Shown here: positions 1-64,000 of the stretch, piece after piece | How positions within the stretch are numbered: the first letter of the stretch is position 1 | How the letters are laid out: each line of letters opens with the position of its first letter | NCBI GenBank assembly: GCA_018433865.1 | Contig: JAHDQJ010000004.1 | Span: forward strand, 124,001-188,000 | Source of the DNA: Spirochaetales bacterium | Lineage (GTDB): Bacteria; Spirochaetota; Spirochaetia; Sphaerochaetales; Sphaerochaetaceae | Direction of reading: 5' to 3' | Length of the DNA: 64,000 nucleotides | Notes under the pieces: model-generated | Databases searched by the model: none | Seen by the model: only the letters and a program-made list of their open reading frames with translations | What the model was told of the DNA's origin: nothing | Made by a program: the position numbers and the translations under genes

Positions 1-209
1 CCGTGGGATTCGGTTTCATGGGTGACATTGCCGATCTTTCAAGCTACGGACCGTTCTTGCGCGTGACCCCCGTGGCAGTCGGAGGGCCGCAGTTCAAGTT
101 GCGTGAACGGGCGGTGACGTTCGGTACCTACTACGACGTGCCGAACAAGTCATTCACACTCTTTTGGAACGTATTCATGCTTGATTTCTTCATCAGCCGA
201 TCTTCCTGA
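1..209 (+). CDS. C-terminal fragment of an unknown protein
   Basis: An open frame enters from the left edge (codons in phase with base 3) and stops at 207-209, giving the last 69 or so residues of a protein whose start is outside the window. The segment is rich in Gly, Phe and Tyr and ends in hydrophobic/aromatic stretches (FWNVFMLDFFIS), which would suit an envelope protein, but I recognise no family. It could also be a chance open frame. The promoter that follows at 248-276 starts a new unit, so no function can be taken from its neighbour. Confidence 0.4.
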   Translation, partial: VGFGFMGDIADLSSYGPFLRVTPVAVGGPQFKLRERAVTFGTYYDVPNKSFTLFWNVFMLDFFISRSS

Positions 210-247
210 ACCTTTCGCTCGCGTGCCATGCTTCCCTGCGTATGTTG

Positions 248-276
248 TTGCTTGGTGAACTCTTGTTGTGTATGAT
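248..276 (+). promoter_or_regulatory. Promoter of the metallo-hydrolase gene
   Basis: TTGCTT at 248-253, a 17-bp spacer, and TATGAT at 271-276. The predicted transcript would start near 283, after the upstream in-frame GTG at 268, which supports the ATG at 298 as the real start. Confidence 0.5.
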
Positions 277-297
277 GACATGCAGAGGGAGATGGTA

Positions 298-1131
298 ATG
301 ATCAAGATAACCACATTGATCGACAACCAAGCCGAGCCTGGGAAAGGATTGGAAGCGGAACACGGATTCTCGTGTCTTGCCGAAGTCGGCACCTTGAGGA
401 TCCTGTTCGACACGGGAACAGGTGATTCCTTCATCCGCAATGCCCGTGCACTGGATGCTGATCTTTCCGTGCTGGATCTCCTGGTGATCAGTCACGGGCA
501 CTATGATCATGCGGGGGGAGTCGTTGCCCTATTGGAACGGTTCTCCTATCCCGCGCTCGAGCTATGGACCGGCAAGGGGTTCGAATACAAGAAGTACGCT
601 GACGATCCCGATGGCATGCGGTTTCTCGGATTCGATTTCGACAGGAAATTCCTCGATTCCCACCAGGTGAGCTGGCATACGGTGTGCACCGACACCGTGA
701 TGGTCAGAAGTGGTGTCTGGCTGGTCTCCTCATTCGCGAGGATGCACCCGATGGAGCGCGCGAATCCCCGTTTCCTTGTGGAAAAACCGAAAGATGGCAC
801 GGTGACGGATGATTTCGATGATGAGATAGCACTGGTAATGGATTCGCCTCACGGCCTGGTGATGATCGCAGGATGCTCGCACCCGGGGATACTGAACATG
901 GTGGACTCTGTCAGCGCACGGTTCGCGAAGCCGATCCATATGCTGATCGGGGGAATTCACCTCTATGACGCATCACCTGAGCGTCGCAATCTCGTGGTAC
1001 ACGGCCTGATCGAACGAGGCATTCCCCACCTGGGAGTCTCCCACTGTACAGGAGAAGCCGCCTCGGAGATGCTGCGTGCTTCCTGCCCCGGATATTTTGC
1101 AAACAGAGCCGGTACCGTGACCGTCATATGA
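298..1131 (+). CDS. MBL-fold metallo-hydrolase (DHPPP-synthase-like)
   Basis: 277-residue metallo-beta-lactamase-fold hydrolase. The metal-binding signature SHGHYDHAGG is at residues 65-74, and further His/Asp ligands are likely in GCSHPG and near the C-terminal SHCTGE. Its layout resembles the family annotated as 7,8-dihydropterin-6-methyl-4-(beta-D-ribofuranosyl)-aminobenzene-5'-phosphate synthase, which is common in anaerobes, but the real substrate cannot be read from sequence. It should be cytoplasmic, as no signal peptide is visible. The ATG at 298 is chosen over the GTG at 268 because an AGAGGGAG ribosome site lies 6 nt upstream and the promoter TATGAT covers the earlier start. Its 3' end overlaps the convergent gene by 8 bp. 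Confidence 0.85.
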   Translation: MIKITTLIDNQAEPGKGLEAEHGFSCLAEVGTLRILFDTGTGDSFIRNARALDADLSVLDLLVISHGHYDHAGGVVALLERFSYPALELWTGKGFEYKKYADDPDGMRFLGFDFDRKFLDSHQVSWHTVCTDTVMVRSGVWLVSSFARMHPMERANPRFLVEKPKDGTVTDDFDDEIALVMDSPHGLVMIAGCSHPGILNMVDSVSARFAKPIHMLIGGIHLYDASPERRNLVVHGLIERGIPHLGVSHCTGEAASEMLRASCPGYFANRAGTVTVI

Positions 1132-1546
1132 GCGGAATCAGCGGGTCGAATGAAGCGCCTCTCGCAGCAGGCACATAGGCAGAAGCCTCCTGGTCGAACC
1201 TGATGAATGCGATCGATTCCTCTCCCTTGCGCAATATCGGGATCGGTCTTGGTCCTGCCCATCCTCTCTTGGGCATCTTGTAGTGTTCATACAGGATCGT
1301 GATCCGGTCTCCCTCCGTAAGATTGCTCAGGCTCCGTTCGACCCCAATGACCTGTGCATTGACCTGGACCGTAATGTTCCTGCTGAACAGTGGTCGGGAT
1401 GTCTTGACCTTGAGAACCCGGATATCCACCACATCCGGTGCTCCCAGTTGCATGTTCCGGTACTCTTCCGGCGCAATCTCCGCAAGGAGCACAAAGGCGA
1501 TGCAGAGGAACACGAACAGCATGATCACTCTTCTTGGTGCGTGCAT
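1124..1546 (-). CDS. Membrane-anchored or secreted hypothetical protein
   Basis: 140 residues. An N-terminal hydrophobic segment (about residues 8-22, IMLFVFLCIAFVLLAEIAP) looks like a signal peptide or anchor, followed by a soluble beta-rich domain with a repeated V-x-V-x pattern and an acidic, glycine-containing turn (EGDRITILYE). I do not recognise the family; an OB- or beta-sandwich-like extracytoplasmic domain is possible. GGGAGGA lies just before the ATG. It is transcribed away from the oxidoreductase gene at 1658, and a TTGACC-N17-CATAGT promoter is visible upstream. Confidence 0.6.
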   Translation of the reverse strand: MHAPRRVIMLFVFLCIAFVLLAEIAPEEYRNMQLGAPDVVDIRVLKVKTSRPLFSRNITVQVNAQVIGVERSLSNLTEGDRITILYEHYKMPKRGWAGPRPIPILRKGEESIAFIRFDQEASAYVPAARGASFDPLIPLI

Positions 1547-1563
1547 GAAATCCTCCCGACTCC

Positions 1564-1592
1564 ACTATGTGTCGGGATCACCTTGCGGTCAA
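1564..1592 (-). promoter_or_regulatory. Promoter of the 1546 gene
   Basis: On the minus strand TTGACC (1592-1587), a 17-bp spacer and CATAGT (1569-1564), followed by a short leader with GGGAGGA before the ATG at 1546. It is back-to-back with the plus-strand promoter at 1599-1627. Confidence 0.4.
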
Positions 1593-1598
1593 GTCGGT

Positions 1599-1627
1599 TT
1601 GACGATTGGCCCGGGATACCGTATCAT
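1599..1627 (+). promoter_or_regulatory. Promoter of the oxidoreductase-cupin-hemerythrin unit
   Basis: TTGACG at 1599-1604, 17-bp spacer, TATCAT at 1622-1627, about 30 bp before the ATG at 1658. Confidence 0.6.
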
Positions 1628-1657
1628 TGCAAGGACCGAGATCGAAAGGAGAGGAAC

Positions 1658-2626
1658 ATGGATATGATCCGTTGGGGCATTATCGGGTGTGGAGATGTCA
1701 CTGAGGTGAAAAGCGGTCCTGCGTTCCAGAAGGTCCCGGGATCCTCCTTGGTCGCAGTGATGAGCAGAAACGGCAAGAAGGCAGCCGATTGGGCTTCCCG
1801 CCACCAAGTACCCCGCTGGTATGATGATGCACAGGCATTGATCGATGACCCGCAGGTGGATGCCATCTATATAGCTACGCCTCCTGATTCCCATATGCAG
1901 TATACCGAGATGGCTGCCAAGGCGAAAAAACCGGTCTACTGTGAGAAGCCGATGGGATTTTCCTACGAACATGCGACACAGATGGTGCAAGCGTGCAAGG
2001 ATGCAGGAGTCCCGCTGTACAGCGCCTATTACCGACGGGCATTGGCAAAATATGTACTCATCCGGAAAATGCTTTCCGACAAGGTCATCGGAAACGTGCG
2101 AGCCGTGACGGTCCTTCTGCACCAGAAGCCGATGGCAGAGGATCGGGATGGTACCGGGTGGCGCATGAAACCTGAGATTTCGGGAGGCGGGAGATTCTAC
2201 GATGTGGCGTGTCATGCGCTCGACCTGCTCGATTGGTATCTCGGCCCGATAACCAGTGCGACCGGTGTCTCAGGAAGACAGGAGCAGGCCTACGAAGGTA
2301 TCGACATCGTCAGTGGTGCATGGTCCTTCGCAGACGGAGTCCAAGGTTCGGGACTCTGGGTATTCAATGCGTGGAGTGATCATGATCGGGTAGAGTTGAT
2401 CGGGGACCTGGGGACCATCGTGTTCAGCGTCACCAATCTCGCTGAGCCGATCACATTGATCTCGGAGGGGGAGACACGGACGATCGGTGTCCCTCAGCCA
2501 CCCCAACATGTGGCCCAGCCGCTGATCGAGAGTGTAGTTCGGGCATTGCTCGGGACGGGGATCTGTCCCAGTACCGGTGAGAGCGCGAAGCGCACCGACT
2601 GGGTCATGTCGCAGATCATAGGTTGA
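1658..2626 (+). CDS. Gfo/Idh/MocA family oxidoreductase
   Basis: 322 residues, the usual length for this NAD(P)-dependent sugar/cyclitol dehydrogenase family. The N-terminus IRWGIIGCGDV is the Rossmann dinucleotide-binding loop, VYCEKPMGF carries the family EKP motif, and the C-terminal half is the alpha/beta substrate domain with a likely catalytic His in YDVACHALDLLDW. Substrate unknown; the cupin next door suggests a carbohydrate or related small molecule. The open frame extends far upstream, but the ATG at 1658 has AAGGAGAGG at 5 nt and follows the promoter at 1599-1627. It heads a likely three-gene unit with the cupin and hemerythrin-PAS genes. Confidence 0.88.
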   Translation: MDMIRWGIIGCGDVTEVKSGPAFQKVPGSSLVAVMSRNGKKAADWASRHQVPRWYDDAQALIDDPQVDAIYIATPPDSHMQYTEMAAKAKKPVYCEKPMGFSYEHATQMVQACKDAGVPLYSAYYRRALAKYVLIRKMLSDKVIGNVRAVTVLLHQKPMAEDRDGTGWRMKPEISGGGRFYDVACHALDLLDWYLGPITSATGVSGRQEQAYEGIDIVSGAWSFADGVQGSGLWVFNAWSDHDRVELIGDLGTIVFSVTNLAEPITLISEGETRTIGVPQPPQHVAQPLIESVVRALLGTGICPSTGESAKRTDWVMSQIIG

Positions 2627-2640
2627 AACAGGAGGTACAC

Positions 2641-2988
2641 ATGTTCGTATCACATAAGGACAAGATTGAGAAGAAAGCGCAGAGCCACCCATCGATGCAT
2701 GCAGTGGAGAAACAAATATTGATCGGACCTGAGCAAGGCTGGGCAGACCACGTCATGCGGCTGTTCACGCTCGGACCCTCCGGCTATGCTCCCCGTCACG
2801 CACATCCATGGCCACATATCATGTATGTGGTCGAAGGGAAGGGGAATCTCTACATGGATGGGCAGGATCATCCGTTGACCAGCGGTTCGGTCGCATACGT
2901 ACCGTCAGACATCGAGCATCAGGTTTCCAATGCCGGAGATCTTCCGTTCGTGTTCATGTGCATCGTACCGAAGATCGGCGAGGCTTGA
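2641..2988 (+). CDS. Small cupin-domain protein
   Basis: 115 residues forming a single conserved beta-barrel cupin: HAHPWPHIMYVVEGKG gives the first metal-binding motif (two His and a Glu-like position) and PSDIEHQVSN the second. Such small cupins bind a metal and act as isomerases, dioxygenases or sugar-binding proteins, so the reaction cannot be fixed here. The ATG at 2641 has a strong AGGAGG 5 nt upstream. It sits 14 bp after the oxidoreductase and 1 bp before the next gene, so the three are probably co-transcribed. Confidence 0.8.
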   Translation: MFVSHKDKIEKKAQSHPSMHAVEKQILIGPEQGWADHVMRLFTLGPSGYAPRHAHPWPHIMYVVEGKGNLYMDGQDHPLTSGSVAYVPSDIEHQVSNAGDLPFVFMCIVPKIGEA

Positions 2989-2989
2989 G

Positions 2990-4168
2990 ATGGAGATCGC
3001 CGCGAAGACACGTACCGAACGCTTCGGCATCTTGCTTCCCTACTGTCTCGGACTCGCCGATCCTGTCAGCAACACAGGAAATTTGGCAAAGGCACGGACT
3101 CTGTTCGATTCGGTCACCGCGACCGAGACGATGGAGATGGTCGACACGGTTGTCAGCTCTACGGATGACCTCGAGCTAGTGAAGATCATCGTGACCAGGA
3201 TGCTGCATTCCTTCACCAAGGCCCTGGGCGCACACGTGCGGCCGTTCGAGCGGGGATTCCCCTACATCGAATCCATCCTGGAAAGGAACGATCGGATCTC
3301 ACGGGTGCTCGATGACCTGAAGCCTGTACTTGCACGGGTGAACGGCCGCGGATCGGTCGGAGAGGATGCTCCGATGATCCTCAGGTCCTTGGCCGGACTC
3401 GAACTGTTGTCCACCCACTATGTGGGAAAGGAGAACATCCTGTTTCCGGTGGTGGAGCGGTATATCGAGGAGAGCAGGTGCGTGCAACTCATGTGGGCGA
3501 TCCACGATGACATCCGTTCCTCGTTGCGACGGTTGCACGATGATGTGGTGTCGGAAGAGGTTCCGCTGGCCGAACTGAACAGGCTGTTCGGCCGTCTCTT
3601 CTTCGATATGCGGTCGATGATCTTCCGTGAAGAACAGGTGCTGTTTCCCGCGGTGTTGCCACGGATTCCTTCGAAGGTACTCAGGTCCTTGGGCGAGCAG
3701 CAGTTCGAGAGCACACAGGCGGATGCATCGGAAGCACGAGGAGATGCAGACGCGAAATTGGATCTGGTGACCGGCAACCCGACGGTCAGGCAACTGATCG
3801 GCATATTCAACAATCTTCCCGTGGACATCACGCTCGTCGATGAAGAGGATCGTGTCGTCTACTTCAACACCCCGGAACATAGGATTTTCCCGAGGGCGAA
3901 GGAGGTCGTAGGGCGTACCGTACAGAACTGCCATCCTCCGCGAAGCGTCCACATCGTCCAGCGTATCCTCGATTCCTTCCGTGAGAAGCGGGAGCGGACC
4001 GCGGACTTCAGGATATTCGTCAAGGGACGGTTCATCCGGATCTCCTATCATGCGCTTTATCACGAGGATGGTTCCTATGCCGGAACTCTCGAAGTGTCGC
4101 AGGATATCACCGATCTCAAGAAGATGGAGGGAGAGAAGCGGCTTCTGGACTGGAATTCTGCCGATTGA
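2990..4168 (+). CDS. Hemerythrin-like/PAS protein related to DUF438 proteins
   Basis: 392 residues. Roughly 60-225 form a helical hemerythrin-like region with metal-ligand patterns (THYVGKENILFP, WAIHDDIR, FREEQVLFPAVLP). After a linker, residues 270-385 are a PAS domain (PVDITLVDEEDRVVYFN to GTLEVSQDIT). This domain pair is typical of DUF438 proteins, thought to bind a di-iron centre and sense oxygen, nitric oxide or redox state. The first 60 residues do not look like a normal DUF438 head. The C-terminal PAS closely resembles that of the gene at 41527-42765, down to the shared GEKRLLD/GDKRLLD tail, so the two are paralogues. The start is chosen 1 bp after the cupin stop; its ribosome site is weak, suggesting coupling. 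Confidence 0.8.
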   Translation: MEIAAKTRTERFGILLPYCLGLADPVSNTGNLAKARTLFDSVTATETMEMVDTVVSSTDDLELVKIIVTRMLHSFTKALGAHVRPFERGFPYIESILERNDRISRVLDDLKPVLARVNGRGSVGEDAPMILRSLAGLELLSTHYVGKENILFPVVERYIEESRCVQLMWAIHDDIRSSLRRLHDDVVSEEVPLAELNRLFGRLFFDMRSMIFREEQVLFPAVLPRIPSKVLRSLGEQQFESTQADASEARGDADAKLDLVTGNPTVRQLIGIFNNLPVDITLVDEEDRVVYFNTPEHRIFPRAKEVVGRTVQNCHPPRSVHIVQRILDSFREKRERTADFRIFVKGRFIRISYHALYHEDGSYAGTLEVSQDITDLKKMEGEKRLLDWNSAD

Positions 4169-4182
4169 TCAGTGCACTTGTT

Positions 4183-5769
4183 TCATCCGTGCTTTCGGAG
4201 ACGTTTTGCGGCTTGCTGCGATGCAAGCCGACCCGTCAGTACGGAAATGGGAAGTCCTGAAGGACTGAAACTCCACTGTCCCGCCTGCCATACATCGGGC
4301 AGCGGCGTGTGGACAGCCTTCATGATCTTCCGCATCTCATGCACCGCAGGCATGAAATCGTTGGTGAATGCCCATCCGGTGATCGCTCCTTCCGTATTGC
4401 CGGTGAACCGCTCGATCGTAAGCGGCGTGGCGCTGAAGACATCGATCACCTTACCCGCGAGACCGGGGTAGAGCGAACTGTCGAGCACCTCTATCATCGT
4501 CTCGGATGCGAATCGCTTGAACGCCTCGTACCACCCTGCTTCCCTGATCGATCGTGTCACCCCATAGTCGAACAACGTACTCACGATGACTCCCGTCTTC
4601 CCCTCAGGAGCGAGAGAACTGTCGCGAAGTACCGGTAAGGAGATTTCATAGGTCGTGTAGGTGAGGTAGCGGTGGATCCAATGCTTCATCGACTCTTCCG
4701 AACGGTCTGTCGGAGGGGGCGGGACTTGGGACAGTCCAGCGGCCAGGGGTGTGTGGAATACATGGGCGCTTGCGATGCTTGAGAAGTAGGAAGGCGGAAG
4801 GTCAACCGAGAGATAGGTGGTGAAGATCGAATCTCCCCCGTGCATATCGTGCAATCGGGCTTCCCAATCCTGGGCAGTCCTGTGTATCTGGGAACCTTCT
4901 TTTGCCGTCTGATGGGTGAGACGGTACAGCATCTTCATGTCGGCGCACCAGATCATCTGCCGGTATCCGTGTACCGTCCCGTGTACATCCGTGACGCATC
5001 GCCGGTCGACATCGACACCTGTGATCGCCGTATCGGTAAGGATCGTTCCCCCATGGCCGGTGACAAAGTCGGCCAAGGCGGACGCAAATGAACCTGTGCC
5101 ACCCTTGGGGTATTGGTAATCAAGATACAGACTGAAATAACTGAGGGCGAAGGAGGTCGGTGTCTTGGCGAAGAAATGTTGTGCGATAAGATCTATCAGT
5201 GCCTGGTTGTCGGTGAATTTCCTCAGGTACTCGTCCACAGGCTCGCCCAGTTTCGCAATCTTCGGCATCGCCCGCAGGTAACGTACCATCCAGGGGAGCA
5301 GTGTCTTCATCACATACCCAAGATCGCGAAAAGAATCGAGGAACAGCGGATTGTCGATCCCGTAGATCGTATCCATGTAGGACATGATGGTCTTGATCTC
5401 AGTGATGATCGCATCGATCTGCGAGGTTTCCGAGGGGAAGAGATCCTGCATCATTCGTGCATACGCATCCACGCTCCCCGGGTTGTCGATACGGATCATC
5501 CGGTGTGCGATTCCCAAGGATACTGCGCTATGAATGAACGGCAGGTCGATTCCCAACTGTCTGAGCATCGGGAACACGATGCCGGAGTTCTCAATGGAAC
5601 GGATTCCCTGGTCGAATACGAATCCGTTGTGCTCGAATGAATTGGCCAGCCCGCCGACTTTTCCTTGGGTTTCGCAGACGAGGACATCGAACCCATCCCT
5701 GCTCGCGTACGCGGCAGCAGTGAGTCCGGCGATTCCTCCGCCGACTATGATGATGTCATGAGACTCCAT
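4183..5769 (-). CDS. FAD-dependent phytoene-desaturase-like oxidoreductase
   Basis: 528 residues of the CrtI/carotenoid-isomerase/amine-oxidase superfamily. The FAD-binding beta-alpha-beta loop is at residues 6-25 (IIIVGGGIAGLTAAAYASRD), followed by the GKVGGLANS motif; the C-terminal SPSGLPISVLTGR closes the FAD site. No other carotenoid genes are present, so a pigment role is not supported. It is the last gene of an operon with an SDR (14-bp overlap) and an NTF2-like protein. That trio recalls lipid-modifying operons of proteobacteria, where a flavoprotein acts on membrane fatty acids (inference). ATG 5769 has GGAGGG upstream; earlier in-frame starts lie inside the SDR gene. Confidence 0.85.
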   Translation of the reverse strand: MESHDIIIVGGGIAGLTAAAYASRDGFDVLVCETQGKVGGLANSFEHNGFVFDQGIRSIENSGIVFPMLRQLGIDLPFIHSAVSLGIAHRMIRIDNPGSVDAYARMMQDLFPSETSQIDAIITEIKTIMSYMDTIYGIDNPLFLDSFRDLGYVMKTLLPWMVRYLRAMPKIAKLGEPVDEYLRKFTDNQALIDLIAQHFFAKTPTSFALSYFSLYLDYQYPKGGTGSFASALADFVTGHGGTILTDTAITGVDVDRRCVTDVHGTVHGYRQMIWCADMKMLYRLTHQTAKEGSQIHRTAQDWEARLHDMHGGDSIFTTYLSVDLPPSYFSSIASAHVFHTPLAAGLSQVPPPPTDRSEESMKHWIHRYLTYTTYEISLPVLRDSSLAPEGKTGVIVSTLFDYGVTRSIREAGWYEAFKRFASETMIEVLDSSLYPGLAGKVIDVFSATPLTIERFTGNTEGAITGWAFTNDFMPAVHEMRKIMKAVHTPLPDVWQAGQWSFSPSGLPISVLTGRLASQQAAKRLRKHG

Positions 5770-6697
5770 ACGCTCCCTCCGCCGACATTCTTGCAAGAAG
5801 CCGGCTTGTACGCCACACGTGTTCGCCAGCAGCCCGGTCAAGCGCATGGGGCGCCGGCGTCTCAGCGATCGTCTGGTTGAAAAATTGCCCCGTGGTGTGA
5901 CTCAGCTCAGGAGAAAGGGCAAGATAATACAACGCCTCGGCAGAGATCTCCGGTTCCTTGAGGAACAGGTTCAGGACATGGGAGGCATACCATCTATACC
6001 ATGCACTGTTTTCGTTACCGATATTGCTCCTCACGGCTCCCGGATGCATGGCATTGACCGTGACTCCTGAACTACTCGCCAACTCGGCAAACTTCGTGAT
6101 GGTCAGCAACTGGGCACTCTTGGATGCTCCATAGCTTTTCAACCCGCTGTACCGATGGTGTTTCCATTCCAGGTCATCAGGATGAACGGTAGAGAATCGG
6201 TGTCCCTCGGAGTTCACATACAGGATCCTCGCGGGAGCAGAGGCCATCACCCGTTCGAGCAACAGGGAGTTCAGCAGGAACGGGCTGAGGTGGTTTACGC
6301 AAAAGACCGTCTCGAAATGGGCAGCGGTAAAACTGATTTTCTTCCTGAATGTCCCGATGTTGTGGATCAGGATGTCAATCCTCTCATACGCGTCGAGGAT
6401 CGCAGCAGCTGCGGACCTGACAGACTCCAAGTCGGTGAAATCGGCCTGGACCACATCGACCTGCACGTGGTATGCATCCATGAGGGCCTGCTTGAGTCGC
6501 CCTGCCTTCTCCATGTTCCTGCAGACCAACACAAGGTGGGCACCACCGGAAGCGAACTTCCAGGCAGCTGCCTCACCGACACCCGAGGTCGCTCCCGTGA
6601 TGATGCACAGCTTGCCATCACAACGGAGCGTGCAGCGTCTCTGTGTTGCCCGGGCGTTCCGCATGAACTCAAGTTCCTGGGGCCAGCCGAATTTCAT
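5756..6697 (-). CDS. Short-chain dehydrogenase/reductase
   Basis: 313 residues, classical/extended SDR of the retinol-dehydrogenase-like type. The cofactor loop TGATSGVG is at residues 34-41, an HNIG version of the NNAG motif follows, and the catalytic pair is in SYGASKSAQ (Tyr-x3-Lys). The Arg after the first strand (VCRNMEKA) suggests NADP preference. The protein starts about 30 residues earlier than minimal SDRs. Start 6697 has AAGGAGG at the right distance; longer readings run into the upstream gene. It overlaps the FAD oxidoreductase by 14 bp and follows the NTF2-like gene by 11 bp, so the three proteins are probably functionally linked. Confidence 0.85.
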   Translation of the reverse strand: MKFGWPQELEFMRNARATQRRCTLRCDGKLCIITGATSGVGEAAAWKFASGGAHLVLVCRNMEKAGRLKQALMDAYHVQVDVVQADFTDLESVRSAAAAILDAYERIDILIHNIGTFRKKISFTAAHFETVFCVNHLSPFLLNSLLLERVMASAPARILYVNSEGHRFSTVHPDDLEWKHHRYSGLKSYGASKSAQLLTITKFAELASSSGVTVNAMHPGAVRSNIGNENSAWYRWYASHVLNLFLKEPEISAEALYYLALSPELSHTTGQFFNQTIAETPAPHALDRAAGEHVWRTSRLLARMSAEGAYGVS

Positions 6698-6708
6698 CCG
6701 TAGCCTCC

Positions 6709-7158
6709 TTATCCGAAGAACTTGCGCATGCACAGACGGTAGAAACGATTCCACAACGGCACCTTGTCCTGTATGTCTCCCCACAGATCATAGTAGTCAC
6801 GCTGGCTTGTGATGAGTTCGTCATCGTCGATCATCAGAACCGAGCACCCGTGGATCGGAGAACTGGGAAAACGGCGGAACCGCATCGTCATGGTCCATTC
6901 GAGAATCGCATGGGAACCTTCTCTCAGTACCGTGTGCAACTCCATGTCCAGTTGCGTGCAACGTTTCGCGAGACGGTCGCACATGGCCATGAACTGTGGT
7001 TTACCCGATACCTGCTGGATTGCATCCTGGAACCGGATGTCATCATGGTAATGGGGATAGAGATGAGACCAGTCGGGTTTGCCGTGTGTGTTGTAGGTCA
7101 TGGACCAAAGCGTCCTGATCCGTTCCGATGTAAGGGGAAGATTATGCTCTCGATCCAT
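6709..7158 (-). CDS. SnoaL/NTF2-like protein
   Basis: 149 residues with the pattern of the nuclear-transport-factor-2-like cone fold: an N-terminal helix (TLWSMTYNTHG), a short helix after LYPHYHDDIRFQD, and long C-terminal strands (AILEWTMTMRFRR, GCSVLMIDDDELITSQRDYYD). Members are small-molecule isomerases/cyclases or non-enzymatic ligand binders. It is first in an operon with an SDR and a CrtI-like flavoprotein. ATG 7158 has GGAGGGG 5 nt upstream. No metal or catalytic site can be assigned with confidence. Confidence 0.75.
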   Translation of the reverse strand: MDREHNLPLTSERIRTLWSMTYNTHGKPDWSHLYPHYHDDIRFQDAIQQVSGKPQFMAMCDRLAKRCTQLDMELHTVLREGSHAILEWTMTMRFRRFPSSPIHGCSVLMIDDDELITSQRDYYDLWGDIQDKVPLWNRFYRLCMRKFFG

Positions 7159-7236
7159 GTGCCCCTCCGTTTCATTCGCTAGGGTATCATATCGGAGAGC
7201 ATCTCGCGAGAGTGATTTGCGGAATCCTGCATGAAA

Positions 7237-7276
7237 GACAATCCCCACGACCTGAGAATCAGAAGTGGGGATTGTC
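7237..7276 (-). terminator. Hairpin after the iminopeptidase gene
   Basis: Perfect 11-bp arms (7237-7247 and 7266-7276, GACAATCCCCA and complement) with an 18-nt loop, 9 bp past the stop of the minus-strand hydrolase gene. Only three T follow, so termination strength is uncertain. Confidence 0.55.
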
Positions 7277-7285
7277 CAGGGAGAT

Positions 7286-8194
7286 TCATCCGACCGATTC
7301 GATGAACGAGCGGATACCGCCGTGATACACCTCGGGATCGTCCCACATGGCCATGTGGCTCCCCTCTGGACAATGCAGATAGGCTCCCTTCGGCAAACGG
7401 TCTGCCATCTTTTTCATGAACGAGGGATCCATCGTATCATGAGCCGCACCGATGACCAGGGTGGGGACGCTGATTTCCTTCAACTCCTCGAAGCGGTTCC
7501 ATGTTGCCAAAAGTCCGGAGATTCCGAATTCGCTCGGACCCTGCATATAGACATAGAGGTCCTTGTTCACATGGGTCAAAGAATCGATGACGCACTGGGG
7601 CCACTGGTCGATCGGCTTCCTGAGCACATGCTTTTCGTAATGATGCGGCATCAGCAGCGCCTCATACTCTTCGCTATCATAGGCTCCTGCAGCCTCAAGT
7701 TCCTTGATTCTCTTCAACACCTGCGGATCCATCCGGGGTCCGAGGACTTGATCCGCATACTCCTGATACGCCACACAGTCGGCCATCATGTTGGAGATGA
7801 TCAACCCTTTGAGATGATCCTGGTGTGCCAATGCATACTCCATTGCCAGCACTCCGCCCCAGGAGTGACCGAGGAGGAAAAAATTGTTCTTGTCGAGTCC
7901 GAGAGCCGTGCGAACCTGATCAACTTCATCGACGAACCGCTCGATGGTCCAGAAGGAACGGTTGGCCGGATTGTCAGAATTATGGCTTCCGAGCTGATCA
8001 TAGTAGATGTATTCGATATCGCTATCGTCGAAATGGGTGTCGAAACTCTGGAAGTACTCATGCGTCATTCCCGGGCCGCCATGAAGCAGGAGCAATCGCT
8101 TCGTAGGATTTGACCCGCACCGTTTGGTCCAGACCTTGAAATCCCCTTGGGGGGTATGTATCGGAATCATCTTTGTCTCGTATGTTTTCATCAT
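7286..8194 (-). CDS. Proline iminopeptidase-family alpha/beta hydrolase
   Basis: 302 residues. The oxyanion-hole motif HGGPG (38-42), nucleophile elbow GHSWGG (109-114, Ser111), a later Asp in IGAAHDTMDP and His in PEGSHMAMWDDP make a complete catalytic triad. This is the pattern of peptidase family S33, which removes N-terminal proline or other small residues from peptides in the cytoplasm; related hydrolases act on other substrates. The start at 8194 (two tandem ATGs) has CAGGAGA just upstream. The gene is monocistronic: a hairpin follows its stop and a 24-bp perfect palindrome-like site lies about 70-90 bp before its start. Confidence 0.88.
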   Translation of the reverse strand: MMKTYETKMIPIHTPQGDFKVWTKRCGSNPTKRLLLLHGGPGMTHEYFQSFDTHFDDSDIEYIYYDQLGSHNSDNPANRSFWTIERFVDEVDQVRTALGLDKNNFFLLGHSWGGVLAMEYALAHQDHLKGLIISNMMADCVAYQEYADQVLGPRMDPQVLKRIKELEAAGAYDSEEYEALLMPHHYEKHVLRKPIDQWPQCVIDSLTHVNKDLYVYMQGPSEFGISGLLATWNRFEELKEISVPTLVIGAAHDTMDPSFMKKMADRLPKGAYLHCPEGSHMAMWDDPEVYHGGIRSFIESVG

Positions 8195-8261
8195 TGTCTC
8201 CTGCGTGTTTTGCCTAGGATACCCAATCGGGCATCGAACGGCAAATACGACCGGCAAGATA

Positions 8262-8285
8262 CACATGACGATCAATCGTCATGTG
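8262..8285. promoter_or_regulatory. Perfect inverted repeat upstream of the hydrolase
   Basis: CACATGACGAT (8262-8272), CA, ATCGTCATGTG (8275-8285): 11-bp perfect arms with a 2-bp centre. No T-run follows on either side, so a dimeric repressor/activator site is more likely than a terminator. It also overlaps the end of the relE-like relic. Confidence 0.4.
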
Positions 8286-8407
8286 AATCGACACAGGGGG
8301 AAAAAGAAGTGTGCCTGATTGCGATGGCGTGAAAGACGGATTTCCCAATCACGGCTATTCCTGAAACTCCTGCTCCCTTGCGTCTCAAACCGTATCTGCC
8401 ATGCCAG
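8279..8407 (-). pseudogene. Possible RelE-type toxin remnant
   Basis: In the frame overlapping the end of the RHH antitoxin gene, where a RelE/ParE partner normally starts, there is a reading LAWQIRFETQ resembling the usual toxin N-terminus (MAW-x-I-x-F-x). It runs only about 40 more residues, without the conserved C-terminal Arg/Tyr strands of RelE (toxins are about 85-90 residues), and begins with CTG rather than ATG. Most likely a decayed toxin gene; the resemblance is short and could be chance. Confidence 0.3.
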
Positions 8408-8624
8408 TTGCCTCGATGACCTCATCAAGTGTGTGCGTCTTGCTGCGTCCGGCTCTGAGATCTTCTTCGCGTTTCTGGGCCAAGTATACCAATTCCAAGT
8501 CACTCACTTTTTCCAAGAGGGCTTCCTGAATATAGTAGGTTCTTGTTCTTCCGGTTTGTTTTGCCAGATTATCAAGCCGATCTACCAATTCTTTCGGTAA
8601 TCGCACGGAAATGGATTCACTCAT
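8385..8624 (-). CDS. Ribbon-helix-helix antitoxin-like protein
   Basis: 79 residues. The N-terminus ESISVRLPKELVDRLDNLA is a typical DNA-binding strand plus helix of the MetJ/Arc/CopG fold, followed by the second helix (TRTYYIQEALLEKV). The C-terminal half is the charged, flexible toxin-binding tail of RelB/DinJ-like antitoxins. AGGAGGATATGCA precedes the ATG. No intact toxin gene follows, only a possible relE relic, so it may be an orphan antitoxin or a stand-alone regulator. Three CATGTAAT copies upstream are its likely operators. Confidence 0.75.
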   Translation of the reverse strand: MSESISVRLPKELVDRLDNLAKQTGRTRTYYIQEALLEKVSDLELVYLAQKREEDLRAGRSKTHTLDEVIEATGMADTV

Positions 8625-8652
8625 TGCATATCCTCCTGCTTCTATTGTGCTG

Positions 8653-8683
8653 CATGTAATACATGTAATGCAAGTATTACATG
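8653..8683. promoter_or_regulatory. Repeated CATGTAAT operator of the RHH gene
   Basis: Two direct copies of CATGTAAT (8653-8660, 8662-8669) and one inverted copy (8676-8683), within a minus-strand TTGCAT-N18-CACAAT promoter region. RHH antitoxins typically bind such short repeats cooperatively to repress their own transcription. Confidence 0.5.
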
Positions 8684-8756
8684 GTACTGCCCAAAGAGGT
8701 AAGGTGCCTTATGTATCGGGCGAGTGTAGGAACCGTGAGATGAAGCAAGTATCCCT

Positions 8757-9053
8757 TCATCCTCCAATGATTTTGATCAATACTCGCTTGTCCCGTTTCC
8801 CATCGAACTCGAAGTAGGACATCTGTTCCCAATTACCGAAATCAAGATCTCCGCTGTTGATGACGACTACCGTTTCACGTCTCATGATGGTTCTCTTGAG
8901 GTGGGCATCGGTATTGTCCTCGTAGCCGTTGTGCTGATATTGGGAGCAGGGCTTCTCCGGGGCAAGTTTATCCAACCATCTCTCATAGTCATGGTGCAAT
9001 CCCGATTCATCGTCATTGATGAACACACTGGCGGTGATCTTCATCGCATTCAC
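8757..9053 (-). pseudogene. Truncated yjbQ copy (3' fragment)
   Basis: 98 codons matching residues 42-138 of the intact YjbQ-family gene at 9800-10216, with about 85% nucleotide identity by eye and roughly 10-15 amino-acid differences. The first 41 residues are missing; the only start is a GTG with no ribosome site. The conserved core ([13 protein letters not shown]) and C-terminus [14 protein letters not shown] are still open, so decay is recent or the fragment is under some constraint. It looks like a displaced 3' end left by recombination within yjbQ. Confidence 0.75.
8996..9050. repeat. 55-bp direct repeat, left copy
   Basis: Matches 10039-10093 at 54 of 55 positions (one C/G difference at 9039). 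It lies at the truncated end of the yjbQ fragment; homology to the intact gene ends just beyond it. Identity here is clearly higher than in the rest of the duplicated gene, as expected at a recombination junction. Confidence 0.7.
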
Positions 9054-9137
9054 TAAGGAAAACTAGTGGCACTGCACTTTTATATCTTGAAGGGGTAATT
9101 GGTGTTTATTCTGAATAGAACTGAAGTGAAAATATAC

Positions 9138-9166
9138 TATACAGCATAGATTATAAAGTATATACT
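9138..9166 (+). promoter_or_regulatory. Promoter/operator of brnTA
   Basis: TATACA (9138-9143), 17-bp spacer, TATACT (9161-9166), about 18 bp before the brnT ATG. The -10 is inside the palindrome AGTATATACT (9157-9166), and ATATACT/AGTATAT arms (from 9132) flank the promoter, as expected for autoregulation by the BrnA-BrnT complex. Confidence 0.45.
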
Positions 9167-9183
9167 AAATGAAAGGATTTTGC

Positions 9184-9489
9184 ATGGGACGGACGATAAT
9201 CAGTGCTGATGGATACTTTGAATGGGATGAGGATAAAGCGAAGATCAATGAGAAGAAGCATGGAATTGCATTTAAAAGATCTCTGTCGGTATTTCGAGAT
9301 CCTAATAGGATAGAATTTCATGATGAGCGGCATTCTGAATGTGAAGATCGTTATATTACTGTTGGTAATGCTTCCAGAGGTGCCTTTTTCTTAGTGGTTG
9401 TTAGTTCAACCGAACGTGATGGAAGAATTCGATTGCTATCGATGCGTCGAGCTTCAAAGCTTGAAGAAGGATTATATTATGGTGGGTAA
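9184..9489 (+). CDS. brnT: BrnT-family ribonuclease toxin
   Basis: 101 residues, the usual size for BrnT toxins (RelE-like fold, mRNA-cleaving in characterised members). The diagnostic N-terminus FEWDEDKAKINEKKHGIAF is at residues 13-31, followed by DERHSECEDRYITVG and the C-terminal RIRLLSMRRASKLEE, which contains the conserved Ser/Arg segment. ATG 9184 has AAAGGA 6 nt upstream and is preferred to the ATG at 9169, which overlaps that site. It precedes and overlaps the antitoxin gene. Lower GC than its neighbours suggests horizontal acquisition. Confidence 0.88.
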   Translation: MGRTIISADGYFEWDEDKAKINEKKHGIAFKRSLSVFRDPNRIEFHDERHSECEDRYITVGNASRGAFFLVVVSSTERDGRIRLLSMRRASKLEEGLYYGG

Positions 9490-9796
9490 AGAAGATTGGA
9501 CAGACAAGGAACTTGAGGAAATGAAAAGTCGGAATATTGATTTTTCGGATATTCCTGAACTTACTCCTCAATTTCTGGAGACATTGAATAGGGTTATCCC
9601 AAGAGAGCGTTACAAGGTAGTTCCTGTTAAAAAGGCTATCAGTATCAAACTTGATGCTGATGTGCTCGAGTACTATAAATCAAAAGGAAAAGGGTATCAG
9701 ACCAGAATTAACAGAATCCTTCGAAAAGAAATGCTCAGAGAAATCGCACCTACGTATGGCAGCGAGCATGACAAGGAAGACGAACACGAAAGCTAA
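9479..9796 (+). CDS. brnA: BrnA-family antitoxin
   Basis: 105 residues. The C-terminal half, ISIKLDADVLEYYKSKG followed by GYQTRINRILRKEM, is the characteristic BrnA ribbon-helix-helix DNA-binding domain; the N-terminal half (WTDKELEEMKSRNIDFSDIPEL) is the toxin-binding part. It overlaps brnT by 11 bp with GAAGAAGGA upstream, consistent with translational coupling and toxin-first order as in known brnTA operons. It neutralises BrnT and represses the operon. It ends 3 bp from the convergent yjbQ stop. Confidence 0.88.
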   Translation: MVGKEDWTDKELEEMKSRNIDFSDIPELTPQFLETLNRVIPRERYKVVPVKKAISIKLDADVLEYYKSKGKGYQTRINRILRKEMLREIAPTYGSEHDKEDEHES

Positions 9797-9799
9797 GAA

Positions 9800-10216
9800 T
9801 CATTCCCCGATGATCTTGATCAACACTCGCTTGTCCCGCTTGCCGTCGAACTCGAAGTAGAACATCTGCTCCCAGGTACCGAAGTCGAGGTCCCCATTGG
9901 TGATGGCGACTACAGTCTCACGACCCATGACGGTTCGTTTCAGGTGGGCATCGGCATTGTCCTCGTAGCCATTGTGCTGATACTGGGCGTAAGGCTTTTC
10001 CGGAGCCAGCTTTTCCAACCATCTCTCGTAGTCATGATGCAATCCCGATTCATCGTCATTGATGAACACACTGGCGGTGATGTTCATCGCATTGACCAGG
10101 ACCAAGCCCTCTTTCACGCCACTTTCGGCAATAGCGTCCCTGACCTGGCCAGTGATGTTCACCAATCCTCTCCGGGAGGGCAGATGGAAGTGCAGCTCCT
10201 TTCTGAACGATCTCAC
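9800..10216 (-). CDS. yjbQ: YjbQ-family protein (UPF0047)
   Basis: 138 residues, full length for YjbQ/secondary thiamine-phosphate synthase-like proteins, a small beta-rich trimeric family with weak thiamine-phosphate-synthase activity reported and an uncertain main role. Conserved motifs include [13 protein letters not shown], the [13 protein letters not shown] core and the C-terminal [13 protein letters not shown] strand. It starts with GTG at 10216, supported by AGGAGGT 5 nt upstream. Its 3' two-thirds are duplicated at 8757-9053, with brnTA between. The gene itself appears intact. Confidence 0.88.
10039..10093. repeat. 55-bp direct repeat, right copy
   Basis: Copy of 8996-9050 with one mismatch, inside intact yjbQ at codons 42-60. 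The two copies are in direct orientation and bound a segment of about 1.04 kb containing brnTA and the 3' part of yjbQ. Confidence 0.7.
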
Positions 10217-10289
10217 GGTTGTACCTCCTGATTCCCCATGCTACCATACAAATCGATTCCGATGCAAAAGGCCTTGAAGGGGAGGAGCC

Positions 10290-11096
10290 ATGGAGAAGCC
10301 GCTCATGAGCATCGTATTCGCAGCCCGGGATACAGACGAAAACTTGGAGAACTCCTGGAGATCGTGTGTCAACCAAAGCTACGGAAACAAGGAGCTCATA
10401 CTTGTCGACCACGGGACATCCGATCACGTCAAGCAGTTGTTGGGGGACAGGGCAGAGGATCCGATCCGCTGGATATCTTGTCCGAACGAGAACCGTTCCG
10501 TTGCCTTGAACCGGGGGATAGCTGAAGCGGGCGGGGAGTATGTGCTCTGCGTGCAAGGCGGTCAGGAGATTCATGAGCAATGGCTGGAGAAAGCTCTTGA
10601 ACTGTTCGCCAGATCGTCGGCGGATGCGGTGCGTTGTGCCACCATGTATGTCGATGATGAGAAGATCGCGATGATCGACATTCCCTCCGAGAGTGCATCA
10701 TGGTACCGGAAACTGCTTCGCGCTCCTCAGTTCGAACTGCATGCGGTGATGATCAGACGTGCTGCATGCGGAATTTTCCCTGAGGATGCCGAGGGGATCC
10801 TCGCCGAGTGGGAGTATTGGCTGCAGAGCCTGCGGGGCAAGAAACTGTTCCCTTGGGGTGATTATATCGGGAGCGTCGTACACGCTGCGAAACCACAGTT
10901 CGTCGGACAAGAGGATGCAAGCTACCGGAAGCAGCTTCTGAAGATCATGGTTTCGCACCGTGATGAGGTGCGGGGTTTCGGAAAGCTTGGCTTTGGGTTT
11001 TCGGTTCGGAAACTGTATGACGAGTATGCACGGCACGTGGCTGCCGGGACTGTGGATCGGGACCTTGGTCTTGAGACCGCTTTGGGAAAGCACTAG
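10290..11096 (+). CDS. Glycosyltransferase family 2 (GT-A fold)
   Basis: 268 residues. The N-terminus MSIVFAARDTDENLENSW and the segment QSYGNKELILVDHGTSD are the nucleotide-sugar-binding start of GT2 enzymes (usual form 'SV..Y.....ILVDDGS'), with SVALNRGIAEAGGEYVLCV as the third conserved block. The usual DxD position is weak here (QGGQE), so donor and activity are uncertain, and a degenerate transferase is possible. GGGGAGGAG lies upstream of the ATG. It is followed 11 bp later by a VOC protein. Confidence 0.75.
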   Translation: MEKPLMSIVFAARDTDENLENSWRSCVNQSYGNKELILVDHGTSDHVKQLLGDRAEDPIRWISCPNENRSVALNRGIAEAGGEYVLCVQGGQEIHEQWLEKALELFARSSADAVRCATMYVDDEKIAMIDIPSESASWYRKLLRAPQFELHAVMIRRAACGIFPEDAEGILAEWEYWLQSLRGKKLFPWGDYIGSVVHAAKPQFVGQEDASYRKQLLKIMVSHRDEVRGFGKLGFGFSVRKLYDEYARHVAAGTVDRDLGLETALGKH

Positions 11097-11107
11097 GGGA
11101 GGTTGTC

Positions 11108-11467
11108 ATGCGTTATTGTTGGACTACCATCATGGTGAAGGATCTTGACCGATCCATCGCATTCTACCGTGATATCGTGGGCCTGTCGGTCAACCGGCGA
11201 TTCAGCGCAGGTCCGGTCGGTGAGATCGCATTCTTGGGATCAGGGGAAACCCAGGTCGAGCTGATCGCGAGGGATGCAGACCGATCGGTGGTAGGAAATG
11301 CCATCTCACTCGGTTTCGCTGTCGAATCGCTCGGTGACATGTTGGCGTTCGTCGCTGAGCATGGCGTAGCGGTGGAGAGCGGACCGTTCCAGCCGAACGA
11401 TCATATCAAGTTCTTTTACGTTCTCGACCCCGATGGCGTGCGCATCCAGTTCTCCGAATCCATGTAG
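11108..11467 (+). CDS. VOC (glyoxalase/bleomycin-resistance) family protein
   Basis: 119 residues with two beta-alpha-beta-beta-beta modules: the start WTTIMVKDLDRSIAFYRDIV and the end VLDPDGVRIQFSE are signature segments of the vicinal-oxygen-chelate fold. Members include glyoxalase I, dioxygenases and drug-binding proteins; too few metal-ligand residues can be assigned to choose. It is probably co-transcribed with the preceding glycosyltransferase gene. GGGGAGG precedes the ATG. Confidence 0.8.
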   Translation: MRYCWTTIMVKDLDRSIAFYRDIVGLSVNRRFSAGPVGEIAFLGSGETQVELIARDADRSVVGNAISLGFAVESLGDMLAFVAEHGVAVESGPFQPNDHIKFFYVLDPDGVRIQFSESM

Positions 11468-11502
11468 TGCCGGACAACCGAAGGAATCCGGGTCGATTCT
11501 AC

Positions 11503-11530
11503 TTGCGTACCTTTCACCGATTCTTATAAT
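11503..11530 (+). promoter_or_regulatory. Promoter of the FAD oxidoreductase gene
   Basis: TTGCGT (11503-11508), 16-bp spacer, TATAAT (11525-11530), giving a leader of about 120 nt before the TTG start at 11658. I saw no clear hairpin pair in the leader. Confidence 0.5.
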
Positions 11531-11657
11531 GGGACACTGTATGTACGCCCTGCAATGAGAGCTCCTGTTGTGGATCGAGTGATGGCGTATCGTGCCGGAT
11601 GGGCACCATTTTATGACATCAACCAGGCATGTCGGGAGCAACAGGGAGGAGGATCAG

Positions 11658-13583
11658 TTGGAACACGATTCGGTAAAGATCCATGGAAGAACGGTAGAAC
11701 TCCATACCTGCACGACCGTTGTCGTCGGCAGCGGGGCGAGTGCATTCTGTGCGGCAAACCGGTTGGCGGAGTTCGGGCACGACGACGTGATGATGCTTAC
11801 CGAAGGCCTGACGAGCGGCACCAGCCGCAACACCGGTTCGGACAAGCAAACCTACTACAAACTGACCATGTGCGGGAAGGTTCCCGATTCTGTGGAGGAT
11901 ATGGCAAGGACGCTGTTCGATGGGGGGTGCATGGATGGTGATCTTGCGTTGTGCGAGGCCGCTCACAGTGCACGTTGCTTCTACTACCTCTGCGAGGCCG
12001 GAGTCCCCTTCCCACAGAACAGCTTCGGAGAGTTCCCCGGGTACCAAACCGACCATGATCATCACCTGCGGGCGACCTCCGCAGGCCCGCTGACATCGAA
12101 GATGATGACCGAGCGGCTCCAGGAACGAGCGCTCAGGGCCGGCATCCCGATCCTCGACAGATGCCAAGTCATCTCCCTCCTGGTCAAGGATGGTCGGTGC
12201 CTTGGTGTCCTGGCTCTTTCCAAGAAGGATAACAGGTATCTTGTGGTGAATGCGACAAACGTCATCTATGCCACGGGAGGGCCTGCTGGAATCTATGCAG
12301 AGTCGGTGTATCCTTCCAGCCAAAGCGGTGCAACCGGAATCGCCCTCGCTGCGGGAGCGATCGCGAAGAACCTGACGGAATGGCAGTACGGTATCGCTTC
12401 CGTCGGATTCCGATGGAATCTCTCAGGAACCTATCAGCAAGTATTGCCCCGCTATATCTCCACCGATCAGGATCTGAACGATGAGCGTGAGTTCCTCGAG
12501 GATCATTTCACCGATCCGGGCAAGTTGCTCGACAACACGTTCCTGAAGGGGTACCAATGGCCCTTTGATCCCCGCAAGGTTGCCGATGACGGATCATCGA
12601 TGATCGACTTGCTTGTCTACCGCGAGAGGATGGAGAAGCAGAGAAGGGTGTTCATCGATTTCACCAGGAACCCCCGTTCTCTCGGCGACCTCCCCGATTT
12701 CTCCAAGCTCGGAGAGGAATCCTATCGGTATCTGAAGAATTCCGGGGCATTGTTCGGGACTCCTGTCGAGCGGCTGGCACACATGAATCCGAAGGCGATC
12801 GAACTCTACAAGAGTCATGGGATCGATTTGCATGGACAGTATCTGGAGATCTCCGTGTGTGCGCAGCACAACAACGGCGGACTCGCGGCGAATCACTTCT
12901 GGGAGAGCAACATCTCCCACCTTTTCCCGATCGGTGAGGTCAATGGGACGCATGGAGTCTACCGGCCGGGTGGAAGCGCCCTGAATTCAGGCCAGGTCGG
13001 AGCCTTGCGCGCAGCCCAGTACATTGTCCGGCACTATTCGGAAAAACCGCAGGATGATCATGCGTTCCTCGAGGCAGTGTCGACACAGATACGCCGAGAG
13101 ATGGAGATCGGAGACCGCTATCTGGAAAAGCACGGGGAAGGGATGGATATCGGACAGCTCAGAAAGAGACTCGGAACCGTGATGTCCCGCTATGGTGCCC
13201 ATATCCGCTCGAAAGAACATGTGAAAGCAGCCCGATCCGAGCTTGCGTCCATCACGAGCGACTTGGAAGAGCGTGTGGTTCTCCGTAACGACCACGAATT
13301 GCCGGCAGTGTTCAAGATGCGGGACCATCTGGTGACTGCACGGGTTCTCATCGAGGCGATCGACGACTATATTGCCAATGGAGGAGGGAGCAGGGGATCA
13401 TACCTGATCCTCGATGAGAAGATGAACGGCTCTCACGAACCTATCGATCTCTCGGGCCAGATCCAGGAGATGGTGTGCACCGACGGCGAGATCCGTACCA
13501 TGTGGCGAGCTGTCCGACCCATCCCTGAACGGAATCTCTGGTTCGAACACATCCTGAAGGAGTACGACTCGCATGACAGGTGA
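11658..13583 (+). CDS. FAD-dependent oxidoreductase, fumarate-reductase/aspartate-oxidase type
   Basis: 641 residues of the succinate dehydrogenase/fumarate reductase flavoprotein family. The FAD loop is VVVGSGASAFCAANRLAE (about residues 20-37). A central NVIYATGGPAG and the C-terminal YRPGGSALNSGQVGALRAA complete the flavin site. The length suits L-aspartate oxidase or AprA-like proteins, but the Glu/His/Arg set of fumarate reductases cannot be confirmed by eye, so the substrate is open. The TTG at 11658 is chosen because GGAGGAGG lies 5 nt upstream and the Rossmann loop then sits about 20 residues in; the upstream ATG has no ribosome site. Confidence 0.8.
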   Translation: MEHDSVKIHGRTVELHTCTTVVVGSGASAFCAANRLAEFGHDDVMMLTEGLTSGTSRNTGSDKQTYYKLTMCGKVPDSVEDMARTLFDGGCMDGDLALCEAAHSARCFYYLCEAGVPFPQNSFGEFPGYQTDHDHHLRATSAGPLTSKMMTERLQERALRAGIPILDRCQVISLLVKDGRCLGVLALSKKDNRYLVVNATNVIYATGGPAGIYAESVYPSSQSGATGIALAAGAIAKNLTEWQYGIASVGFRWNLSGTYQQVLPRYISTDQDLNDEREFLEDHFTDPGKLLDNTFLKGYQWPFDPRKVADDGSSMIDLLVYRERMEKQRRVFIDFTRNPRSLGDLPDFSKLGEESYRYLKNSGALFGTPVERLAHMNPKAIELYKSHGIDLHGQYLEISVCAQHNNGGLAANHFWESNISHLFPIGEVNGTHGVYRPGGSALNSGQVGALRAAQYIVRHYSEKPQDDHAFLEAVSTQIRREMEIGDRYLEKHGEGMDIGQLRKRLGTVMSRYGAHIRSKEHVKAARSELASITSDLEERVVLRNDHELPAVFKMRDHLVTARVLIEAIDDYIANGGGSRGSYLILDEKMNGSHEPIDLSGQIQEMVCTDGEIRTMWRAVRPIPERNLWFEHILKEYDSHDR

Positions 13584-13660
13584 TGATGCGTGCTTGTTCC
13601 CTTGGATAGTGCTTACGAATGACGTGCGGATGAACGGATCTGCACCCGGATTCCAGCCAT

Positions 13661-14047
13661 ATGCTTGAGACGCTGAAAAGGCACGTGGTGCGGCTGAAGG
13701 GGCATGTGGATGTCCTGTTCATGGCTTATCTCGACAAAAGGACTCCGTGGCATGCGAAGCTCTGGGTCCTCCTCGTGATCAGTTATGCAGTAAGTCCCAT
13801 AGACCTGCTGCCCGATTTCATTCCCGTGCTCGGCATGCTCGATGATATCATCCTGATCCCTCTCGGTGTCGCCGTGGCGATCCGTCTGATTCCCCGTGCC
13901 ATCTGGGAGGATTGCAAGAGACAGCACGCCGATGGCATGCGGATTCCTACACGGTATCGCATCATCGGCATGATTGTGGTGCTCCTGCTCTGGAGCCTGC
14001 TCATCTTCACCATTTACCGCTCGATTCATGAGACTCGGACTGCATAA
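13661..14047 (+). CDS. DUF1232 (YkvA-like) membrane protein
   Basis: 128 residues. The conserved DUF1232 core, SYAVSPIDLLPDFIPVLG followed by LDDIILIPLGVAVAIRLIP, spans residues 41-80 and is likely membrane-associated. A C-terminal transmembrane helix (GMIVVLLLWSLLIFTIY) follows at about 107-123. The molecular function of the family is unknown. No good Shine-Dalgarno site is seen at the ATG, so the start is less certain than the family assignment. Confidence 0.8.
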   Translation: MLETLKRHVVRLKGHVDVLFMAYLDKRTPWHAKLWVLLVISYAVSPIDLLPDFIPVLGMLDDIILIPLGVAVAIRLIPRAIWEDCKRQHADGMRIPTRYRIIGMIVVLLLWSLLIFTIYRSIHETRTA

Positions 14048-14051
14048 ACAG

Positions 14052-14080
14052 TTGTGAGTTCGACGTTCATGCACTACAAT
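14052..14080 (+). promoter_or_regulatory. Promoter placing the EAL gene start at +1
   Basis: TTGTGA (14052-14057), 17-bp spacer, TACAAT (14075-14080), then 8 nt to the ATG at 14089. No Shine-Dalgarno sequence lies between, so the mRNA is predicted to be leaderless or nearly so. Confidence 0.55.
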
Positions 14081-14088
14081 TAACTGCC

Positions 14089-16764
14089 ATGAAGAAGCTG
14101 ATTTGGAACATCGCCAAGCGATTTCTGGTAATACTCCCCATCGTGGCCTTGTTCCTCTACATGTACGATCAGCTTGTCATCCTGGAGCAGCGCAATGCAC
14201 GGGAAAAGATCATCTCCGAACACTCGGCGCACCTGCAGCTCATGGAATATATGGTCGGCACCGTCTTTGATGAATACTATGCGACGATCCATCTGATCCG
14301 TAATTCCAATGAGATGAGCTACTATCTTGAGGATCCATCGGAACGCACGCAGGAAGAGGTGGTATCTTTCTTCAAACGGATGTCGGTGAACCGTCCGTAC
14401 ATCAAGGGTCTGTTGCTGGGAAACGCAGAGGGTAAGCCATTATTCGGCTTGACCCACTTCGGAGAAGATCCGGAGCCTTTTGATGAGGATGCCCCCTACC
14501 AGGACATCTGGCATCTGCTCGCGCCACAAGCGGAAAATCTGGACGAGCAAGCGGTCCAGTTCTCACCATTCATCCAAAGAAGAGAAGATACGGATCCTGA
14601 CGGATGGGTCCATCTCATCGGGTTCGCGATTCCTGTCCGCTTACACGGTGAACTGGTGGGTATCATCGGCATGTTGGTGGACGGAGAGCACATTCTCGCG
14701 TCTCTGCGCCAGTTCCTGACATCCCACCCCGGGGAAATCCACTACGGTCTTGCCGACAGCCACGGAAGATGGGTCATGCGGTTTGACCAAGGATCCATCC
14801 TCTCCTTCGAACCCGACGATCCGCCGGTTGTCGAATCCTTGCCTAGGTTGTGGGACATGGTACTTGCAAGCGGTGATGGGGAACTGAGTATCGATGGAGT
14901 GAACTACCATTTCCGCGCATTCGATCCACTTGCACAGGAGAGTGAGTTCTACAGGACCTACCGGCACTTCCTCGTGGGTCTGATGTCTTTCTCCGATGCC
15001 GATGTCATTGTCCTGGAGGATTCGTTCCTCCTGAGAAACAAGCCATTGCGCTGGATACTTGCACTCTTGCTTCTGCTTCTCGGTGGATTCATCAACCTGT
15101 TGGCCTATTTCAGGAGGAACGACCGGGAATTGTTGGCGGTGAGCAACCTCGTTTCCGACCAGTCGAATGACGGGGTGGTCATCACCGACACGATGCAACA
15201 TGTCACCTATTGTAACAAGACGTTCGAGCTGATGAGCGGGTATGCGAACGAGGAGCTCATCGACAGAAAGCATGAGGTGCGTTCCCTCTCGGGCGAACCG
15301 TTCGATGCCTCCTCTGTCATCAGGGAGGCCCGTCCGAAGGATATCGCATCTACCTCATGGCAAGGGTTCGTATGGGTCCTTGGCAAGAAACATGTAGCAC
15401 TTGCCCATCTGTCGGTAAGCACGATCGTGAATACGCACGGCTACCTGTTGCATGATGTGAGTCTCTACTCCGACCCGAGGAATCTGTCTCGGGAATCATA
15501 TCGTACAATGGTAACTGCACCTGGCATGGCGGCCAGTGATACGGATGGGTATCCGCTGCAGCTGGTAGAGATGATGAGAACCTCTGGGCGCAATTTCGTG
15601 CTGGTCTACCTGAAACTCATCAACCTGGACATGATCGAAGCCCAATACTCGCTGGACGAGCATTACGCATTGGGTTCTGCGATCCGTGAACGTCTGATCG
15701 GGGCCATCGACGGAGGGTTGATGATCCAATACTCTCCCGATACTTACCTGCTCGCCGTACCCGTGGAATCCAAGACAGACCATGCAGGGGTATCGCGATT
15801 GCATGCAGCATTCGAGGAACCGTTCGGATCAAGGGAGAACGCACAGCTGCTGCGTGTCAGGATGGGAGTCTCGAGAGTATCGGAAGAGAGTGAAGATGCC
15901 GCAATGATGCTCAGGCAAAGCCGGATGGCCTTCGCTGCATTGGACCACTATGAACGTAATGGGTTCTTGGTATATGACGAGAGTGTGAATGAACAGCTGA
16001 AGCGGTATTACCTGATCTTGCAAGCATTCCCCGAAGCCGTTGCAAAGAAGGAACTGAATGTATTCTTCCAGCCCGTGGTGAGTGTGGCAGATGGGACCGT
16101 CAGGGCTGCGGAAGCGCTGGTCAGGTGGAATCACCCCCAACTGGGGCCGCTTTCTCCCGCTGAATTCATTCCGATCGTGGAACAAAACCGATTGGAACGG
16201 ATGTTGGGTACCTATGTCGTCGATCATGTGGTGCGCTTCCTGCGTCGAATCAAGGATGAGGCGGGAAAGGATATCTCCCTATCGCTGAACCTCTGTCCGA
16301 CTGAGCTGCAGGATCCCGACCTGGTGTCCCATATGGTCCGGACTCTCGATCATCTTGGTGTCGCACACGACCGGTTGCTCATAGAGTTGACCGAAAGGAC
16401 CCTGCTTACCGACATGGATGCAGCCAACTCGGTCTTGGAGCAACTGCGCAACGAACATATCCTGGTTGCGATCGATGATTTCGGGACGGGATTCTCCTCT
16501 CTCAGTTATTTGCATGAACTGGATATCGATTTGTTGAAGATCGACCGGTCCTTCATCAAGAATTATCCGGATGAGGATGACGGGATCATCCTGAAAGCGA
16601 TGATCGGCATGGCAAGGGAACTGGCCATACCCGTGCTCGTGGAGGGTATCGAGACTCCCGGGCAATTGGCTTTCCTCAAGCAGTTGGGTGTCTCGAGTTA
16701 CCAAGGATTCCTGTTTTCGAAGGCCATTGATGCCGATGCATTCATCAAACTCCTGAACAGCTGA
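14089..16764 (+). CDS. Membrane sensor with PAS and EAL (c-di-GMP phosphodiesterase) domains
   Basis: 891 residues. A transmembrane helix at about 8-24, an extracytoplasmic sensor region to about 315, and a second helix at about 318-338 (WILALLLLLLGGFINLLAYF) give a Cache-type topology. A PAS domain follows (350-450), then a degenerate GGDEF region (about 470-640; no GGDEF motif, SPDTYLLAV in its place) and an EAL domain (645-891). EAL hallmarks are intact: EALVRW near 675, DDFGTGFSSLSYL near 796, KIDRSFIKN and VEGIET. It should hydrolyse cyclic di-GMP in response to an external ligand, with the dead GGDEF possibly binding GTP. Predicted to be translated from a leaderless mRNA. Confidence 0.9.
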   Translation: MKKLIWNIAKRFLVILPIVALFLYMYDQLVILEQRNAREKIISEHSAHLQLMEYMVGTVFDEYYATIHLIRNSNEMSYYLEDPSERTQEEVVSFFKRMSVNRPYIKGLLLGNAEGKPLFGLTHFGEDPEPFDEDAPYQDIWHLLAPQAENLDEQAVQFSPFIQRREDTDPDGWVHLIGFAIPVRLHGELVGIIGMLVDGEHILASLRQFLTSHPGEIHYGLADSHGRWVMRFDQGSILSFEPDDPPVVESLPRLWDMVLASGDGELSIDGVNYHFRAFDPLAQESEFYRTYRHFLVGLMSFSDADVIVLEDSFLLRNKPLRWILALLLLLLGGFINLLAYFRRNDRELLAVSNLVSDQSNDGVVITDTMQHVTYCNKTFELMSGYANEELIDRKHEVRSLSGEPFDASSVIREARPKDIASTSWQGFVWVLGKKHVALAHLSVSTIVNTHGYLLHDVSLYSDPRNLSRESYRTMVTAPGMAASDTDGYPLQLVEMMRTSGRNFVLVYLKLINLDMIEAQYSLDEHYALGSAIRERLIGAIDGGLMIQYSPDTYLLAVPVESKTDHAGVSRLHAAFEEPFGSRENAQLLRVRMGVSRVSEESEDAAMMLRQSRMAFAALDHYERNGFLVYDESVNEQLKRYYLILQAFPEAVAKKELNVFFQPVVSVADGTVRAAEALVRWNHPQLGPLSPAEFIPIVEQNRLERMLGTYVVDHVVRFLRRIKDEAGKDISLSLNLCPTELQDPDLVSHMVRTLDHLGVAHDRLLIELTERTLLTDMDAANSVLEQLRNEHILVAIDDFGTGFSSLSYLHELDIDLLKIDRSFIKNYPDEDDGIILKAMIGMARELAIPVLVEGIETPGQLAFLKQLGVSSYQGFLFSKAIDADAFIKLLNS

Positions 16765-16802
16765 CCTTATCCTTCCATTGAACTCTAGGAATGTCAAACC
16801 AG

Positions 16803-16845
16803 ATGACAAAAATTTGTCATAAGACACACTATTGTGTGTTATACA
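16803..16845 (+). promoter_or_regulatory. Tandem inverted repeats/promoter before the lipoprotein gene
   Basis: ATGACAAA-AA-TTTGTCAT (16803-16820) is a perfect 8-bp inverted repeat. It is followed by ACACAC-TATT-GTGTGT (16824-16839). The latter lies between a TTGTCA -35 (16814-16819) and a TATACA -10 (16840-16845) separated by 20 bp, the long-spacer geometry of MerR-type promoters. The regulator is not identified. Confidence 0.4.
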
Positions 16846-16889
16846 TGATATAGAGATTACGTGTACCCATGAGAGTAGGAGGGTGAGAG

Positions 16890-17624
16890 ATGAAGAAGCT
16901 CAGCGTGTCGCTCCTTGTTGTACTGTTGCTCAGTGTGTTCGTGGCGTGTGAGGAAGCAAATACTCAATTCGAAGGAATTGTGGAAAATCCGAAGAATTTA
17001 CTGGTATTGGATAATTGCGGTTACCACGAAGGTCCCGCCGCGGATGTCTTCTTTGCAGCAGTTGAGGATTTCGGAAACGGTGCGACTCGATTCAGACTCC
17101 AGTCCTCCACGACAAAGGATGGATCTTTCGTTGATGTCGGAGCATCCTTTGATACGGACGATGACGAAATGGGACCGATCGTGGGTTTTACCGTCCCGAT
17201 CCCCTCCGGTGGGTTATGGCTGGCGTTGCGCATCGAGGGAGGCACATACGATGGTCAGTTGTCGAACCGAGTCTATGCATCATATTGTAGCGCCCAAGCT
17301 CAGCAGACAGGATATTCACTGGATGAAGGGATGTATATCAGCGGAGTGATGTCTCCGAATGTCGGACATGGCCTGCGGGCCTCTTTCACGGTCATGGACC
17401 TGGCATCGGCGATAGATGTAGAGATCTCTGACCCGTATACTTTCCAGTGGTACAGAGTCGATCCGAACAACTGGGAAGATGAGGAACTCATCAGTGGTGC
17501 GACCGAAACGGAGTACATCACCACCTCCGCTGACAGAGATCATCTGATGCTCATCAAGGCGACAGGAAACAGTAACTTTCCCGGAGGATATGGCCAGATA
17601 TTCAGCATAGGACCTGTACAATAG
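16890..17624 (+). CDS. Putative outer-membrane lipoprotein
   Basis: 244 residues. The signal peptide KKLSVSLLVVLLLSVFVAC ends in a lipobox with Cys20, so the mature protein should be a lipid-anchored extracytoplasmic protein. Two beta-rich modules follow: about 35-130, and about 150-244 with FQWYRVDP and later SGATETEYITT, a pattern seen in Ig-like or fibronectin-like repeats. I recognise no specific family. TAGGAGGGTGAGAG precedes the ATG. It is monocistronic, behind an unusual inverted-repeat promoter, and its stop lies 9 bp from the convergent barrel gene. Confidence 0.75.
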   Translation: MKKLSVSLLVVLLLSVFVACEEANTQFEGIVENPKNLLVLDNCGYHEGPAADVFFAAVEDFGNGATRFRLQSSTTKDGSFVDVGASFDTDDDEMGPIVGFTVPIPSGGLWLALRIEGGTYDGQLSNRVYASYCSAQAQQTGYSLDEGMYISGVMSPNVGHGLRASFTVMDLASAIDVEISDPYTFQWYRVDPNNWEDEELISGATETEYITTSADRDHLMLIKATGNSNFPGGYGQIFSIGPVQ

Positions 17625-17633
17625 CCAGTTTTC

Positions 17634-18734
17634 TCAATATACCCACGATACTCCTGCCATGATGCCCAGGGAGGTCTCTGTGGCGGTATTCGATTTCCAT
17701 GAGAACTGGTCATTCGTTTCTCCGGCGTTGGCTGTGATGAATCCTTGGACCGAGAATCCTTGGAATACATTCCAGCTAGCGCCTAAAGTGATCATGGCAC
17801 TGAGGTCGATGGGGGAGAAGATGGAGCGGAACGTGAATGCGTAGCTCTCCTCTGGTGCATAGGTGATCTCCGGATAGACAAAGATCGCCAGATCCTTCGT
17901 CAATGATGGGGTCCAGCTGCCGAAGGGGCGTACCAGTGCCTCGAGACGGAGCGAGAGGGTTCCTCGCCAGCCGACAGACACCATGTGCAACAATCCTCCA
18001 CTGATCAACCATGAGTCTTCCAGCTCTTCACCGATCGCCTCGGGGTAGGGAAGGTTTGCAGAGGTGGAGACGTACCAATCAGGCCCGATGTTGCCCTGGA
18101 GTGCTATATAGGGGGTGAGGACCATTCCGGTATCATGGGCAGGAGTGTTGTCTTTCCGGTATGCCGCTCCTCCTTCCAGTTTCATGGTTCCGATTGTCGT
18201 GTAGTACCGCAATCCTGCGCTCATGTTCCGGATGCTCAGGTCGGTGACATCCTGGGAAGGGATGATCACCGCTTCGAGGAAAGAGAAATCGCCAAGTGGC
18301 AGCTGTGCACTCGTAAGCCACTGGGTCGTCGAACGCAGTTCGTTCGATTTCATGTCCACATCGGTGTCGATGCTGCCGAACAGGAGATCCGCAGCGTTGA
18401 ACAGCATGCCGTCCCCCCAACCGGTACGAGTCTTGCCGATGGTGAGCCGCCACTTGGGAAATCGTGCACGCAGGTAGGCACGGTCTATGGAAAGGGCAGG
18501 AATCCCACCGAATTCTGTAAACGAGACGGCAACATCCCCGCGAACGTTGCCCGTGTCTGATGATTTGAGCGAGAGCGATGCTTTCCCGGCGAACGTGTGG
18601 GCATCTGCAATTCCGACATCGGTATCACGCAGACCCAGCACATGAAAGAGTTGAAGATCCATCACCGGTGTCACTCCGGCGACAAGCGAGGAGCACATCA
18701 GCAGGGCGAGCAGCACCATCCTGAAGCGTTTCAT
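17634..18734 (-). CDS. Predicted outer-membrane beta-barrel protein
   Basis: 366 residues with a cleavable signal peptide (MKRFRMVLLALLMCSSLVAG). The rest alternates polar and hydrophobic residues in strand-length blocks (DVAVSFTEFGGIPAL, WRLTIGKTRTGWGDG, KLEGGAAYRKD, GTLSLRLEALVRPFG) and ends with an aromatic terminal strand (MAGVSWVY), the insertion signal of outer-membrane barrels. It resembles DUF1302-like or porin-type barrels only in general form. It is last in the eight-gene GntR-slipin-ABC-LolA operon, 11 bp after the LolA-like gene, and is the likely outer-membrane terminus of that system. ATG 18734 has GGGAGG upstream. Confidence 0.75.
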   Translation of the reverse strand: MKRFRMVLLALLMCSSLVAGVTPVMDLQLFHVLGLRDTDVGIADAHTFAGKASLSLKSSDTGNVRGDVAVSFTEFGGIPALSIDRAYLRARFPKWRLTIGKTRTGWGDGMLFNAADLLFGSIDTDVDMKSNELRSTTQWLTSAQLPLGDFSFLEAVIIPSQDVTDLSIRNMSAGLRYYTTIGTMKLEGGAAYRKDNTPAHDTGMVLTPYIALQGNIGPDWYVSTSANLPYPEAIGEELEDSWLISGGLLHMVSVGWRGTLSLRLEALVRPFGSWTPSLTKDLAIFVYPEITYAPEESYAFTFRSIFSPIDLSAMITLGASWNVFQGFSVQGFITANAGETNDQFSWKSNTATETSLGIMAGVSWVY

Positions 18735-18745
18735 GCCAAGCCTCC

Positions 18746-19483
18746 CTACCACGTGAGATTCTGAAGCGAGAAAATCGCCGGATCAAGATTCACATCGATT
18801 TCCAGCCGGTCGAGGCGCATCTCAGTCGCTGAGTCCCGCTTCATCTTGTCGGCTATCCTGGTGACCTTCGGCAAGGTCCTTCCATCGACGACCATCGTCT
18901 CCAGCACGAGCATTTCCTTGAGCAATCGGCCAGTCTTTGTCGAGAACTCTCCTTTCCACACCATATAGGTCTCGGTATCGACCCAGACCACCTGCATCGG
19001 GTATGCGACGGTCCGCGTCTTCGCGTCGAACTGCAGGACATGGCAGTTTCTCTCACCTACGCGTTCCTGGCGAAGAAGTTTTACATCGTACTGTGCCAAG
19101 GTGTCCTTCTCTCCCGTCATGTCCTCGTAGGAGATATCGCTGCCGAGCATCGATTGTCGCAACGCGGCTCCCTGCAAGCGGATGAGCTCCTGTGCATCAG
19201 GGTAGAAGAGATACAGTTCACCTGAAGTCCTGAGTACCTTCTGGCCTCGTTCGGCAACACTGGTGAATTCGATGAGCGAGTCGTACGCACCGCGCGACCA
19301 AGCCTTGAAGGTGCTGGTCTTCACACCGAAGCGGTCGGTCGTGATGATCGCACCCTCCGAGTAGGAGGTTGCGAACGTCTCCGTCTCATCCATCTTCCGC
19401 ACGATCTCTTCGGCAGTGATGGCAGATAGGGAGGCGATGGTGATCAATGCGAACAAGATTGACATGATGATTCTGCGTTTCAT
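18746..19483 (-). CDS. LolA-like outer-membrane lipoprotein-sorting protein
   Basis: 245 residues. A signal peptide (about 1-22, ILFALITIASLSAITAEE) is followed by EIVRKMDETETF and long antiparallel strands typical of the LolA/LolB-like half-barrel (EGAIITTDRF, LYLFYPDAQELIRLQG, CHVLQFDAKTRTVAYPMQVVWVD, EIDVNLDPAIFSLQNL). This matches the LolA-like family annotated as 'outer membrane lipoprotein-sorting protein', periplasmic proteins that bind lipid in a hydrophobic cavity. It lies between an ABC permease and the barrel gene with 10-11-bp gaps, pointing to a lipid or lipoprotein carrier in a dedicated export route. AGGAGC precedes the ATG. Confidence 0.85.
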   Translation of the reverse strand: MKRRIIMSILFALITIASLSAITAEEIVRKMDETETFATSYSEGAIITTDRFGVKTSTFKAWSRGAYDSLIEFTSVAERGQKVLRTSGELYLFYPDAQELIRLQGAALRQSMLGSDISYEDMTGEKDTLAQYDVKLLRQERVGERNCHVLQFDAKTRTVAYPMQVVWVDTETYMVWKGEFSTKTGRLLKEMLVLETMVVDGRTLPKVTRIADKMKRDSATEMRLDRLEIDVNLDPAIFSLQNLTW

Positions 19484-19493
19484 GCTGCTGCTC

Positions 19494-20723
19494 CTAGATA
19501 TAGCGCAAGGCTTCGACCGGTTCGATCCGGGAGGCCTTCCGTGATGGGATCAGAGTGGCCAGGGATGAGACGACCACCGAATAGATATAGACGATGATGG
19601 CGGTCCATATGCTGAATGACGGGTAGAGGACGCTGGATATCTCCATGTCGATGCCGCTGAGGGCATCGGTGAAATTGATGCCGAACTTCCCGAGATACAA
19701 GGTGATGGCGGTACCAAGCAGTACGCCGAAGAAAGCTCCGATCGCACTGATGACCGTCCCTTCAAGGAAGAAGAGCTTCGTCAGTTCCTTCCCGTGCATG
19801 CCGAGCGCACTCAGGGTTCCGATCTCCCGCATCCGTTCGTAAATGACCATCATCGTCGTGTTGATGATCACCGTGCTGCCCAACAGGAGGAAGAAGATGC
19901 CGATGAAGTAGTAGATGTATTGGGCAAGCTCGATGAACCCGTAGATCATGCTGATATCCTGGTAGGCTTTCACATCGAGTTGCATTCCTGTGGCCGCCTC
20001 AAGCTGTTCCTTGATCGCTGCGGCACTCTTGCGTTCATGCTCTTCTACCTTCACCAGTACTTCCTGCACTCCTGTGTCCATCCTCAAGAAGTATTGGGCA
20101 CGGTCGAGGGGAATCCAGAAGTACTGGGAATTCATCGAAGCGACGGGGAAGGCTGCGATACCTGCCACCTCCAAGGTAATCGCGTTGTTCCCCCGTGCAG
20201 CGGTGGAACTGATGATCGTCACCTTGTCACCCAGCGCAAGCTTCAGATCCCGGGCCAACAGGGCTCCGATGAGCATCTCGTTCTTGCCCGCCTCGGGAAT
20301 CCTTCCCTCCTTGAGGATGCTTTCCAGGTCCTGGAATTCGGCTTCACGTGCGAAATCGGCTCCGAGACCGAGTGCCGGATGGTTTCCCCCGTTCACATAG
20401 AATGCGGAGGGGAAGGTGACCCGAGGCACATAGGCAGTGACATCCTCCCGCTGCGCCAGAGCGCGATCGATCGATTCCCAATCAACCGTGAGGTGCATCG
20501 GATTGTATCGCTCATACTCTTCGTATTGTGCATTGCGGATCCTGACCTCTCCCGTGAAGTAGGTCGCGAGGTTCCGCCCCATGTCATCCTTCATTCCCTG
20601 GACGAGGGCAAAGAGGAATACGATGCTCATCGATGCCACCGCCACGGCGATACCGGAGAGAAGCGAACGCCTTCTGTTCCGTGAGATGTTGCGAAACGCA
20701 ACGTTGATCAATTTCATCGTCAT
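19494..20723 (-). CDS. ABC transporter permease, MacB/LolC-like (third permease)
   Basis: 409 residues with the FtsX/MacB/LolCE topology: one N-terminal helix (about 20-42), a large periplasmic domain of about 220 residues, and three C-terminal helices (IYYFIGIFFLLLGSTVII; AIGAFFGVLLGTAITLYLG; WTAIIVYIYSVVVSSLA). RNISRNRRRSLLSGIAVAVA is the typical cytoplasmic start. It diverges from the two other permeases in the operon, which are close paralogues, so it may be the asymmetric partner as LolC is to LolE. AGGAGGAG precedes ATG 20723; neighbours are 9-10 bp away. Confidence 0.88.
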   Translation of the reverse strand: MTMKLINVAFRNISRNRRRSLLSGIAVAVASMSIVFLFALVQGMKDDMGRNLATYFTGEVRIRNAQYEEYERYNPMHLTVDWESIDRALAQREDVTAYVPRVTFPSAFYVNGGNHPALGLGADFAREAEFQDLESILKEGRIPEAGKNEMLIGALLARDLKLALGDKVTIISSTAARGNNAITLEVAGIAAFPVASMNSQYFWIPLDRAQYFLRMDTGVQEVLVKVEEHERKSAAAIKEQLEAATGMQLDVKAYQDISMIYGFIELAQYIYYFIGIFFLLLGSTVIINTTMMVIYERMREIGTLSALGMHGKELTKLFFLEGTVISAIGAFFGVLLGTAITLYLGKFGINFTDALSGIDMEISSVLYPSFSIWTAIIVYIYSVVVSSLATLIPSRKASRIEPVEALRYI

Positions 20724-20732
20724 GCGCTCCTC

Positions 20733-21986
20733 CTATCGATGTCTCAGGCAAGATGGGATATCCATCTTCAATGCCCGTCTGGTCGGGATATACGCTACCG
20801 CCATGGAGAGAATGGTACCGAAGAAGAATGCCGTCACGATCGTACCCAGGCTCCATACCCCGGTGATCGAGCTCTGTATGCGGTATCCCATGTCCATGTC
20901 CCGCATGAACCGGCCGAAGTTGATCCCCTTCACCGTCAGGTAGAGGTTCATCAGGACTCCGAGCAAGACTCCCGCGGTCGACCCGAGCAACCCGATACCT
21001 CCTGCCTCGACCATGAAGGCCCACTGTATGTCCCGATCGTTCATTCCCAACGCTCTCATCATCCCCAGTTCCCGGATACGTTCGAAGATGGCCATCAGCA
21101 TGGTGTTCGAAATACCCACCGCGGCGATGATGAACACGAGGAAGAGGATCATGCCCGTGCCGCCGCGCTTCGCCTCCGCCAAGGCGATATAGTCATGGGC
21201 GAGTTCCTCCCAGCTTACTGCGACGAGTGACTTGCCGGTCGGGTCGATCATGTCCTGGATCCGTTCGACAGCCTTCCCGGAATCCTCGGATTCGGGAAGT
21301 GCGATATTGATCTCGGTCGCATTGCCCTCCATTGCCAGGTAGTCGGAGATCGTATCGATCGGAACCATGAGCAATGTCCGGTTCACATTGGGGTTGGGGC
21401 AGTCGACGATGCCGACGATCTGCATGTCCATCGCCTCATAGAATCCCCCGTTCCCGCGTGTCACCAAGGTTATCCAATACCCGGGCTCAGCCCCGATGTC
21501 CTCGGCGAACCAGGAGCCGATGACCACTTCGTTGGTCCCGGGTTCACAGAAACGGCCCTCCACAAGCGTGTCTGCGAATCTGAATACCGAATTGTCAAGA
21601 TTCGGATCCACCGCGGTCACTTGTGCCGCCATGTTCCCATCCTCACCGAAATCTTCGCTATGGAGGATCAGGTCTGCCGCGAACATGATACGGGGAGCAG
21701 CCTTGTATCCTGCTTGCTCAAGCTGGCTGATGATGGAGTAGGGATCCTCTATCGAGACATCCAGGGGCATGAGCCTCCTGTCCTCACGGTAGTCGGTGTG
21801 CATGATCCTTGCTGAGGAGGTCTCATACCACCTCAGGTTGCGCATCGACTCATATTCCGCACCGAGCAGGAGCGAATCGACGAAGATGTACATCATCAGT
21901 CCGACCGCTATCGCGACCGCGGTGATGACCGTCCTCCTCTTGTATCGCATCAAGTTCTTGAAAGCCAGTGAGATGATGAATCTCAT
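20733..21986 (-). CDS. ABC transporter permease, MacB/LolC-like (second permease)
   Basis: 417 residues, same 1+3 helix topology as its neighbours (N-terminal TVITAVAIAVGLMMYIFVD; C-terminal FLVFIIAAVGISNTMLMAIF, a helix around LLGSTAGVLLGVLMNLYL, and a last helix near 385-405). It is strongly similar to the permease at 22678-23934 across the whole length (shared blocks include AMDMQIVGIV and CPNPNVNR; the C-termini are both ..CLRH.), so the pair arose by tandem duplication with the ATPase gene between them. It overlaps the ATPase stop by 4 bp (ATGA). It is expected to move or extract a hydrophobic substrate at the outer leaflet of the inner membrane. Confidence 0.9.
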   Translation of the reverse strand: MRFIISLAFKNLMRYKRRTVITAVAIAVGLMMYIFVDSLLLGAEYESMRNLRWYETSSARIMHTDYREDRRLMPLDVSIEDPYSIISQLEQAGYKAAPRIMFAADLILHSEDFGEDGNMAAQVTAVDPNLDNSVFRFADTLVEGRFCEPGTNEVVIGSWFAEDIGAEPGYWITLVTRGNGGFYEAMDMQIVGIVDCPNPNVNRTLLMVPIDTISDYLAMEGNATEINIALPESEDSGKAVERIQDMIDPTGKSLVAVSWEELAHDYIALAEAKRGGTGMILFLVFIIAAVGISNTMLMAIFERIRELGMMRALGMNDRDIQWAFMVEAGGIGLLGSTAGVLLGVLMNLYLTVKGINFGRFMRDMDMGYRIQSSITGVWSLGTIVTAFFFGTILSMAVAYIPTRRALKMDIPSCLRHR

Positions 21987-22666
21987 GCCTCCCTCCTCTC
22001 GTCACCCGTGACCTGACCGTCATGCAGGCTCACCAACCGGCGGGCATAGTCCATGACCATGCGGTCATGGGTCGAGAAGATGAAGGTCGTGTGGTACTTG
22101 CGATTCATCTCTTGCATGAGACGAAGGATCTCCTCTCCGGTCTTCGAGTCGAGATTCGCAGTCGGTTCATCGGCCAGGACGATCTTGGGATTCTTCACCA
22201 AAGCACGTGCGATCGCAATCCTCTGCTGTTGTCCTCCGGAGAGACGGTCAGGACGGCGATCCTCCATCCCTGTCAATCCGACCTCCTGCAGGATCATCAT
22301 GGTCCGTTCCTTGATCTCCCGTTCGGGGACGTTGAGGATGGAGAGTACGAACGATACGTTCTCATACGCGCTCAGCACCGGAATGAGATTGTAGGTCTGG
22401 AAGATGAACCCGAGATTGTTCCGTCGGAACTCGGTCTTCGCATGCTTGTCCATCCGCGAGACGGGTACCCCATCGATCGTGATCTCACCGCCATCGAGGG
22501 AATCGATGCACCCGATCAGATTGAGCAAGGTGGTCTTGCCCGAACCGGAAGGCCCGGCGATGGAGAGGAACTCCCCATCAGCAATCTCAAGGGAGACTCC
22601 CTTCAATGCCTTGACCACCGTCTCTCCCGCTTTGTAGTTGCGTACCACATCCTGTACCTGTATCAT
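21983..22666 (-). CDS. ABC transporter ATPase, LolD/MacB type
   Basis: 227 residues, full length for a LolD/FtsE-like ATPase. Walker A GPSGSGKTT (about 39-47), LSGGQQQRIAIARAL signature, Walker B IVLADEP with the catalytic Glu, and the H-loop THD are all present. It is the only ATPase in the operon and should serve the permeases on both sides. The ATG at 22666 has CAGGAG directly upstream; longer in-frame readings lie within the preceding permease gene. Stop and next start overlap as ATGA. Confidence 0.93.
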   Translation of the reverse strand: MIQVQDVVRNYKAGETVVKALKGVSLEIADGEFLSIAGPSGSGKTTLLNLIGCIDSLDGGEITIDGVPVSRMDKHAKTEFRRNNLGFIFQTYNLIPVLSAYENVSFVLSILNVPEREIKERTMMILQEVGLTGMEDRRPDRLSGGQQQRIAIARALVKNPKIVLADEPTANLDSKTGEEILRLMQEMNRKYHTTFIFSTHDRMVMDYARRLVSLHDGQVTGDERREA

Positions 22667-22677
22667 GCTCCTGTCTC

Positions 22678-23934
22678 CTATTGGTGTCTCAGACACGCTG
22701 GAATATCCTTGTTGATTGCCCGTCGGGTCGGTATCCATGCGACAAGCATGGAGAGTACCACTCCTGCGGCAAACGTCGTTGCCAAGCTCTGCACGCTCCA
22801 TGCTCCCCGGAATATGCCTTGTACCCGATATCCGAAGTCATTCATCCTCATGAGGAATCCGAAATCGATGCCGTTGCGGACGAGGAAAATATTCGCAACT
22901 GAACCGAGAACGGTCCCGCTGATGGAACCGAGCAAGCCGATTCCTCCCGATTCGATGATGAAGAGCACCTGGATGAGCGGATCGGGCATGCCGAGGGCCC
23001 GCATCATTCCCAGTTCCCGTGTCCTCTCGTTGATTGCCATGATCATCGTGTTGGAGATGCCGACAGCCGCGATCAGGAAAACGAGGAACAGGATGATCGA
23101 GGAAGATTTCCGTTCCATGCCGATCACCGCGAGGTATTCGGAGGACAGTTCCCTCCAGGTCATCACCGCAAGGGCCTGTTCCCCGTTTCCGAGTATCCCC
23201 GGGATCCGTGAGGCGGCTTCATCCGGATCTGCTGAAGCAGGCAATGCCACGTCGATCTCCGTGGCAAGGTCCTCCATGTCAAGATAGATGCCCACGGTAT
23301 CGATCGGGACCATGATGAGGGACCTGTTCACATTCGGGTTCGGACAGTTGACAATCCCCACGATCTGCATGTCCATCGCCTCGAAGAATCCTCCGTTGCC
23401 GCGAGCCACCAGGGAGACCCAGTGTCCCACCTTCGCGCGGATATCCTGTGCAAGCCACGAGCCCATGACCAGTTCGTTCGATCCCGACGTGGCGAACCGC
23501 CCATCGATCAAGGTCTCCTCGAACCGGAAGACCGAATTGTCGGTCCGGGGATCCACGGCGGTCACCACGACCGGCAAGTTCCCGTCCTCTCCGAAATCCT
23601 CTGCATGGAGGATCATCTGTGCGCTGAAGGTGATCCGGGGAGTGGCGGTGAGCCCGTGTTCGCCAAGCAATCCGATCTTCTCCTGCACATCGGAGATATG
23701 GACTTCCAGCGGCATGAGCAACCGGTCTTTCCAGTAGTCGGCATGCATGATGCGCACGGAGGAGGTCTCATGCCATCTGATGTTGCGAACCGAGTCCTCA
23801 TTCACCCCGATCAGGATCGAGTCGATGATGATGAAGAGCGCGAGTCCGACGGCGATCGCGACGCTGGTGATGACCGTTCGCCGTTTGTATCGCAAGAGAT
23901 TCTTGCAGGCGAGCGCGAGGAGAAATCTCACCAT
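22678..23934 (-). CDS. ABC transporter permease, MacB/LolC-like (first permease)
   Basis: 418 residues with the MacB/LolCE 1+3 helix topology (TVITSVAIAVGLALFIIIDS; ILFLVFLIAAVGISNTMIMA; GLLGSISGTVLGSVANIFL; a terminal helix near 385-405). The large periplasmic domain matches that of the permease at 20733-21986 at roughly 60% of positions by eye. It starts 2 bp after the slipin stop and ends 11 bp before the ATPase. Two near-identical permeases plus a divergent third with one ATPase is unusual, as classical Lol or Mac systems have one or two. Confidence 0.9.
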   Translation of the reverse strand: MVRFLLALACKNLLRYKRRTVITSVAIAVGLALFIIIDSILIGVNEDSVRNIRWHETSSVRIMHADYWKDRLLMPLEVHISDVQEKIGLLGEHGLTATPRITFSAQMILHAEDFGEDGNLPVVVTAVDPRTDNSVFRFEETLIDGRFATSGSNELVMGSWLAQDIRAKVGHWVSLVARGNGGFFEAMDMQIVGIVNCPNPNVNRSLIMVPIDTVGIYLDMEDLATEIDVALPASADPDEAASRIPGILGNGEQALAVMTWRELSSEYLAVIGMERKSSSIILFLVFLIAAVGISNTMIMAINERTRELGMMRALGMPDPLIQVLFIIESGGIGLLGSISGTVLGSVANIFLVRNGIDFGFLMRMNDFGYRVQGIFRGAWSVQSLATTFAAGVVLSMLVAWIPTRRAINKDIPACLRHQ

Positions 23935-23936
23935 GG

Positions 23937-25043
23937 TCAGCCCCTCGTCTCCTGCATCTCCTCATTCTCCGCTTTTTTCCCCGGTGTATTGAGTTTCTGG
24001 AGCGCTGCGCTTCCCAATACGGTTCCCAGGTTCATGTTGTCGAGGATCGATGCAGGCATCAGCATCATCGAATTGTTCTGCCTGATTCCCTCGTAGACCA
24101 TGTTCATCGCACGCAATTGCATCGCTGTCGGATTATCCGCATATTGTTTCGCCGCTTCGTCGAACTGTTTCGCAATCTCCACCTCCGCGGCGGCGAGAAT
24201 GATCCGAGATTGCTTCTCACGTTGGGCTTGTGCCTGCTTGCTCAACGAATCCTCAAGCTCCTTCGGGATGATGATGTCGGTGATCTCGATCGAAAGGATC
24301 GTGACACCCCACGGGTTGGTCTTGGTGTCGAGCGCCTGTTGGATCTCCTTGCCCAATTCTTCCCGTTCCGAGAGCAATGATGAAAGGTCATGCTTTCCGA
24401 TCGCGTCACGCAATGCCGTCTGTGCGGAGAGGATCACCGCCTCGACATAGTTTTCCACTTCAAGGATCGCATGTTTCGCATCCCAGATCATCCAGAATGC
24501 CAGGGCATCCACGTGTACGGGCACGGTATCACGCGTCAGTGTCTTTTCTGCACTGAAATCGGTCGCCCTGATCCGCGTGTCGACAAAATCGGCGATACGG
24601 TCGATCAAGGGAAAGAGGAACAACAGGCCGGGGCCATGCACTTTCCTGAACCTTCCCATGCGGAGCACCACAATCTTGTCCCAGTGCTGGACAAGCTGTA
24701 CGGATCCGGAGACCAGCAGCCCGATCGTCCCGGCGAGGGCCATCGGGTACAATGCGCTGCCGATCAGGCCGAACACGACCAACCAGAGGATCACGCACAG
24801 CTGTATGATCGTTGCCCACATGGGCAGCATCGCTACGACCAGTCCGCTACCCAGGATGATGAGAGCGAGCAGCATCGCCGGTCTCACGGGAACCCAGGGA
24901 AACAAGGCCATCTGGATCCAGACACCGACTCCGATGAAGAGGGCAAGGATGAAGAATGAGATGGCTCCATAGGAAAAGTCACGTTTCAGGGTGAATTGCT
25001 GCACATTCTTGATGCGTTCGAATTTCTTGGCAAACAGGTTCAT
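23937..25043 (-). CDS. Slipin/stomatin-like SPFH (Band 7) membrane protein
   Basis: 368 residues. The N-terminal third is hydrophobic, with about three to four transmembrane segments between residues 28 and 115 (ISFFILALFIGVGVWIQMAL; LLALIILGSGLVVAML; IIQLCVILWLVVFGLIG). The SPFH domain follows (LRMGRFRKVHGPGLLFLFPL to EITDIIIPKELED), then a charged helix rich in Glu/Ala/Gln (QAQAQREKQSRIILAAAEVE) that oligomerises in the family. Slipins scaffold membrane microdomains. Cotranscription with a lipid-type ABC exporter and LolA-like protein suggests it organises that machine or the membrane around it. It overlaps the GntR gene by 4 bp. Confidence 0.9.
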   Translation of the reverse strand: MNLFAKKFERIKNVQQFTLKRDFSYGAISFFILALFIGVGVWIQMALFPWVPVRPAMLLALIILGSGLVVAMLPMWATIIQLCVILWLVVFGLIGSALYPMALAGTIGLLVSGSVQLVQHWDKIVVLRMGRFRKVHGPGLLFLFPLIDRIADFVDTRIRATDFSAEKTLTRDTVPVHVDALAFWMIWDAKHAILEVENYVEAVILSAQTALRDAIGKHDLSSLLSEREELGKEIQQALDTKTNPWGVTILSIEITDIIIPKELEDSLSKQAQAQREKQSRIILAAAEVEIAKQFDEAAKQYADNPTAMQLRAMNMVYEGIRQNNSMMLMPASILDNMNLGTVLGSAALQKLNTPGKKAENEEMQETRG

Positions 25044-25462
25044 GGTCGATCTCCTTTCATGCTCGGTTCACTTCCCAGTTCCTTGATGTGGCCGATCAGT
25101 TCGTCCAAGGTGAATCCATAGGAAGTGGCCTTGGAAATGTAGGAGCGGGTAATCTCCGAGAGGACCCGCTCCCGCTCTATCGCGTCGATGGTGATGTGCT
25201 TGTCACTGATGAAGGTTCCCGATCCCTGCTGGGTCACTACGATCTGTCGGATCTCCATCTCGCTATAGGCACGGGCAACCGTGTTCGGGTTGATGCTCAG
25301 CTCGACTGCAAGGCTGCGGACGGTCGGCAACTGGGCCCCTTTGCCCAACCTTCCGTCGGCTATCGCCATCTCCACCTGCAGGATGATCTGCTTGTAATAC
25401 GGCACTCCGCTCTTTGGGTCCAGCGTGAATGTGATCGGTGCTTGGTCTCCATCTCTTGCCAT
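25040..25462 (-). CDS. GntR-family regulator, YtrA subfamily
   Basis: 140 residues: a winged-helix GntR domain (VPYYKQIILQVEMAIADG to VTQQGSGTFIS, about 20-88) and a short C-terminal helical pair instead of a large ligand domain, as in the YtrA subfamily, whose genes usually sit in front of ABC-transporter operons and repress them. It is first in the eight-gene operon. Its own promoter (TTGACA-N18-TACAAT) is bracketed by an AATTGTA/TACAATT inverted repeat, the probable operator. GGAAGGG lies 5 nt before the ATG. The effector is unknown; cell-envelope stress is the usual trigger for relatives. Confidence 0.9.
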   Translation of the reverse strand: MARDGDQAPITFTLDPKSGVPYYKQIILQVEMAIADGRLGKGAQLPTVRSLAVELSINPNTVARAYSEMEIRQIVVTQQGSGTFISDKHITIDAIERERVLSEITRSYISKATSYGFTLDELIGHIKELGSEPSMKGDRP

Positions 25463-25479
25463 GACAACCCTTCCGGATA

Positions 25480-25510
25480 AATTGTATTAGTGTATTAGTA
25501 CAATTGTCAA
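25480..25510 (-). promoter_or_regulatory. Promoter and operator of the GntR-ABC-LolA operon
   Basis: Minus strand TTGACA (25510-25505), 18-bp spacer, TACAAT (25486-25481). Arms AATTGTA (25480-25486) and TACAATT (25499-25505) form an inverted repeat around two direct GTATTAG copies, placing a dimer site exactly over the promoter. Position and symmetry fit autorepression by the GntR protein. Confidence 0.7.
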
Positions 25511-25623
25511 TAGAAATGTTCCTGTATTTTTCCGGCGATGCCCACCTGCCGTAAGCGAGAACCGCAGCTGTTGCGCTTGACTGACAGCTCGCGTTTCTGC
25601 ATAGTTGACAGCAGGAGAGTGCG

Positions 25624-26055
25624 ATGCGTTCCATGAGACCCTTGTTGTTGATTGTCCTGATACTGGTGCTGACTTCATGCACCGCCAATTCCCGATCCTC
25701 GGGGAATCCGGAGGTGGTAGACATGGCTACCGCAATCACCGCACAGTACCGGAAGATCCCTCCCCAGCTCGCGAAGGAAATGATGGATTCGGGTGAAAGC
25801 CTGGTGATCGTCGATGTCAGGACCTCTTCCGAGTACGCGCAAGGTCACATTCCGCATGCGATCCTCATCCCCAATGAGACGATCTCGACCTCCACGCGAC
25901 CCGACCTCTTGCCCGATCCCCAGGCCACGATCCTCGTCTACTGCAGGAGCGGGAGCCGCAGCTCGCAGGCTGCAAGGAAACTTGTCTCGCTTGGCTATGT
26001 GAATGTCTATGACTTCGGTGGCATCATCGACTGGCCGTACGAAACCGTACGCTGA
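25624..26055 (+). CDS. Rhodanese-domain lipoprotein
   Basis: 143 residues. A lipoprotein signal (RPLLLIVLILVLTSC, Cys at about residue 19) precedes one rhodanese domain: LVIVDVRTSSEYAQGHIPHA, then the active-site loop VYCRSGSRSSQAA with the persulfide Cys, ending NVYDFGGIIDWPYET. Extracytoplasmic rhodaneses transfer sulfur from thiosulfate or polysulfide or bind oxyanions; the physiological acceptor is unknown. CAGGAGAG precedes the ATG. It is divergent from the GntR operon and apparently monocistronic. Confidence 0.9.
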   Translation: MRSMRPLLLIVLILVLTSCTANSRSSGNPEVVDMATAITAQYRKIPPQLAKEMMDSGESLVIVDVRTSSEYAQGHIPHAILIPNETISTSTRPDLLPDPQATILVYCRSGSRSSQAARKLVSLGYVNVYDFGGIIDWPYETVR

Positions 26056-26114
26056 TCATCCGGTCGTGCCTACCGACTTTGGTATGTGTCTGGCAGACAC
26101 GAAGGAGTGGGGTC

Positions 26115-26300
26115 ATGAAGCAAGGAACGAGAGATACCATCAAGAGAAAACCCGATTACGAACGTGATCCCGATTGGGACACCGGGAAGAACCGGATAGG
26201 GCAGAAGCGGGCGCTGAAACACGCTCCTCTCAGGACACGCCCTCTTTCCGAGGATGCCGAGTACGATGATGGCGAACGTACCTTTCCCGATTCCGAGTGA
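26115..26300 (+). CDS. Small charged hypothetical protein
   Basis: 61 residues, very rich in Arg, Lys, Asp and Glu, without hydrophobic segments (KRKPDYERDPDWDTGKNR). GAAGGAG lies 8 nt before the ATG at 26115, the main support that it is a gene. Probably disordered; function unknown. It lies alone between the rhodanese and ABC-F genes on the same strand. Confidence 0.45.
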   Translation: MKQGTRDTIKRKPDYERDPDWDTGKNRIGQKRALKHAPLRTRPLSEDAEYDDGERTFPDSE

Positions 26301-26311
26301 GGTTCCCTCTA

Positions 26312-26341
26312 TTGCCATGACCTGATGAATCAGGCTACTGT
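26312..26341 (+). promoter_or_regulatory. Promoter placing the ABC-F start at +1
   Basis: TTGCCA (26312-26317), 18-bp spacer, TACTGT (26336-26341), then 6 nt to ATG 26348. No Shine-Dalgarno sequence is present, so a leaderless mRNA is predicted. Confidence 0.45.
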
Positions 26342-26347
26342 CTGTCC

Positions 26348-28219
26348 ATGGTCATACTCTCCATGGAAGACATCTCGAAGACACTGAAGGACGAACCGCT
26401 GTTCGAAGGGGTCACCTTCGGCATGGAACGGGGAGACAAGATCGGGCTCATCGGACCCAACGGTACGGGGAAAAGCACCTTCCTGAAAGTGGTCGCAGGC
26501 TTGATTCCTCCTGACACGGGCACCGTGGCAAAGGCTCGTGAGCTGACCATCGGCATGTTGGAGCAGCACCCCCGAAGTGTCGAGGGAAGGACAGTGGACC
26601 GCTTCCTGTTGGACAGTGCGCATCCCTCCGTCCGCCTGCTGCGTGCCTATCATGCGATGCTTGAGCAGAAAACGGGATTCTCCGCGGATGCGATGCACCA
26701 GGTGATGGAACAGATCGAATCGGTCCATGCCTGGGATATCGAGACCCGCTATGCCTCGTTCCTCGGAGAGTTGCAAGGACCCCCCCTGGATACCCCCATG
26801 GACGTGCTTTCCGGTGGAATGCTGAAGAAGGTCGCGATCGCGAGAGTCCTCGCGCCGAAACCCGACCTGTTGTTGCTCGACGAACCGACGAACCATCTCG
26901 ACATCCCTACCATCCGGTGGCTTGAGGATTACCTGGTCGCCTCGGAGATCTCACTCATGCTGGTGACCCATGACCGGTATGTCTTGGACCGGGTCTGTTC
27001 GACGATCATGGAATTCGATCGTGGTTCGGTGTACCTGCACCCCGGTTCCTATGTGACATTCCTCCAGAGAAGGGAAGAGCGGCTCCTTGGTGCCCAAGCG
27101 GAACAGGAGCGGTTGAAGACCGTATTGCGCAGGGAACTGGTGTGGTTGCAACGGGGTCCGCGTGCGCGTACCGGCAAGGACTCGGGACGGAAGGAACGCA
27201 TCGAGAAGATGCAAGCGTCCCTGACCACAGAGGCGGTCAAGGGTGCCGATTTCACCAGCATGCACCGACGCTTGGGGAAGAAGATCCTCGAACTGGAGGG
27301 AATCGGAAAATCGTACGACGGCAGCACCGTGATCAGGCCCTTCTCCCATGGCTTCCAAACAGGAGAGCGGATCGGGATCATCGGACCGAACGGATCGGGA
27401 AAGACCACCTTCCTCGACATGCTGTTCGGGAGAACGGAACCCGACTGCGGAACCATTGACGTGGGGGTGAATACTGCGTTCGGCTATTATGACCAGCTCG
27501 ATACTCCGCTGGATCCCGAGAAGACGGTACTGGAGCATATCGAGGAGATCGCGCAAGAGGTGACCCTCGCCCCCGGCAGTACGATCAGCGCACCACGGTT
27601 TCTCGAGATGTTCGGGTTTCCCGTCTCCTTCCACCGCATCAAGGTGGGTCTGCTCAGCGGGGGAGAGCGGCGCCGCTTGCACTTGGTCGGGATCCTCATG
27701 CAATCCCCGAACTTCCTGTTGCTCGATGAGCCGACGAACGATCTGGATATCGACACGATCCGGAGGCTTGAAGAGTATCTTCTGGATTTCCAAGGATGTG
27801 CCTTGATCGTCTCGCACGACCGGGCGTTCCTCGATCGGGTTGCACCGACGCTGTTCGTGTTCGATAACGAAGGACGGATCGGCAAGTATCCCGGGACGTT
27901 CAGCGACTACGCGGACGATCCTCCGCCGACCGCATCGGTCGAACAGTCCGGCCCCGCGGAAGGGAAACCCGAGAAGCAACGGGCAAGCCAACGCTCCAAG
28001 AAGCCGACGCTGACCTTCAATGAACGGAAGGAATTGGATGCGCTCATGCAGGAGATCGACCTCCTTGAATCAGAGATCGCCAATTTGGAACACAGTTTTT
28101 CTGATCCCTCGGCACCCATCACGACCTTGGCGGAAAGAACCAGGCGCTACACCGAGAAACAGGCAATCCTTGAGAGAAAGATCGCGAGGTGGGAGATTCT
28201 TGCAGCAAAAGAGCAGTAA
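26348..28219 (+). CDS. ABC-F family ATPase (Uup-like)
   Basis: 623 residues with two ABC cassettes on one chain and no membrane segments. Walker A motifs are GPNGTGKST (about 38-46) and GPNGSGKTT; signatures LSGGMLKKVAIARVL and LSGGERRRLHLVGIL; Walker B LLLLDEPTNHLDI and LLLDEPTNDLDI. The linker between cassettes carries the basic RGPRARTGKDSGRKERIEKM segment, and a C-terminal coiled coil (about 555-620) matches Uup. ABC-F proteins act on ribosomes or, for Uup, on DNA structures; resistance-type and housekeeping members cannot be told apart here. No ribosome site precedes the ATG, which is placed for leaderless translation. It ends 2 bp from the convergent transporter gene. Confidence 0.9.
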   Translation: MVILSMEDISKTLKDEPLFEGVTFGMERGDKIGLIGPNGTGKSTFLKVVAGLIPPDTGTVAKARELTIGMLEQHPRSVEGRTVDRFLLDSAHPSVRLLRAYHAMLEQKTGFSADAMHQVMEQIESVHAWDIETRYASFLGELQGPPLDTPMDVLSGGMLKKVAIARVLAPKPDLLLLDEPTNHLDIPTIRWLEDYLVASEISLMLVTHDRYVLDRVCSTIMEFDRGSVYLHPGSYVTFLQRREERLLGAQAEQERLKTVLRRELVWLQRGPRARTGKDSGRKERIEKMQASLTTEAVKGADFTSMHRRLGKKILELEGIGKSYDGSTVIRPFSHGFQTGERIGIIGPNGSGKTTFLDMLFGRTEPDCGTIDVGVNTAFGYYDQLDTPLDPEKTVLEHIEEIAQEVTLAPGSTISAPRFLEMFGFPVSFHRIKVGLLSGGERRRLHLVGILMQSPNFLLLDEPTNDLDIDTIRRLEEYLLDFQGCALIVSHDRAFLDRVAPTLFVFDNEGRIGKYPGTFSDYADDPPPTASVEQSGPAEGKPEKQRASQRSKKPTLTFNERKELDALMQEIDLLESEIANLEHSFSDPSAPITTLAERTRRYTEKQAILERKIARWEILAAKEQ

Positions 28220-28221
28220 TC

Positions 28222-29139
28222 TCATGCCCGGTTGCCCAATTCCATCTCCCGGGCCTTCCTGAACTCCCATACCGAGAAGAGGACCAAGCCGATGACCACC
28301 GCTGCGTACCCGACCGAACCGGTGTTGTCCAGCCGTTCTTTCAGCAGCACAAGGCCGAGGAAACTGGCGGTGATCGGTTCGCTGAGACCGTACAGGAATG
28401 CGTGTGAGGCAGGAATCTTCCGCGATCCCCGTGTGAAGAAAAGATAGGGGATGGCGGTGGAAACGATCCCGAGCGTGGCAGAAAGCAGGATCACCTGTGG
28501 ATCGCCGAACCACGTGTAACCCCGTATCGCTCCCATCGGCAGGAGAATGATCGCAGCAGCTCCCATCACCATGAACGAAGACTCCAAAGGGGTTGAGGTT
28601 TTCTGCAGGTTCCTGAGCAAGGTCCCGACGATCGTCCACCCGGCTCCCGCGATGGCTGCCGAGAGGCTCCCCAGTACAAGTCGGTTGCCCTCGGCGACGA
28701 CATCACCCGAGATTGCCATGAGGATGCATCCCGCAGAGATGATAAGTGAGGAGACCAACCACGAAAGGCTCTGCTTTTCCCGTTTGACGAACTGCCCATA
28801 CAAACCGCTGTACAGTGGCGGGGTTCCGACGAATACCATGGTCCCGATCGTGACTCCGGCGCTTCTCACCGCATAATAGAGGGCAATCTGCGCGGTCGCC
28901 AATGCGAATGAGGAGATGACGAGAGACACTACCGGAACTTGTGTTCCTTTTGCCAGGATGCGCCCCTTTCTCGTGATCATCAGGATGATCGCCAGGCCGA
29001 GCGTACCGACGCCGAGACGGATGGCACTTACGGTGATGGGGGGAATTCCGATGGGGAGGAAGGTCGCCAAGGTACCGTATGTTCCCCAGAACATGCCTGC
29101 CATGAGGACTTGTACGGCGCCGATTGTTCTATAGTGCAT
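28222..29139 (-). CDS. DMT/EamA-family transporter
   Basis: 305 residues, about ten transmembrane helices in two EamA repeats (starting GAVQVLMAGMFWGTYGTLAT and AAIAGAGWTIVGTLLRNLQK). The drug/metabolite transporter superfamily exports amino acids, nucleotides or drugs, or imports small metabolites; the substrate is not predictable. The start is ATG 29139: a TTGACA-N17-TACTCT promoter ends 7 nt before it and no Shine-Dalgarno sequence is present, so the longer upstream reading frame would not be transcribed from this promoter. Confidence 0.88.
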   Translation of the reverse strand: MHYRTIGAVQVLMAGMFWGTYGTLATFLPIGIPPITVSAIRLGVGTLGLAIILMITRKGRILAKGTQVPVVSLVISSFALATAQIALYYAVRSAGVTIGTMVFVGTPPLYSGLYGQFVKREKQSLSWLVSSLIISAGCILMAISGDVVAEGNRLVLGSLSAAIAGAGWTIVGTLLRNLQKTSTPLESSFMVMGAAAIILLPMGAIRGYTWFGDPQVILLSATLGIVSTAIPYLFFTRGSRKIPASHAFLYGLSEPITASFLGLVLLKERLDNTGSVGYAAVVIGLVLFSVWEFRKAREMELGNRA

Positions 29140-29146
29140 GACCAGT

Positions 29147-29175
29147 AGAGTACATCCGGGGTCCTCGGATGTCAA
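29147..29175 (-). promoter_or_regulatory. Strong promoter placing the DMT gene start at +1
   Basis: Minus strand TTGACA (29175-29170), 17-bp spacer, TACTCT (29152-29147), 7 nt, then ATG at 29139. This is the clearest of the leaderless-type arrangements in the window. Confidence 0.65.
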
Positions 29176-29181
29176 TAAACG

Positions 29182-29430
29182 AAAAAGGTGCGTTCGGTAT
29201 TGCGTTTTCGGTTCAACTTGCAGGTTCCAGCATGGGACAAATCGCTGGAATAAACTTACAATCACCTAATCATCACAATCCGAATCAGCACCTTTTTACC
29301 ACGAAAACCGTAAAGATCATCGTACCGGTTTGAGCCAGCCGGGGAATCGAACCCGAGTTTCCGTCACCAGACCTTGCCGCTGTTCTTGACTAGACAATAC
29401 CGTTTTATGAGAGGATGGTCAAGCGGTCTG
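29182..29430. other. Structured noncoding stretch with tRNA-like pieces
   Basis: Noncoding part of the 29140-29598 gap. AAAAAGGTGC (29182-29191) recurs inverted near 29291-29300, and GTTTTCG (near 29204) recurs inverted as CGAAAAC near 29305, giving an A-B-A'-B' order that could form a pseudoknot. A TTCCAGC/GCTGGAA pair lies between. On the minus strand near 29340-29360 GGGTTCGATTCCCC resembles a tRNA or tmRNA T-arm. On the plus strand near 29406 GAGGATGGTCAAGCGGTC resembles a class-II tRNA 5' end. No complete tRNA folds. The rest, 29430-29598, shows no recognisable feature. Confidence 0.3.
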
Positions 29431-29598
29431 CCAAAAATTCTGAAATAAATTCAAGATTTTATGCGTGAGTTGTCTTCTCTTCAGCAGGTAACAGTTGCAC
29501 ATGCCGTCATACGATGCTACTGTCACACTAGCCGATAACATGTTGCAATCGGATACCACGCATGTGTGTCAACGTGACAGACCGGGAAGGGAAGATGC

Positions 29599-30879
29599 AT
29601 GACAGGGATTGAACGTCTGAGGGCTGCCATCAGGTTTGACATGGCAAGGAAGCCGATTCGACAGCGAGGGTATCTGAGACCGCTTACCTGGTTGCTCAGC
29701 TACCCCGATGTCTGGAAACACCGTCTCAAGATCAACAGGAATAGGATGGAAGGGGTGAAGCCGCCGTACCTCTTGCTCTGCACTCACCATGCATTCATCG
29801 ACTTCAAGGTGACGACAGCAGCGATCTTTCCGCACCGCGCCAACTATGTGGTTGCGATCGACGGATTCATCGGGAGGGAGTGGTTGCTGCGGCAGGCCGG
29901 GGGAATTTGCAAAAGGAAATTCACCAACGACGTGCAGCTGGTACGGCAGATCCGCCATGTGATCACAAAGCACGGCGATATCCTGGCGCTCTATCCTGAG
30001 GCCCGCTACTCGCTTGTCGGGACGAATGCAGTGCTTCCCGAGTCGCTCGGAAAGATGGCGAAACTTCTGGGTGTTCCGGTGGTCATGCTGAATATGCATG
30101 GGAACTACCTGAACAGCCCTTGCTGGAACCTCAGGATGCGTGGGAATCGGCTCGACGCCGACCTGACCCAGATATTCTCAGCCGAGGAACTGGCAGAGGC
30201 TTCGGTGGACGAGATCAACAGAAGCATCAACGAAGCGTTCACCTACGACGAGTATGCATGGCAGAAGAGGAATGGCATCGTCATCGACAAGCCGTGGAGG
30301 GCCGAGGGATTGCACAAGGTCCTGTACCAATGTCCGCATTGCATGACCGAATACCACATGAGCAGCGAGGGTTCCTGCCTGATGTGCAATCATTGTCACA
30401 AGGAGTGGCAGATGACTGAGCTGGGAGAACTCGAGGCTGTCCGGAAGGCTGATGACGAGACGAGTCTTGTCACCGAGTTTCCCCACATCCCCGACTGGTA
30501 CGAATTCGAACGTGCATTCGTGCGCAAGCAAGTGGAGGAGGGGACATACCGAATTGAGGTCGATGTCACGGTGGATGCGTTGCCCAACGCGAAACGGTAC
30601 ATCAGATTGGGAACCGCCCGGCTCACCCATGGTCCGGAGGGTTTCACCTTGCACGGAGTGTTCGACAACGAAGAATTCTCCTTGGTGAAGCCGGTCGCCT
30701 CGATGTACTCGTGCCACATAGAGTATGAGTATTTCGGCAAGGGGGATTGCATCGATCTCTCGACACTTGACGATACATACTATCTCTATCCCCATGGAAA
30801 GGAGTTCGCGGTCACGAAAATCGCACTGGCCACGGAAGAACTGTTCGAGGCGTACCGGAGGACGATCAAGAGATCCTAG
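29599..30879 (+). CDS. PlsC-like acyltransferase with C-terminal zinc ribbon
   Basis: 426 residues. The N-terminal 200 or so resemble 1-acyl-glycerol-3-phosphate acyltransferases: LLLCTHHAFIDFKVTTAA holds the HX4D catalytic motif and LALYPEARYSLVGTNAVLP takes the place of the usual EGTR block. Residues about 242-272 carry CPHC and CLMCNHC pairs typical of a zinc ribbon, followed by a beta-rich C-terminal domain of unknown kind. It probably transfers an acyl chain to a phospholipid precursor or related alcohol at the inner membrane; the zinc-ribbon extension is not part of ordinary PlsC. GAAGGGAAG precedes the ATG. Its stop overlaps the convergent XRE gene by 4 bp. Confidence 0.8.
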   Translation: MTGIERLRAAIRFDMARKPIRQRGYLRPLTWLLSYPDVWKHRLKINRNRMEGVKPPYLLLCTHHAFIDFKVTTAAIFPHRANYVVAIDGFIGREWLLRQAGGICKRKFTNDVQLVRQIRHVITKHGDILALYPEARYSLVGTNAVLPESLGKMAKLLGVPVVMLNMHGNYLNSPCWNLRMRGNRLDADLTQIFSAEELAEASVDEINRSINEAFTYDEYAWQKRNGIVIDKPWRAEGLHKVLYQCPHCMTEYHMSSEGSCLMCNHCHKEWQMTELGELEAVRKADDETSLVTEFPHIPDWYEFERAFVRKQVEEGTYRIEVDVTVDALPNAKRYIRLGTARLTHGPEGFTLHGVFDNEEFSLVKPVASMYSCHIEYEYFGKGDCIDLSTLDDTYYLYPHGKEFAVTKIALATEELFEAYRRTIKRS

Positions 30880-31094
30880 TTCGTTCCTTGGAAGTCCTCG
30901 AGCAGTCCGATGAATTCCGAAACTGACATCTGCAACGCCTCGCTCATGCGCCTGACCGTGTCGAGCGTAGGACTGTGGCTGCCCCGGAGGATCCGATAGA
31001 CATGTGAGCGCGCAATCCCGATGTCGCGAGCGAAGCGTGCTACAGGGTAGCGCCGCTCCTTGAGCACCTGCAGCAAAGCATGTTCTATGTGCAT
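30876..31094 (-). CDS. Small XRE-family transcriptional regulator
   Basis: 72 residues, essentially one helix-turn-helix domain: VARFARDIGIARSHVYRILRG (recognition helix in the second half), then TLDTVRRMSEALQMSVSEFI. It probably works as a dimer. A perfect 25-bp palindrome at 31103-31127 lies 8 bp before the start codon and overlaps the promoter, so autorepression is likely. The -10 TACGAT ends 6 nt before the ATG with no Shine-Dalgarno sequence, suggesting a leaderless mRNA. Confidence 0.85.
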   Translation of the reverse strand: MHIEHALLQVLKERRYPVARFARDIGIARSHVYRILRGSHSPTLDTVRRMSEALQMSVSEFIGLLEDFQGTN

Positions 31095-31102
31095 GAAACC
31101 AT

Positions 31103-31127
31103 CGTACCACGAATATTTCGTGGTACG
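31103..31127. promoter_or_regulatory. 25-bp palindromic operator of the XRE gene
   Basis: CGTACCACGAA (31103-31113), TAT, TTCGTGGTACG (31117-31127): perfect 11-bp arms. The minus-strand -10 candidate TACGAT lies at the proximal edge (31106-31101), so a bound dimer would block transcription of the XRE gene. Confidence 0.65.
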
Positions 31128-31189
31128 AGTCCTTGCGTATCACCGGACAGGTATGAATTGGCAAGCCGCAATACCTGTCTGGGTATCGG

Positions 31190-31576
31190 CTATTCCTTCA
31201 ACGCCGACTCATCGGTATCCGCATCCGCGGCGGCCCGGCCGATCGCATCGATTCCGTTCAGGCATCCCTGCTTCGTCGCGTAGCCTTCCTCGGCGATGGC
31301 GATGTTCTGTCCGTTCGAAGCCAGCAACCGAAACCGGAACTGGTTCGCATTGTCGAGATACACCTCGTACTTCGGATACTTTTTCTTCTCGACCTTCTGT
31401 ACCGTTTGGTCCTCTACGGGTGAACCGGCATTCTTCTTGATCGCCTCGATGCCGTCCTTGCAGTTGCGGAGGCTGGCATAGTTCTGGCTGGTGAGGACTG
31501 TCTGGTAGTTTGCCGCTTGCAAGTTGAACCTGAAAAATCCCTTGGGCGTCTTGGTAATGACAAATCTTCCCGGCAT
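31190..31576 (-). CDS. YegP-like DUF1508 protein (UPF0339)
   Basis: 128 residues made of two tandem DUF1508 repeats: GRFVITKTPKGFFRFNLQA to YASLRNCKDGIEAIKKNA, and YEVYLDNANQFRFRLLASNG to YATKQGCLNGIDAIGRAA. Each has the beta-beta-alpha pattern of the family (E. coli YegP), whose biochemical role is not established. The start at 31576 has GAAGGAAGGG upstream. It is apparently monocistronic, with a TATACT -10-like box about 35 bp before the start. Confidence 0.9.
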   Translation of the reverse strand: MPGRFVITKTPKGFFRFNLQAANYQTVLTSQNYASLRNCKDGIEAIKKNAGSPVEDQTVQKVEKKKYPKYEVYLDNANQFRFRLLASNGQNIAIAEEGYATKQGCLNGIDAIGRAAADADTDESALKE

Positions 31577-31641
31577 GTGCTTCCCTTCCTTCTCGTATCT
31601 GTGATGCACACAGTATACGCATATTTTCATGGAAAGGGTAC

Positions 31642-31670
31642 AAAAAACTACAGGATTCATATTCCTGTGG
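31642..31670 (-). terminator. Rho-independent terminator of eda
   Basis: On the minus strand ACAGGA-ATATGAA-TCCTGT followed by AG and six T (31647-31642), 12 bp after the aldolase stop. Confidence 0.7.
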
Positions 31671-31679
31671 TTTCACACC

Positions 31680-32651
31680 TCATTTCGCACGGACAAGATG
31701 CAGCGCGAATCCCCCGATCTCTCCCTTGAGATAGGTGACGGTCAGGGTTCCTTTCGCATCACGTTTCGCGGTCGTCTCATCCATCTCCAGGCCGAATCGG
31801 CCCAGGTAGTGCAAGGCCCGCTCGATATCCCACGTCCTGAGGCCGATATGGCCGTGCGTTCCTTTGTACGGTGCTTTCATGATCTCGATCGACTCCCCGG
31901 CGAAGACGGATGCGTTTCCTTCGGTCACCGGCTGCAGCATGGCACCGAGAACCTCGATGATCCGCAAAGGAGAGGTTCCCGCTTCACCGTTGATGCCCAG
32001 GTGCGCGAAAGTGAATCCGTGGACCGCGAGCACCGCCTCCCTGCCCAGACGGGAAATCTCATCCCACCGGCCTGCATTGATGAGCTCGCTTTTGACCATC
32101 CAGCTGCCTCCGCACGCGACGATGTAGCTCTTGCGCAGGTAGGATGCAAGGTTGTGCATGCCGATTCCTCCGGTGGGCATGAATCGGATCGTCGGGAACG
32201 GACCGCTGAGCGCGTCGAGCATGTCTATTCCGCCAGAGGCCTCGGCGGGAAAGAATTTCAGGACCGTCAGGCCGCGGGCCATCGCCATCTGGATCTGTGA
32301 AGGATCGGTCACTCCGGGATACACGGGAACCTCATGGTCCAAGCACCATCCGACCACGCTGTCGCTGTATCCTGGGGAGACGATGAACTGTGCACCCGAG
32401 TCGACCGCACGCTTCGCCTGTTCCGTCGAAACGATCGTTCCCGCGCCGACAAGCATGCCCGGCAGTTCCGTACGGAGAATTCTGATCCCTTCCGCTCCGG
32501 CATCGGTACGGAATGTCACCTCGGCGATCGGCAGGCCGCCTTCGATGAGGGCTTTTCCCAGGGGAAGCGCCTGGTTTGGAGAATCGATCTTGATGACGGG
32601 GACTATCCCGATGTTCCGTATCGCTTGGTGCATTGCCTCTTGTGTTTCCAT
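31680..32651 (-). CDS. eda: KDPG/KHG aldolase fused to a VOC-like domain
   Basis: 323 residues. The first 210 or so are a class I 2-keto-3-deoxy-6-phosphogluconate aldolase: VPVIKIDSP, GGLPIAEVTFRTDAG (catalytic Glu), LVGAGTIVSTEQA, and VLKFFPAEASGG with the Schiff-base Lys. Residues about 215-323 form a vicinal-oxygen-chelate-like domain (GFTFAHLGING, then GTHGHIGLRTWDIERALHYL), absent from ordinary Eda of about 210 residues. It splits KDPG into pyruvate and glyceraldehyde 3-phosphate, ending the uronate branch supplied by uxaC, uxaA and kdgK. The start at 32651 has a GGAGGAACC ribosome site. Divergent from kdgK across an IclR-type box. Confidence 0.9.
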   Translation of the reverse strand: METQEAMHQAIRNIGIVPVIKIDSPNQALPLGKALIEGGLPIAEVTFRTDAGAEGIRILRTELPGMLVGAGTIVSTEQAKRAVDSGAQFIVSPGYSDSVVGWCLDHEVPVYPGVTDPSQIQMAMARGLTVLKFFPAEASGGIDMLDALSGPFPTIRFMPTGGIGMHNLASYLRKSYIVACGGSWMVKSELINAGRWDEISRLGREAVLAVHGFTFAHLGINGEAGTSPLRIIEVLGAMLQPVTEGNASVFAGESIEIMKAPYKGTHGHIGLRTWDIERALHYLGRFGLEMDETTAKRDAKGTLTVTYLKGEIGGFALHLVRAK

Positions 32652-32705
32652 GAAGGTTCCTCCTCGGTGATTCCTCTCATGAGTATAGCAAGGCGATGTG
32701 GAAAA

Positions 32706-32720
32706 TGGAACAATATTCCA
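32706..32720. promoter_or_regulatory. IclR-type operator between eda and kdgK
   Basis: TGGAA-CAATA-TTCCA, a perfect 5-5-5 palindrome with the same outer arms and spacing as the IclR consensus TGGAAATNATTTCCA. It lies about 8 bp upstream of the kdgK -35 box and within the divergent eda leader. The IclR-family gene at 33811-34596 is the obvious candidate regulator. Confidence 0.6.
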
Positions 32721-32727
32721 ATTATAA

Positions 32728-32755
32728 TTGACCTTTTGTCCTGCAATGATATAAT
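32728..32755 (+). promoter_or_regulatory. kdgK promoter
   Basis: TTGACC (32728-32733), 16-bp spacer, consensus TATAAT (32750-32755), about 30 bp before the ATG at 32786. Confidence 0.7.
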
Positions 32756-32785
32756 CGGGGTACACGACAGACAAGGATGGATATC

Positions 32786-33814
32786 ATGAAACGAATTGTC
32801 ACCTTCGGAGAGATCATGCTTCGCTTGAAATCGCCCCATCATGAGCGGTTCTTCCAATCTCCGCTGTTCGAAGCGACCTACGGAGGGGGAGAGGCCAACG
32901 TTGCCGTCTCGCTCTGTCTGCTGGGAGAGGAGGCCTCCTTCGTCACCGCGTTACCTGCGAATGCCATCGGTGACGGGGCGATCAGCGAATTGCGTCGTCA
33001 CGGTGTCGATACTTCACGTATCGTCCGTACGAAGAAAGGACGGGTGGGAATCTATTTCCTCGAGACAGGAGCAAACCAACGGCCGTCCAAGGTGGTCTAC
33101 GACCGGGAAGGCTCTGCCATCGCATCGGCAAGGCCGGACGATTTCAATTGGCCTGCGTTGCTCGCCGATGCCTCCTGGTTCCATGTCACCGGGATCACCC
33201 CGGCACTCAGCCAGGATGCAGCCGACTCGACCTTGGCTGCCATGCAGACGGCACGCAGGATGGGGCTGACGGTTTCGATCGATCTCAATTATCGCAAGAA
33301 GCTGTGGAATTACGGGAAGCAAGCACCTGAGGTGATGGGACCGTTGGCAGAGCTGGCTCAGGTGATCGTCGCGAATGAAGAGGACATCCAGAAATGCCTT
33401 GGCATCGAATCCGATGCCGATGTCACCAGTGGTGAGCTCTCCGAATCCTCCTATGCACAGCTGGCGACGAAGGTACGGATGCGCTATCCTCAAGTGGAAT
33501 ATGTGGCGATCACCTTGCGAGAGAGCATCAGTGCCGATAGGAACGGGTGGCGTGCTGTCCTGTCGGGGAAAGAAGGATTCCATGTGTCTCCACGCTTTGC
33601 CATCGATGACATCATCGATCGGGTGGGGGGAGGGGATTCCTTCTCAGCGGGCCTGATCTATGGGTTGCGCCACATGAAAGAGGCGGATGCCTTGCGATTC
33701 GCGGTTGCCGCCTCCTGCCTGAAACACAGTATCGGCGGGGATTTCAATCTTACCACCTTGGACGAGGTCCTGACCCTGATGAACGGGGATGGTTCCGGAA
33801 GGGTCCAACGCTAG
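32786..33814 (+). CDS. kdgK: 2-keto-3-deoxygluconate kinase (PfkB family)
   Basis: 342 residues of the ribokinase/PfkB family. TFGEIMLRL and GGGEANVAVSLCLLG form the sugar-binding start, VSIDLNYRKKLW is the central motif of KDG kinases, and DRVGGGDSFSAGLIYGL carries the catalytic Asp and anion hole. It phosphorylates 2-keto-3-deoxygluconate to KDPG, the substrate of the divergent Eda. ATG 32786 is preferred over the ATG at 32777 because AAGGA lies at a usable distance only from the former. Probably controlled through the IclR-type box at 32706-32720. Convergent with the IclR gene, overlapping by 4 bp. Confidence 0.9.
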   Translation: MKRIVTFGEIMLRLKSPHHERFFQSPLFEATYGGGEANVAVSLCLLGEEASFVTALPANAIGDGAISELRRHGVDTSRIVRTKKGRVGIYFLETGANQRPSKVVYDREGSAIASARPDDFNWPALLADASWFHVTGITPALSQDAADSTLAAMQTARRMGLTVSIDLNYRKKLWNYGKQAPEVMGPLAELAQVIVANEEDIQKCLGIESDADVTSGELSESSYAQLATKVRMRYPQVEYVAITLRESISADRNGWRAVLSGKEGFHVSPRFAIDDIIDRVGGGDSFSAGLIYGLRHMKEADALRFAVAASCLKHSIGGDFNLTTLDEVLTLMNGDGSGRVQR

Positions 33815-34596
33815 TTGCCCAGGAGTTTCGAGATGGTCCGGGTACTCTCCCGGATCATCTCCACGCAGGGGAGCCGCTTGTCGGGATCGAACCGGAATAC
33901 CGGCCAGGAGACTGAAAGTGCGGCGACGGTCGCTCCCGTATGATCGAACACCGGTGCGGCAATGCAACGGATGCCCTCCTCATGCTCCTCAAGGTCCTCG
34001 GCGAATCCTTGCTCCCTGATCTCTCGCAACTGCGCGCGCAACGCATCAGGATCGGTGATCGTATGCGGCGTGAACGGAATGAGTCTGATGAGCCGCAGCA
34101 TGTGCTCCTGTTCGTGTTCCGGCATGCCTGCCAAAAGCACCTTCCCGATCGCGGTACAGTACAGGGGAATCCGCTTTCCGACCCGTGAGTACATCCTGAT
34201 TGTGTAGGTGGACTCGATCTTCAGCACATACATCGCCATGTCCTCGTCGAGGACTCCCATGTGCACAGTCTCCATCAGGTTCGCACCAAGGGCCTGGGCG
34301 ATCGGGCGGGCATCTTGCGTCAGGTCCATGTGGGCCAGACCCTTCGACCCGATGCTGAACATCCGCAAGGTGAGTGCGTACTGGTCGTTCTCATCCCTGT
34401 GGACATACCCCAGGTCGATCAGGGTGGCGAGGAACCGCAATACCGTCGGTTTCGGCAATCGTGCCTCGCCCGACAACCGCTCCAAGTTGATCTTTCGATG
34501 CTTGGCGAGTGTCTCGAGGATCTTGACGGTCCGTTCGACCGAACTGAGGCGACTTGTTCCCTCTTCTCGCGAGGCGGGAGCTTTCCAGGTGCTCAT
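33811..34596 (-). CDS. IclR-family transcriptional regulator
   Basis: 261 residues. The N-terminal winged helix is at about 15-80 (SSVERTVKILETLAKHRKI, LPKPTVLRFLATLIDLGYV), and the C-terminal IclR effector domain follows (PLYCTAIGKVLLAGMPEHE, EGIRCIAAPVFDHTGATVAALSVS). Members sense sugar acids or aromatic metabolites; KdgR is the relative that responds to 2-keto-3-deoxygluconate. It is the third gene after uxaA and uxaC, 12 bp past the uxaC stop, and an IclR-like palindrome lies between eda and kdgK, so it likely controls the whole hexuronate pathway. ATG 34596 (after a GTG) has GGAG at 6 nt. Confidence 0.9.
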   Translation of the reverse strand: MSTWKAPASREEGTSRLSSVERTVKILETLAKHRKINLERLSGEARLPKPTVLRFLATLIDLGYVHRDENDQYALTLRMFSIGSKGLAHMDLTQDARPIAQALGANLMETVHMGVLDEDMAMYVLKIESTYTIRMYSRVGKRIPLYCTAIGKVLLAGMPEHEQEHMLRLIRLIPFTPHTITDPDALRAQLREIREQGFAEDLEEHEEGIRCIAAPVFDHTGATVAALSVSWPVFRFDPDKRLPCVEMIRESTRTISKLLGN

Positions 34597-34608
34597 CACA
34601 TGCTCCGA

Positions 34609-36018
34609 TCAACCGAAGTAGCGCTGGGCATTGCGGAAACTGATATCCCGTACGACGAGCGACAGCAGATCGATATCCAACGGGATTTCCCCCGCTTCCG
34701 CCCATGAGCCGAGCAGATTGCACAGGATCCTGCGGAAGTACTCATGTCGCGGATACGAGAGGAAGCTCCGCGAATCGGTGAGCATGCCGATGAACCGGGG
34801 CAGGGAACCCAGGTTGCCCAGGATCCTCAACTGGTCGGCCATGCCGTCCTTGTGATCACAGAACCACCAGCCCGAACCGAGTTGCATCTTTCCCGGGATG
34901 CCATCCCCTTGGAATGATCCCATGATCGTGCCGATGACATAGTAGTCTTTCGGATTGAGCGTGTAGAGTATGGTCTTCGGCAACTCGTGGGAGTCTTCTA
35001 GCGTCCCGAGGAAGCCTGAGAGCTTTGCGGCCAGCGGCAGGTCGTGCGAGGCATCGAAGCCGGTATCGGGGCCGAGGGACGCGAAGGCGGGACCGTTCAG
35101 GTTCCTGATCGAATTGAGATGGAGTTGCATCACGACATGATGCTTGGCGTACTCCTTGCCCAGGAAGACCATCACATGGGTCTGGTATGCGTCGATCTCG
35201 GACTCAGTGGGCGTGTTGCCCGACAGCGCCTTTTGGAAGATGGCTTCGACTTCGCCTTCGGATGCCAAGGTGAAGGGAACCATGGGGATTCCATGGTCGC
35301 TCGCCTTGCACCCTTGCGAGACGAAGTAGGCCAGGCGCTTCCCGAGTGCCGCACAGACATCGGAAGCCGACTTGATCGGCATCCCCGCGGCCGTGGCGAG
35401 ACGATCTATCTGCTGGGGAAAATCGGCCGCTTGTACAAGCAAGGCCTTGTCGGGACGGAACGAGGGCATCACGCGGGTACCGATCGCTCCGATCGGCGCC
35501 TTCCCCTCGTTGATCGAACGGTGGAGCAGCAGGTCGTCCGAAGGATCGTCGGTGGTTCCTACTGCACTGACCTTGAACTTCTTGAAGATGCTTGCAACGG
35601 AAAGGTCGTCGCTTGCGAGCATCTCCTTCGTCTTGTCCCAGATGTACGGCGCGCTCGTCTCGTTGAACGGTTCGCCGATGTCGAAGTATCTCTGCAGTTC
35701 CAAGTGGCTCCAGTGATAGAGCGGATTGCCGAGCAACTGTTCCATCGTCTTTGCCCAGGCCATGAATTTGTCATAGGGATCGGCGTCGCCAGTGATCAGC
35801 TTCTCTTCGATGCCGACCGTCCGCATGGCACGCCATTTGTAGTGATCACCCCCAAGCCAGATTTCCGTCAGGTTCGCGAACTTCTTGTTCTCGGCGATCT
35901 GCTGGGGAATCAAGTGGCAGTGATAATCGAAAATCGGTTCCTTTGCCGCATGCTCGTGATACAGTTCACGTGCCGTCTCATTCTCCAACAGGAAATCCGG
36001 TCCCATGAATGGTTTCAT
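34609..36018 (-). CDS. uxaC: Glucuronate isomerase (uronate isomerase)
   Basis: 469 residues, full length for UxaC, a metal-dependent amidohydrolase-fold enzyme converting D-glucuronate to D-fructuronate and D-galacturonate to D-tagaturonate. FDYHCHLIPQQIAEN (about 33-47) gives the HxH metal motif; VGTTDDPSDDLLLHR, MPSFRPDKAL and the late MLTDSRSFLSYPRHEYFRR are classic UxaC blocks. It overlaps uxaA by 4 bp (ATGA) and precedes the IclR gene. The reductase step (UxaB/UxuB) is not obvious nearby; one of the unassigned dehydrogenases or a distant gene must supply it. Confidence 0.95.
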   Translation of the reverse strand: MKPFMGPDFLLENETARELYHEHAAKEPIFDYHCHLIPQQIAENKKFANLTEIWLGGDHYKWRAMRTVGIEEKLITGDADPYDKFMAWAKTMEQLLGNPLYHWSHLELQRYFDIGEPFNETSAPYIWDKTKEMLASDDLSVASIFKKFKVSAVGTTDDPSDDLLLHRSINEGKAPIGAIGTRVMPSFRPDKALLVQAADFPQQIDRLATAAGMPIKSASDVCAALGKRLAYFVSQGCKASDHGIPMVPFTLASEGEVEAIFQKALSGNTPTESEIDAYQTHVMVFLGKEYAKHHVVMQLHLNSIRNLNGPAFASLGPDTGFDASHDLPLAAKLSGFLGTLEDSHELPKTILYTLNPKDYYVIGTIMGSFQGDGIPGKMQLGSGWWFCDHKDGMADQLRILGNLGSLPRFIGMLTDSRSFLSYPRHEYFRRILCNLLGSWAEAGEIPLDIDLLSLVVRDISFRNAQRYFG

Positions 36019-37514
36019 AGCGTTACTCCGTCCTTGAATAGTGCAATTTCTCGATAGCCGTTGATCTCATGCTTCACCCTGGTCGTCCCGGAAGCGACAG
36101 CAAGGATCAAGGTCCTGAACGTATTGAACACCACCAGAGGCTCCGATTGCAACCCTTTTGCCGCATCGAAGTCTATCCATGCCGCTTTCCTGGTGGCCAG
36201 CGTGGTGTTGGAAGCGATCTTCACCGTGGGGACGGCCGAACCCCACGGTGTCCCGCGTCCCGTGGTGAAGAGGATCAGGTGTGCGCCTGCCGCGGCCAAG
36301 GCGGTTGAGGAGACGAGATCGTTTCCCGGTGCCTCGCACACGGTCAATCCGGTTCTCCTGATCCGCTTTCCGTAGCCGATCACATCGTGTACCGGTCCCG
36401 AACCCCCTTTTTTCACACACCCCAAAGACTTCTCCTCGAGCGTGGTGATCCCTCCCGCTTGGTTGCCGGGAGAAGGATTCTCGTGGACCGGTTGTCCGTG
36501 TGCGATGTAGTATCGCTTCCAGGATTGGATTGCCTCGGCAAGCCGTGCGAACACGGCAGGGTCGATGCAACGGTCGAGCAGCGGCCTCTCCGCGCCGAAC
36601 ATCTCAGGAATCTCGGAAAGGATCGCACTGCCGCCCGATCGGACCAGGTGATCGGTGAACATTCCCACCAGCGGATTCGCGGTGATGCCGGACAATCCGT
36701 CGGAGCCACCGCATTTCAGGCCTACCACGAGTCGCGAGATCGGTACCGTGGAACGTTTCGCCGCAGAACCCCGGCGAGCGAGAGACGAGAGCAACCGCCG
36801 ACCCTCCGCCAACTCGTCTTCGGTTTCCTGACACACCAAGAAGCGGATGCGATCGGTATCGTAGGATCCCAGGCATTCCTTGAACGAATCGACGGTGTTG
36901 TTCTCACATCCGAGTGCGACGATGAGGACCCCGGCCGCATTGGGGTGGCGTGCGAGGGATGCGAGGATCGATCGGGTCTGTTCCAGGTCGTCGCCCAACT
37001 GCGAGCATCCGAACGGATGTTCCCATGCATACGCACCCTCGATTGCACCCCACGAGCCGTCATCACACCGTTCGGATGCCCATTTCGCGAGGCTTGCGGC
37101 AACCCGGTTCACACAACCGACCGTCGGGATGATCCACAATTCGTTGCGGATCCCCACGCTTCCGTCCTCGCGAAGGAATGCCTCGAACGTATCGGGTTCG
37201 GTTGCTACCCGCGGGACCGGGGAGGGATGGTAGCGATAGGAGTCGGAGGGGCCTATGTCTGATCGCAGATTATGGGTGTGCACCCATTCGCCAGCTCGTA
37301 TGGGATGCGTGGCGATTCCGATGGGATGACCGTACTTCAGGACGGGCTCAGCTTCCCGGATATCGTGCAACGCGACCTTGTGCCCTGTATCGATCGGTTC
37401 GCGCAGCGTCACGGAGAGTTCCTCACAGGCGATGACGCATCCCCTTTCGAGCGGTTGCAACGCGACGGCTACAGAGTCCTCTGGTTCGAGACGGATGACA
37501 CGAAGCTGGTTCAT
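36015..37514 (-). CDS. uxaA: Altronate dehydratase
   Basis: 499 residues, full length for UxaA. The N-terminal SAF-type domain (VAVALQPLERG to GIATHPIRAGEWVHTHNLRS) is followed by the large catalytic part with GVRNELWIIPTVGCVN-like GIRNELWIIPTVGCVNR, EHPFGCSQLGDD, LGCENN and GLKCGGSDGLSG, which carry the conserved Cys/His for iron. It dehydrates D-altronate to 2-keto-3-deoxygluconate, feeding kdgK. First gene of the uxaA-uxaC-iclR operon. ATG 37514 has no usable Shine-Dalgarno, and an in-frame stop lies just upstream. The promoter -10 ends 5 nt before it, suggesting leaderless expression. Confidence 0.93.
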   Translation of the reverse strand: MNQLRVIRLEPEDSVAVALQPLERGCVIACEELSVTLREPIDTGHKVALHDIREAEPVLKYGHPIGIATHPIRAGEWVHTHNLRSDIGPSDSYRYHPSPVPRVATEPDTFEAFLREDGSVGIRNELWIIPTVGCVNRVAASLAKWASERCDDGSWGAIEGAYAWEHPFGCSQLGDDLEQTRSILASLARHPNAAGVLIVALGCENNTVDSFKECLGSYDTDRIRFLVCQETEDELAEGRRLLSSLARRGSAAKRSTVPISRLVVGLKCGGSDGLSGITANPLVGMFTDHLVRSGGSAILSEIPEMFGAERPLLDRCIDPAVFARLAEAIQSWKRYYIAHGQPVHENPSPGNQAGGITTLEEKSLGCVKKGGSGPVHDVIGYGKRIRRTGLTVCEAPGNDLVSSTALAAAGAHLILFTTGRGTPWGSAVPTVKIASNTTLATRKAAWIDFDAAKGLQSEPLVVFNTFRTLILAVASGTTRVKHEINGYREIALFKDGVTL

Positions 37515-37519
37515 GCGTC

Positions 37520-37549
37520 ATCATAGGAGCACACCTCCGATCCTGTCAA
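37520..37549 (-). promoter_or_regulatory. Promoter at the uxaA start codon
   Basis: Minus strand TTGACA (37549-37544), 18-bp spacer, TATGAT (37525-37520), then 5 nt to the uxaA ATG. A GGAGG-like sequence lies inside the spacer and is correctly spaced only for an out-of-frame ATG at 37524 that opens a 33-codon reading frame overlapping uxaA. Confidence 0.5.
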
Positions 37550-37554
37550 TCGAC

Positions 37555-37583
37555 TTGACCCTGCGGTCTTCCCGTGGTAGGAA
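37555..37583 (+). promoter_or_regulatory. Candidate promoter of the glycosylase gene
   Basis: TTGACC (37555-37560), 17-bp spacer, TAGGAA (37578-37583), 7 nt to ATG 37591. The -10 is poor and overlaps AGGAAAG, which could instead serve as a ribosome site, so this is ambiguous. Confidence 0.3.
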
Positions 37584-37590
37584 AGATGGC

Positions 37591-38091
37591 ATGGAACGGT
37601 TGATTGCATTCCCTCCCATCGAAACACCTCTGAGCAGGGTCCTGATCCTCGGCTCGATGCCGAGTGTCGTCTCTTTGCGCAAGCAGGAGTACTACGGACA
37701 TCCCACCAACGCCTTTTGGCCGATCATGGAGCGGATGTGCGGATACCCGTTGGGAAGCTATGAGGAGAAACGGAGGATGATCAAGGAGTCCCGCCTCGCG
37801 CTTTGGGACGTGTTGGGCTCCTGCAAGCGGGAAGGTTCATCGGATCAGGGCATCCGTGAAGGCGAGGTGAACGACCTGCCCGCTTTCCTGTCGGACCATC
37901 CGCTGGTCACGTGCATCATCTGTAACGGAACAGTGGCGATGCGTCTCTGCGAACGCCATGTGCTGCGTCTGCATCCGGTGGACATCGACGTGTTCAGCTG
38001 TCCATCGACCAGCGCGGCGAATACCATGCCGTTCGAACAGAAGGTGAGTATTTGGACGAATGCATTGCATGTTGCATTGGATTTGTCTTGA
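37591..38091 (+). CDS. DNA-deoxyinosine (hypoxanthine) glycosylase
   Basis: 166 residues of the uracil-DNA-glycosylase superfamily. VLILGSMPSVVSLRKQEYYG (about 17-36) with HPTNAFWPIM is the signature of the bacterial hypoxanthine-DNA glycosylase group, and CPSTSAANTMPFEQKVSIW is the C-terminal loop equivalent of the L-PSTS-A motif. It should remove deaminated adenine (hypoxanthine) from DNA. It sits alone, divergent from uxaA, so no pathway link is implied. The start is the ATG after AGGAAAG; longer readings overlap the uxaA gene on the other strand. Confidence 0.85.
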   Translation: MERLIAFPPIETPLSRVLILGSMPSVVSLRKQEYYGHPTNAFWPIMERMCGYPLGSYEEKRRMIKESRLALWDVLGSCKREGSSDQGIREGEVNDLPAFLSDHPLVTCIICNGTVAMRLCERHVLRLHPVDIDVFSCPSTSAANTMPFEQKVSIWTNALHVALDLS

Positions 38092-38183
38092 AAATACCGA
38101 GTTTGACGTTTGACGATATTGTGTCAACCCCACGAATCAGATAGAGTGGTCATGATGAAATGATCTTGCGATTGGAGAACCCC

Positions 38184-39401
38184 ATGAACCGGAAAGACAA
38201 AGCTTCCATCTTTGACAAGTGCTATGCATTCACCGCTGCCGCGGAGGCACGGGCGACAGGCTTGTATCCCTTTTTCAAGCCGATCGGCAGGAGTGAGGGA
38301 ACGAAAGTCTATATCGACGGACGCGAGATGCTGATGCTCGGTTCCAACAACTATCTCGGTCTTGCCAACGACCCACGGATGAAGGAGGCTGCCGAGCAGG
38401 CTGCCGAGCGCTACGGAACCAGTTGCAGCGGTTCCCGTTTCATGAACGGGACACTCGACTTGCACGAAGAGCTCGAGCACAAGCTGGCCGGTTTCGTCGG
38501 CAAGGAATCGGCGCTTTGCTTCACTACCGGGTACCAGACGAACCTCGGATCCCTCTTCGCGATGCTGAACAGGGGTGACCATGTCATCGTGGACAAGTAC
38601 GACCACGCCTCGATCATGGATGGGATATTCCTTGCCGAAGGAACGAAGAAGCAGGTGAATCTCCATCGGTTCAAGCACAACAACATGGATGATCTCGAGA
38701 AAGTGCTCGGTTCCATACCTCTGGATGAACCGAAGCTGATCGTGGTCGACGGGGTGTTCTCCATGGAGGGGGATATCGCCAAATTGCCTGCCATCAGGAA
38801 ACTCGCCGACACCTATCGTGCGGGAATCTATCTCGACGAGGCCCACGCGCTCGGTGTGGTCGGCAAGAACGGACGGGGGACGTGTGAACATTTCGGAGAC
38901 GATCCTTCGCTGTGCGACCTGCTCATGTGCACGTTCAGCAAATCCTTCGGATCCATCGGCGGTTTCATTGCAGGAGAGGAACAGGTCATCGATTACATCA
39001 AGCATTTCGCCAGGCCGCTGATCTTCAGTGCTTCGATGCCTCCTGCGAACATTGCAGCCACGATGAAAGCACTGGATATCATCCGAACGGAACCCGAGCG
39101 GGTCCATCGGCTCCAGCACAATGCAACGCGGCTCATCGAAGGATTCAAGTCGCTCGGATTCGATACCGGCACGAGTGAGACACCGATCGTTCCCCTGTTG
39201 ATCGGTGACAATGACAAGACGTTCCTCCTCTGGAAACAGCTGTTCGAGCGCGGGGTCTACGTGAATCCGGTCATCTCACCCGCGGTTCCTCCCCAGCGTG
39301 CCCTGCTCAGGACTTCCTGCATGGCTATCCATAGCGATGATGAGCTCGATGAGGCGCTTCGGATCATCGGGGAAGAGGCTCGAAAGCTCGGAATCATCTG
39401 A
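38184..39401 (+). CDS. Alpha-oxoamine synthase, serine-palmitoyltransferase-like
   Basis: 405 residues, fold-type I PLP enzyme of the alpha-oxoamine synthase family (BioF, KBL, HemA, SPT). [60 protein letters not shown] and the PLP-lysine region [15 protein letters not shown] are clear. The set, together with [14 protein letters not shown] at the N-terminus, matches bacterial serine palmitoyltransferase-like enzymes as well as or better than BioF or KBL. It condenses an amino acid with an acyl-CoA; which pair is unknown. No other biotin genes are present. ATG 38184 has GGAGA at 5 nt. Upstream, TTTGACG direct repeats and a TTGAC/GTCAA inverted repeat (about 38103-38128) may be regulatory. Confidence 0.85.
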
Positions 39402-39442
39402 GACAGCTGTCCTTTGGGTCCGGGATGCAGTATATTTGCATC

Positions 39443-40099
39443 ATGAAGAAGCTCAAGTTGTCCGATCCGGGGGCCTTCGCACCGTTGGTCTCCACCCATA
39501 TCCGTGAGGTTGCACGTTCGCACGACAAGCCGATCCGCATCGGGGTTCCGGGAGGACGCGGGGCCATCCCGGTCATCCAAGGCCTTCTTTCCTGTGAGCA
39601 GGAGATCCTGAAGCGGGTGGAACTCTACCTGGTCGACGAACGACTCACCGGGCCTTCCAACCGTGATACGCTGTTGGATGTCGGGCTCGCCAAGGCGATC
39701 GAAGAGGGTCTCTTCCGTGTCGGACAGCTGCATGTTCCGGAGCCGGAACATCCATTCTTCACGTTCGATGGCGATCTCGACCTCCTCTATCTCGGAGTGG
39801 GAGAGGACGGTCACGTGGCATCCCTGTTCCCCGGCTCCTTTCCCGCTCTCGATGCGCGCGACTGTTCCGAGACGGCGATCGTTCCGGACAGTCCGAAGCC
39901 CCCTCCGGAGCGGATCACCGTCACCTGGCGGGCCTTCCGCGATCATGCGGGCAAGACCCCGGTGTTCCTCCTTTTCTTCGGTGAGGGCAAGAGAGCTTCA
40001 TTCGAACGGTTCCTGGCGGCGAAGGAGTCTCCCTCCACGTTGCCGTGTCTCTTTTTTCCACGGGAGTGGTTTTCCGTTACCATCGTGACCGATTTGTAG
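39443..40099 (+). CDS. pgl: 6-phosphogluconolactonase
   Basis: 218 residues of the SugarP_isomerase/DevB fold: [36 protein letters not shown] (phosphate site and the DER motif) and [18 protein letters not shown] with the catalytic His are diagnostic. It hydrolyses 6-phosphogluconolactone made by Zwf, whose gene follows after 11 bp. Two starts are possible. ATG 39443 gives a normal-length protein and follows TATATT (39431-39436) by 6 nt; ATG 39425 adds six residues. Neither has a clear Shine-Dalgarno sequence. Confidence 0.88.
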
Positions 40100-40110
40100 G
40101 GAGGAACAGC

Positions 40111-41463
40111 ATGAAACGTATCATCATCCAGTTCGGAGGGACCGGAGACCTTGCCCAGAAGAAATTGTTCCCGGCTTATGAGCATCTGCTTGGCAATGGG
40201 TTCGATTTCACCATCCTGGCCCTCGGGCGCCGGTTCAAGGATCGCGAACAGTTCGTGAAATCCATGGTCTCCAAAGACGCCTCCGAGCAATTCCTCTCGC
40301 GGTTGGAGTACCTGTACTACGACATGGGCGACCCGGAGGCTACCGTTCCGTTGCAAAGGCGGCTCGAAGAACTGATCGCTGATGCTGACGAAGTGGAGCT
40401 CATCTACTACATGGCATTGCAACCTTCCCTCTATGAGGAGGCGATCAAGCAGATCCAGCATGTCGATGCCCATCTGGGATGCCAGTGCAGCCTGGCCAAG
40501 AAGATCGTCGTGGAAAAACCATTCGGGTTCGATCTGGAGAGTGCCCATCGGTACAACGACATCCTCCTGAAGGCGTTCGACGATCGCGAGATATACCGGG
40601 TCGATCACTACCTGGGCAAGGAGTTCATGCAGAACCTTCTCATCCTCAGGTTCCACAATGACATCATCAGGAGCATCTGGGACAACCGCTCCATCGAGAG
40701 CATCCAGATTATCTTCGATGAGACGCACGGTGTCGACCAGCGGCTGGGCTTCTATGAACAGATCGGCGTGGTCCGCGATACCATACAGAACCACATCATG
40801 CAGATAATCACCTACCTGACGATGAACGAGCCGGCCACGCTTTCGCCGGAGGACATCGCGATCGAGAAGGTGAAGGTACTGAGGTCCATCGCACCGATCA
40901 GTGAGTTCCACACCGGTCGCTATGAATCGCTCGGTGCGAACAGCGGGCATGTGGTGCATACGCCGACCTACGCGGCACTGAAACTTTCGGTGAATACCTA
41001 CTATTTCGCCGGGATCCCCATCTATATCAGGACGGGGAAGATGCAGAAGGAGGCGAAGTCTCTGATCTATGTGAAGTTCCGGAACAAGACACGTGAGGTG
41101 ATGCACGACGAAGCGATCGCAGAGAACGGTGTGATCATCACGATCCATCCCGAGCTCACGATAGACATCAGCATGAATCTCAAGCAACCCGACACTTCGT
41201 GGAAATCCAAGCCGGTCCGTTTCCGGTTCAACCAAGCCGAGACCTTCGGAGCCAATACCCCGGAGGCCTACGAGCAGATCGTCAAGAAGATACTCCAGGG
41301 TGACAAGAGCCTCTTCCCGACCATGCGGGAGATCGCGGAGTCTTGGAGGATCGTCGCGCCGATGCTGGAGAACGAGCGTCACATGGAGGTCTATCCGGTG
41401 CGTACGTTGCCGAAATTCGCCACCGACCTTTCCCAGGAACATGGGTTCGATTGGTTCGACTGA
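40111..41463 (+). CDS. zwf: Glucose-6-phosphate 1-dehydrogenase
   Basis: 450 residues. The NADP-binding start is IIQFGGTGDLAQKKLFPA (FGGTGDL for the more usual FGASGDL), EKPFGFDLESA is the EKP motif, and YRVDHYLGKEFMQNLL carries the catalytic His/Asp and Lys of the R-I-D-H-Y-L-G-K-E signature. It is slightly shorter than E. coli Zwf (491). It oxidises glucose 6-phosphate to the lactone, giving NADPH. No 6-phosphogluconate dehydratase (edd) lies in the window, so whether flux enters the KDPG aldolase from glucose is open. GGAGGAAC precedes ATG 40111. Confidence 0.93.
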   Translation: MKRIIIQFGGTGDLAQKKLFPAYEHLLGNGFDFTILALGRRFKDREQFVKSMVSKDASEQFLSRLEYLYYDMGDPEATVPLQRRLEELIADADEVELIYYMALQPSLYEEAIKQIQHVDAHLGCQCSLAKKIVVEKPFGFDLESAHRYNDILLKAFDDREIYRVDHYLGKEFMQNLLILRFHNDIIRSIWDNRSIESIQIIFDETHGVDQRLGFYEQIGVVRDTIQNHIMQIITYLTMNEPATLSPEDIAIEKVKVLRSIAPISEFHTGRYESLGANSGHVVHTPTYAALKLSVNTYYFAGIPIYIRTGKMQKEAKSLIYVKFRNKTREVMHDEAIAENGVIITIHPELTIDISMNLKQPDTSWKSKPVRFRFNQAETFGANTPEAYEQIVKKILQGDKSLFPTMREIAESWRIVAPMLENERHMEVYPVRTLPKFATDLSQEHGFDWFD

Positions 41464-41480
41464 GCACAAGAAGACATGAA

Positions 41481-41506
41481 GAAGCCACCGCTCGCACGGT
41501 GGCTTC
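41481..41506. terminator. Bidirectional hairpin between zwf and the DUF438 gene
   Basis: GAAGCCACCG-CTCGCA-CGGTGGCTTC, perfect 10-bp arms and a 6-nt loop, located 17 bp after the zwf stop and 20 bp after the convergent DUF438 gene. T-rich but interrupted tracts follow on both strands. Confidence 0.7.
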
Positions 41507-41526
41507 CTTCCGCAACAGGATCGCAT

Positions 41527-42765
41527 TCAATCGTCGAGCAGACGCTTGTCCCCGCTGAGTTTCTGGATCTCCGCGATATTCTGCGTGACCTCCAAGGTTC
41601 CCAGGTAGGCACCCTTGTCGTCCCGGACCGCGAAGTAGCGGATATATACATACTTGTCACCCATGTGGATGTAGAAGTCGGCGACATCCCGCGCTCCCGA
41701 CTTCAAGTCCGCAACGATCTTCTCCACCACATGCATGCTGGCAGGCGGATGACAGTTGATCACCTTCCGTCCGATGATGGCAGTGGTGCGGGCGAAGATC
41801 CTCTCGTTCGCTTGTGAGAAATATGCGACCTCGTCGTTCGCGTCCACGAAGGTGATGTCGATGGGCAATGTGTTCAGGACATGGGTCAACACCTCCGGCG
41901 TGAAGTGACCGGTAGGCAACTTGATCGTTCCCTGGCTCATGTTCGCCTTCGATGCATCGGCTTTCGTCTCCGTGGGAGCCTTCCATGTCGGGTGATCATC
42001 GAGCAGGCAGAAACCGATCTCGGCGCTTCCTTCGCTGATTTGGCGCCAGTCGGTGACGAAAAACACCTCGCTTACCATCGGAATCAGGATGTTCTCCTCC
42101 TTGGAGATCATCTCGATCACTTTCTCCTTGGTCGTCTCGAGATCCTTGAAGAACTTTCCGATCGCATCCTTCGGGGGCCTTCCTCCCGCAAGCAATGCGT
42201 CGAGATCCCTTCTGAGTGCCTTGATCATGTCACGGATCTCGTCATCCACGCCCCACATGACCTTGGGCGGAGCGGTGATGCCATAGCGTTCCATGATCGG
42301 GAACCAGAGGTTCTCCTTCTTCCCATAGTGCGCATCGATCTGCCACAGGTCCTTCAGGTCCTCTGCCAACGATCCGAAGGCAGCGAGGTTTCCGTCCTTG
42401 GCGCTCGTGGCGTGCACGTCGATCCGGTCTGCGAAGAGCCGCTCGATCGCACGGTTCTCCTCCTTGAGGACCCAAGTCGGGTGTCCTCCTTCCTTGGTCT
42501 TGTCCTTTTCCGCATGGATCTCAGCGACGGAACCTTTGAAAAGGGATGCGTGGACGTCACAAAGCTTCTGGACCTCCTCGACCTTCACCCCTCCATGCTC
42601 GATCAGCTCTTTTTCCATGTTGGCGATCTCATCGGCTCCGACCCCGTCGAATTCCTTGGCGAAGTCGGCTTTCACCGCCTCGAAATCGTCTCCAGCGTGC
42701 AACCGTCCGATCAATTCCTTGAGCAGTTGCTGGCGATATGCACTGTTGTTGATCTCCGCGCTCAT
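41527..42765 (-). CDS. DUF438 protein with hemerythrin-like and PAS domains
   Basis: 412 residues: an N-terminal DUF438 helical head (about 1-75, YRQQLLKELIGRLHAGDDFE), a hemerythrin-like region (about 85-260; HYGKKENLWFPIMERYG, EENILIPMV), and a C-terminal PAS domain (about 300-405; LPIDITFVDANDEVAYFSQ to LGTLEVTQNIAEIQ). DUF438 proteins are thought to bind di-iron or heme and take part in redox or nitric-oxide responses. The gene overlaps its DUF1858 partner by 4 bp and lies behind a candidate Fnr-type site, consistent with control by oxygen or NO. Paralogue of 2990-4168. AGGAGGAG precedes the ATG. Confidence 0.9.
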   Translation of the reverse strand: MSAEINNSAYRQQLLKELIGRLHAGDDFEAVKADFAKEFDGVGADEIANMEKELIEHGGVKVEEVQKLCDVHASLFKGSVAEIHAEKDKTKEGGHPTWVLKEENRAIERLFADRIDVHATSAKDGNLAAFGSLAEDLKDLWQIDAHYGKKENLWFPIMERYGITAPPKVMWGVDDEIRDMIKALRRDLDALLAGGRPPKDAIGKFFKDLETTKEKVIEMISKEENILIPMVSEVFFVTDWRQISEGSAEIGFCLLDDHPTWKAPTETKADASKANMSQGTIKLPTGHFTPEVLTHVLNTLPIDITFVDANDEVAYFSQANERIFARTTAIIGRKVINCHPPASMHVVEKIVADLKSGARDVADFYIHMGDKYVYIRYFAVRDDKGAYLGTLEVTQNIAEIQKLSGDKRLLDD

Positions 42766-43013
42766 GTCGTCTCCTCCTGTGAAGTCTGTGCTATCCGGTA
42801 ACCTTGCTCCTGAAGTGCCTGTACGATCGTATCCCATGCGATGCCGCGCATCGCCGCTCCCTTGGGAAGGGTCATGACCTTCCCCACGGTACTGAGCATG
42901 ATGGGTTTCACGATCTCGGTGAAGCCTATTGCCGCGAGGACCTGAATCAGTGCCGGATCCGCGGTACACAAGGCGTGGACAGTCTTTTTCGTATCTATGG
43001 TCTTTTCTTCCAT
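42762..43013 (-). CDS. DUF1858 protein (ScdA N-terminus-like)
   Basis: 83 residues. The core TKKTVHALCTADPALIQVLAAIGF followed by GKVMTLPKGAAMRGI matches DUF1858, a helical domain also found at the N-terminus of ScdA/RIC-type di-iron repair proteins and next to DUF438 proteins. Here the two domains are encoded by overlapping genes (ATGA), so they likely act together on a metal or redox process. The conserved Cys in ALCTADP may be a ligand. No membrane segments. Confidence 0.88.
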   Translation of the reverse strand: MEEKTIDTKKTVHALCTADPALIQVLAAIGFTEIVKPIMLSTVGKVMTLPKGAAMRGIAWDTIVQALQEQGYRIAQTSQEETT

Positions 43014-43032
43014 GGTTCTCTCTACATTGCGG

Positions 43033-43075
43033 ATCGTAGCACGATCGCATGATGATTAATGTTGCATTTGCAACA
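43033..43075 (-). promoter_or_regulatory. Fnr/Crp-type activator site and promoter of the DUF1858-DUF438 operon
   Basis: TGTTGCA-TT-TGCAACA (43060-43075) is a perfect palindrome that reads GTTGC-N4-GCAAC, the 5-4-5 architecture of Fnr-family sites. The minus-strand -10 candidate is TACGAT (43038-43033), so transcription would start near 43026, placing the site centre at -41.5, the class II activator position. No good -35 box is present, as expected for an activated promoter. Confidence 0.55.
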
Positions 43076-43087
43076 ATAATACAGGAA

Positions 43088-43116
43088 GGGCCCCGGCATT
43101 GCAAGTGCCTGGGCCC
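43088..43116 (-). terminator. Hairpin after the acyl-CoA synthetase gene
   Basis: 11-nt arms GGGCCCCGGCA (43088-43098) and TGCCTGGGCCC (43106-43116) with one mismatch and a 7-nt loop, 30 bp after the stop at 43147. Followed on the minus strand by TTCCTGTATT, a weak T-tract. Confidence 0.6.
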
Positions 43117-43146
43117 CATCCGTGTGTTTCCGGGAAGTGGAATCGA

Positions 43147-45051
43147 TCAGCTGAAGAGCGACTGTATCTCCTTCGCATAGAGTTGGTTGATCTTGTGGCG
43201 CATGACTTCCTGCTTTGCACTGAGTTCCTGGCCGATCTTGAACGGACTGTTCAGGATCGCGAACCGGTTGATCCGCTCGAAGCTCTTGAATCCGTTCTTC
43301 GCGCTCACCATCTCGTTGATCTCGGAGTTCAGCAATTCGCGGACCTCGGGAAGCTCGGTGATGTCGAAACGGGCCATGTAGGGGATGTTGTTGTCCTTCA
43401 CATACAATTCAAGCTGCTTCGTATCGGGAACGATCAAGGCTGCAAGGTATTTCTGGTCCTGGCCGACGACAACAGCCTGTTCGATGTACTCCGACTCCCT
43501 GATGCGGGATTCGATGGGGACCGGCTCGATGTTCTCGCCTCCCGAGAGGACGATCGTATCCTTCGCACGTCCCTTGATCGCATACTCTCCGCGGTGTGTC
43601 CAGACACCGATGTCTCCGGTATTGATCCAACCATCCTTGTCGATGACCGCTGCGGTCAGGTCGGGTCTCTTGTAGTACCCTTTCATCACCTGTCGACCTC
43701 GTGCGTAAATGACACCCTTCTGCCCCGGTTTCACCGGATTTCCCGAGTCATCGACGATCTTGATCTCGGTTTCCGGCAGCGGTGACACGGTCCCGGGAAC
43801 TTGCCGCTTGATGTTTCTCAGTCCGATTACCGGAGCCGTCTCCGTCAGCCCGTAGCCATCCAGGAGGGTGACGCCGATCGCCTTGAAGAACTTATCGACG
43901 GAAGAGGGAAGCGAACCTCCTCCCGAGACTCCTGCCCTGAAGTTCGTACCGAACTTTTTCTTGATCGTCTTGAAGACGAGTACGTTTCCGAGCAGCTTGA
44001 ACGGTGTGAGCAGTACGAGCGGGATGATGCCCAACAGGAAATCGAACGGATAGAAGCGGCGCGTGAACTGGGGCATGCGGTTGGAGACGAGGTTCAGTGC
44101 CGCTGCGTGATTCGCTCCGACCCATACGAAGAAGTGGAACAGCGCTTTCGCCACGGGACTCTTGCCCTTCACGTTTTGGTAGACTCCCGCTTTCACTGCC
44201 TCCCAGATGCGTGGGACCGATCCCATCCACGCCGGGTTTACGCGTTGCAGATCCACGAGCATGATCTTCCCGATCGGCTTCGAATAGGCGATCGCCGAGG
44301 CCTGGGAGATGATCACGTACTGCAGGATGCGCTCGAACGAGTGCCAAACCGGCAGGACGCTCAACCACCGTTCTCCCTTATGGAAATCGATGACTTTCGG
44401 CAGCTGCTCGAGTTGGAAGAGGAAGTTGCGGTGGGTAAGCATGACTCCCTTCGGTTCTCCCGTGGTTCCGCTGGTGAAGATGATCGTGGCAAGATCCTCA
44501 TCCTTGCCCTTTGCGATCTCCTTTTCGACGAACTGGGGATCCTTCCGCGCGAATGCAGCACCCTCGGCCATCACCTCTCCATATGAGAGGATGTTAATCG
44601 AAGCGGACCGTGGCAACTCGTCGGTCACGTGGTGGACCGTATCCATGATGATTAGGGTCTCAAGCTGGGGAAGCTCGTTGGCGAGGTCGAGGATTTTCCT
44701 TGCCTGTTCCGCATTCTCCGCGAAACAAACCTTGCTTTCGGTCACCTTGAGGATGAACTGCAATTCATAGGGCATCGCATCCCTGCCGCGCGGCACATCG
44801 GCGGCTCCCAGTGAAAGGATGGCCAGGTCTGCAGCGAGCCATTCCTTTCGGTTGTCACTGATCAGGCCTACCGCGCTGCCCCGGGCAACCCCCAGGGTAT
44901 GCAATCCTGCGGCGAGTTGCAGGACCTCAGCATAAAAGGTCTGGTATGTGACCGGATGGAAGACGCCTTCGTCATCCTTGGACAGTTGGACTTCATGGGA
45001 ACCGTAGCTCCCTGTGATTTGTTGCAATAGCTTGGGGAGTGTGTCGTACAT
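43147..45051 (-). CDS. Long-chain acyl-CoA synthetase (AMP-forming)
   Basis: 634 residues, FAA1/FadD15-type length. The P-loop ATIIFTSGTTGEPKGVMLTH, the DGYGLTETAPV motif, INTGDIGVWTHRGEYAIKGR and the C-terminal KDTIVLSGGENIEP/PIESRI segments place it in the adenylate-forming family. It activates free fatty acids to acyl-CoA on the cytoplasmic side for phospholipid synthesis or other uses; beta-oxidation genes are not seen. AAGGAG precedes ATG 45051. A TTGACA box and an ATTACAG/CTGTAAT inverted repeat upstream may mediate regulation. It could also supply acyl-CoA to the SPT-like enzyme at 38184 (speculative). Confidence 0.92.
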   Translation of the reverse strand: MYDTLPKLLQQITGSYGSHEVQLSKDDEGVFHPVTYQTFYAEVLQLAAGLHTLGVARGSAVGLISDNRKEWLAADLAILSLGAADVPRGRDAMPYELQFILKVTESKVCFAENAEQARKILDLANELPQLETLIIMDTVHHVTDELPRSASINILSYGEVMAEGAAFARKDPQFVEKEIAKGKDEDLATIIFTSGTTGEPKGVMLTHRNFLFQLEQLPKVIDFHKGERWLSVLPVWHSFERILQYVIISQASAIAYSKPIGKIMLVDLQRVNPAWMGSVPRIWEAVKAGVYQNVKGKSPVAKALFHFFVWVGANHAAALNLVSNRMPQFTRRFYPFDFLLGIIPLVLLTPFKLLGNVLVFKTIKKKFGTNFRAGVSGGGSLPSSVDKFFKAIGVTLLDGYGLTETAPVIGLRNIKRQVPGTVSPLPETEIKIVDDSGNPVKPGQKGVIYARGRQVMKGYYKRPDLTAAVIDKDGWINTGDIGVWTHRGEYAIKGRAKDTIVLSGGENIEPVPIESRIRESEYIEQAVVVGQDQKYLAALIVPDTKQLELYVKDNNIPYMARFDITELPEVRELLNSEINEMVSAKNGFKSFERINRFAILNSPFKIGQELSAKQEVMRHKINQLYAKEIQSLFS

Positions 45052-45089
45052 GTCATGCTCCTTGGCACACCGGGTGCATCGTTTGATAA

Positions 45090-45122
45090 ATTACAGTAAA
45101 ACAAAAATTGTCAATCTGTAAT
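45090..45122 (-). promoter_or_regulatory. Inverted repeat over the acyl-CoA synthetase promoter
   Basis: ATTACAG (45090-45096) and CTGTAAT (45116-45122), perfect 7-bp arms 19 bp apart. Minus-strand TTGACA (45114-45109) lies between them; the -10 is unclear (TAATTT or nearby). The arrangement suggests a repressor spanning the promoter. Confidence 0.4.
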
Positions 45123-45202
45123 ATATAAACTTTCTTCAAACAGGGCAAGGGTTTGTCAGCCGAAATGGAGAAGATAGGGAAAAAACAACACGTTATTTAA
45201 CT

Positions 45203-45227
45203 TGACACAATATGCCTATAGTGTCAG
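45203..45227 (+). promoter_or_regulatory. -35 box with overlapping inverted repeat before the oxidoreductase operon
   Basis: TTGACA (45203-45208) overlaps TGACAC-N12-GTGTCA (45204-45227). No convincing -10 follows at the usual distance. The rest of the 45123-45389 gap is AT-rich leader sequence in which I see nothing else I can name. Confidence 0.35.
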
Positions 45228-45389
45228 ATTAGACATGTTCATGAGCTGCACACTGTCATGGATATGTAAGAAATTATCACAATGGTGGTCGATTATGTTG
45301 TATGATGAACACAGTGAGGCCAACCATGCGATCGGTGCCGTGCGAGTCGTCTTCGTTGCGGCAAGAACCGGATCGACAGGAGGTCCTGC

Positions 45390-45611
45390 ATGAATCTTGT
45401 CCGGGTCTGTGACGATGAATGCAAAGGATGCGCAATCTGCGTTTCCGTGTGTCCCAAGGGATGTCTCGCCATGTCTGGCGAACTCAATGCCAAGGGCTAC
45501 GAATATGTCAGTTTCATCGAGAATTCCCCCTGTACTGCCTGTGGACTCTGTTTCCTCAGTTGCCCTGAGCCGAGTGCCTTGACAGTTTGCCGTATCAAGG
45601 AGGAATCGTAA
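45390..45611 (+). CDS. 2-oxoacid:ferredoxin oxidoreductase, ferredoxin-type delta subunit
   Basis: 73 residues with two [4Fe-4S] motifs: CKGCAICVSVCPKGC and CTACGLCFLSCPEPSA. Small 2[4Fe-4S] subunits at the head of 2-oxoacid oxidoreductase operons (KorD/VorD type) pass electrons from the TPP site to soluble ferredoxin. AGGAGGTCC precedes the ATG. The stop overlaps the alpha-subunit start (TAATG), so stoichiometric translation is likely. First gene of the oxidoreductase-butyrate kinase operon. Confidence 0.9.
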   Translation: MNLVRVCDDECKGCAICVSVCPKGCLAMSGELNAKGYEYVSFIENSPCTACGLCFLSCPEPSALTVCRIKEES

Positions 45612-46660
45612 TGGCCTATCGATTGATGAAGGGTAACGTGGCGGCGGTACACGGTGCGCTGCTGGGAGGGTGTACCCATTTTTTCGGGTACCCTATCACA
45701 CCGGCGAGCGAGATTGCGGAAGCTGCGGCCAATGTGTTCACCGCCTCGGGAAGGACCTTCCTCCAGGCGGAGTCGGAAGTCAGCGTCATCAACATGCTCT
45801 ACGGAGCGGCAAGCGCGGGAGCGCGGGTCATGACCGCCTCCTCCGGTCCGGGAATCGCACTGATGGGGGAGGGACTGTCCTATCTGGCAGGTGCTCGTCT
45901 TCCTGCGGTGGTGATCGACATGCAACGGGCAGGACCGGGGCTTGGGAACATCTGGCCTGAACAGAGCGACTACAACATGGTGGTCAAGGGCGGAGGGCAC
46001 GGCAACTATGCGAACATCACGCTTGTTCCCGCATCCGTGCAGGAGATGTTCGATTTCACCAAGCATGCGTTCACCCTGGCGGACCGTTACCGGATGACCG
46101 TGTTCATCCTCAGCGATGCCTATATCGGACAGATGATGGAACCGGTGAACATCTCGGGTCCCGTACTCCACGGAGCTTGCAAGGATTGGGCTGTCCGAGG
46201 CGATGCGGCTACCAGGAAGAATCTGATCACCTCCATCCACATGAGTCCATCCCTCCAGCGCAAGCATAATGAAGAATTGCAGTCGGTCTATCGCCAGGTG
46301 GCTTCCGAATTGGTCGATTTCGAGTCCTTCGGGACCGAGGACGCCCAGGTGGTGTTCGTCGCCTATGGCATCGTCAGCAGGATATGCCGCTCTGCGGTCC
46401 ACCAGCTTCGCGAGATGGGCATCAAAGCGGGAATGCTCCGATTGAAGACGGTGTATCCGTTCCCGGATGAAGAGATAGCCCGTCTGGTCGATGCAGGAAA
46501 ACATCTGATCGCGGTGGAGCTGAGCAACGGGCAGATGGCGAACGACGTCTCGCTCGCCGCAGGCAACCGGTCGTCGGTGAGCCGTCATCTCACGATGGGA
46601 GGGGAGACCCCCTCGGTGGAGCAGTTGGTCTCATTCGCCGTGCAGAGGAGCGCCAGATGA
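45611..46660 (+). CDS. 2-oxoacid:ferredoxin oxidoreductase alpha subunit
   Basis: 349 residues. It contains the pyrimidine-binding domain I of the PFOR/KOR family (MKGNVAAVHGALLGGCTHFFGYPITPASEI, of which GYPITPASEI is the hallmark; ASSGPGIALMGEGLSYLAGA) and domain II (VAYGIVSRICRSAVHQLRE, RLKTVYPFPDEEI). VDMQRAGPGLG-like VIDMQRAGPG is typical of VorB/KorA. With the other subunits it oxidises a 2-oxoacid plus CoA to acyl-CoA, CO2 and reduced ferredoxin. The linked ptb-buk genes favour branched-chain or butyrate-type acids over pyruvate. It starts at the ATG overlapping the ferredoxin stop, with AAGGAGGAA upstream. Confidence 0.92.
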   Translation: MAYRLMKGNVAAVHGALLGGCTHFFGYPITPASEIAEAAANVFTASGRTFLQAESEVSVINMLYGAASAGARVMTASSGPGIALMGEGLSYLAGARLPAVVIDMQRAGPGLGNIWPEQSDYNMVVKGGGHGNYANITLVPASVQEMFDFTKHAFTLADRYRMTVFILSDAYIGQMMEPVNISGPVLHGACKDWAVRGDAATRKNLITSIHMSPSLQRKHNEELQSVYRQVASELVDFESFGTEDAQVVFVAYGIVSRICRSAVHQLREMGIKAGMLRLKTVYPFPDEEIARLVDAGKHLIAVELSNGQMANDVSLAAGNRSSVSRHLTMGGETPSVEQLVSFAVQRSAR

Positions 46661-48078
46661 ACGAAACGATCGCTTACAAGAAACCGACATCATTGTACGA
46701 AACGTTCGATCGGAAGGGATCGGGCGAGACGTGTACCCACTATTGCCCGGGTTGTGGCCACGGGACGATCCAGAAGCTGATCGCGGAGGCGATCGACAGC
46801 CTCGGGATCCAAGACAGGACGATCTTCCTCTCTCCCGTCGGGTGTGCGGTATTCGCCTACTACTACTACGATACCGGGAACATCCAGTGCTCGCATGGAC
46901 GTGCTCCTGCCGTCGCCACAGGAGTGAAGCGTACCCGAAAGGATGCTGTGGTGATCTCCTACCAAGGTGACGGGGATCTTGCGGGAATCGGCATGACGGA
47001 GATCATGCACGCGGCCAATCGCGGTGAGCACATCACGGTCTTCTTCGTCAACAACGCAATCTACGGCATGACCGGAGGACAGATGGCTCCGACCACACCG
47101 CTGGGCCTGAAAACGCTCACCACACCGTTCGGCCGCGACTACGGACGGGACGGAAGGCCGATCGGCATGGCCGAGGTGATGAATGCTCTGGTGAGTCCTG
47201 TCTACATAGAACGCTGTTCCGTATCGAATCCGAAGGATCTCTTGAGGACCAGGAAGGCGATCACCAAAGCATTGGAGAACCAGATCGAGGGGAAAGGATT
47301 CTCTTTCGTGGAGATACTCAGTCCCTGTCCGACGAACTGGCGCATGACGCCGGTGGATGCACGGCACTGGATCGATACCGAGATGAGCCGCCTTTTCCCC
47401 GTGGGATTGCTGCGTGATACCGAAGAGACCGGTCTGTGCGCACCACACTGCGTTCCGTGGATGGATGACTCGCAACTGCTTGCGTTTCTGGAGGGCAAGA
47501 AAGATCCGGTCATCGAAACCGGCGCACGCGTGCCTGGAGGAACACAACGCATACAAATTGCCGGCTTCGGAGGCCAGGGAGTGCTCTCCGCCGGAGAACT
47601 TCTCGCAACCTGCGGCATGAACAGCTCGCTCTCGGTGACCTGGTTGCCTTCCTATGGGCCTGAAATGCGGGGAGGAAGTGCCCACGTGAGCGTGATTCTC
47701 TCCGACGAGCCGGTTGGATCCCCTTTGGTGGAACGTCCTGATGTCCTGCTCGCCATGAGTACCCCCGCGCTTGATCATTTCGAACCGCTGATGGCACCGG
47801 GCGGATTGGTGATCACCAACTCCTCGATCGTGAACCGACCATTGCGTAGGTCCGACTTGCATCACGTCGCCATTCCGGCAACCACGATGGCGAAGGAGGA
47901 AAATCTGGTGTCTGCTGCCAATGTCGTGATGATCGCCTCGTATATCCTGATCTCAAGGATATTCGATCTCGATACCTTGCGCCGGTGCATTCCGATGGTG
48001 TTGCGGAAGAAAGACCTGCTCAAGAAGAATATCGCACTGGTAGACAAGGCTGCCACCTATGTACAGGAGTACCTGTGA
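46657..48078 (+). CDS. 2-oxoacid:ferredoxin oxidoreductase, fused beta-gamma subunit
   Basis: 473 residues. Residues about 25-250 are the TPP-binding beta subunit (THYCPGCGHGTIQKLI; GDGDLAGIGMTEIMHAANRG with the metal-binding GDGD; NNAIYGMTGGQMAPTTPLG). Residues about 292-470 are the gamma subunit (IQIAGFGGQGVLSAGELLA; PSYGPEMRGGSAHVSVI). These are usually separate KorB and KorC/VorC proteins; the fusion is clear because one frame spans both. It overlaps the alpha gene (ATGA) and the butyrate kinase gene. Confidence 0.92.
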   Translation: MNETIAYKKPTSLYETFDRKGSGETCTHYCPGCGHGTIQKLIAEAIDSLGIQDRTIFLSPVGCAVFAYYYYDTGNIQCSHGRAPAVATGVKRTRKDAVVISYQGDGDLAGIGMTEIMHAANRGEHITVFFVNNAIYGMTGGQMAPTTPLGLKTLTTPFGRDYGRDGRPIGMAEVMNALVSPVYIERCSVSNPKDLLRTRKAITKALENQIEGKGFSFVEILSPCPTNWRMTPVDARHWIDTEMSRLFPVGLLRDTEETGLCAPHCVPWMDDSQLLAFLEGKKDPVIETGARVPGGTQRIQIAGFGGQGVLSAGELLATCGMNSSLSVTWLPSYGPEMRGGSAHVSVILSDEPVGSPLVERPDVLLAMSTPALDHFEPLMAPGGLVITNSSIVNRPLRRSDLHHVAIPATTMAKEENLVSAANVVMIASYILISRIFDLDTLRRCIPMVLRKKDLLKKNIALVDKAATYVQEYL

Positions 48079-49166
48079 TGAGTGATCGGGAACGTACCGA
48101 CGGGATGATCCTGGCAATCAATCCCGGATCGACCACCACGAAGCTGGCGCTGTTCGATCATGGGGGACAAATCTCTGCCGTGAGTCTCGAGCATACGGTC
48201 GAGGAACTCGCGGTTTACGGATCGGTGCAAGGGCAATTCCTCTATCGCAGGGACTTGGTGATCCGGTTCTTGCAAGAGAACCGGGTGCAACCCGGCATGC
48301 TGCATATTGCGATGGGAAGGGGAGGTCTGCTCCATCCGCTCGTGGGAGGTGTCTACCGTGTCGGGCCGAGCATGTTGCAGGACCTGCAGATGGCCACCTA
48401 CGGCGAGCATGCGTGCAACCTTGGTGCACCGTTGGCCGATGCGATTGCGAAACGGTATGGATGCGAGGCCATGATAGCCGACCCTGTGGTAGTGGACGAG
48501 ATGATCGAAGAGGCCAGGATCTCGGGGATGCCCGATATCGTGCGCAAGAGCATATTCCACGCATTGAACCACAAATATGTCGCACGTCAGGCCGCCAGGC
48601 GGTTGGGCAAGCCGTATGACCAGTGTCGTTTGGTGGTGGCTCACCTCGGAGGTGGCATCTCGGTCGGTTCCCACCTCGAAGGGAGGGTCGTTGATGTGAA
48701 CAATGCGCTCGATGGGGAAGGCCCGTTCACCTGCGAACGTTCCGGGGGATTGCCCGCAGGGGATCTGGTCCGCCTCGCGCTGTCGGGGACCTATACCTAT
48801 GAGCACCTGCGCAAGCGGATCACCGGCTCCGGAGGGTTGTTCGCCTATATCGGCAGCAGGGATGTGAAAGAGCTCGCCGAACGAGCACAGCAGGGGGACC
48901 AAAAGGCCGAATTCTGGATCGGAGCCATGGTCTACCGGATAGCAAAGGAGATCGCATCACACTTTGCGGTACTGGAAGGAAGGGTGGATGCAGTGGTGCT
49001 TACTGGCGGGATGGCCCATAATGCACGCATGATGGATATGATCACCCGGCGGGTGGGGTTCATGGCCCCGGTGATCATCATCCCGGGAGAGGGGGAGATG
49101 CTCTCCCTCGCAGAGAACGCGTGGGCGGTACTGGATGGCTTGCGGGAGGTCATGGAGTATGAGTGA
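48078..49166 (+). CDS. buk: Butyrate kinase
   Basis: 362 residues of the acetokinase family, butyrate/branched-chain group. ILAINPGSTTTKLALFD is the N-terminal phosphate loop, VVAHLGGGISVGSHLEGRVV the adenosine region, and VLTGGMAHNARMMDMI the ATP-binding motif near the C-terminus. It converts acyl-phosphate and ADP to acid and ATP, the energy-yielding step after Ptb. The start overlaps the stop of the fused oxidoreductase gene (TGATG), with CAGGAG upstream. Likely acids are butyrate, isobutyrate or isovalerate. Confidence 0.93.
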   Translation: MSDRERTDGMILAINPGSTTTKLALFDHGGQISAVSLEHTVEELAVYGSVQGQFLYRRDLVIRFLQENRVQPGMLHIAMGRGGLLHPLVGGVYRVGPSMLQDLQMATYGEHACNLGAPLADAIAKRYGCEAMIADPVVVDEMIEEARISGMPDIVRKSIFHALNHKYVARQAARRLGKPYDQCRLVVAHLGGGISVGSHLEGRVVDVNNALDGEGPFTCERSGGLPAGDLVRLALSGTYTYEHLRKRITGSGGLFAYIGSRDVKELAERAQQGDQKAEFWIGAMVYRIAKEIASHFAVLEGRVDAVVLTGGMAHNARMMDMITRRVGFMAPVIIIPGEGEMLSLAENAWAVLDGLREVMEYE

Positions 49167-50028
49167 AGGGTATAGGACGATAGCGATCGTGGGGGCCGAT
49201 CATGAGGAGAGCCTCAGGACGTTGCGGGAATTCCAAGCGGATGGGGATGTGCGGTTCATGCTCTTCGGTGACCGCAGCCTTGCCGAAGAACGCGCCCGAC
49301 ATCTTGGAATCGATATCGGAGAAGTTCCCTTCGTCGCATGCAGCGACGAGTCGCATGCCTGCCGCTTGGCAGTGAAGGCTGCGAAGGAGGGTCTCGTCCA
49401 GGTCCTGATGAAAGGGAACGTGCATACCGCAGAGTTCTTGCGTGCGTTGCTGGACAAGGATTCGGGTCTGATGGAAGAGGAGAGCCTTCTCTCCCACGTC
49501 GCCCGTCTTCGGTTGCCGTGGTATCACAAGGCGGTGCTGCTCACCGACGCGGCGGTCTCGATCTTTCCCGATCTGGACAAGAAGGTGAAGATCATCTCCA
49601 ATGCGTTGCATGTGGCAACCCGTTGCGGTGTCGGGCACCCCAAGGTCGCGCTGGTTTGTCCGGTGGAGACGGTGAATCCCAAGATGGTCAGCACGACCGA
49701 TGCTTCCCAGATCGTTTTCCTGCAGAAGAACACCGCTATCTTCGGAGACGCGGTTGTCGAAGGTCCGTTCGGGCTTGATGTCGCACTCTCCGGTGAGGCA
49801 GCCAGGATCAAGGGTGTCGGCGGAGAAGTCCCCGGAGATGCGGATGTCTTGCTCCTCGCGAATCTCGATGCTGCGAACGCAACCTACAAGGCGTTCCTCA
49901 GCGCCCCGGGAGTCTCTTCGGCAGGAATCCTTGTCGGAGCGAAGATTCCTGTGGTCCTCACCTCGCGTTCGGAATCGATGCAGACTCGCATGGACTCGAT
50001 CTCCTTGGCGCTCACGGTCTGCTCGTGA
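49159..50028 (+). CDS. ptb: Phosphate butyryltransferase
   Basis: 289 residues of the PTA/PTB family: VLMKGNVHTAEFLRALLDKD, ISNALHVATRCGVGHPKVAL and GVSSAGILVGAKIPVVLTSRS are conserved blocks. It converts acyl-CoA and phosphate to acyl-phosphate and CoA, linking the oxidoreductase product to butyrate kinase. It overlaps buk by 8 bp with GGGAGGT upstream. Gene order kinase-then-transferase is the reverse of the clostridial ptb-buk operon. Its end overlaps the convergent DUF3795 gene by 17 bp. Confidence 0.92.
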   Translation: MSEGYRTIAIVGADHEESLRTLREFQADGDVRFMLFGDRSLAEERARHLGIDIGEVPFVACSDESHACRLAVKAAKEGLVQVLMKGNVHTAEFLRALLDKDSGLMEEESLLSHVARLRLPWYHKAVLLTDAAVSIFPDLDKKVKIISNALHVATRCGVGHPKVALVCPVETVNPKMVSTTDASQIVFLQKNTAIFGDAVVEGPFGLDVALSGEAARIKGVGGEVPGDADVLLLANLDAANATYKAFLSAPGVSSAGILVGAKIPVVLTSRSESMQTRMDSISLALTVCS

Positions 50029-50440
50029 ACGGTTCGAAGGGGCCGTAATGGGAGTTCGCTGCCCCACACGCGAGGCAGTGGGCACTGTGTGCGCTCCAGA
50101 GCATGCCGCAAGTCGGACAACGCCACTTCTCAACCTCCCGTTGTTCCCAAGCGGTTCTCCCGTGCTCCCTGATATAGCGGATGTTCTCGATCATGCTCAT
50201 CCCGTATCGCCTGCGATACCGCAGGTCGAGCCGTCTCAGGCATGCACATGGCATCTCGCCGCAGGTGACGCACCACTGGCCTTGGGTTGCGTGCACGCAG
50301 TTCCTGATACGGCAATCGGTGCAATATTTGGGTTTGATTCCTTCTTCAGTGCATCCCGTGCAAACCGGACGGGGGCGAAGGACCGCCGAACAGATCGAGC
50401 AATTCATCCCGCATGGCGCGAGCAACATGGGATCGGTCAT
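50012..50440 (-). CDS. DUF3795 cysteine-rich protein
   Basis: 142 residues with about 15 Cys. The N-terminal part, LAPCGMNCSICSAVLR followed by CTGCTEEGIKPKYCTDCRIRNC, is the DUF3795 signature. A C-terminal zinc-ribbon-like part has CPTCGMLW and CLACGAA. Function unknown; metal binding is very likely. The start is ATG 50440 with GGAGG 8 nt upstream rather than two earlier in-frame ATGs that lack one. Confidence 0.82.
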   Translation of the reverse strand: MTDPMLLAPCGMNCSICSAVLRPRPVCTGCTEEGIKPKYCTDCRIRNCVHATQGQWCVTCGEMPCACLRRLDLRYRRRYGMSMIENIRYIREHGRTAWEQREVEKWRCPTCGMLWSAHSAHCLACGAANSHYGPFEPFTSRP

Positions 50441-50538
50441 GACCATATCCTCCATGAACAGGCTACACCCAAGGAAGGGACCTGTCATCACCGGGTTTCC
50501 GATTCTCCGCGATTACGACAGAATTCATGCTTGTTTCG

Positions 50539-50567
50539 TGGATACAATGCACCGTACATGCTAGAAT
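50539..50567 (+). promoter_or_regulatory. Promoter placing the PAS-GGDEF-HD-GYP start at +1
   Basis: TGGATA (50539-50544), 17-bp spacer, TAGAAT (50562-50567), 7 nt to ATG 50575, with no Shine-Dalgarno sequence in between. Confidence 0.45.
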
Positions 50568-50574
50568 ACCGGAC

Positions 50575-53187
50575 ATGACCGATGAATATTGCCGCAACGC
50601 AATCGAGCTCTCCTCGGACGGTTTCGCCTCGATCAGGGTACACACCGATGATGCGGGCAATCCTGTGGATTTCACCTATCTCGCGGCCAACCATGCATTC
50701 GCGATGTTGCTCGACCTGGGAGAGTCTTTTCCTGTGGGATACCGTGCCACGGAGATCCACCTGGGTGATCCTTCTTGGATAACCCAGGTCGGTCGTGCAG
50801 GACTTTCCGGTTTGTCCCAGCACTTCTTCCATGATCTCGGGCAACCCGGACGTGTGTTCTCCGTCCAGGTCACATCTGCAGAGCGAGGGACCGCTTCGAT
50901 CCAGGTGCGGGATGCCACCCACGAGGCAAAGACCCTGCGTCTCTACGAGGGAATATTCAACCTCACTCCCGTACTGCTCTGTGTGATCGACCTGCAGGGT
51001 AAGTTCAGCATGGTGAATGAGGAATGGGCCATCGTCCTCGGGTATGATCGGGCGGCAATGATCAATCATTCATTGGAGGAGTTCCTTCACCCGGCGGACA
51101 TCGCTCCGACGAAGGAGATCATCAGCATGCTCGAGGGTGATCTGGTCGTCTCCCATTTCGTCAACCGATACCGCCACGCCGACGGTTCCTACAGGAACCT
51201 TGAATGGCGTGCACAGTATGATGGCAAATCGATCTACGGAGCTGCACGCGATATCACCGAGCGGCTTGCCAAGGAGAGGCAGAAGCAGAGGGAGCTTGAC
51301 CTGATGAACCTGTTGTTCGAGCAGACGCTTACCGGAATGGTGGTCATGATGCTCGACGAGCCGCTCGATTGGGATGCGGTGGAGGACAAGGATGGCATGA
51401 TCGGCCGGATCATGGAAACCCAACATGTCGTCAGGACCAATGCCGCGTTCCTGAACCAATATCGTGCGCAAAGCGGTGAGATGATCGGAACATGTGCCGT
51501 CGACTTCTTCAAACATGATCCCGGTGCAGGGAAAGCGCTGTGGCGCTCATTGCTTGACGAAAAGAGGATCAGTGCGGAGACCGAGGGAGTACGGTATGAC
51601 GGGACGCCGCTCTGGATCCGCGGCGACTATACCTGTCTGTACGATTCGAAAGGTCGTTTCGTAGGACACTTCGGGATGCAGCTCGATATCACCGACAGGA
51701 AGATGGGGGAGGTCGCTCTGGAGAAGAGCGAACGAATGTATCGATTGATCACCGAGCATGCGTTCGATGTCATCTGGGTCTTCGACGTCACGCGAAGGAC
51801 ATTCACCTATGTCAGTCCCTCGGTGACCAGATTGCTCGGTTATGCTCCCGAGGAGGTCGTGCGCAATTCGTTCCTCTCCATCCTGCACCCGGACGATGCG
51901 CGGATGGTGCACGAAACGTTGCGGGGAATGGTAAAGGGATTCATCCGACTACCGAAACGCGAGGATGCTTGGACCATCGAAGTCCGTCATGTGGCAAAGG
52001 ATGGTTCGATTGTCTGGTCCGATGCGACGGTGAATTTCCGCTACACGGATGAAGGAAGCATCGAGGCGATCGGAGTGAGCCGGGACATCACCGCGAAAAA
52101 GGCGGATGAGGAGAAGATCGTGCACCTCAGCTACCATGACCAGCTTACGGGCCTGTTCAACCGGAGGTACTACGAGGAACACCAGCATCAGGTCATCTCC
52201 GACCCGGCTGTGTTGCCTTTCTCCATGGTCGTATGCGATGTGAATGGACTGAAACTGACCAATGATGTATTCGGCCACCAGATGGGGGATCGGCTGCTTC
52301 GGTCGTGCGCTTCGATCCTCGCGGGTTCGATCGGCTCCGACGATAGTGCCTACCGGATCGGAGGCGATGAGTTCATCTTGCTTTTCCCTCGGACCGACGA
52401 AGAAGCCGCCAGGCGGAAAGTCGATGGCATCCGCGCCTTGGTCGATGCACGGAAGATCGGGGAAACACGACTTTCCGTCTCGTTCGGCATAGCGACCGCA
52501 ACGGGAAGGATCGACTCGCTCGAGCCCCTGTTCAAGGAGGCTGAGGATGCGATGTACCGGCGCAAGCTCCTGGAGAGCTCGAGCTACAAGCATGATGTGA
52601 TCAAATTGTTGATCGGAAGCCTCCATGAGAAGGGACAGTATGAACGACGGCACAGTGAAGTGGTCTCCACGTTGTGCTACCATGTGGGCAAGGAGATGGG
52701 GTTCCCTCAGGGTGAGGCGGACGAGCTCAAGCTGGCCGGAATGCTCCACGATATCGGGAAGATCAGCATCGACAGCGACATCCTGGACCGCAAAGGTCCC
52801 TTGACGGACCATGAGTGGGAACGGATGCGCAGGCATCCGGAGATGGGATTCCAGATTCTCCGTTCCGTACAGAACTTCGGAAGGATCGCCGATTGGATTT
52901 TGATGCACCACGAGCAGCCCGATGGGAAGGGGTATCCCCAGGGTCTTCGGGACGAGATGATTCCCTTGGCCTCGAAGATCATCGCGGTCGCGAATGCCTA
53001 CGACTCGATGACCAGTCCCAGCGGGTATCGGGAATCGAAGGATCATGACCAGGCATGTACGGAACTGATTCGCTGCAGCGGGACACAGTTCGATGGAGAT
53101 GTAGTGCAGGCTTTCTTGCGGTTGCCCGTGGAAAGGCTGCTCGAGCAATCAGACAGGAAGGAGGAACAGCCGGATGGAAAGTCATGA
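50575..53187 (+). CDS. PAS-GGDEF-HD-GYP cyclic-di-GMP protein
   Basis: 870 residues, cytoplasmic (no membrane helix). About four PAS/PAC units fill residues 1-500 (for example LTPVLLCVIDLQGKFSMVNE; HAFDVIWVFDVTRRTFTYVS). A GGDEF domain (about 515-670) has intact YRIGGDEFILLF near 593 and no RxxD inhibitory site before it. An HD-GYP domain (about 680-860) has HDIGK near 724 and HHEQPDGKGYPQGL. It could both make and degrade cyclic di-GMP under control of bound ligands or redox cofactors. It overlaps the next GGDEF gene by 14 bp. Confidence 0.92.
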   Translation: MTDEYCRNAIELSSDGFASIRVHTDDAGNPVDFTYLAANHAFAMLLDLGESFPVGYRATEIHLGDPSWITQVGRAGLSGLSQHFFHDLGQPGRVFSVQVTSAERGTASIQVRDATHEAKTLRLYEGIFNLTPVLLCVIDLQGKFSMVNEEWAIVLGYDRAAMINHSLEEFLHPADIAPTKEIISMLEGDLVVSHFVNRYRHADGSYRNLEWRAQYDGKSIYGAARDITERLAKERQKQRELDLMNLLFEQTLTGMVVMMLDEPLDWDAVEDKDGMIGRIMETQHVVRTNAAFLNQYRAQSGEMIGTCAVDFFKHDPGAGKALWRSLLDEKRISAETEGVRYDGTPLWIRGDYTCLYDSKGRFVGHFGMQLDITDRKMGEVALEKSERMYRLITEHAFDVIWVFDVTRRTFTYVSPSVTRLLGYAPEEVVRNSFLSILHPDDARMVHETLRGMVKGFIRLPKREDAWTIEVRHVAKDGSIVWSDATVNFRYTDEGSIEAIGVSRDITAKKADEEKIVHLSYHDQLTGLFNRRYYEEHQHQVISDPAVLPFSMVVCDVNGLKLTNDVFGHQMGDRLLRSCASILAGSIGSDDSAYRIGGDEFILLFPRTDEEAARRKVDGIRALVDARKIGETRLSVSFGIATATGRIDSLEPLFKEAEDAMYRRKLLESSSYKHDVIKLLIGSLHEKGQYERRHSEVVSTLCYHVGKEMGFPQGEADELKLAGMLHDIGKISIDSDILDRKGPLTDHEWERMRRHPEMGFQILRSVQNFGRIADWILMHHEQPDGKGYPQGLRDEMIPLASKIIAVANAYDSMTSPSGYRESKDHDQACTELIRCSGTQFDGDVVQAFLRLPVERLLEQSDRKEEQPDGKS

Positions 53188-54085
53188 CATGCACAAGCTC
53201 TATGAGAATCTCTTGAAATCCATAGCCGATCCCTTTTTCATCATCTCTGATGAAGGGACATACCTCGATACCTTCGGCGGTACCGAGCGGAGCCTGTATG
53301 ATGATGCACACTTGTTGAAAGGGCGCAACATCCATGACTTCATGGCACCGGATTTCGCCGACTTCTTCATGAGTCAGGTGAAGCGTGCATTGGACGGCTC
53401 GCTCCTGAACGTGTTCGAGTACCAGCTTGAGACCGAAACGGTAGAAGGGATCCCGAAGAACGGTCCGGGAGGAATCCAGTGGTTCGAAGCCCGTCTCTAT
53501 CCGTTGCCCGATCTCTATGATGGCAAGCGGGCAGTGACCGCACTCATCCTCAACATCTCCGAACGCAAGCACATGCAACAACGTCTGCGTGACCTCTCCT
53601 ATCAGGATGCGCTCACCCGGGTCGCGAACCGACGGTACTTCTTCGAGCGATTGTCGGAACAACTTGACCTGTTCATGCAGGACAAGAGTCCGCTCTCGGT
53701 CATGATCCTCGATATCGACCACTTCAAGCGGATCAACGATACCTACGGGCACTTCGCAGGGGATCAGGTGATGAAGGAACTGGTGGATGTGGTGCGTCGC
53801 ATGATTCCGAAGGATGCGGTCCTTGCCCGGTTCGGCGGTGATGAGTTCATCGTCTCCGCGGAAGGACTGCCGTTGCATGAGATGACTGCGCTTGCCGAGC
53901 GTCTCCGCGAGCAGATCCACAAGCACCTCTTCTCGTTCGGTGACATGAGCATCCCGGTCACGATAAGCATCGGAGTCTCGACGGTGACGGTATTCGATAC
54001 CGATACAGAGAGTATCGTGAGCAGGGCTGACAAGGCACTCTACCAAGCCAAGGAATTGGGAAGGAACCGGGTCATACGCAACTGA
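53174..54085 (+). CDS. PAS-GGDEF diguanylate cyclase
   Basis: 303 residues: one PAS domain (about 5-130; LLKSIADPFFIISDEGTYLD) and a GGDEF domain (about 140-300; LSYQDALTRVANRRYF, ARFGGDEFIVSAEG near 219, ISIGVST). The active-site GGDEF is intact and no upstream RxxD I-site is seen, so product inhibition may be absent. GAAGGAGGAA precedes the ATG inside the end of the upstream gene, indicating coupled translation. Confidence 0.92.
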   Translation: MESHDMHKLYENLLKSIADPFFIISDEGTYLDTFGGTERSLYDDAHLLKGRNIHDFMAPDFADFFMSQVKRALDGSLLNVFEYQLETETVEGIPKNGPGGIQWFEARLYPLPDLYDGKRAVTALILNISERKHMQQRLRDLSYQDALTRVANRRYFFERLSEQLDLFMQDKSPLSVMILDIDHFKRINDTYGHFAGDQVMKELVDVVRRMIPKDAVLARFGGDEFIVSAEGLPLHEMTALAERLREQIHKHLFSFGDMSIPVTISIGVSTVTVFDTDTESIVSRADKALYQAKELGRNRVIRN

Positions 54086-54155
54086 AGGGTGAACCCGGGC
54101 TCCGTGCCAGTCAATGGCCGTGCACTCCCGGGAGATTCAAAGGAAATGGTACTGC

Positions 54156-56159
54156 ATGCTAATTGACATCATCTACAACATTGCCCTGCTTCTGGCAGTC
54201 AGCCTGTTCTTCGTCACCCATCCGTTCAAGCAACTGCACAAGGAATGGTGGTTCCGCACTCTCATGGGGCTTGCCATCGGTACGTTGGGGCTGCTCGTCA
54301 TGAGCCGGCCCGCGGTACTCATGCAGGGCATCGTGTTCGACGGGCGGACCATCCTCCTCGGAGTGAGCGGGATGTTCTTCGGCCCGGTCGAGACGATCAT
54401 CGCTTCGGTCCTGATGATTTGCTATCGGATCCTGATGGGTGGAGGAGGTGTCTACACAGGAGTGGCCACCATCGTGTTCGCGGCGGCCATCGGCTCGATC
54501 TGGCATCACGTGCGGTACAATCGATTCATGGCAAGCTCCTCGCGGATTGCTCTCGAGCTCTATCTGGTGGGTCTCACCATCCATCTTTTCATGCTGGCTT
54601 CGATGCTTTTGATGCCGGCAGGCCAGCGTGCGCAGATCTTCCGGTACCTGACCCTCCCGATACTGCTGGTGTATCCCCTCGGGTCCTACCTGCTCTCCAC
54701 GCTCCTGTACTCGCAGTTGCATCGGATGAAGATGGTCGATCAGCTTGCGATGAGCGAACGACGGTTCAAGACGATGTTCGAGCAGGCTCCGATGGGAATC
54801 ACCGTCACCGACAGTGCCAGCGGAAAAGCCATCGAGGTGAATCGAAAGTTCCTCCGGATCACCGGATGGGATGGCAAGGATTACACAGCTGTTTCCTGGA
54901 TGGAGATCACCCATCCGGACGACCTTGAAGAGGATCGGCGGCAGATGGAGCGCATGCTCCGCAACGAGATCGATTCCTATGAGTTGGACAAGCGGATCAG
55001 GAGACAGGACGGCTCCTACGTGTGGGTGAGCATGGCCATCACGCTCCTTCACTCATCGGATGAGACACCGGCAAGGCATCTGTGCATGGTCACCGACATC
55101 ACCGCACGCAAGGAGATGGAACAGGCGATCCTTTATGCGAACACCCATGATCCGCTGACCGATCTGTACAACCGGACCATGTTCGAGAGGCTCCTGGCAA
55201 AGCATGACACGCAAGAGAGCTATCCTCTTGCCATACTGATCGGGGATGTGAACGGGTTGAAGATCGTGAACGATGCATTTGGCAGGGAAGCCGGTGACAG
55301 CCTGCTCATCACGATTGCCCAGGAGATGGCTGCGCTTGCAGAGGGGAAAGGTTGGTGTGCAAGGATCGGAGGGGATGAGTTCGCGTTCATCCTTCCTCAT
55401 TCGGATGAGACGGCAGCTTGGGAGTTGGCCTCGGCGGTACAGAACCGTCGTCGGTACGGCGTGCGGAGCGTGGATGTGACCATTTCGTTCGGAGTCGGGG
55501 TGAAGAACACTGCCGATGAGGATATAAACGATGTGGTCAAGCACGCCGAGAATACCTTGAACCGCAGCAAGCTGAGCGAAAGTCCCAGTGCGCGCAGCAA
55601 GGCTGTCCATACCATCATCAACACGCTTCATGAGAAGAACCGGCGCGAGGAACTGCATTCGCGACGCGTGAGCGTCCTGGGAGTACGCCTTGCCGAGGTG
55701 CTTGGGATGAGTGCGAAAGAGGTCGCGGAACTGCGTACCATCGGACTGTTGCACGATATCGGGAAGATCGCGATCGATGGAAGCATCCTGAACAAGGAAG
55801 GTCCGTTGAACGAGCAGGAGTGGGAGGCGATGCGAAGGCACCCGGAGACGGGGTGGAGAATCCTCGGGACGGTAGGTGAGCTCGGTGAGCTTGCGAACTT
55901 CATCCTCGCACACCATGAGCGTCCCGATGGCACGGGGTATCCGCAGGGGCTGAAGGGTGATGAGATTCCCCTCCAGTCACGCATCATCGCGATCGTCGAT
56001 GCCTATGATGCCATGACGGCGGTGCGCACGTACCGGGAACCGGTGGGCGACCGCCAGGCAGCAACGGAATTGAAAAAGTACGCGGGCACACAGTTCGATG
56101 CAGGACTTGCGCGATTGTTCGTCGAACACATCCTACAACTCGATTGGGATGAAATCTGA
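54156..56159 (+). CDS. Membrane 5TMR-LYT/PAS/GGDEF/HD-GYP protein
   Basis: 667 residues. Five or six transmembrane helices in the first 190 residues, including GVSGMFFGPVETIIASVLMI, match the 5TM-LYT receptor domain first seen in LytS-type sensors. A PAS domain follows (about 205-330; FEQAPMGITVTDSASGKAIE), then GGDEF (ARIGGDEFAFIL, intact) and HD-GYP (LLHDIGKIAIDG, HHERPDGTGYPQGL). No RxxD I-site precedes GGDEF. It likely senses a membrane or cell-wall signal and adjusts cyclic di-GMP. ATG 54156 has AAAGGA 11 nt upstream; an earlier ATG at 54114 lacks a ribosome site. Confidence 0.9.
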   Translation: MLIDIIYNIALLLAVSLFFVTHPFKQLHKEWWFRTLMGLAIGTLGLLVMSRPAVLMQGIVFDGRTILLGVSGMFFGPVETIIASVLMICYRILMGGGGVYTGVATIVFAAAIGSIWHHVRYNRFMASSSRIALELYLVGLTIHLFMLASMLLMPAGQRAQIFRYLTLPILLVYPLGSYLLSTLLYSQLHRMKMVDQLAMSERRFKTMFEQAPMGITVTDSASGKAIEVNRKFLRITGWDGKDYTAVSWMEITHPDDLEEDRRQMERMLRNEIDSYELDKRIRRQDGSYVWVSMAITLLHSSDETPARHLCMVTDITARKEMEQAILYANTHDPLTDLYNRTMFERLLAKHDTQESYPLAILIGDVNGLKIVNDAFGREAGDSLLITIAQEMAALAEGKGWCARIGGDEFAFILPHSDETAAWELASAVQNRRRYGVRSVDVTISFGVGVKNTADEDINDVVKHAENTLNRSKLSESPSARSKAVHTIINTLHEKNRREELHSRRVSVLGVRLAEVLGMSAKEVAELRTIGLLHDIGKIAIDGSILNKEGPLNEQEWEAMRRHPETGWRILGTVGELGELANFILAHHERPDGTGYPQGLKGDEIPLQSRIIAIVDAYDAMTAVRTYREPVGDRQAATELKKYAGTQFDAGLARLFVEHILQLDWDEI

Positions 56160-56627
56160 TCAGGAGTCGGCGGTCACTTCCAGTATCTCGATAAGATCCT
56201 GGGGCTCCAGACGGTAGGGGGAGCCTTTCCCCTCATAGAAGCCGTGGTCCTTCACGAAGTGGATATGCAAGTCGGTGTAGGTGATCTCGCGGCCAAGCGC
56301 CTTGTTCACGACCGTGGTGTTCACCTTGTCATACATACCGGGACCTCCGAACGGAGAGGGCAGCTTGCCCCTCACCGAATCGACCCTGACATCGAATCGA
56401 TCGTCGACAGTGATGAATTCGCCGAGCCCGGGCATCCCCGAGTTCCTGAAGTACTGCATCCTGTCGGCAATCGCCTCATGGGTGCATTCTGCTCTCCTGA
56501 CTGCTCCGTCATCGTCGTTCAGGATATCGATCAGGTGCCTGGTGTCGTTACCGAGGAATCCATCCAAGGTTATCACGCCAGGGAGCATCTGTTTCTGTAT
56601 CGCATCATATTCTGGTGTCTGTTTCAT
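56160..56627 (-). CDS. Conserved hypothetical protein at the end of the nqr operon
   Basis: 155 residues, soluble, mixed alpha/beta, no signal peptide. Notable segments are LPGVITLDGFLGNDTRHLID, a central acidic region (DRFDVRVDSVRGKLPSPFGG) and LHIHFVKDHGFYEGKGSPYR with several His. I do not recognise a named family. It follows nqrF by 20 bp with GGAGGGAACGAACC before its ATG, so it is probably transcribed with the pump genes, but a functional link is only suggested by position. Confidence 0.75.
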   Translation of the reverse strand: MKQTPEYDAIQKQMLPGVITLDGFLGNDTRHLIDILNDDDGAVRRAECTHEAIADRMQYFRNSGMPGLGEFITVDDRFDVRVDSVRGKLPSPFGGPGMYDKVNTTVVNKALGREITYTDLHIHFVKDHGFYEGKGSPYRLEPQDLIEILEVTADS

Positions 56628-56647
56628 GGTTCGTTCCCTCCGTAGGA

Positions 56648-57751
56648 TCAGGAGAATTTGTCATAATAGATGCGCTCTTCGGGCATACCCAGCTCCCTGA
56701 GCACCTTGATGCACGCATCGATCATGCCAGGGCTTCCGCAGAGATATGCCTCGCCCTCGGGAGCATCCTCGGCCATCCGTCTCACGACATCGGTGATGAG
56801 TCCGGTCTCGCCCTTCCAGTTGTCCTCAGGTTGCGGCTCGCTCAATGCAGGGATGAACTTGAAGTCGGCCATCTTCGATTCAAGCGCCTGCATCTCTTCG
56901 AGGAGGAACAGGTCGCGTGCCGAGCGCGCACCGAAGAAGTAGCGAGCCTTGCGCGCGGATCCCTTGTCCGCCATGTCGAGAAGTATCGACTTGATCGGAG
57001 CCATTCCCGAACCGCCGGCGATGCAGATGATCGGCCGCTCGGTATTGCGCAGGAAGAAATCTCCGTACGGTCCGTTGACGATTACCGTATCCCCCTCCTT
57101 GAGGTGCTTGTGGACATACGTGGTACAGATTCCGTTGGGAACCAATCGGATCTCGAGCTCGATGTGGCCCACATCGCTGGGGACCGATGCCATCGAATAG
57201 GCGCGGTAGACCGGCTCATCGGTCAGTTCGTACTCGGGTACCTGGAACTGGATGAACTGTCCGGCCTTCATCTCGATGGTCGCCGGTTCGATCAGCTTCA
57301 GCCGCACTTCCTTGATATCGTGCGTCAGATTCCGCAGGGACTCGACCTTGGTCGTGAATTGCTTGACCGAGAAGAGTTCCTCGGGAATCTGGATGGCGAT
57401 GTCATTCTTCACCTTGAATTGGCAGGAAAGCCGGACCTGCTGTGCTTTCTCCTCCGCGCTGATCCAGGGCAATTCGGTGGGCAGGTAGTTCCCTCCGCCC
57501 TCGACAACCTTCACCTTGCACAAACCGCAGGATCCACGTCCGCCGCACGCACTGGGGATGAATACACCTTCACCATTGAGGGCTTTCAGAAGCGGCTGGC
57601 CCCCCTGGACCTCGAGCACCTTGTCTCCGTTGATCGTGATCTTCGAAGTTCCGTAGTTGCCCACGGTCGCATCGGCGATCACCATCAGGAGTGCGAGCAA
57701 GACAGCGATTGCAGTGATGATCAGTACGCTGACAAGTAGGGTAGCTATCAT
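56648..57751 (-). CDS. nqrF: Na+-translocating NADH:quinone oxidoreductase subunit F
   Basis: 367 residues. One N-terminal membrane helix (about 4-26), a [2Fe-2S] ferredoxin domain with SACGGRGSCGLCKVKV plus a further Cys in VRLSCQ, an FAD domain (YRAYSMASVPSD) and an NADH domain (CIAGGSGMAPIKSIL, YLCGSPGMIDACIKVL). This is the electron-input subunit of Nqr and is not present in Rnf complexes, so the cluster is Nqr-type. It oxidises NADH in the cytoplasm and passes electrons to the membrane flavins. GGAGGAG precedes the ATG. Confidence 0.93.
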   Translation of the reverse strand: MIATLLVSVLIITAIAVLLALLMVIADATVGNYGTSKITINGDKVLEVQGGQPLLKALNGEGVFIPSACGGRGSCGLCKVKVVEGGGNYLPTELPWISAEEKAQQVRLSCQFKVKNDIAIQIPEELFSVKQFTTKVESLRNLTHDIKEVRLKLIEPATIEMKAGQFIQFQVPEYELTDEPVYRAYSMASVPSDVGHIELEIRLVPNGICTTYVHKHLKEGDTVIVNGPYGDFFLRNTERPIICIAGGSGMAPIKSILLDMADKGSARKARYFFGARSARDLFLLEEMQALESKMADFKFIPALSEPQPEDNWKGETGLITDVVRRMAEDAPEGEAYLCGSPGMIDACIKVLRELGMPEERIYYDKFS

Positions 57752-57760
57752 GTTCTCCTC

Positions 57761-58354
57761 CTAAGAGATGGTGATCATGCCATTGAAGCCCATGAACGCC
57801 ATGGCCATGAAACCGGCGATGACCAAGGATATCCCCGGGCCTTCGAGTCCGGCCGGTATCTTCGCGGTCCGCAGCCTCTGGCGGATGCCCGCCATGGCTA
57901 GGATGGCGAGAAACCATCCGAGTCCGCTGCCGAGACCGAAGAAGAAGGAGGTCATGAACGTGTATTCCCGGATTACCATGAACAGGGATGCACCGAGAAT
58001 CGCGCAGTTCACGGTGATCAGGGGAAGGAAGATGCCCAATGCAAAGTACAATCCTTCGCTGTATCGTTCGATGATCATCTCGATGAGCTGTACGAATGCC
58101 GCGATCACGATGATGAACACGATGAAACGCAGGTACTCAAGCTGGAAGGGGACGAGGACGAACTCATAGACGAGCCAGTTCAAAGCCGTGGTGACTGCCA
58201 TGACGAACGTTACCGCGATGCCGAGCCCCGCTGAGGTCTCCAACTCCTTCGAGACCGAGAGGAAGGAACACATGCCGAGGTAGTTGGTGAGCAGGATGTT
58301 GTTGGTGAAGACCGCTGCGAAGAATACTGCGAGCGGAAAGAAGATGTCACTCAT
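57761..58354 (-). CDS. nqrE: Nqr subunit E (RnfA/NqrE family)
   Basis: 197 residues, six transmembrane helices; FFAAVFTNNILLTNYLGMCS and VNCAILGASLFM are the conserved half-channel motifs, each with a Cys that in the family helps hold an intramembrane iron centre with NqrD. AAGGAGGGACACC precedes the start at 58354, and the gene overlaps nqrD by 8 bp. Confidence 0.92.
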   Translation of the reverse strand: MSDIFFPLAVFFAAVFTNNILLTNYLGMCSFLSVSKELETSAGLGIAVTFVMAVTTALNWLVYEFVLVPFQLEYLRFIVFIIVIAAFVQLIEMIIERYSEGLYFALGIFLPLITVNCAILGASLFMVIREYTFMTSFFFGLGSGLGWFLAILAMAGIRQRLRTAKIPAGLEGPGISLVIAGFMAMAFMGFNGMITIS

Positions 58355-58958
58355 GGTGTCCCTCCTTGAGGATTGCCTCGCGGACAATCCAGATGAAAAT
58401 CGCGAGCATGAAGAATCCGCCCGGCGGCATGATCATGATGGACCAGTTCGTCCACCAGGAGCCGAGGATCTGATAGCCCCAGAGGCTTCCGGTACCGAGC
58501 AGCTCGCGGAAGAATGCGATGATCAACAGCACATAGGCATAGCCCATGCCGCTCGCAAGTCCGTCGACAAGGGAGAGCATCGGTTTGTTCTGCAACGCGA
58601 AGGCTTCGATCCTTCCCATGACGATGCAGTTCGTGATGATCAGGCCGACATAGGGTCCCAACTGCTTCCACATCTCAGGATAATAGGCCTTCAATGCGAT
58701 ATCGACGATGATGACGTAGGTCGCGATGATCATCGTCTCCACCATCATCCTGATCCTTGAGGGTATCCATTTGCGCATGACCGAGAGAGTCCAGCTGGAG
58801 AGTGCGGTGGTGAACATCACTCCCAGCGTCATGACCATGGTGTTCTCCAACTTGTTCGTGACTGCCAAGGTGGAGCAGATGCCCAATATCTGGACGAATA
58901 CCGGATTGTCTTTCCCCAACGGAGCGAGGAATGTCTTTTTCAGTTTGCTTGCAGCCAT
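58347..58958 (-). CDS. nqrD: Nqr subunit D (RnfE/NqrD family)
   Basis: 203 residues, six transmembrane helices. FVQILGICSTLAVTNKLEN and LIITNCIVMGRIEAFAL are the inverted-repeat counterparts of the NqrE motifs, with the two conserved Cys. NqrD and NqrE pair in the membrane around the intramembrane iron centre. It lies 1 bp after nqrC and overlaps nqrE. Confidence 0.92.
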   Translation of the reverse strand: MAASKLKKTFLAPLGKDNPVFVQILGICSTLAVTNKLENTMVMTLGVMFTTALSSWTLSVMRKWIPSRIRMMVETMIIATYVIIVDIALKAYYPEMWKQLGPYVGLIITNCIVMGRIEAFALQNKPMLSLVDGLASGMGYAYVLLIIAFFRELLGTGSLWGYQILGSWWTNWSIMIMPPGGFFMLAIFIWIVREAILKEGHHE

Positions 58959-58959
58959 G

Positions 58960-59553
58960 TCATTGCCCCCTCGAGATGTTGCCGCTCTCCGCGATGACGC
59001 GGTTCATGATGTTCCTGAAGGATTCGCTGGTCCGTGTCGCTCCGGTGATCGCATCGATCTCATCCGGTGCGGATGCGGTTCCTTCCTCCACAAGGCGGAA
59101 CGGGCCGTTCTTGCCGGCGAACTGTGCGGTGAACCATGGTTCCTCGATCCTCGCTCCGAGACCCGGCGTCTCGTTCTGGCTGACGATCGCTACTCCTGCC
59201 AAGGTCTGCAGGTTCTCTTCGAAGCCGATCATGATGGTGATCGGGCCCCAGAGTCCCGGTCCGGTGCTCTCGACAACGTACCGGCGCTTTCCATCTGCGG
59301 TCCGTACCGAATACTGTCCGTCCTGTTCGCTCACCAGATCCTCATAGAGGGCCGAAACAGCCATCGGTTGTCCGTCGTGGGTAATGGCGGCTGCATCGAG
59401 TACGCTGCGCCGGAGGAAAAACTGTTCGTTGGCCTTGACCAGGTCGAGCGTGGAAAGGTGCAATGCGGCGGTGAGAAGGATGCAGACTATGGTCACGGCT
59501 GCCATGAACACCAGAGGTTGTATTCTCTTTGCATAAAAGCTTTGGTTTTTCAT
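58960..59553 (-). CDS. nqrC: Nqr subunit C (RnfG/NqrC family)
   Basis: 197 residues. One N-terminal helix (about 13-34, LVFMAAVTIVCILLTAALHL) and an extracytoplasmic FMN domain. DAITGATRTSESFRNIMN holds the Thr to which FMN is covalently attached (family motif S/T-GAT-x-T). The protein is shorter than Vibrio NqrC (about 257) and close to RnfG in length. The start at 59553 overlaps nqrB by 4 bp. Confidence 0.9.
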   Translation of the reverse strand: MKNQSFYAKRIQPLVFMAAVTIVCILLTAALHLSTLDLVKANEQFFLRRSVLDAAAITHDGQPMAVSALYEDLVSEQDGQYSVRTADGKRRYVVESTGPGLWGPITIMIGFEENLQTLAGVAIVSQNETPGLGARIEEPWFTAQFAGKNGPFRLVEEGTASAPDEIDAITGATRTSESFRNIMNRVIAESGNISRGQ

Positions 59554-60506
59554 GCGGCGCCTCCTGTCTTCGCCTTGGCGGCAGCTTTCTTCTTGGCTTT
59601 CGCTTGTTTCAGGTAGTGATCGAACAACGGTCCGAACATGTTCGCAAGCAGGATGGCGAAGGTGACGCCCTCTGCCCAGTTGGAGAACACGCGGATCGCC
59701 ACCGTGAGCAGTCCGAAGAGGATTCCGTAGATCCACCGACCCATGTCGGTCGATTGCGATGAGGATATCGGATCGGTGATCATGAAGAATGCCCCGAGGA
59801 GGAAGCTTCCGCTCAGCAGGGCATAGAGCGGATCATGGGCGTTCGGGTGACCTGCGGCCCAGAGGATCGTCTGCAACACAAGGAAGGAGAGAAGCGAACC
59901 AGCGACGATTTTCCAGTTCGCAGCCTTCTTGTAGATGATGTAGGCTCCCCCGAGGATGATCAGCAACGCGCTGGTCTCGCCGAAACTGCCACTGGTGAAA
60001 CCAAGCAGGAGATTGAGATGGGGTACCGCTCCGGTGGCCATCGGGGTGGCGGCGGAGACGCTGTCCGCACCGGTCAGCCACGTGCCGAATCCTGCGGGGA
60101 ACCAGTTGAGTGCAATCTGGGGATTGATGAACCGTGCCGTCATCGGTACACCAAAGCTGATGTAGACGAACGCGCGGGCAGTGATCGCGGGATTGAATAC
60201 GTTCTTCCCGAATCCGCCGAAGACCATCTTGCCGAACACGATACCGAATGCGATGCCCAGCGCAGCCATCCAGAGAGGAATCCCGGGAGGCAGGGAGAGT
60301 GCGAAGAGCACACAGGAGACGAATACCGATTCGGTGACCTTCACCTGGTATCGTCTTGCCATCAGCCATTCGCTGAGCAGTCCCGAGGCTCCGACTACCG
60401 CAAGCACGGCAACGAATCGCCACCCGAACAGATAGATCGCGGCCAGACACAGTGGAGACAATGCGACAAGGACATTCCGCATCGCCTGTTGTTTTTGGAT
60501 GTTCAC
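59550..60506 (-). CDS. nqrB: Nqr subunit B (RnfD/NqrB family)
   Basis: 318 residues, about ten transmembrane helices. KMVFGGFGKNVFNPAITARA is the riboflavin/FMN-region hallmark, and DSVSAATPMATGAV carries the Thr expected to bind FMN covalently. It is shorter than Vibrio NqrB (about 410) and near RnfD length. The GTG at 60506 is chosen over the TTG at 60518 because GGAGG lies at normal spacing only from the former. It ends with a Lys/Ala-rich tail (KQAKAKKKAAAKAK). No nqrA precedes it: the upstream gene is the polymerase at 60595. Confidence 0.9.
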   Translation of the reverse strand: MNIQKQQAMRNVLVALSPLCLAAIYLFGWRFVAVLAVVGASGLLSEWLMARRYQVKVTESVFVSCVLFALSLPPGIPLWMAALGIAFGIVFGKMVFGGFGKNVFNPAITARAFVYISFGVPMTARFINPQIALNWFPAGFGTWLTGADSVSAATPMATGAVPHLNLLLGFTSGSFGETSALLIILGGAYIIYKKAANWKIVAGSLLSFLVLQTILWAAGHPNAHDPLYALLSGSFLLGAFFMITDPISSSQSTDMGRWIYGILFGLLTVAIRVFSNWAEGVTFAILLANMFGPLFDHYLKQAKAKKKAAAKAKTGGAA

Positions 60507-60530
60507 CTTTTCCTCCAATCAGATTGGTTC

Positions 60531-60559
60531 ATTGTAGCGTACTATTTGGATTCTGTAAA
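60531..60559 (-). promoter_or_regulatory. Promoter of the nqr operon
   Basis: Minus strand TTTACA (60559-60554), 17-bp spacer, TACAAT (60536-60531), about 24 bp before the GTG start. It shows that the operon begins at nqrB and is independent of the upstream polymerase gene. Confidence 0.65.
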
Positions 60560-60594
60560 AATATTCCAAGCTTTGCAACTACTATTTTGCAATT

Positions 60595-63525
60595 TCAAAG
60601 AGGATTGAGCGAGCTTACCTGTATGTTGATCGCACCGTTGTCGTCGCACACGGTTCCCGAGATGACCAGAGGGCGTTGGCCGAACAGCAGTTTCCTGTAT
60701 CGTTGGTGGACCTGAGGAAACAACACCGTCTCATAGATGGCTCCTTCGTCCTCGAATGAGACGAAATCCATCGGGAGTCCTTGGGAGGTAAGGACCGTCT
60801 TGCGGGTGATGGGCCACCCGAGCACCGTGATCCGACGCCCGACGAAAGAGGGGATATCCATGGCACGCACACGCCTGATCGTGGCAATCCGGCGGGCCCA
60901 GAGCATGAGCGGATGGTGGTCCCGCAGGAAACCGAGGGCTTCGAATTCCCTGGAAAGTTCCGCTTCGGTCGGTACGTGTGTTCTTGCCACTGCACGTTCC
61001 CTGCGGATCATGAACTGCGGTTCGCTGGCAAAAAGATCGCCTTGTCCGTCCTTTCTTCCCGTTTTGCACGGCGTGGTAAGCAGTTTCCTGAGTTGCTCGC
61101 TCCTGGAGAGTGACGGTTCGAGCGAGTCGAACGCACCTGCTGCCACGAGGGAGACGAAATCGTCGTGTGTGATCGCAAGACGGGAAGCCGCCTCCACGAG
61201 CGTACGAAAGAGCCCGTTCTCATTGCGTTCCCGCTCGATGGCAACGATCGCCGTTTCGGTCAGGTTCGCGATCGCCATGAAGCCTACCACCACGGCCGAA
61301 CCTTCCGCCCGGTAACGCCGGACGCTCCTGTTGATGTCCGGACCACAAACCTGCAATCCCATCCTCCTCGCCTCACTGATGTATGCTTGGCTGCGGTAGT
61401 ATCCTCCCTGGTTGGAGAGTACTGCGGCCATGAATGCAGCTCCGTGATGGACGCGCAGGTATGCCGATTGGAAAGACACCATCGCATAGGATGCGGAGTG
61501 GGGTTTGCAGAAGGAGTAGCCGTCGAACGAGAGCATCATCTCCCATATCGCATCGATCGTCGCTTGGGGAATGTGCCGTTCCTCGCATCCCGATCTGAAC
61601 TGCCGTTCATGGCGGGCCAGTTTCTCTCCTCCCGCCTTCTTCGCGATGATCTTCCGCAGCGTATCGGCCTCCGATTCGCTGAAGCCCGCCAACGCTACGG
61701 CAGTCTTCGAGACATCCTCTTGGTAACAAAGGATTCCGTAGGTCTCATCAAGGATTCTGTCGAGCCGGGGATGAAGCGGTTCCCACGTACCTCCCTTGAG
61801 CCTGCGCACATACTCGTTGATGAACTTGTTCGCAGCCGGTCTGATGAGAGAGGAATGGATGACGATGTGGGCGAAATCTCCTTTTTGCGTCTTTTTCTGC
61901 AACTGTCGCATCGCCGGGGATTCGATATAGAAGACACCCATGGAGTCTCCCCGTGCCAAGGCCTCCTGTGTCGCCACGTCCGATGCCGGGTGCCATGTGT
62001 GTTCATCGATCACGATTCCCTCGTCCGCAAGGTTTCGCAGGGCATCGCGGATCACCGCGAGCGAACGGTTCCCCAGCAGGTCGATCTTCACCAAGCCTGC
62101 GGACTCGGTCCCCTCCTTCTCCCATGCCATCACGGGATATCCCTCCCGCGAACGTTCGATCGGAACGTGACGGCAGATAGGATCGGGGGTGATGACCAAA
62201 CCGCCACAGTGCATCGATATGGATCGGGGGAGGCCGACGAGGCGGGACGCGAGGGAATATACACTCTTCCACAACGGATCGGTGATGACGCTGTTTCCTG
62301 ATTCGAACAGTTGCCGTTCCATGCGTGTTATCTCGGTATCGGGGATGCCGTGTGCCCTCGCTGTCTCCCGGATTGCGGAGCGGGACTGGAACCGATTGTG
62401 GTTTGCTACCCGAGCGCAGCGTTCCTCGCCGAAACGGTCGATGACCGCACGCAAGATACCGTCCCGCTCATCCCATGCGAAATCGACGTCGATGTCGGGC
62501 GGGTCGGTCCGTGCGATGGTGAGAAACCTTTCGAAATAGAGATTGTGGGCGATAGGATCGACGTTGGTGATTCCCAAAGAGTAGGAGACGATGGAAGCGG
62601 CTCCCGATCCTCGCCCGCAGGTCCTGCTTGCCATCGTCACGATATCGTCCATGACAAGGAAGTAGGGGGCAAATCCCTTGCGGCAGATGATGTCCAGTTC
62701 ATAGTCGATCCTGCTGAGGATCGCATCGGAAAGTTCTCCGTAACGTCGCTCGGCGCCCGTAAGCACACGGTTGCGCAAGAGTGTGCCGGGATCCGAGCCT
62801 GCAGTGGGGTAGTCGGGAAACACCAAGGACCCGAAGAGCCGGACATCCCCACATTCCCTCGCGATTTCCTCGGTATTGGCCAGGGCTTCCTGCCAGGATG
62901 CGAATGCGTCGCGGTACCGGTCCATGTCGAGGATCAGGCTGGCCTGTTGCTCCTGCTCCTCCGGGGAGAGTGTCCCTACGGTCTTTCCGCATGCGATCGC
63001 ACGCAGGATCCGGTGTATCTCCCGCTCTTGCTCTTCCAAGAAGGAGGCGTCGTCGATGGCAACCAATGGGAGGGAAAGCTTCCGTGCAATGGGGATGCTT
63101 CCCATCCATCCCGGTGAGATGGCCGCAAAGAGTGAGTGTGCCGTGGGGGCGAGGAGGGAGAGCAGGGATGGAGACTTGACGGCAAGGACCAATCCTTCCG
63201 AGTCCTCGGCCAAAGCCTTCGCAACATCAAGGTCGGGGCACTCGTTGCGTCCGGTCAGCAATGTGGACAACCGGCTGTATCCGCGCCGATCCTTGACGAA
63301 GGCGAATATCGATCCTTCAGGGGTGGTCAGCTCGGATCCGATGATGGGACGGATGCCTGCTTCCGCAGCAGCCTCCCGGATGGCATGGACACCATACAGA
63401 TTGTTCCTGTCGGTGATGCCGATCGCCGTACACCCCTGTCTGCCGAGCAGGCTGATGATCTCCTTCGGTGAGGCTGTTCCCCACAAGAGGGAGAATGAGG
63501 ACCTGATGGCGATCCTGCTAGGCAT
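60595..63525 (-). CDS. Error-prone DNA polymerase, DnaE2/ImuC-like
   Basis: 976 residues of the C-family polymerase alpha subunit. The PHP domain (about 1-200) begins IRSSFSLLWGTASPKEIISL, where Arg stands at the first metal-binding His position of active PHP domains. Catalytic Asp residues are in DPPDIDVDFAWDERD (about 343-357); palm and finger motifs include GRGSGAASIVSYSLG and YQEDVSKTAVALAGFSE. A C-terminal OB fold (ITVLGWPITRKTVL) follows. Length and the adjacent Y-family gene point to ImuC, the translesion replicase, rather than the main DnaE. It overlaps the Y-family gene by 8 bp. Confidence 0.88.
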   Translation of the reverse strand: MPSRIAIRSSFSLLWGTASPKEIISLLGRQGCTAIGITDRNNLYGVHAIREAAAEAGIRPIIGSELTTPEGSIFAFVKDRRGYSRLSTLLTGRNECPDLDVAKALAEDSEGLVLAVKSPSLLSLLAPTAHSLFAAISPGWMGSIPIARKLSLPLVAIDDASFLEEQEREIHRILRAIACGKTVGTLSPEEQEQQASLILDMDRYRDAFASWQEALANTEEIARECGDVRLFGSLVFPDYPTAGSDPGTLLRNRVLTGAERRYGELSDAILSRIDYELDIICRKGFAPYFLVMDDIVTMASRTCGRGSGAASIVSYSLGITNVDPIAHNLYFERFLTIARTDPPDIDVDFAWDERDGILRAVIDRFGEERCARVANHNRFQSRSAIRETARAHGIPDTEITRMERQLFESGNSVITDPLWKSVYSLASRLVGLPRSISMHCGGLVITPDPICRHVPIERSREGYPVMAWEKEGTESAGLVKIDLLGNRSLAVIRDALRNLADEGIVIDEHTWHPASDVATQEALARGDSMGVFYIESPAMRQLQKKTQKGDFAHIVIHSSLIRPAANKFINEYVRRLKGGTWEPLHPRLDRILDETYGILCYQEDVSKTAVALAGFSESEADTLRKIIAKKAGGEKLARHERQFRSGCEERHIPQATIDAIWEMMLSFDGYSFCKPHSASYAMVSFQSAYLRVHHGAAFMAAVLSNQGGYYRSQAYISEARRMGLQVCGPDINRSVRRYRAEGSAVVVGFMAIANLTETAIVAIERERNENGLFRTLVEAASRLAITHDDFVSLVAAGAFDSLEPSLSRSEQLRKLLTTPCKTGRKDGQGDLFASEPQFMIRRERAVARTHVPTEAELSREFEALGFLRDHHPLMLWARRIATIRRVRAMDIPSFVGRRITVLGWPITRKTVLTSQGLPMDFVSFEDEGAIYETVLFPQVHQRYRKLLFGQRPLVISGTVCDDNGAINIQVSSLNPL

Positions 63526-64000
63526 GGAACACCGCCGCTGCATGGGTCAGCGCCACCGATCCGAAACGGCGACGGGTGGCATCGACTGCCTGTTGCAGAC
63601 GTTCCTCGCGTGTCGGTCCCTCTGGAGTGAAAAGATCGGGTTCCCTCCGTGCGGGCGAAAGTTCCTGCAACGAGATGGTAAATGCCCTGATCCGCACCCG
63701 TCTCGACATGGCCCGTTCCATCGCACTCCAGGCTCCCCGCATGACCTCCTCGTCAAGTACCATGGGCGTACGTGCCCGGTACAGGCCCTCGCTCGTCGCG
63801 CCGTCCGCCCAGAAGAGGACGATATGGATGACCATGCAGGCCATCAGTTCCTGGCGCATCGCCAATCCTGCATCCTCCGCAACCGAGATCACCGCAGCAC
63901 GGATGGCATCGCGATCATGCGCGGGTTCGGCGAAATCGACCCGTTTGACGATCCGTCGGCAATCCATCCTCCTCGGATCGACGATCGACGCATCGATGCC
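63518..64000 (-). CDS. Y-family DNA polymerase (ImuB/DinB-like), partial
   Basis: The last 160 codons are visible, with the frame open to the right edge. GIDASIVDPRRMDCRRIVKRVDF matches the segment after the helix-hairpin-helix of Y-family polymerases, and VRIRAFTISLQELSPARREP with EERLQQAVDATRRRFGSVAL is the little-finger domain. The catalytic palm lies beyond the window. Coupling to the DnaE2-like gene (8-bp overlap, ATGCCTAG) suggests an ImuB-ImuC mutagenesis cassette induced by DNA damage; whether the palm Asp residues are kept, and whether imuA lies upstream, cannot be seen. Confidence 0.8.
   Translation of the reverse strand, partial: GIDASIVDPRRMDCRRIVKRVDFAEPAHDRDAIRAAVISVAEDAGLAMRQELMACMVIHIVLFWADGATSEGLYRARTPMVLDEEVMRGAWSAMERAMSRRVRIRAFTISLQELSPARREPDLFTPEGPTREERLQQAVDATRRRFGSVALTHAAAVFHA

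Follow-up and report, generated by a model that had tools for sequence, protein, structure and literature searches.

Upstream of a two-gene operon for a DUF1858 protein and a DUF438-hemerythrin-PAS protein, a Sphaerochaetaceae genome carries the palindrome GTTGC-N4-GCAAC. An earlier note had read it as a class II site for an Fnr-family regulator responding to oxygen or nitric oxide (NO). The locus raises the question which regulator would act here, on which other genes and in response to which signal. We analysed the window (the whole stretch of 64,000 nucleotides), the genome to which it belongs and further genomes of the family. According to the reading that we favour (probability roughly 0.87, judged from sequence), an HcpR-type Crp/Fnr regulator encoded in the same genome would bind the palindrome as its operator and activate the DUF1858/DUF438 operon together with a nim-cupin-hcp cluster. 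In the open-licence literature we found no paper joining HcpR and Sphaerochaeta nor, among the papers listed, any on the control of DUF1858 or DUF438.

The operator and the operon promoter

The minus strand from 43075 to 43060 reads TGTTGCAAATGCAACA, i.e. TGTTGC-AAAT-GCAACA. The perfect 5-4-5 palindrome of the earlier note is thus present and actually extends to 6-4-6. The transcription start was placed by taking the -10 hexamer as positions -12 to -7, following the usual convention. Relative to this predicted start the palindrome is centred at -41.5 (position 43067.5), exactly as the note had claimed from the TACGAT hexamer. The bases from -35 to -30 are CATTAA and match TTGACA at one of six positions; inspection of this stretch confirmed that the operon promoter has no -35 box. 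A TG dinucleotide in front of the hexamer, absent from the earlier note, creates an extended -10 element. Relative to the predicted start, the operon promoter has the layout expected for a class II activator (centre at -41.5 and lack of a -35 box). The DUF1858 gene begins 13 bases downstream, counted to its start codon. All features are listed in Table 1, including an inverted repeat that is probably the terminator of the upstream AMP-binding gene.

The two genes of the operon overlap by ATGA. The best named relatives found via the DUF438 protein belong to a Sphaerochaetaceae MAG (72% identity) and a Sphaerochaeta MAG (67%). Residues His95, Glu103, His146, Glu151, Asp174, Asp175, Glu176 and Glu223 of this protein are invariant in 80 out of 80 relatives. 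In its PAS region the pair Cys338-His339 is likewise invariant (80/80) and could bind heme or a metal. A second hemerythrin-PAS protein is encoded at window positions 2930-4168 (+). It gives no DUF438 match and is approximately 35% identical to the DUF438 protein over the shared part. This gene was considered as a regulon member and rejected, with no perfect 5-4-5 palindrome between 2630 and 3180.

Table 1. Features of the operon locus (window coordinates) and the candidate regulator gene.
Feature	Position	Strand	Remarks
DUF438-hemerythrin-PAS gene, 412 aa	41527..42765	-	PF04282 89 bits, PF01814 63.4 bits, PF13596 96.7 bits
DUF1858 gene, 83 aa	42762..43013	-	PF08984, 61.8 bits (cut-off 32.2)
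Predicted transcription start	43026	-	inferred from the -10
Extended -10, TGC-TACGAT	43033..43041	-	TACGAT at 43038-43033, TG at 43041-43040
Operator TGTTGC-AAAT-GCAACA	43060..43075	-	class II position, centre -41.5; read from the sequence, kept in close orthologous operons
G+C-rich inverted repeat	43088..43117	-	between AMP-binding gene and operator; seen by eye
AMP-binding acyl-CoA ligase-like gene	43147..45051	-	PF00501, 251.8 bits; upstream neighbour, outside the regulon
Candidate HcpR-type Crp/Fnr regulator, 224 aa	L034:3129-3803		same Sphaerochaetaceae genome; cNMP_binding + HTH_Crp_2

Further sites and the candidate regulator

Within the 64-kb window GTTGC-N4-GCAAC occurs once (0.05 expected). 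A search for the 6-4-6 form with TANNNT at class II spacing and up to two mismatches gave two matches (0.03 expected), namely the operator itself without mismatch and the same palindrome on the opposite strand with two. Across the 2.9-Mb genome the 5-4-5 core is found at eight places compared to nine for the reversed control; as it is not enriched, the core alone has no evidential value. The perfect 6-4-6 form occurs at only two places, before the DUF1858-DUF438 operon and in the promoter of a Crp/Fnr gene. The core combined with TANNNT at class II spacing also yields two places, with no control match. Most variants of the 6-4-6 form with one or two mismatches fall inside open reading frames. 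We retained just three genome sites, those with conserved context. The earlier note had named a lack of further sites in the genome as evidence against its reading; two such sites were found, one before a nim-cupin-hcp cluster and one before a Crp/Fnr gene.

The first of these, site (a), has the sequence TGTTGCTTTTGCAACA (C43:29099-29114; L034 3100-3115) and lies directly 5' of the 224-residue Crp/Fnr gene. This gene supplies a candidate for the Crp/Fnr protein that the earlier note had asked for, with a perfect 6-4-6 palindrome at its own promoter. Site (a) extends from approximately -3 to +13 in a promoter of the form TTGATA-17-TAGGAT. Overlying the promoter start, it is in a repressor position, which suggests autoregulation.

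Site (b), GGTTGCAATTGCAACA (C47:63969-63984; L035 1970-1985), lies 5' of a gene for a Nim-like flavoprotein. Its -10, TATAGT, has an offset identical to that of TACGAT from the window operator. The Nim-like assignment is based on PF12900 (87.4 bits); the NimABCDEF model scores 102.8, below its cut-off of 260. Downstream follow a small gene for a cupin-like protein (Cupin_2, 24.0 bits, below the cut-off of 27.2) and, approximately 0.9 kb from the site, hcp (TIGR01703, 669.9 bits, cut-off 360.8). The palindrome is part of the promoter of an hcp-containing operon, which points to an HcpR-type regulon. We favour nim rather than the divergent argC as the target of site (b), given the offset of the -10 and the fact that nim and cupin keep their order; argC expression may also be affected.

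The candidate regulator comprises a cNMP_binding and an HTH_Crp_2 domain (49.2 and 43.4 bits, both over cut-off). Translation and alignment revealed a single cysteine in its N-terminal region, Cys28; the Fnr N-terminal cysteine set is missing. In Fnr, the N-terminal cysteines hold an oxygen-labile [4Fe-4S] cluster. The E. coli protein shares the class II position, the 5-4-5 palindrome and the superfamily with the present system, but differs in its TTGAT half-site and its cluster cysteines, compared to GTTGC and one N-terminal cysteine here. The FNR box is given as TTGAT-N4-ATCAA in the accessible part of PMC1274295. The present operator does not have this sequence, in agreement with the earlier note, which had already remarked on the different half-site. 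An oxygen-sensing Fnr was consequently rejected as the regulator, the cysteines and the operator both being of another kind. What stands of the earlier assignment is the Crp/Fnr superfamily; in place of Fnr, the presence of hcp in the same regulon supports an HcpR-like partner. With hcp in the regulon and a single N-terminal cysteine instead of the Fnr set, NO or nitrite appears to be a likelier signal than oxygen.

The regulator is related by sequence to HcpR of P. gingivalis (PDB 9DAY; phmmer E-value 2.1e-8), and hcp is a target in both cases. The P. gingivalis protein uses heme with Met68 as a ligand, according to the available sections of PMC12750200. Met68 aligns with Thr64 of the present regulator, and its relatives also have no methionine near that column. 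Residues Cys28 and Cys119-x3-Cys123-x2-His126 form a possible cofactor site; all four are found in 77 out of 124 aligned regulators and are often lost together. Compared to the Met68 heme, this set suggests a different cofactor site in the regulator and its relatives, the candidates being heme, Fe-S or another metal. Since the Met68 ligand comes from the P. gingivalis protein and is not known to be a defining feature of the whole family, we file the protein as HcpR-like and not as a heme HcpR.

With the HcpR2 branch, as far as described in the accessible text of Rodionov et al. 2005 (PMC1274295), the system shares a Crp/Fnr protein of anaerobes, a palindrome at hcp, the 5-4-5 form and hemerythrin-like regulon members. 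The common HcpR2 combination in that source is GTAAC-N4-GTTAC with Pro181, in contrast to GTTGC-N4-GCAAC with Ser181 and Arg185 (Crp numbering) in the operator and recognition helix found here; the present pair therefore falls outside the HcpR2 subfamily as defined by Pro181 and GTAAC-N4-GTTAC. Ser181 is reported there for HcpR of C. thermocellum and C. difficile, whose motif differs.

For D. desulfuricans HcpR2, a model in the available portion of PMC5701242 involves an Fe-S cluster and repression that is relieved by NO. The present regulator could in the same way be a repressor that leaves the DNA when NO damages its cofactor, upon which expression rises, and site (a) does overlie the start of the regulator's own promoter. 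We consider this unlikely for the operon, where the centre at -41.5, the missing -35 box and the conserved extended -10 form the layout of an activator-dependent promoter. Activation, judged from the position of the site, remains our preferred reading.

Conservation in the family

GTTGC-WWWW-GCAAC was found upstream in all 11 close DUF438 operons (56-100% protein identity) among the 61 family genomes; seven of these operons, as judged by sequence, had apparently already been seen in named MAG contigs. TANNNT is at the exact class II offset in nine of them and shifted by one base in two (L328, L329). Three of the 11 operons have no DUF1858 gene, and the site then directly precedes DUF438. Of the 19 DUF438 orthologues that the family contains, the remaining eight (36-45% identity) lack a palindrome of this kind upstream. 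The same was observed for 11 further partial paralogue matches, which start 6-133 residues into the query; for most of them the inspected region covered just ~100-200 bases of upstream sequence. Outside the spirochaetes, a perfect HcpR-like palindrome is present at only three of 73 DUF438 loci (perfect palindromes only). As judged from these upstream regions, the wider DUF438 family is mostly outside the control of such a site.

A scan of the 61 genomes for the class II pattern yielded 23 matches in 12 genomes, compared to two for the reversed control. Nine are located at DUF438 operons and nine at the nim/argC divergence. One precedes a cupin orthologue (40% identity), one a DUF1858-SBP_bac_6 protein and one lies beside a Crp gene, and two have no assigned target (L203, L209). 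The DUF1858-SBP_bac_6 gene (L192, genome G018, 260-1468, minus strand) encodes an N-terminal DUF1858 fused to a solute-binding domain, which would place DUF1858 under the same operator in another setting. At the 18 DUF438 and nim sites the central WW is enclosed by A and T without exception, and 14 have the TG of an extended -10. The cupin gene was found at all eight nim loci that reach far enough (of nine), and hcp follows downstream in five of the eight loci extending past nim.

The palindrome might in principle have arisen by chance or be part of a terminator: its 5-4-5 core is no commoner in the genome than expected by chance, and the terminator-like repeat stands just upstream. Conservation of site and spacing in all 11 close orthologues, with protein identity as low as 56%, and the excess of class II matches over the control refute this reading as far as sequence allows, and we assign it practically no weight. 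Together with the two additional genome sites in fitting neighbourhoods and a candidate regulator with a site at its own promoter, they support the earlier proposal of a class II site for the Crp/Fnr superfamily.

Orthologues of the regulator with at least 55% identity exist in eight genomes. All eight contain class II sites, and in seven GTTGC-N4-GCAAC lies just before the start of the orthologue. Four of the 12 site-bearing genomes have no close orthologue (G001, G031, G047, G018), the assemblies of the first three consisting of 270-830 contigs. G018 has three sites and only a relative of 22-23% identity with the same helix class and a GTTGC palindrome of its own. These four genomes, and the number of Crp/Fnr proteins in the present genome (14 HTH_Crp_2 matches, eight over the curated cut-off), would be in line with another Crp/Fnr protein as the real partner. 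This is very improbable: among the Crp/Fnr genes of the genome, a perfect 6-4-6 palindrome is located only at the promoter of the proposed regulator, and the recognition-helix class of this protein predicts the motif in other lineages.

Recognition-helix residue 185 and the proposed mechanism

In the available part of Rodionov et al. 2005 (PMC1274295), the source of the Crp numbering used here and of the role assigned to positions 180 and 181, these two residues correlate with the operator and residue 185 is named as a DNA contact of Crp. We counted regulators with Arg180, Ser181 and a perfect GT-palindrome upstream (excluding 25 of 65 rows in a first set and 30 of 60 in a held-out set); some counted rows are near-identical, e.g. 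L159/L160 and L180/L181. In the first set Arg185 goes with GTTGC in 15/15 cases and other residues with another operator in 25/25 (GTTGT 16, GTTGG 5, GTTGA 3, GTTTG 1). The prediction was then fixed before 60 more regulators were gathered. In this held-out set GTTGC accompanies 11/11 Arg185 proteins versus 1/19 others, the exception bearing Lys185. Pooled, the values are 26/26 versus 1/44 (Fisher p = 2.4e-18 without tree correction); across these regulators residue 185 foretells which base stands innermost in the operator half-site. Residue 185 changed five to six times on the regulator tree. A tree-aware test was not significant (p = 0.25): well-supported branches supply three independent pairs, each of them concordant, and with shared ancestry this number is too small to reach significance. 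If Lys is counted with Arg, four of five pairs are concordant and one is without difference.

Three genomes outside the family fit the helix-operator correspondence, as read from their DUF438 promoters: GTTGC with Ser181/Arg185 in Sinanaerobacter, GTTGT with Ser181/Ala185 in an Anaerolineaceae MAG, and GTAAC with Pro181/Arg185, the canonical HcpR2 pair, in Lutispora (L214).

Beside GTTGT-type regulators, GTTGT-N4-ACAAC was observed at class II distance from a -10 that faces the divergent gene (L220, L221, L224, L226, L227, L228, L232). A class II scan for it gave 13 matches versus two for the control, seven of the 13 beside such regulators; one GTTGT operator may serve both directions. Regulators with Lys185, mostly with Thr181, have GTGGT-N4-ACCAC upstream at five loci (L286, L289, L292, L303, L304), perhaps another specificity class.

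We propose the following mechanism. The regulator, bound at -41.5, would recruit RNA polymerase to a promoter that has an extended -10 and no -35 box. It would thereby switch on the DUF1858/DUF438-hemerythrin-PAS operon together with the nim-cupin-hcp cluster, and the palindrome at its own promoter would probably serve to repress its own gene. NO would be the signal that switches on these NO defence genes. Binding, activation and NO as the signal are inferred; the regulon content (hcp, a Nim-like protein, hemerythrin) points to nitrosative stress. The part of PMC12915319 available to us describes HcpR of C. difficile as required for the induction of hcp and frdX by NO. In D. desulfuricans, the hemerythrin-PAS gene Ddes_1165 and its short neighbour are NO-induced and Ddes_1165 is a proposed YtfE equivalent (PMC5701242, in the portion available). 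It resembles the window DUF438 gene in combining hemerythrin and PAS with an adjoining short hypothetical gene; this likeness is one of architecture, NO induction being a feature of Ddes_1165, for which that portion of the source reports no operator.

A broader, tentative reading, in which we place rather less than even confidence, joins three proposals: residue 185 is a third specificity switch in Ser181 HcpR-like regulators, NO is sensed via Cys28 and Cys119-x3-Cys123-x2-His126 and not via a Met-ligated heme, and the DUF1858/DUF438-hemerythrin-PAS operon is an NO-defence unit. According to the switch proposal, Arg (or Lys) at 185 would select GTTGC-N4-GCAAC, and Ser, Asn, Ala, Thr or Gly would select GTTGT and neighbouring variants. 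The operator would then be predictable from the protein.

For this spirochaete family, the favoured reading would add a three-part regulon of regulator, hcp cluster and DUF1858-DUF438 operon. It would tie the DUF438-hemerythrin-PAS protein and DUF1858, whose function is unassigned, to nitrosative stress. The conserved Cys/His set raises the question of an NO-sensing cofactor in these regulators, and a rule based on residue 185 would reduce operator prediction to a simple test across a large set of regulators from anaerobes.
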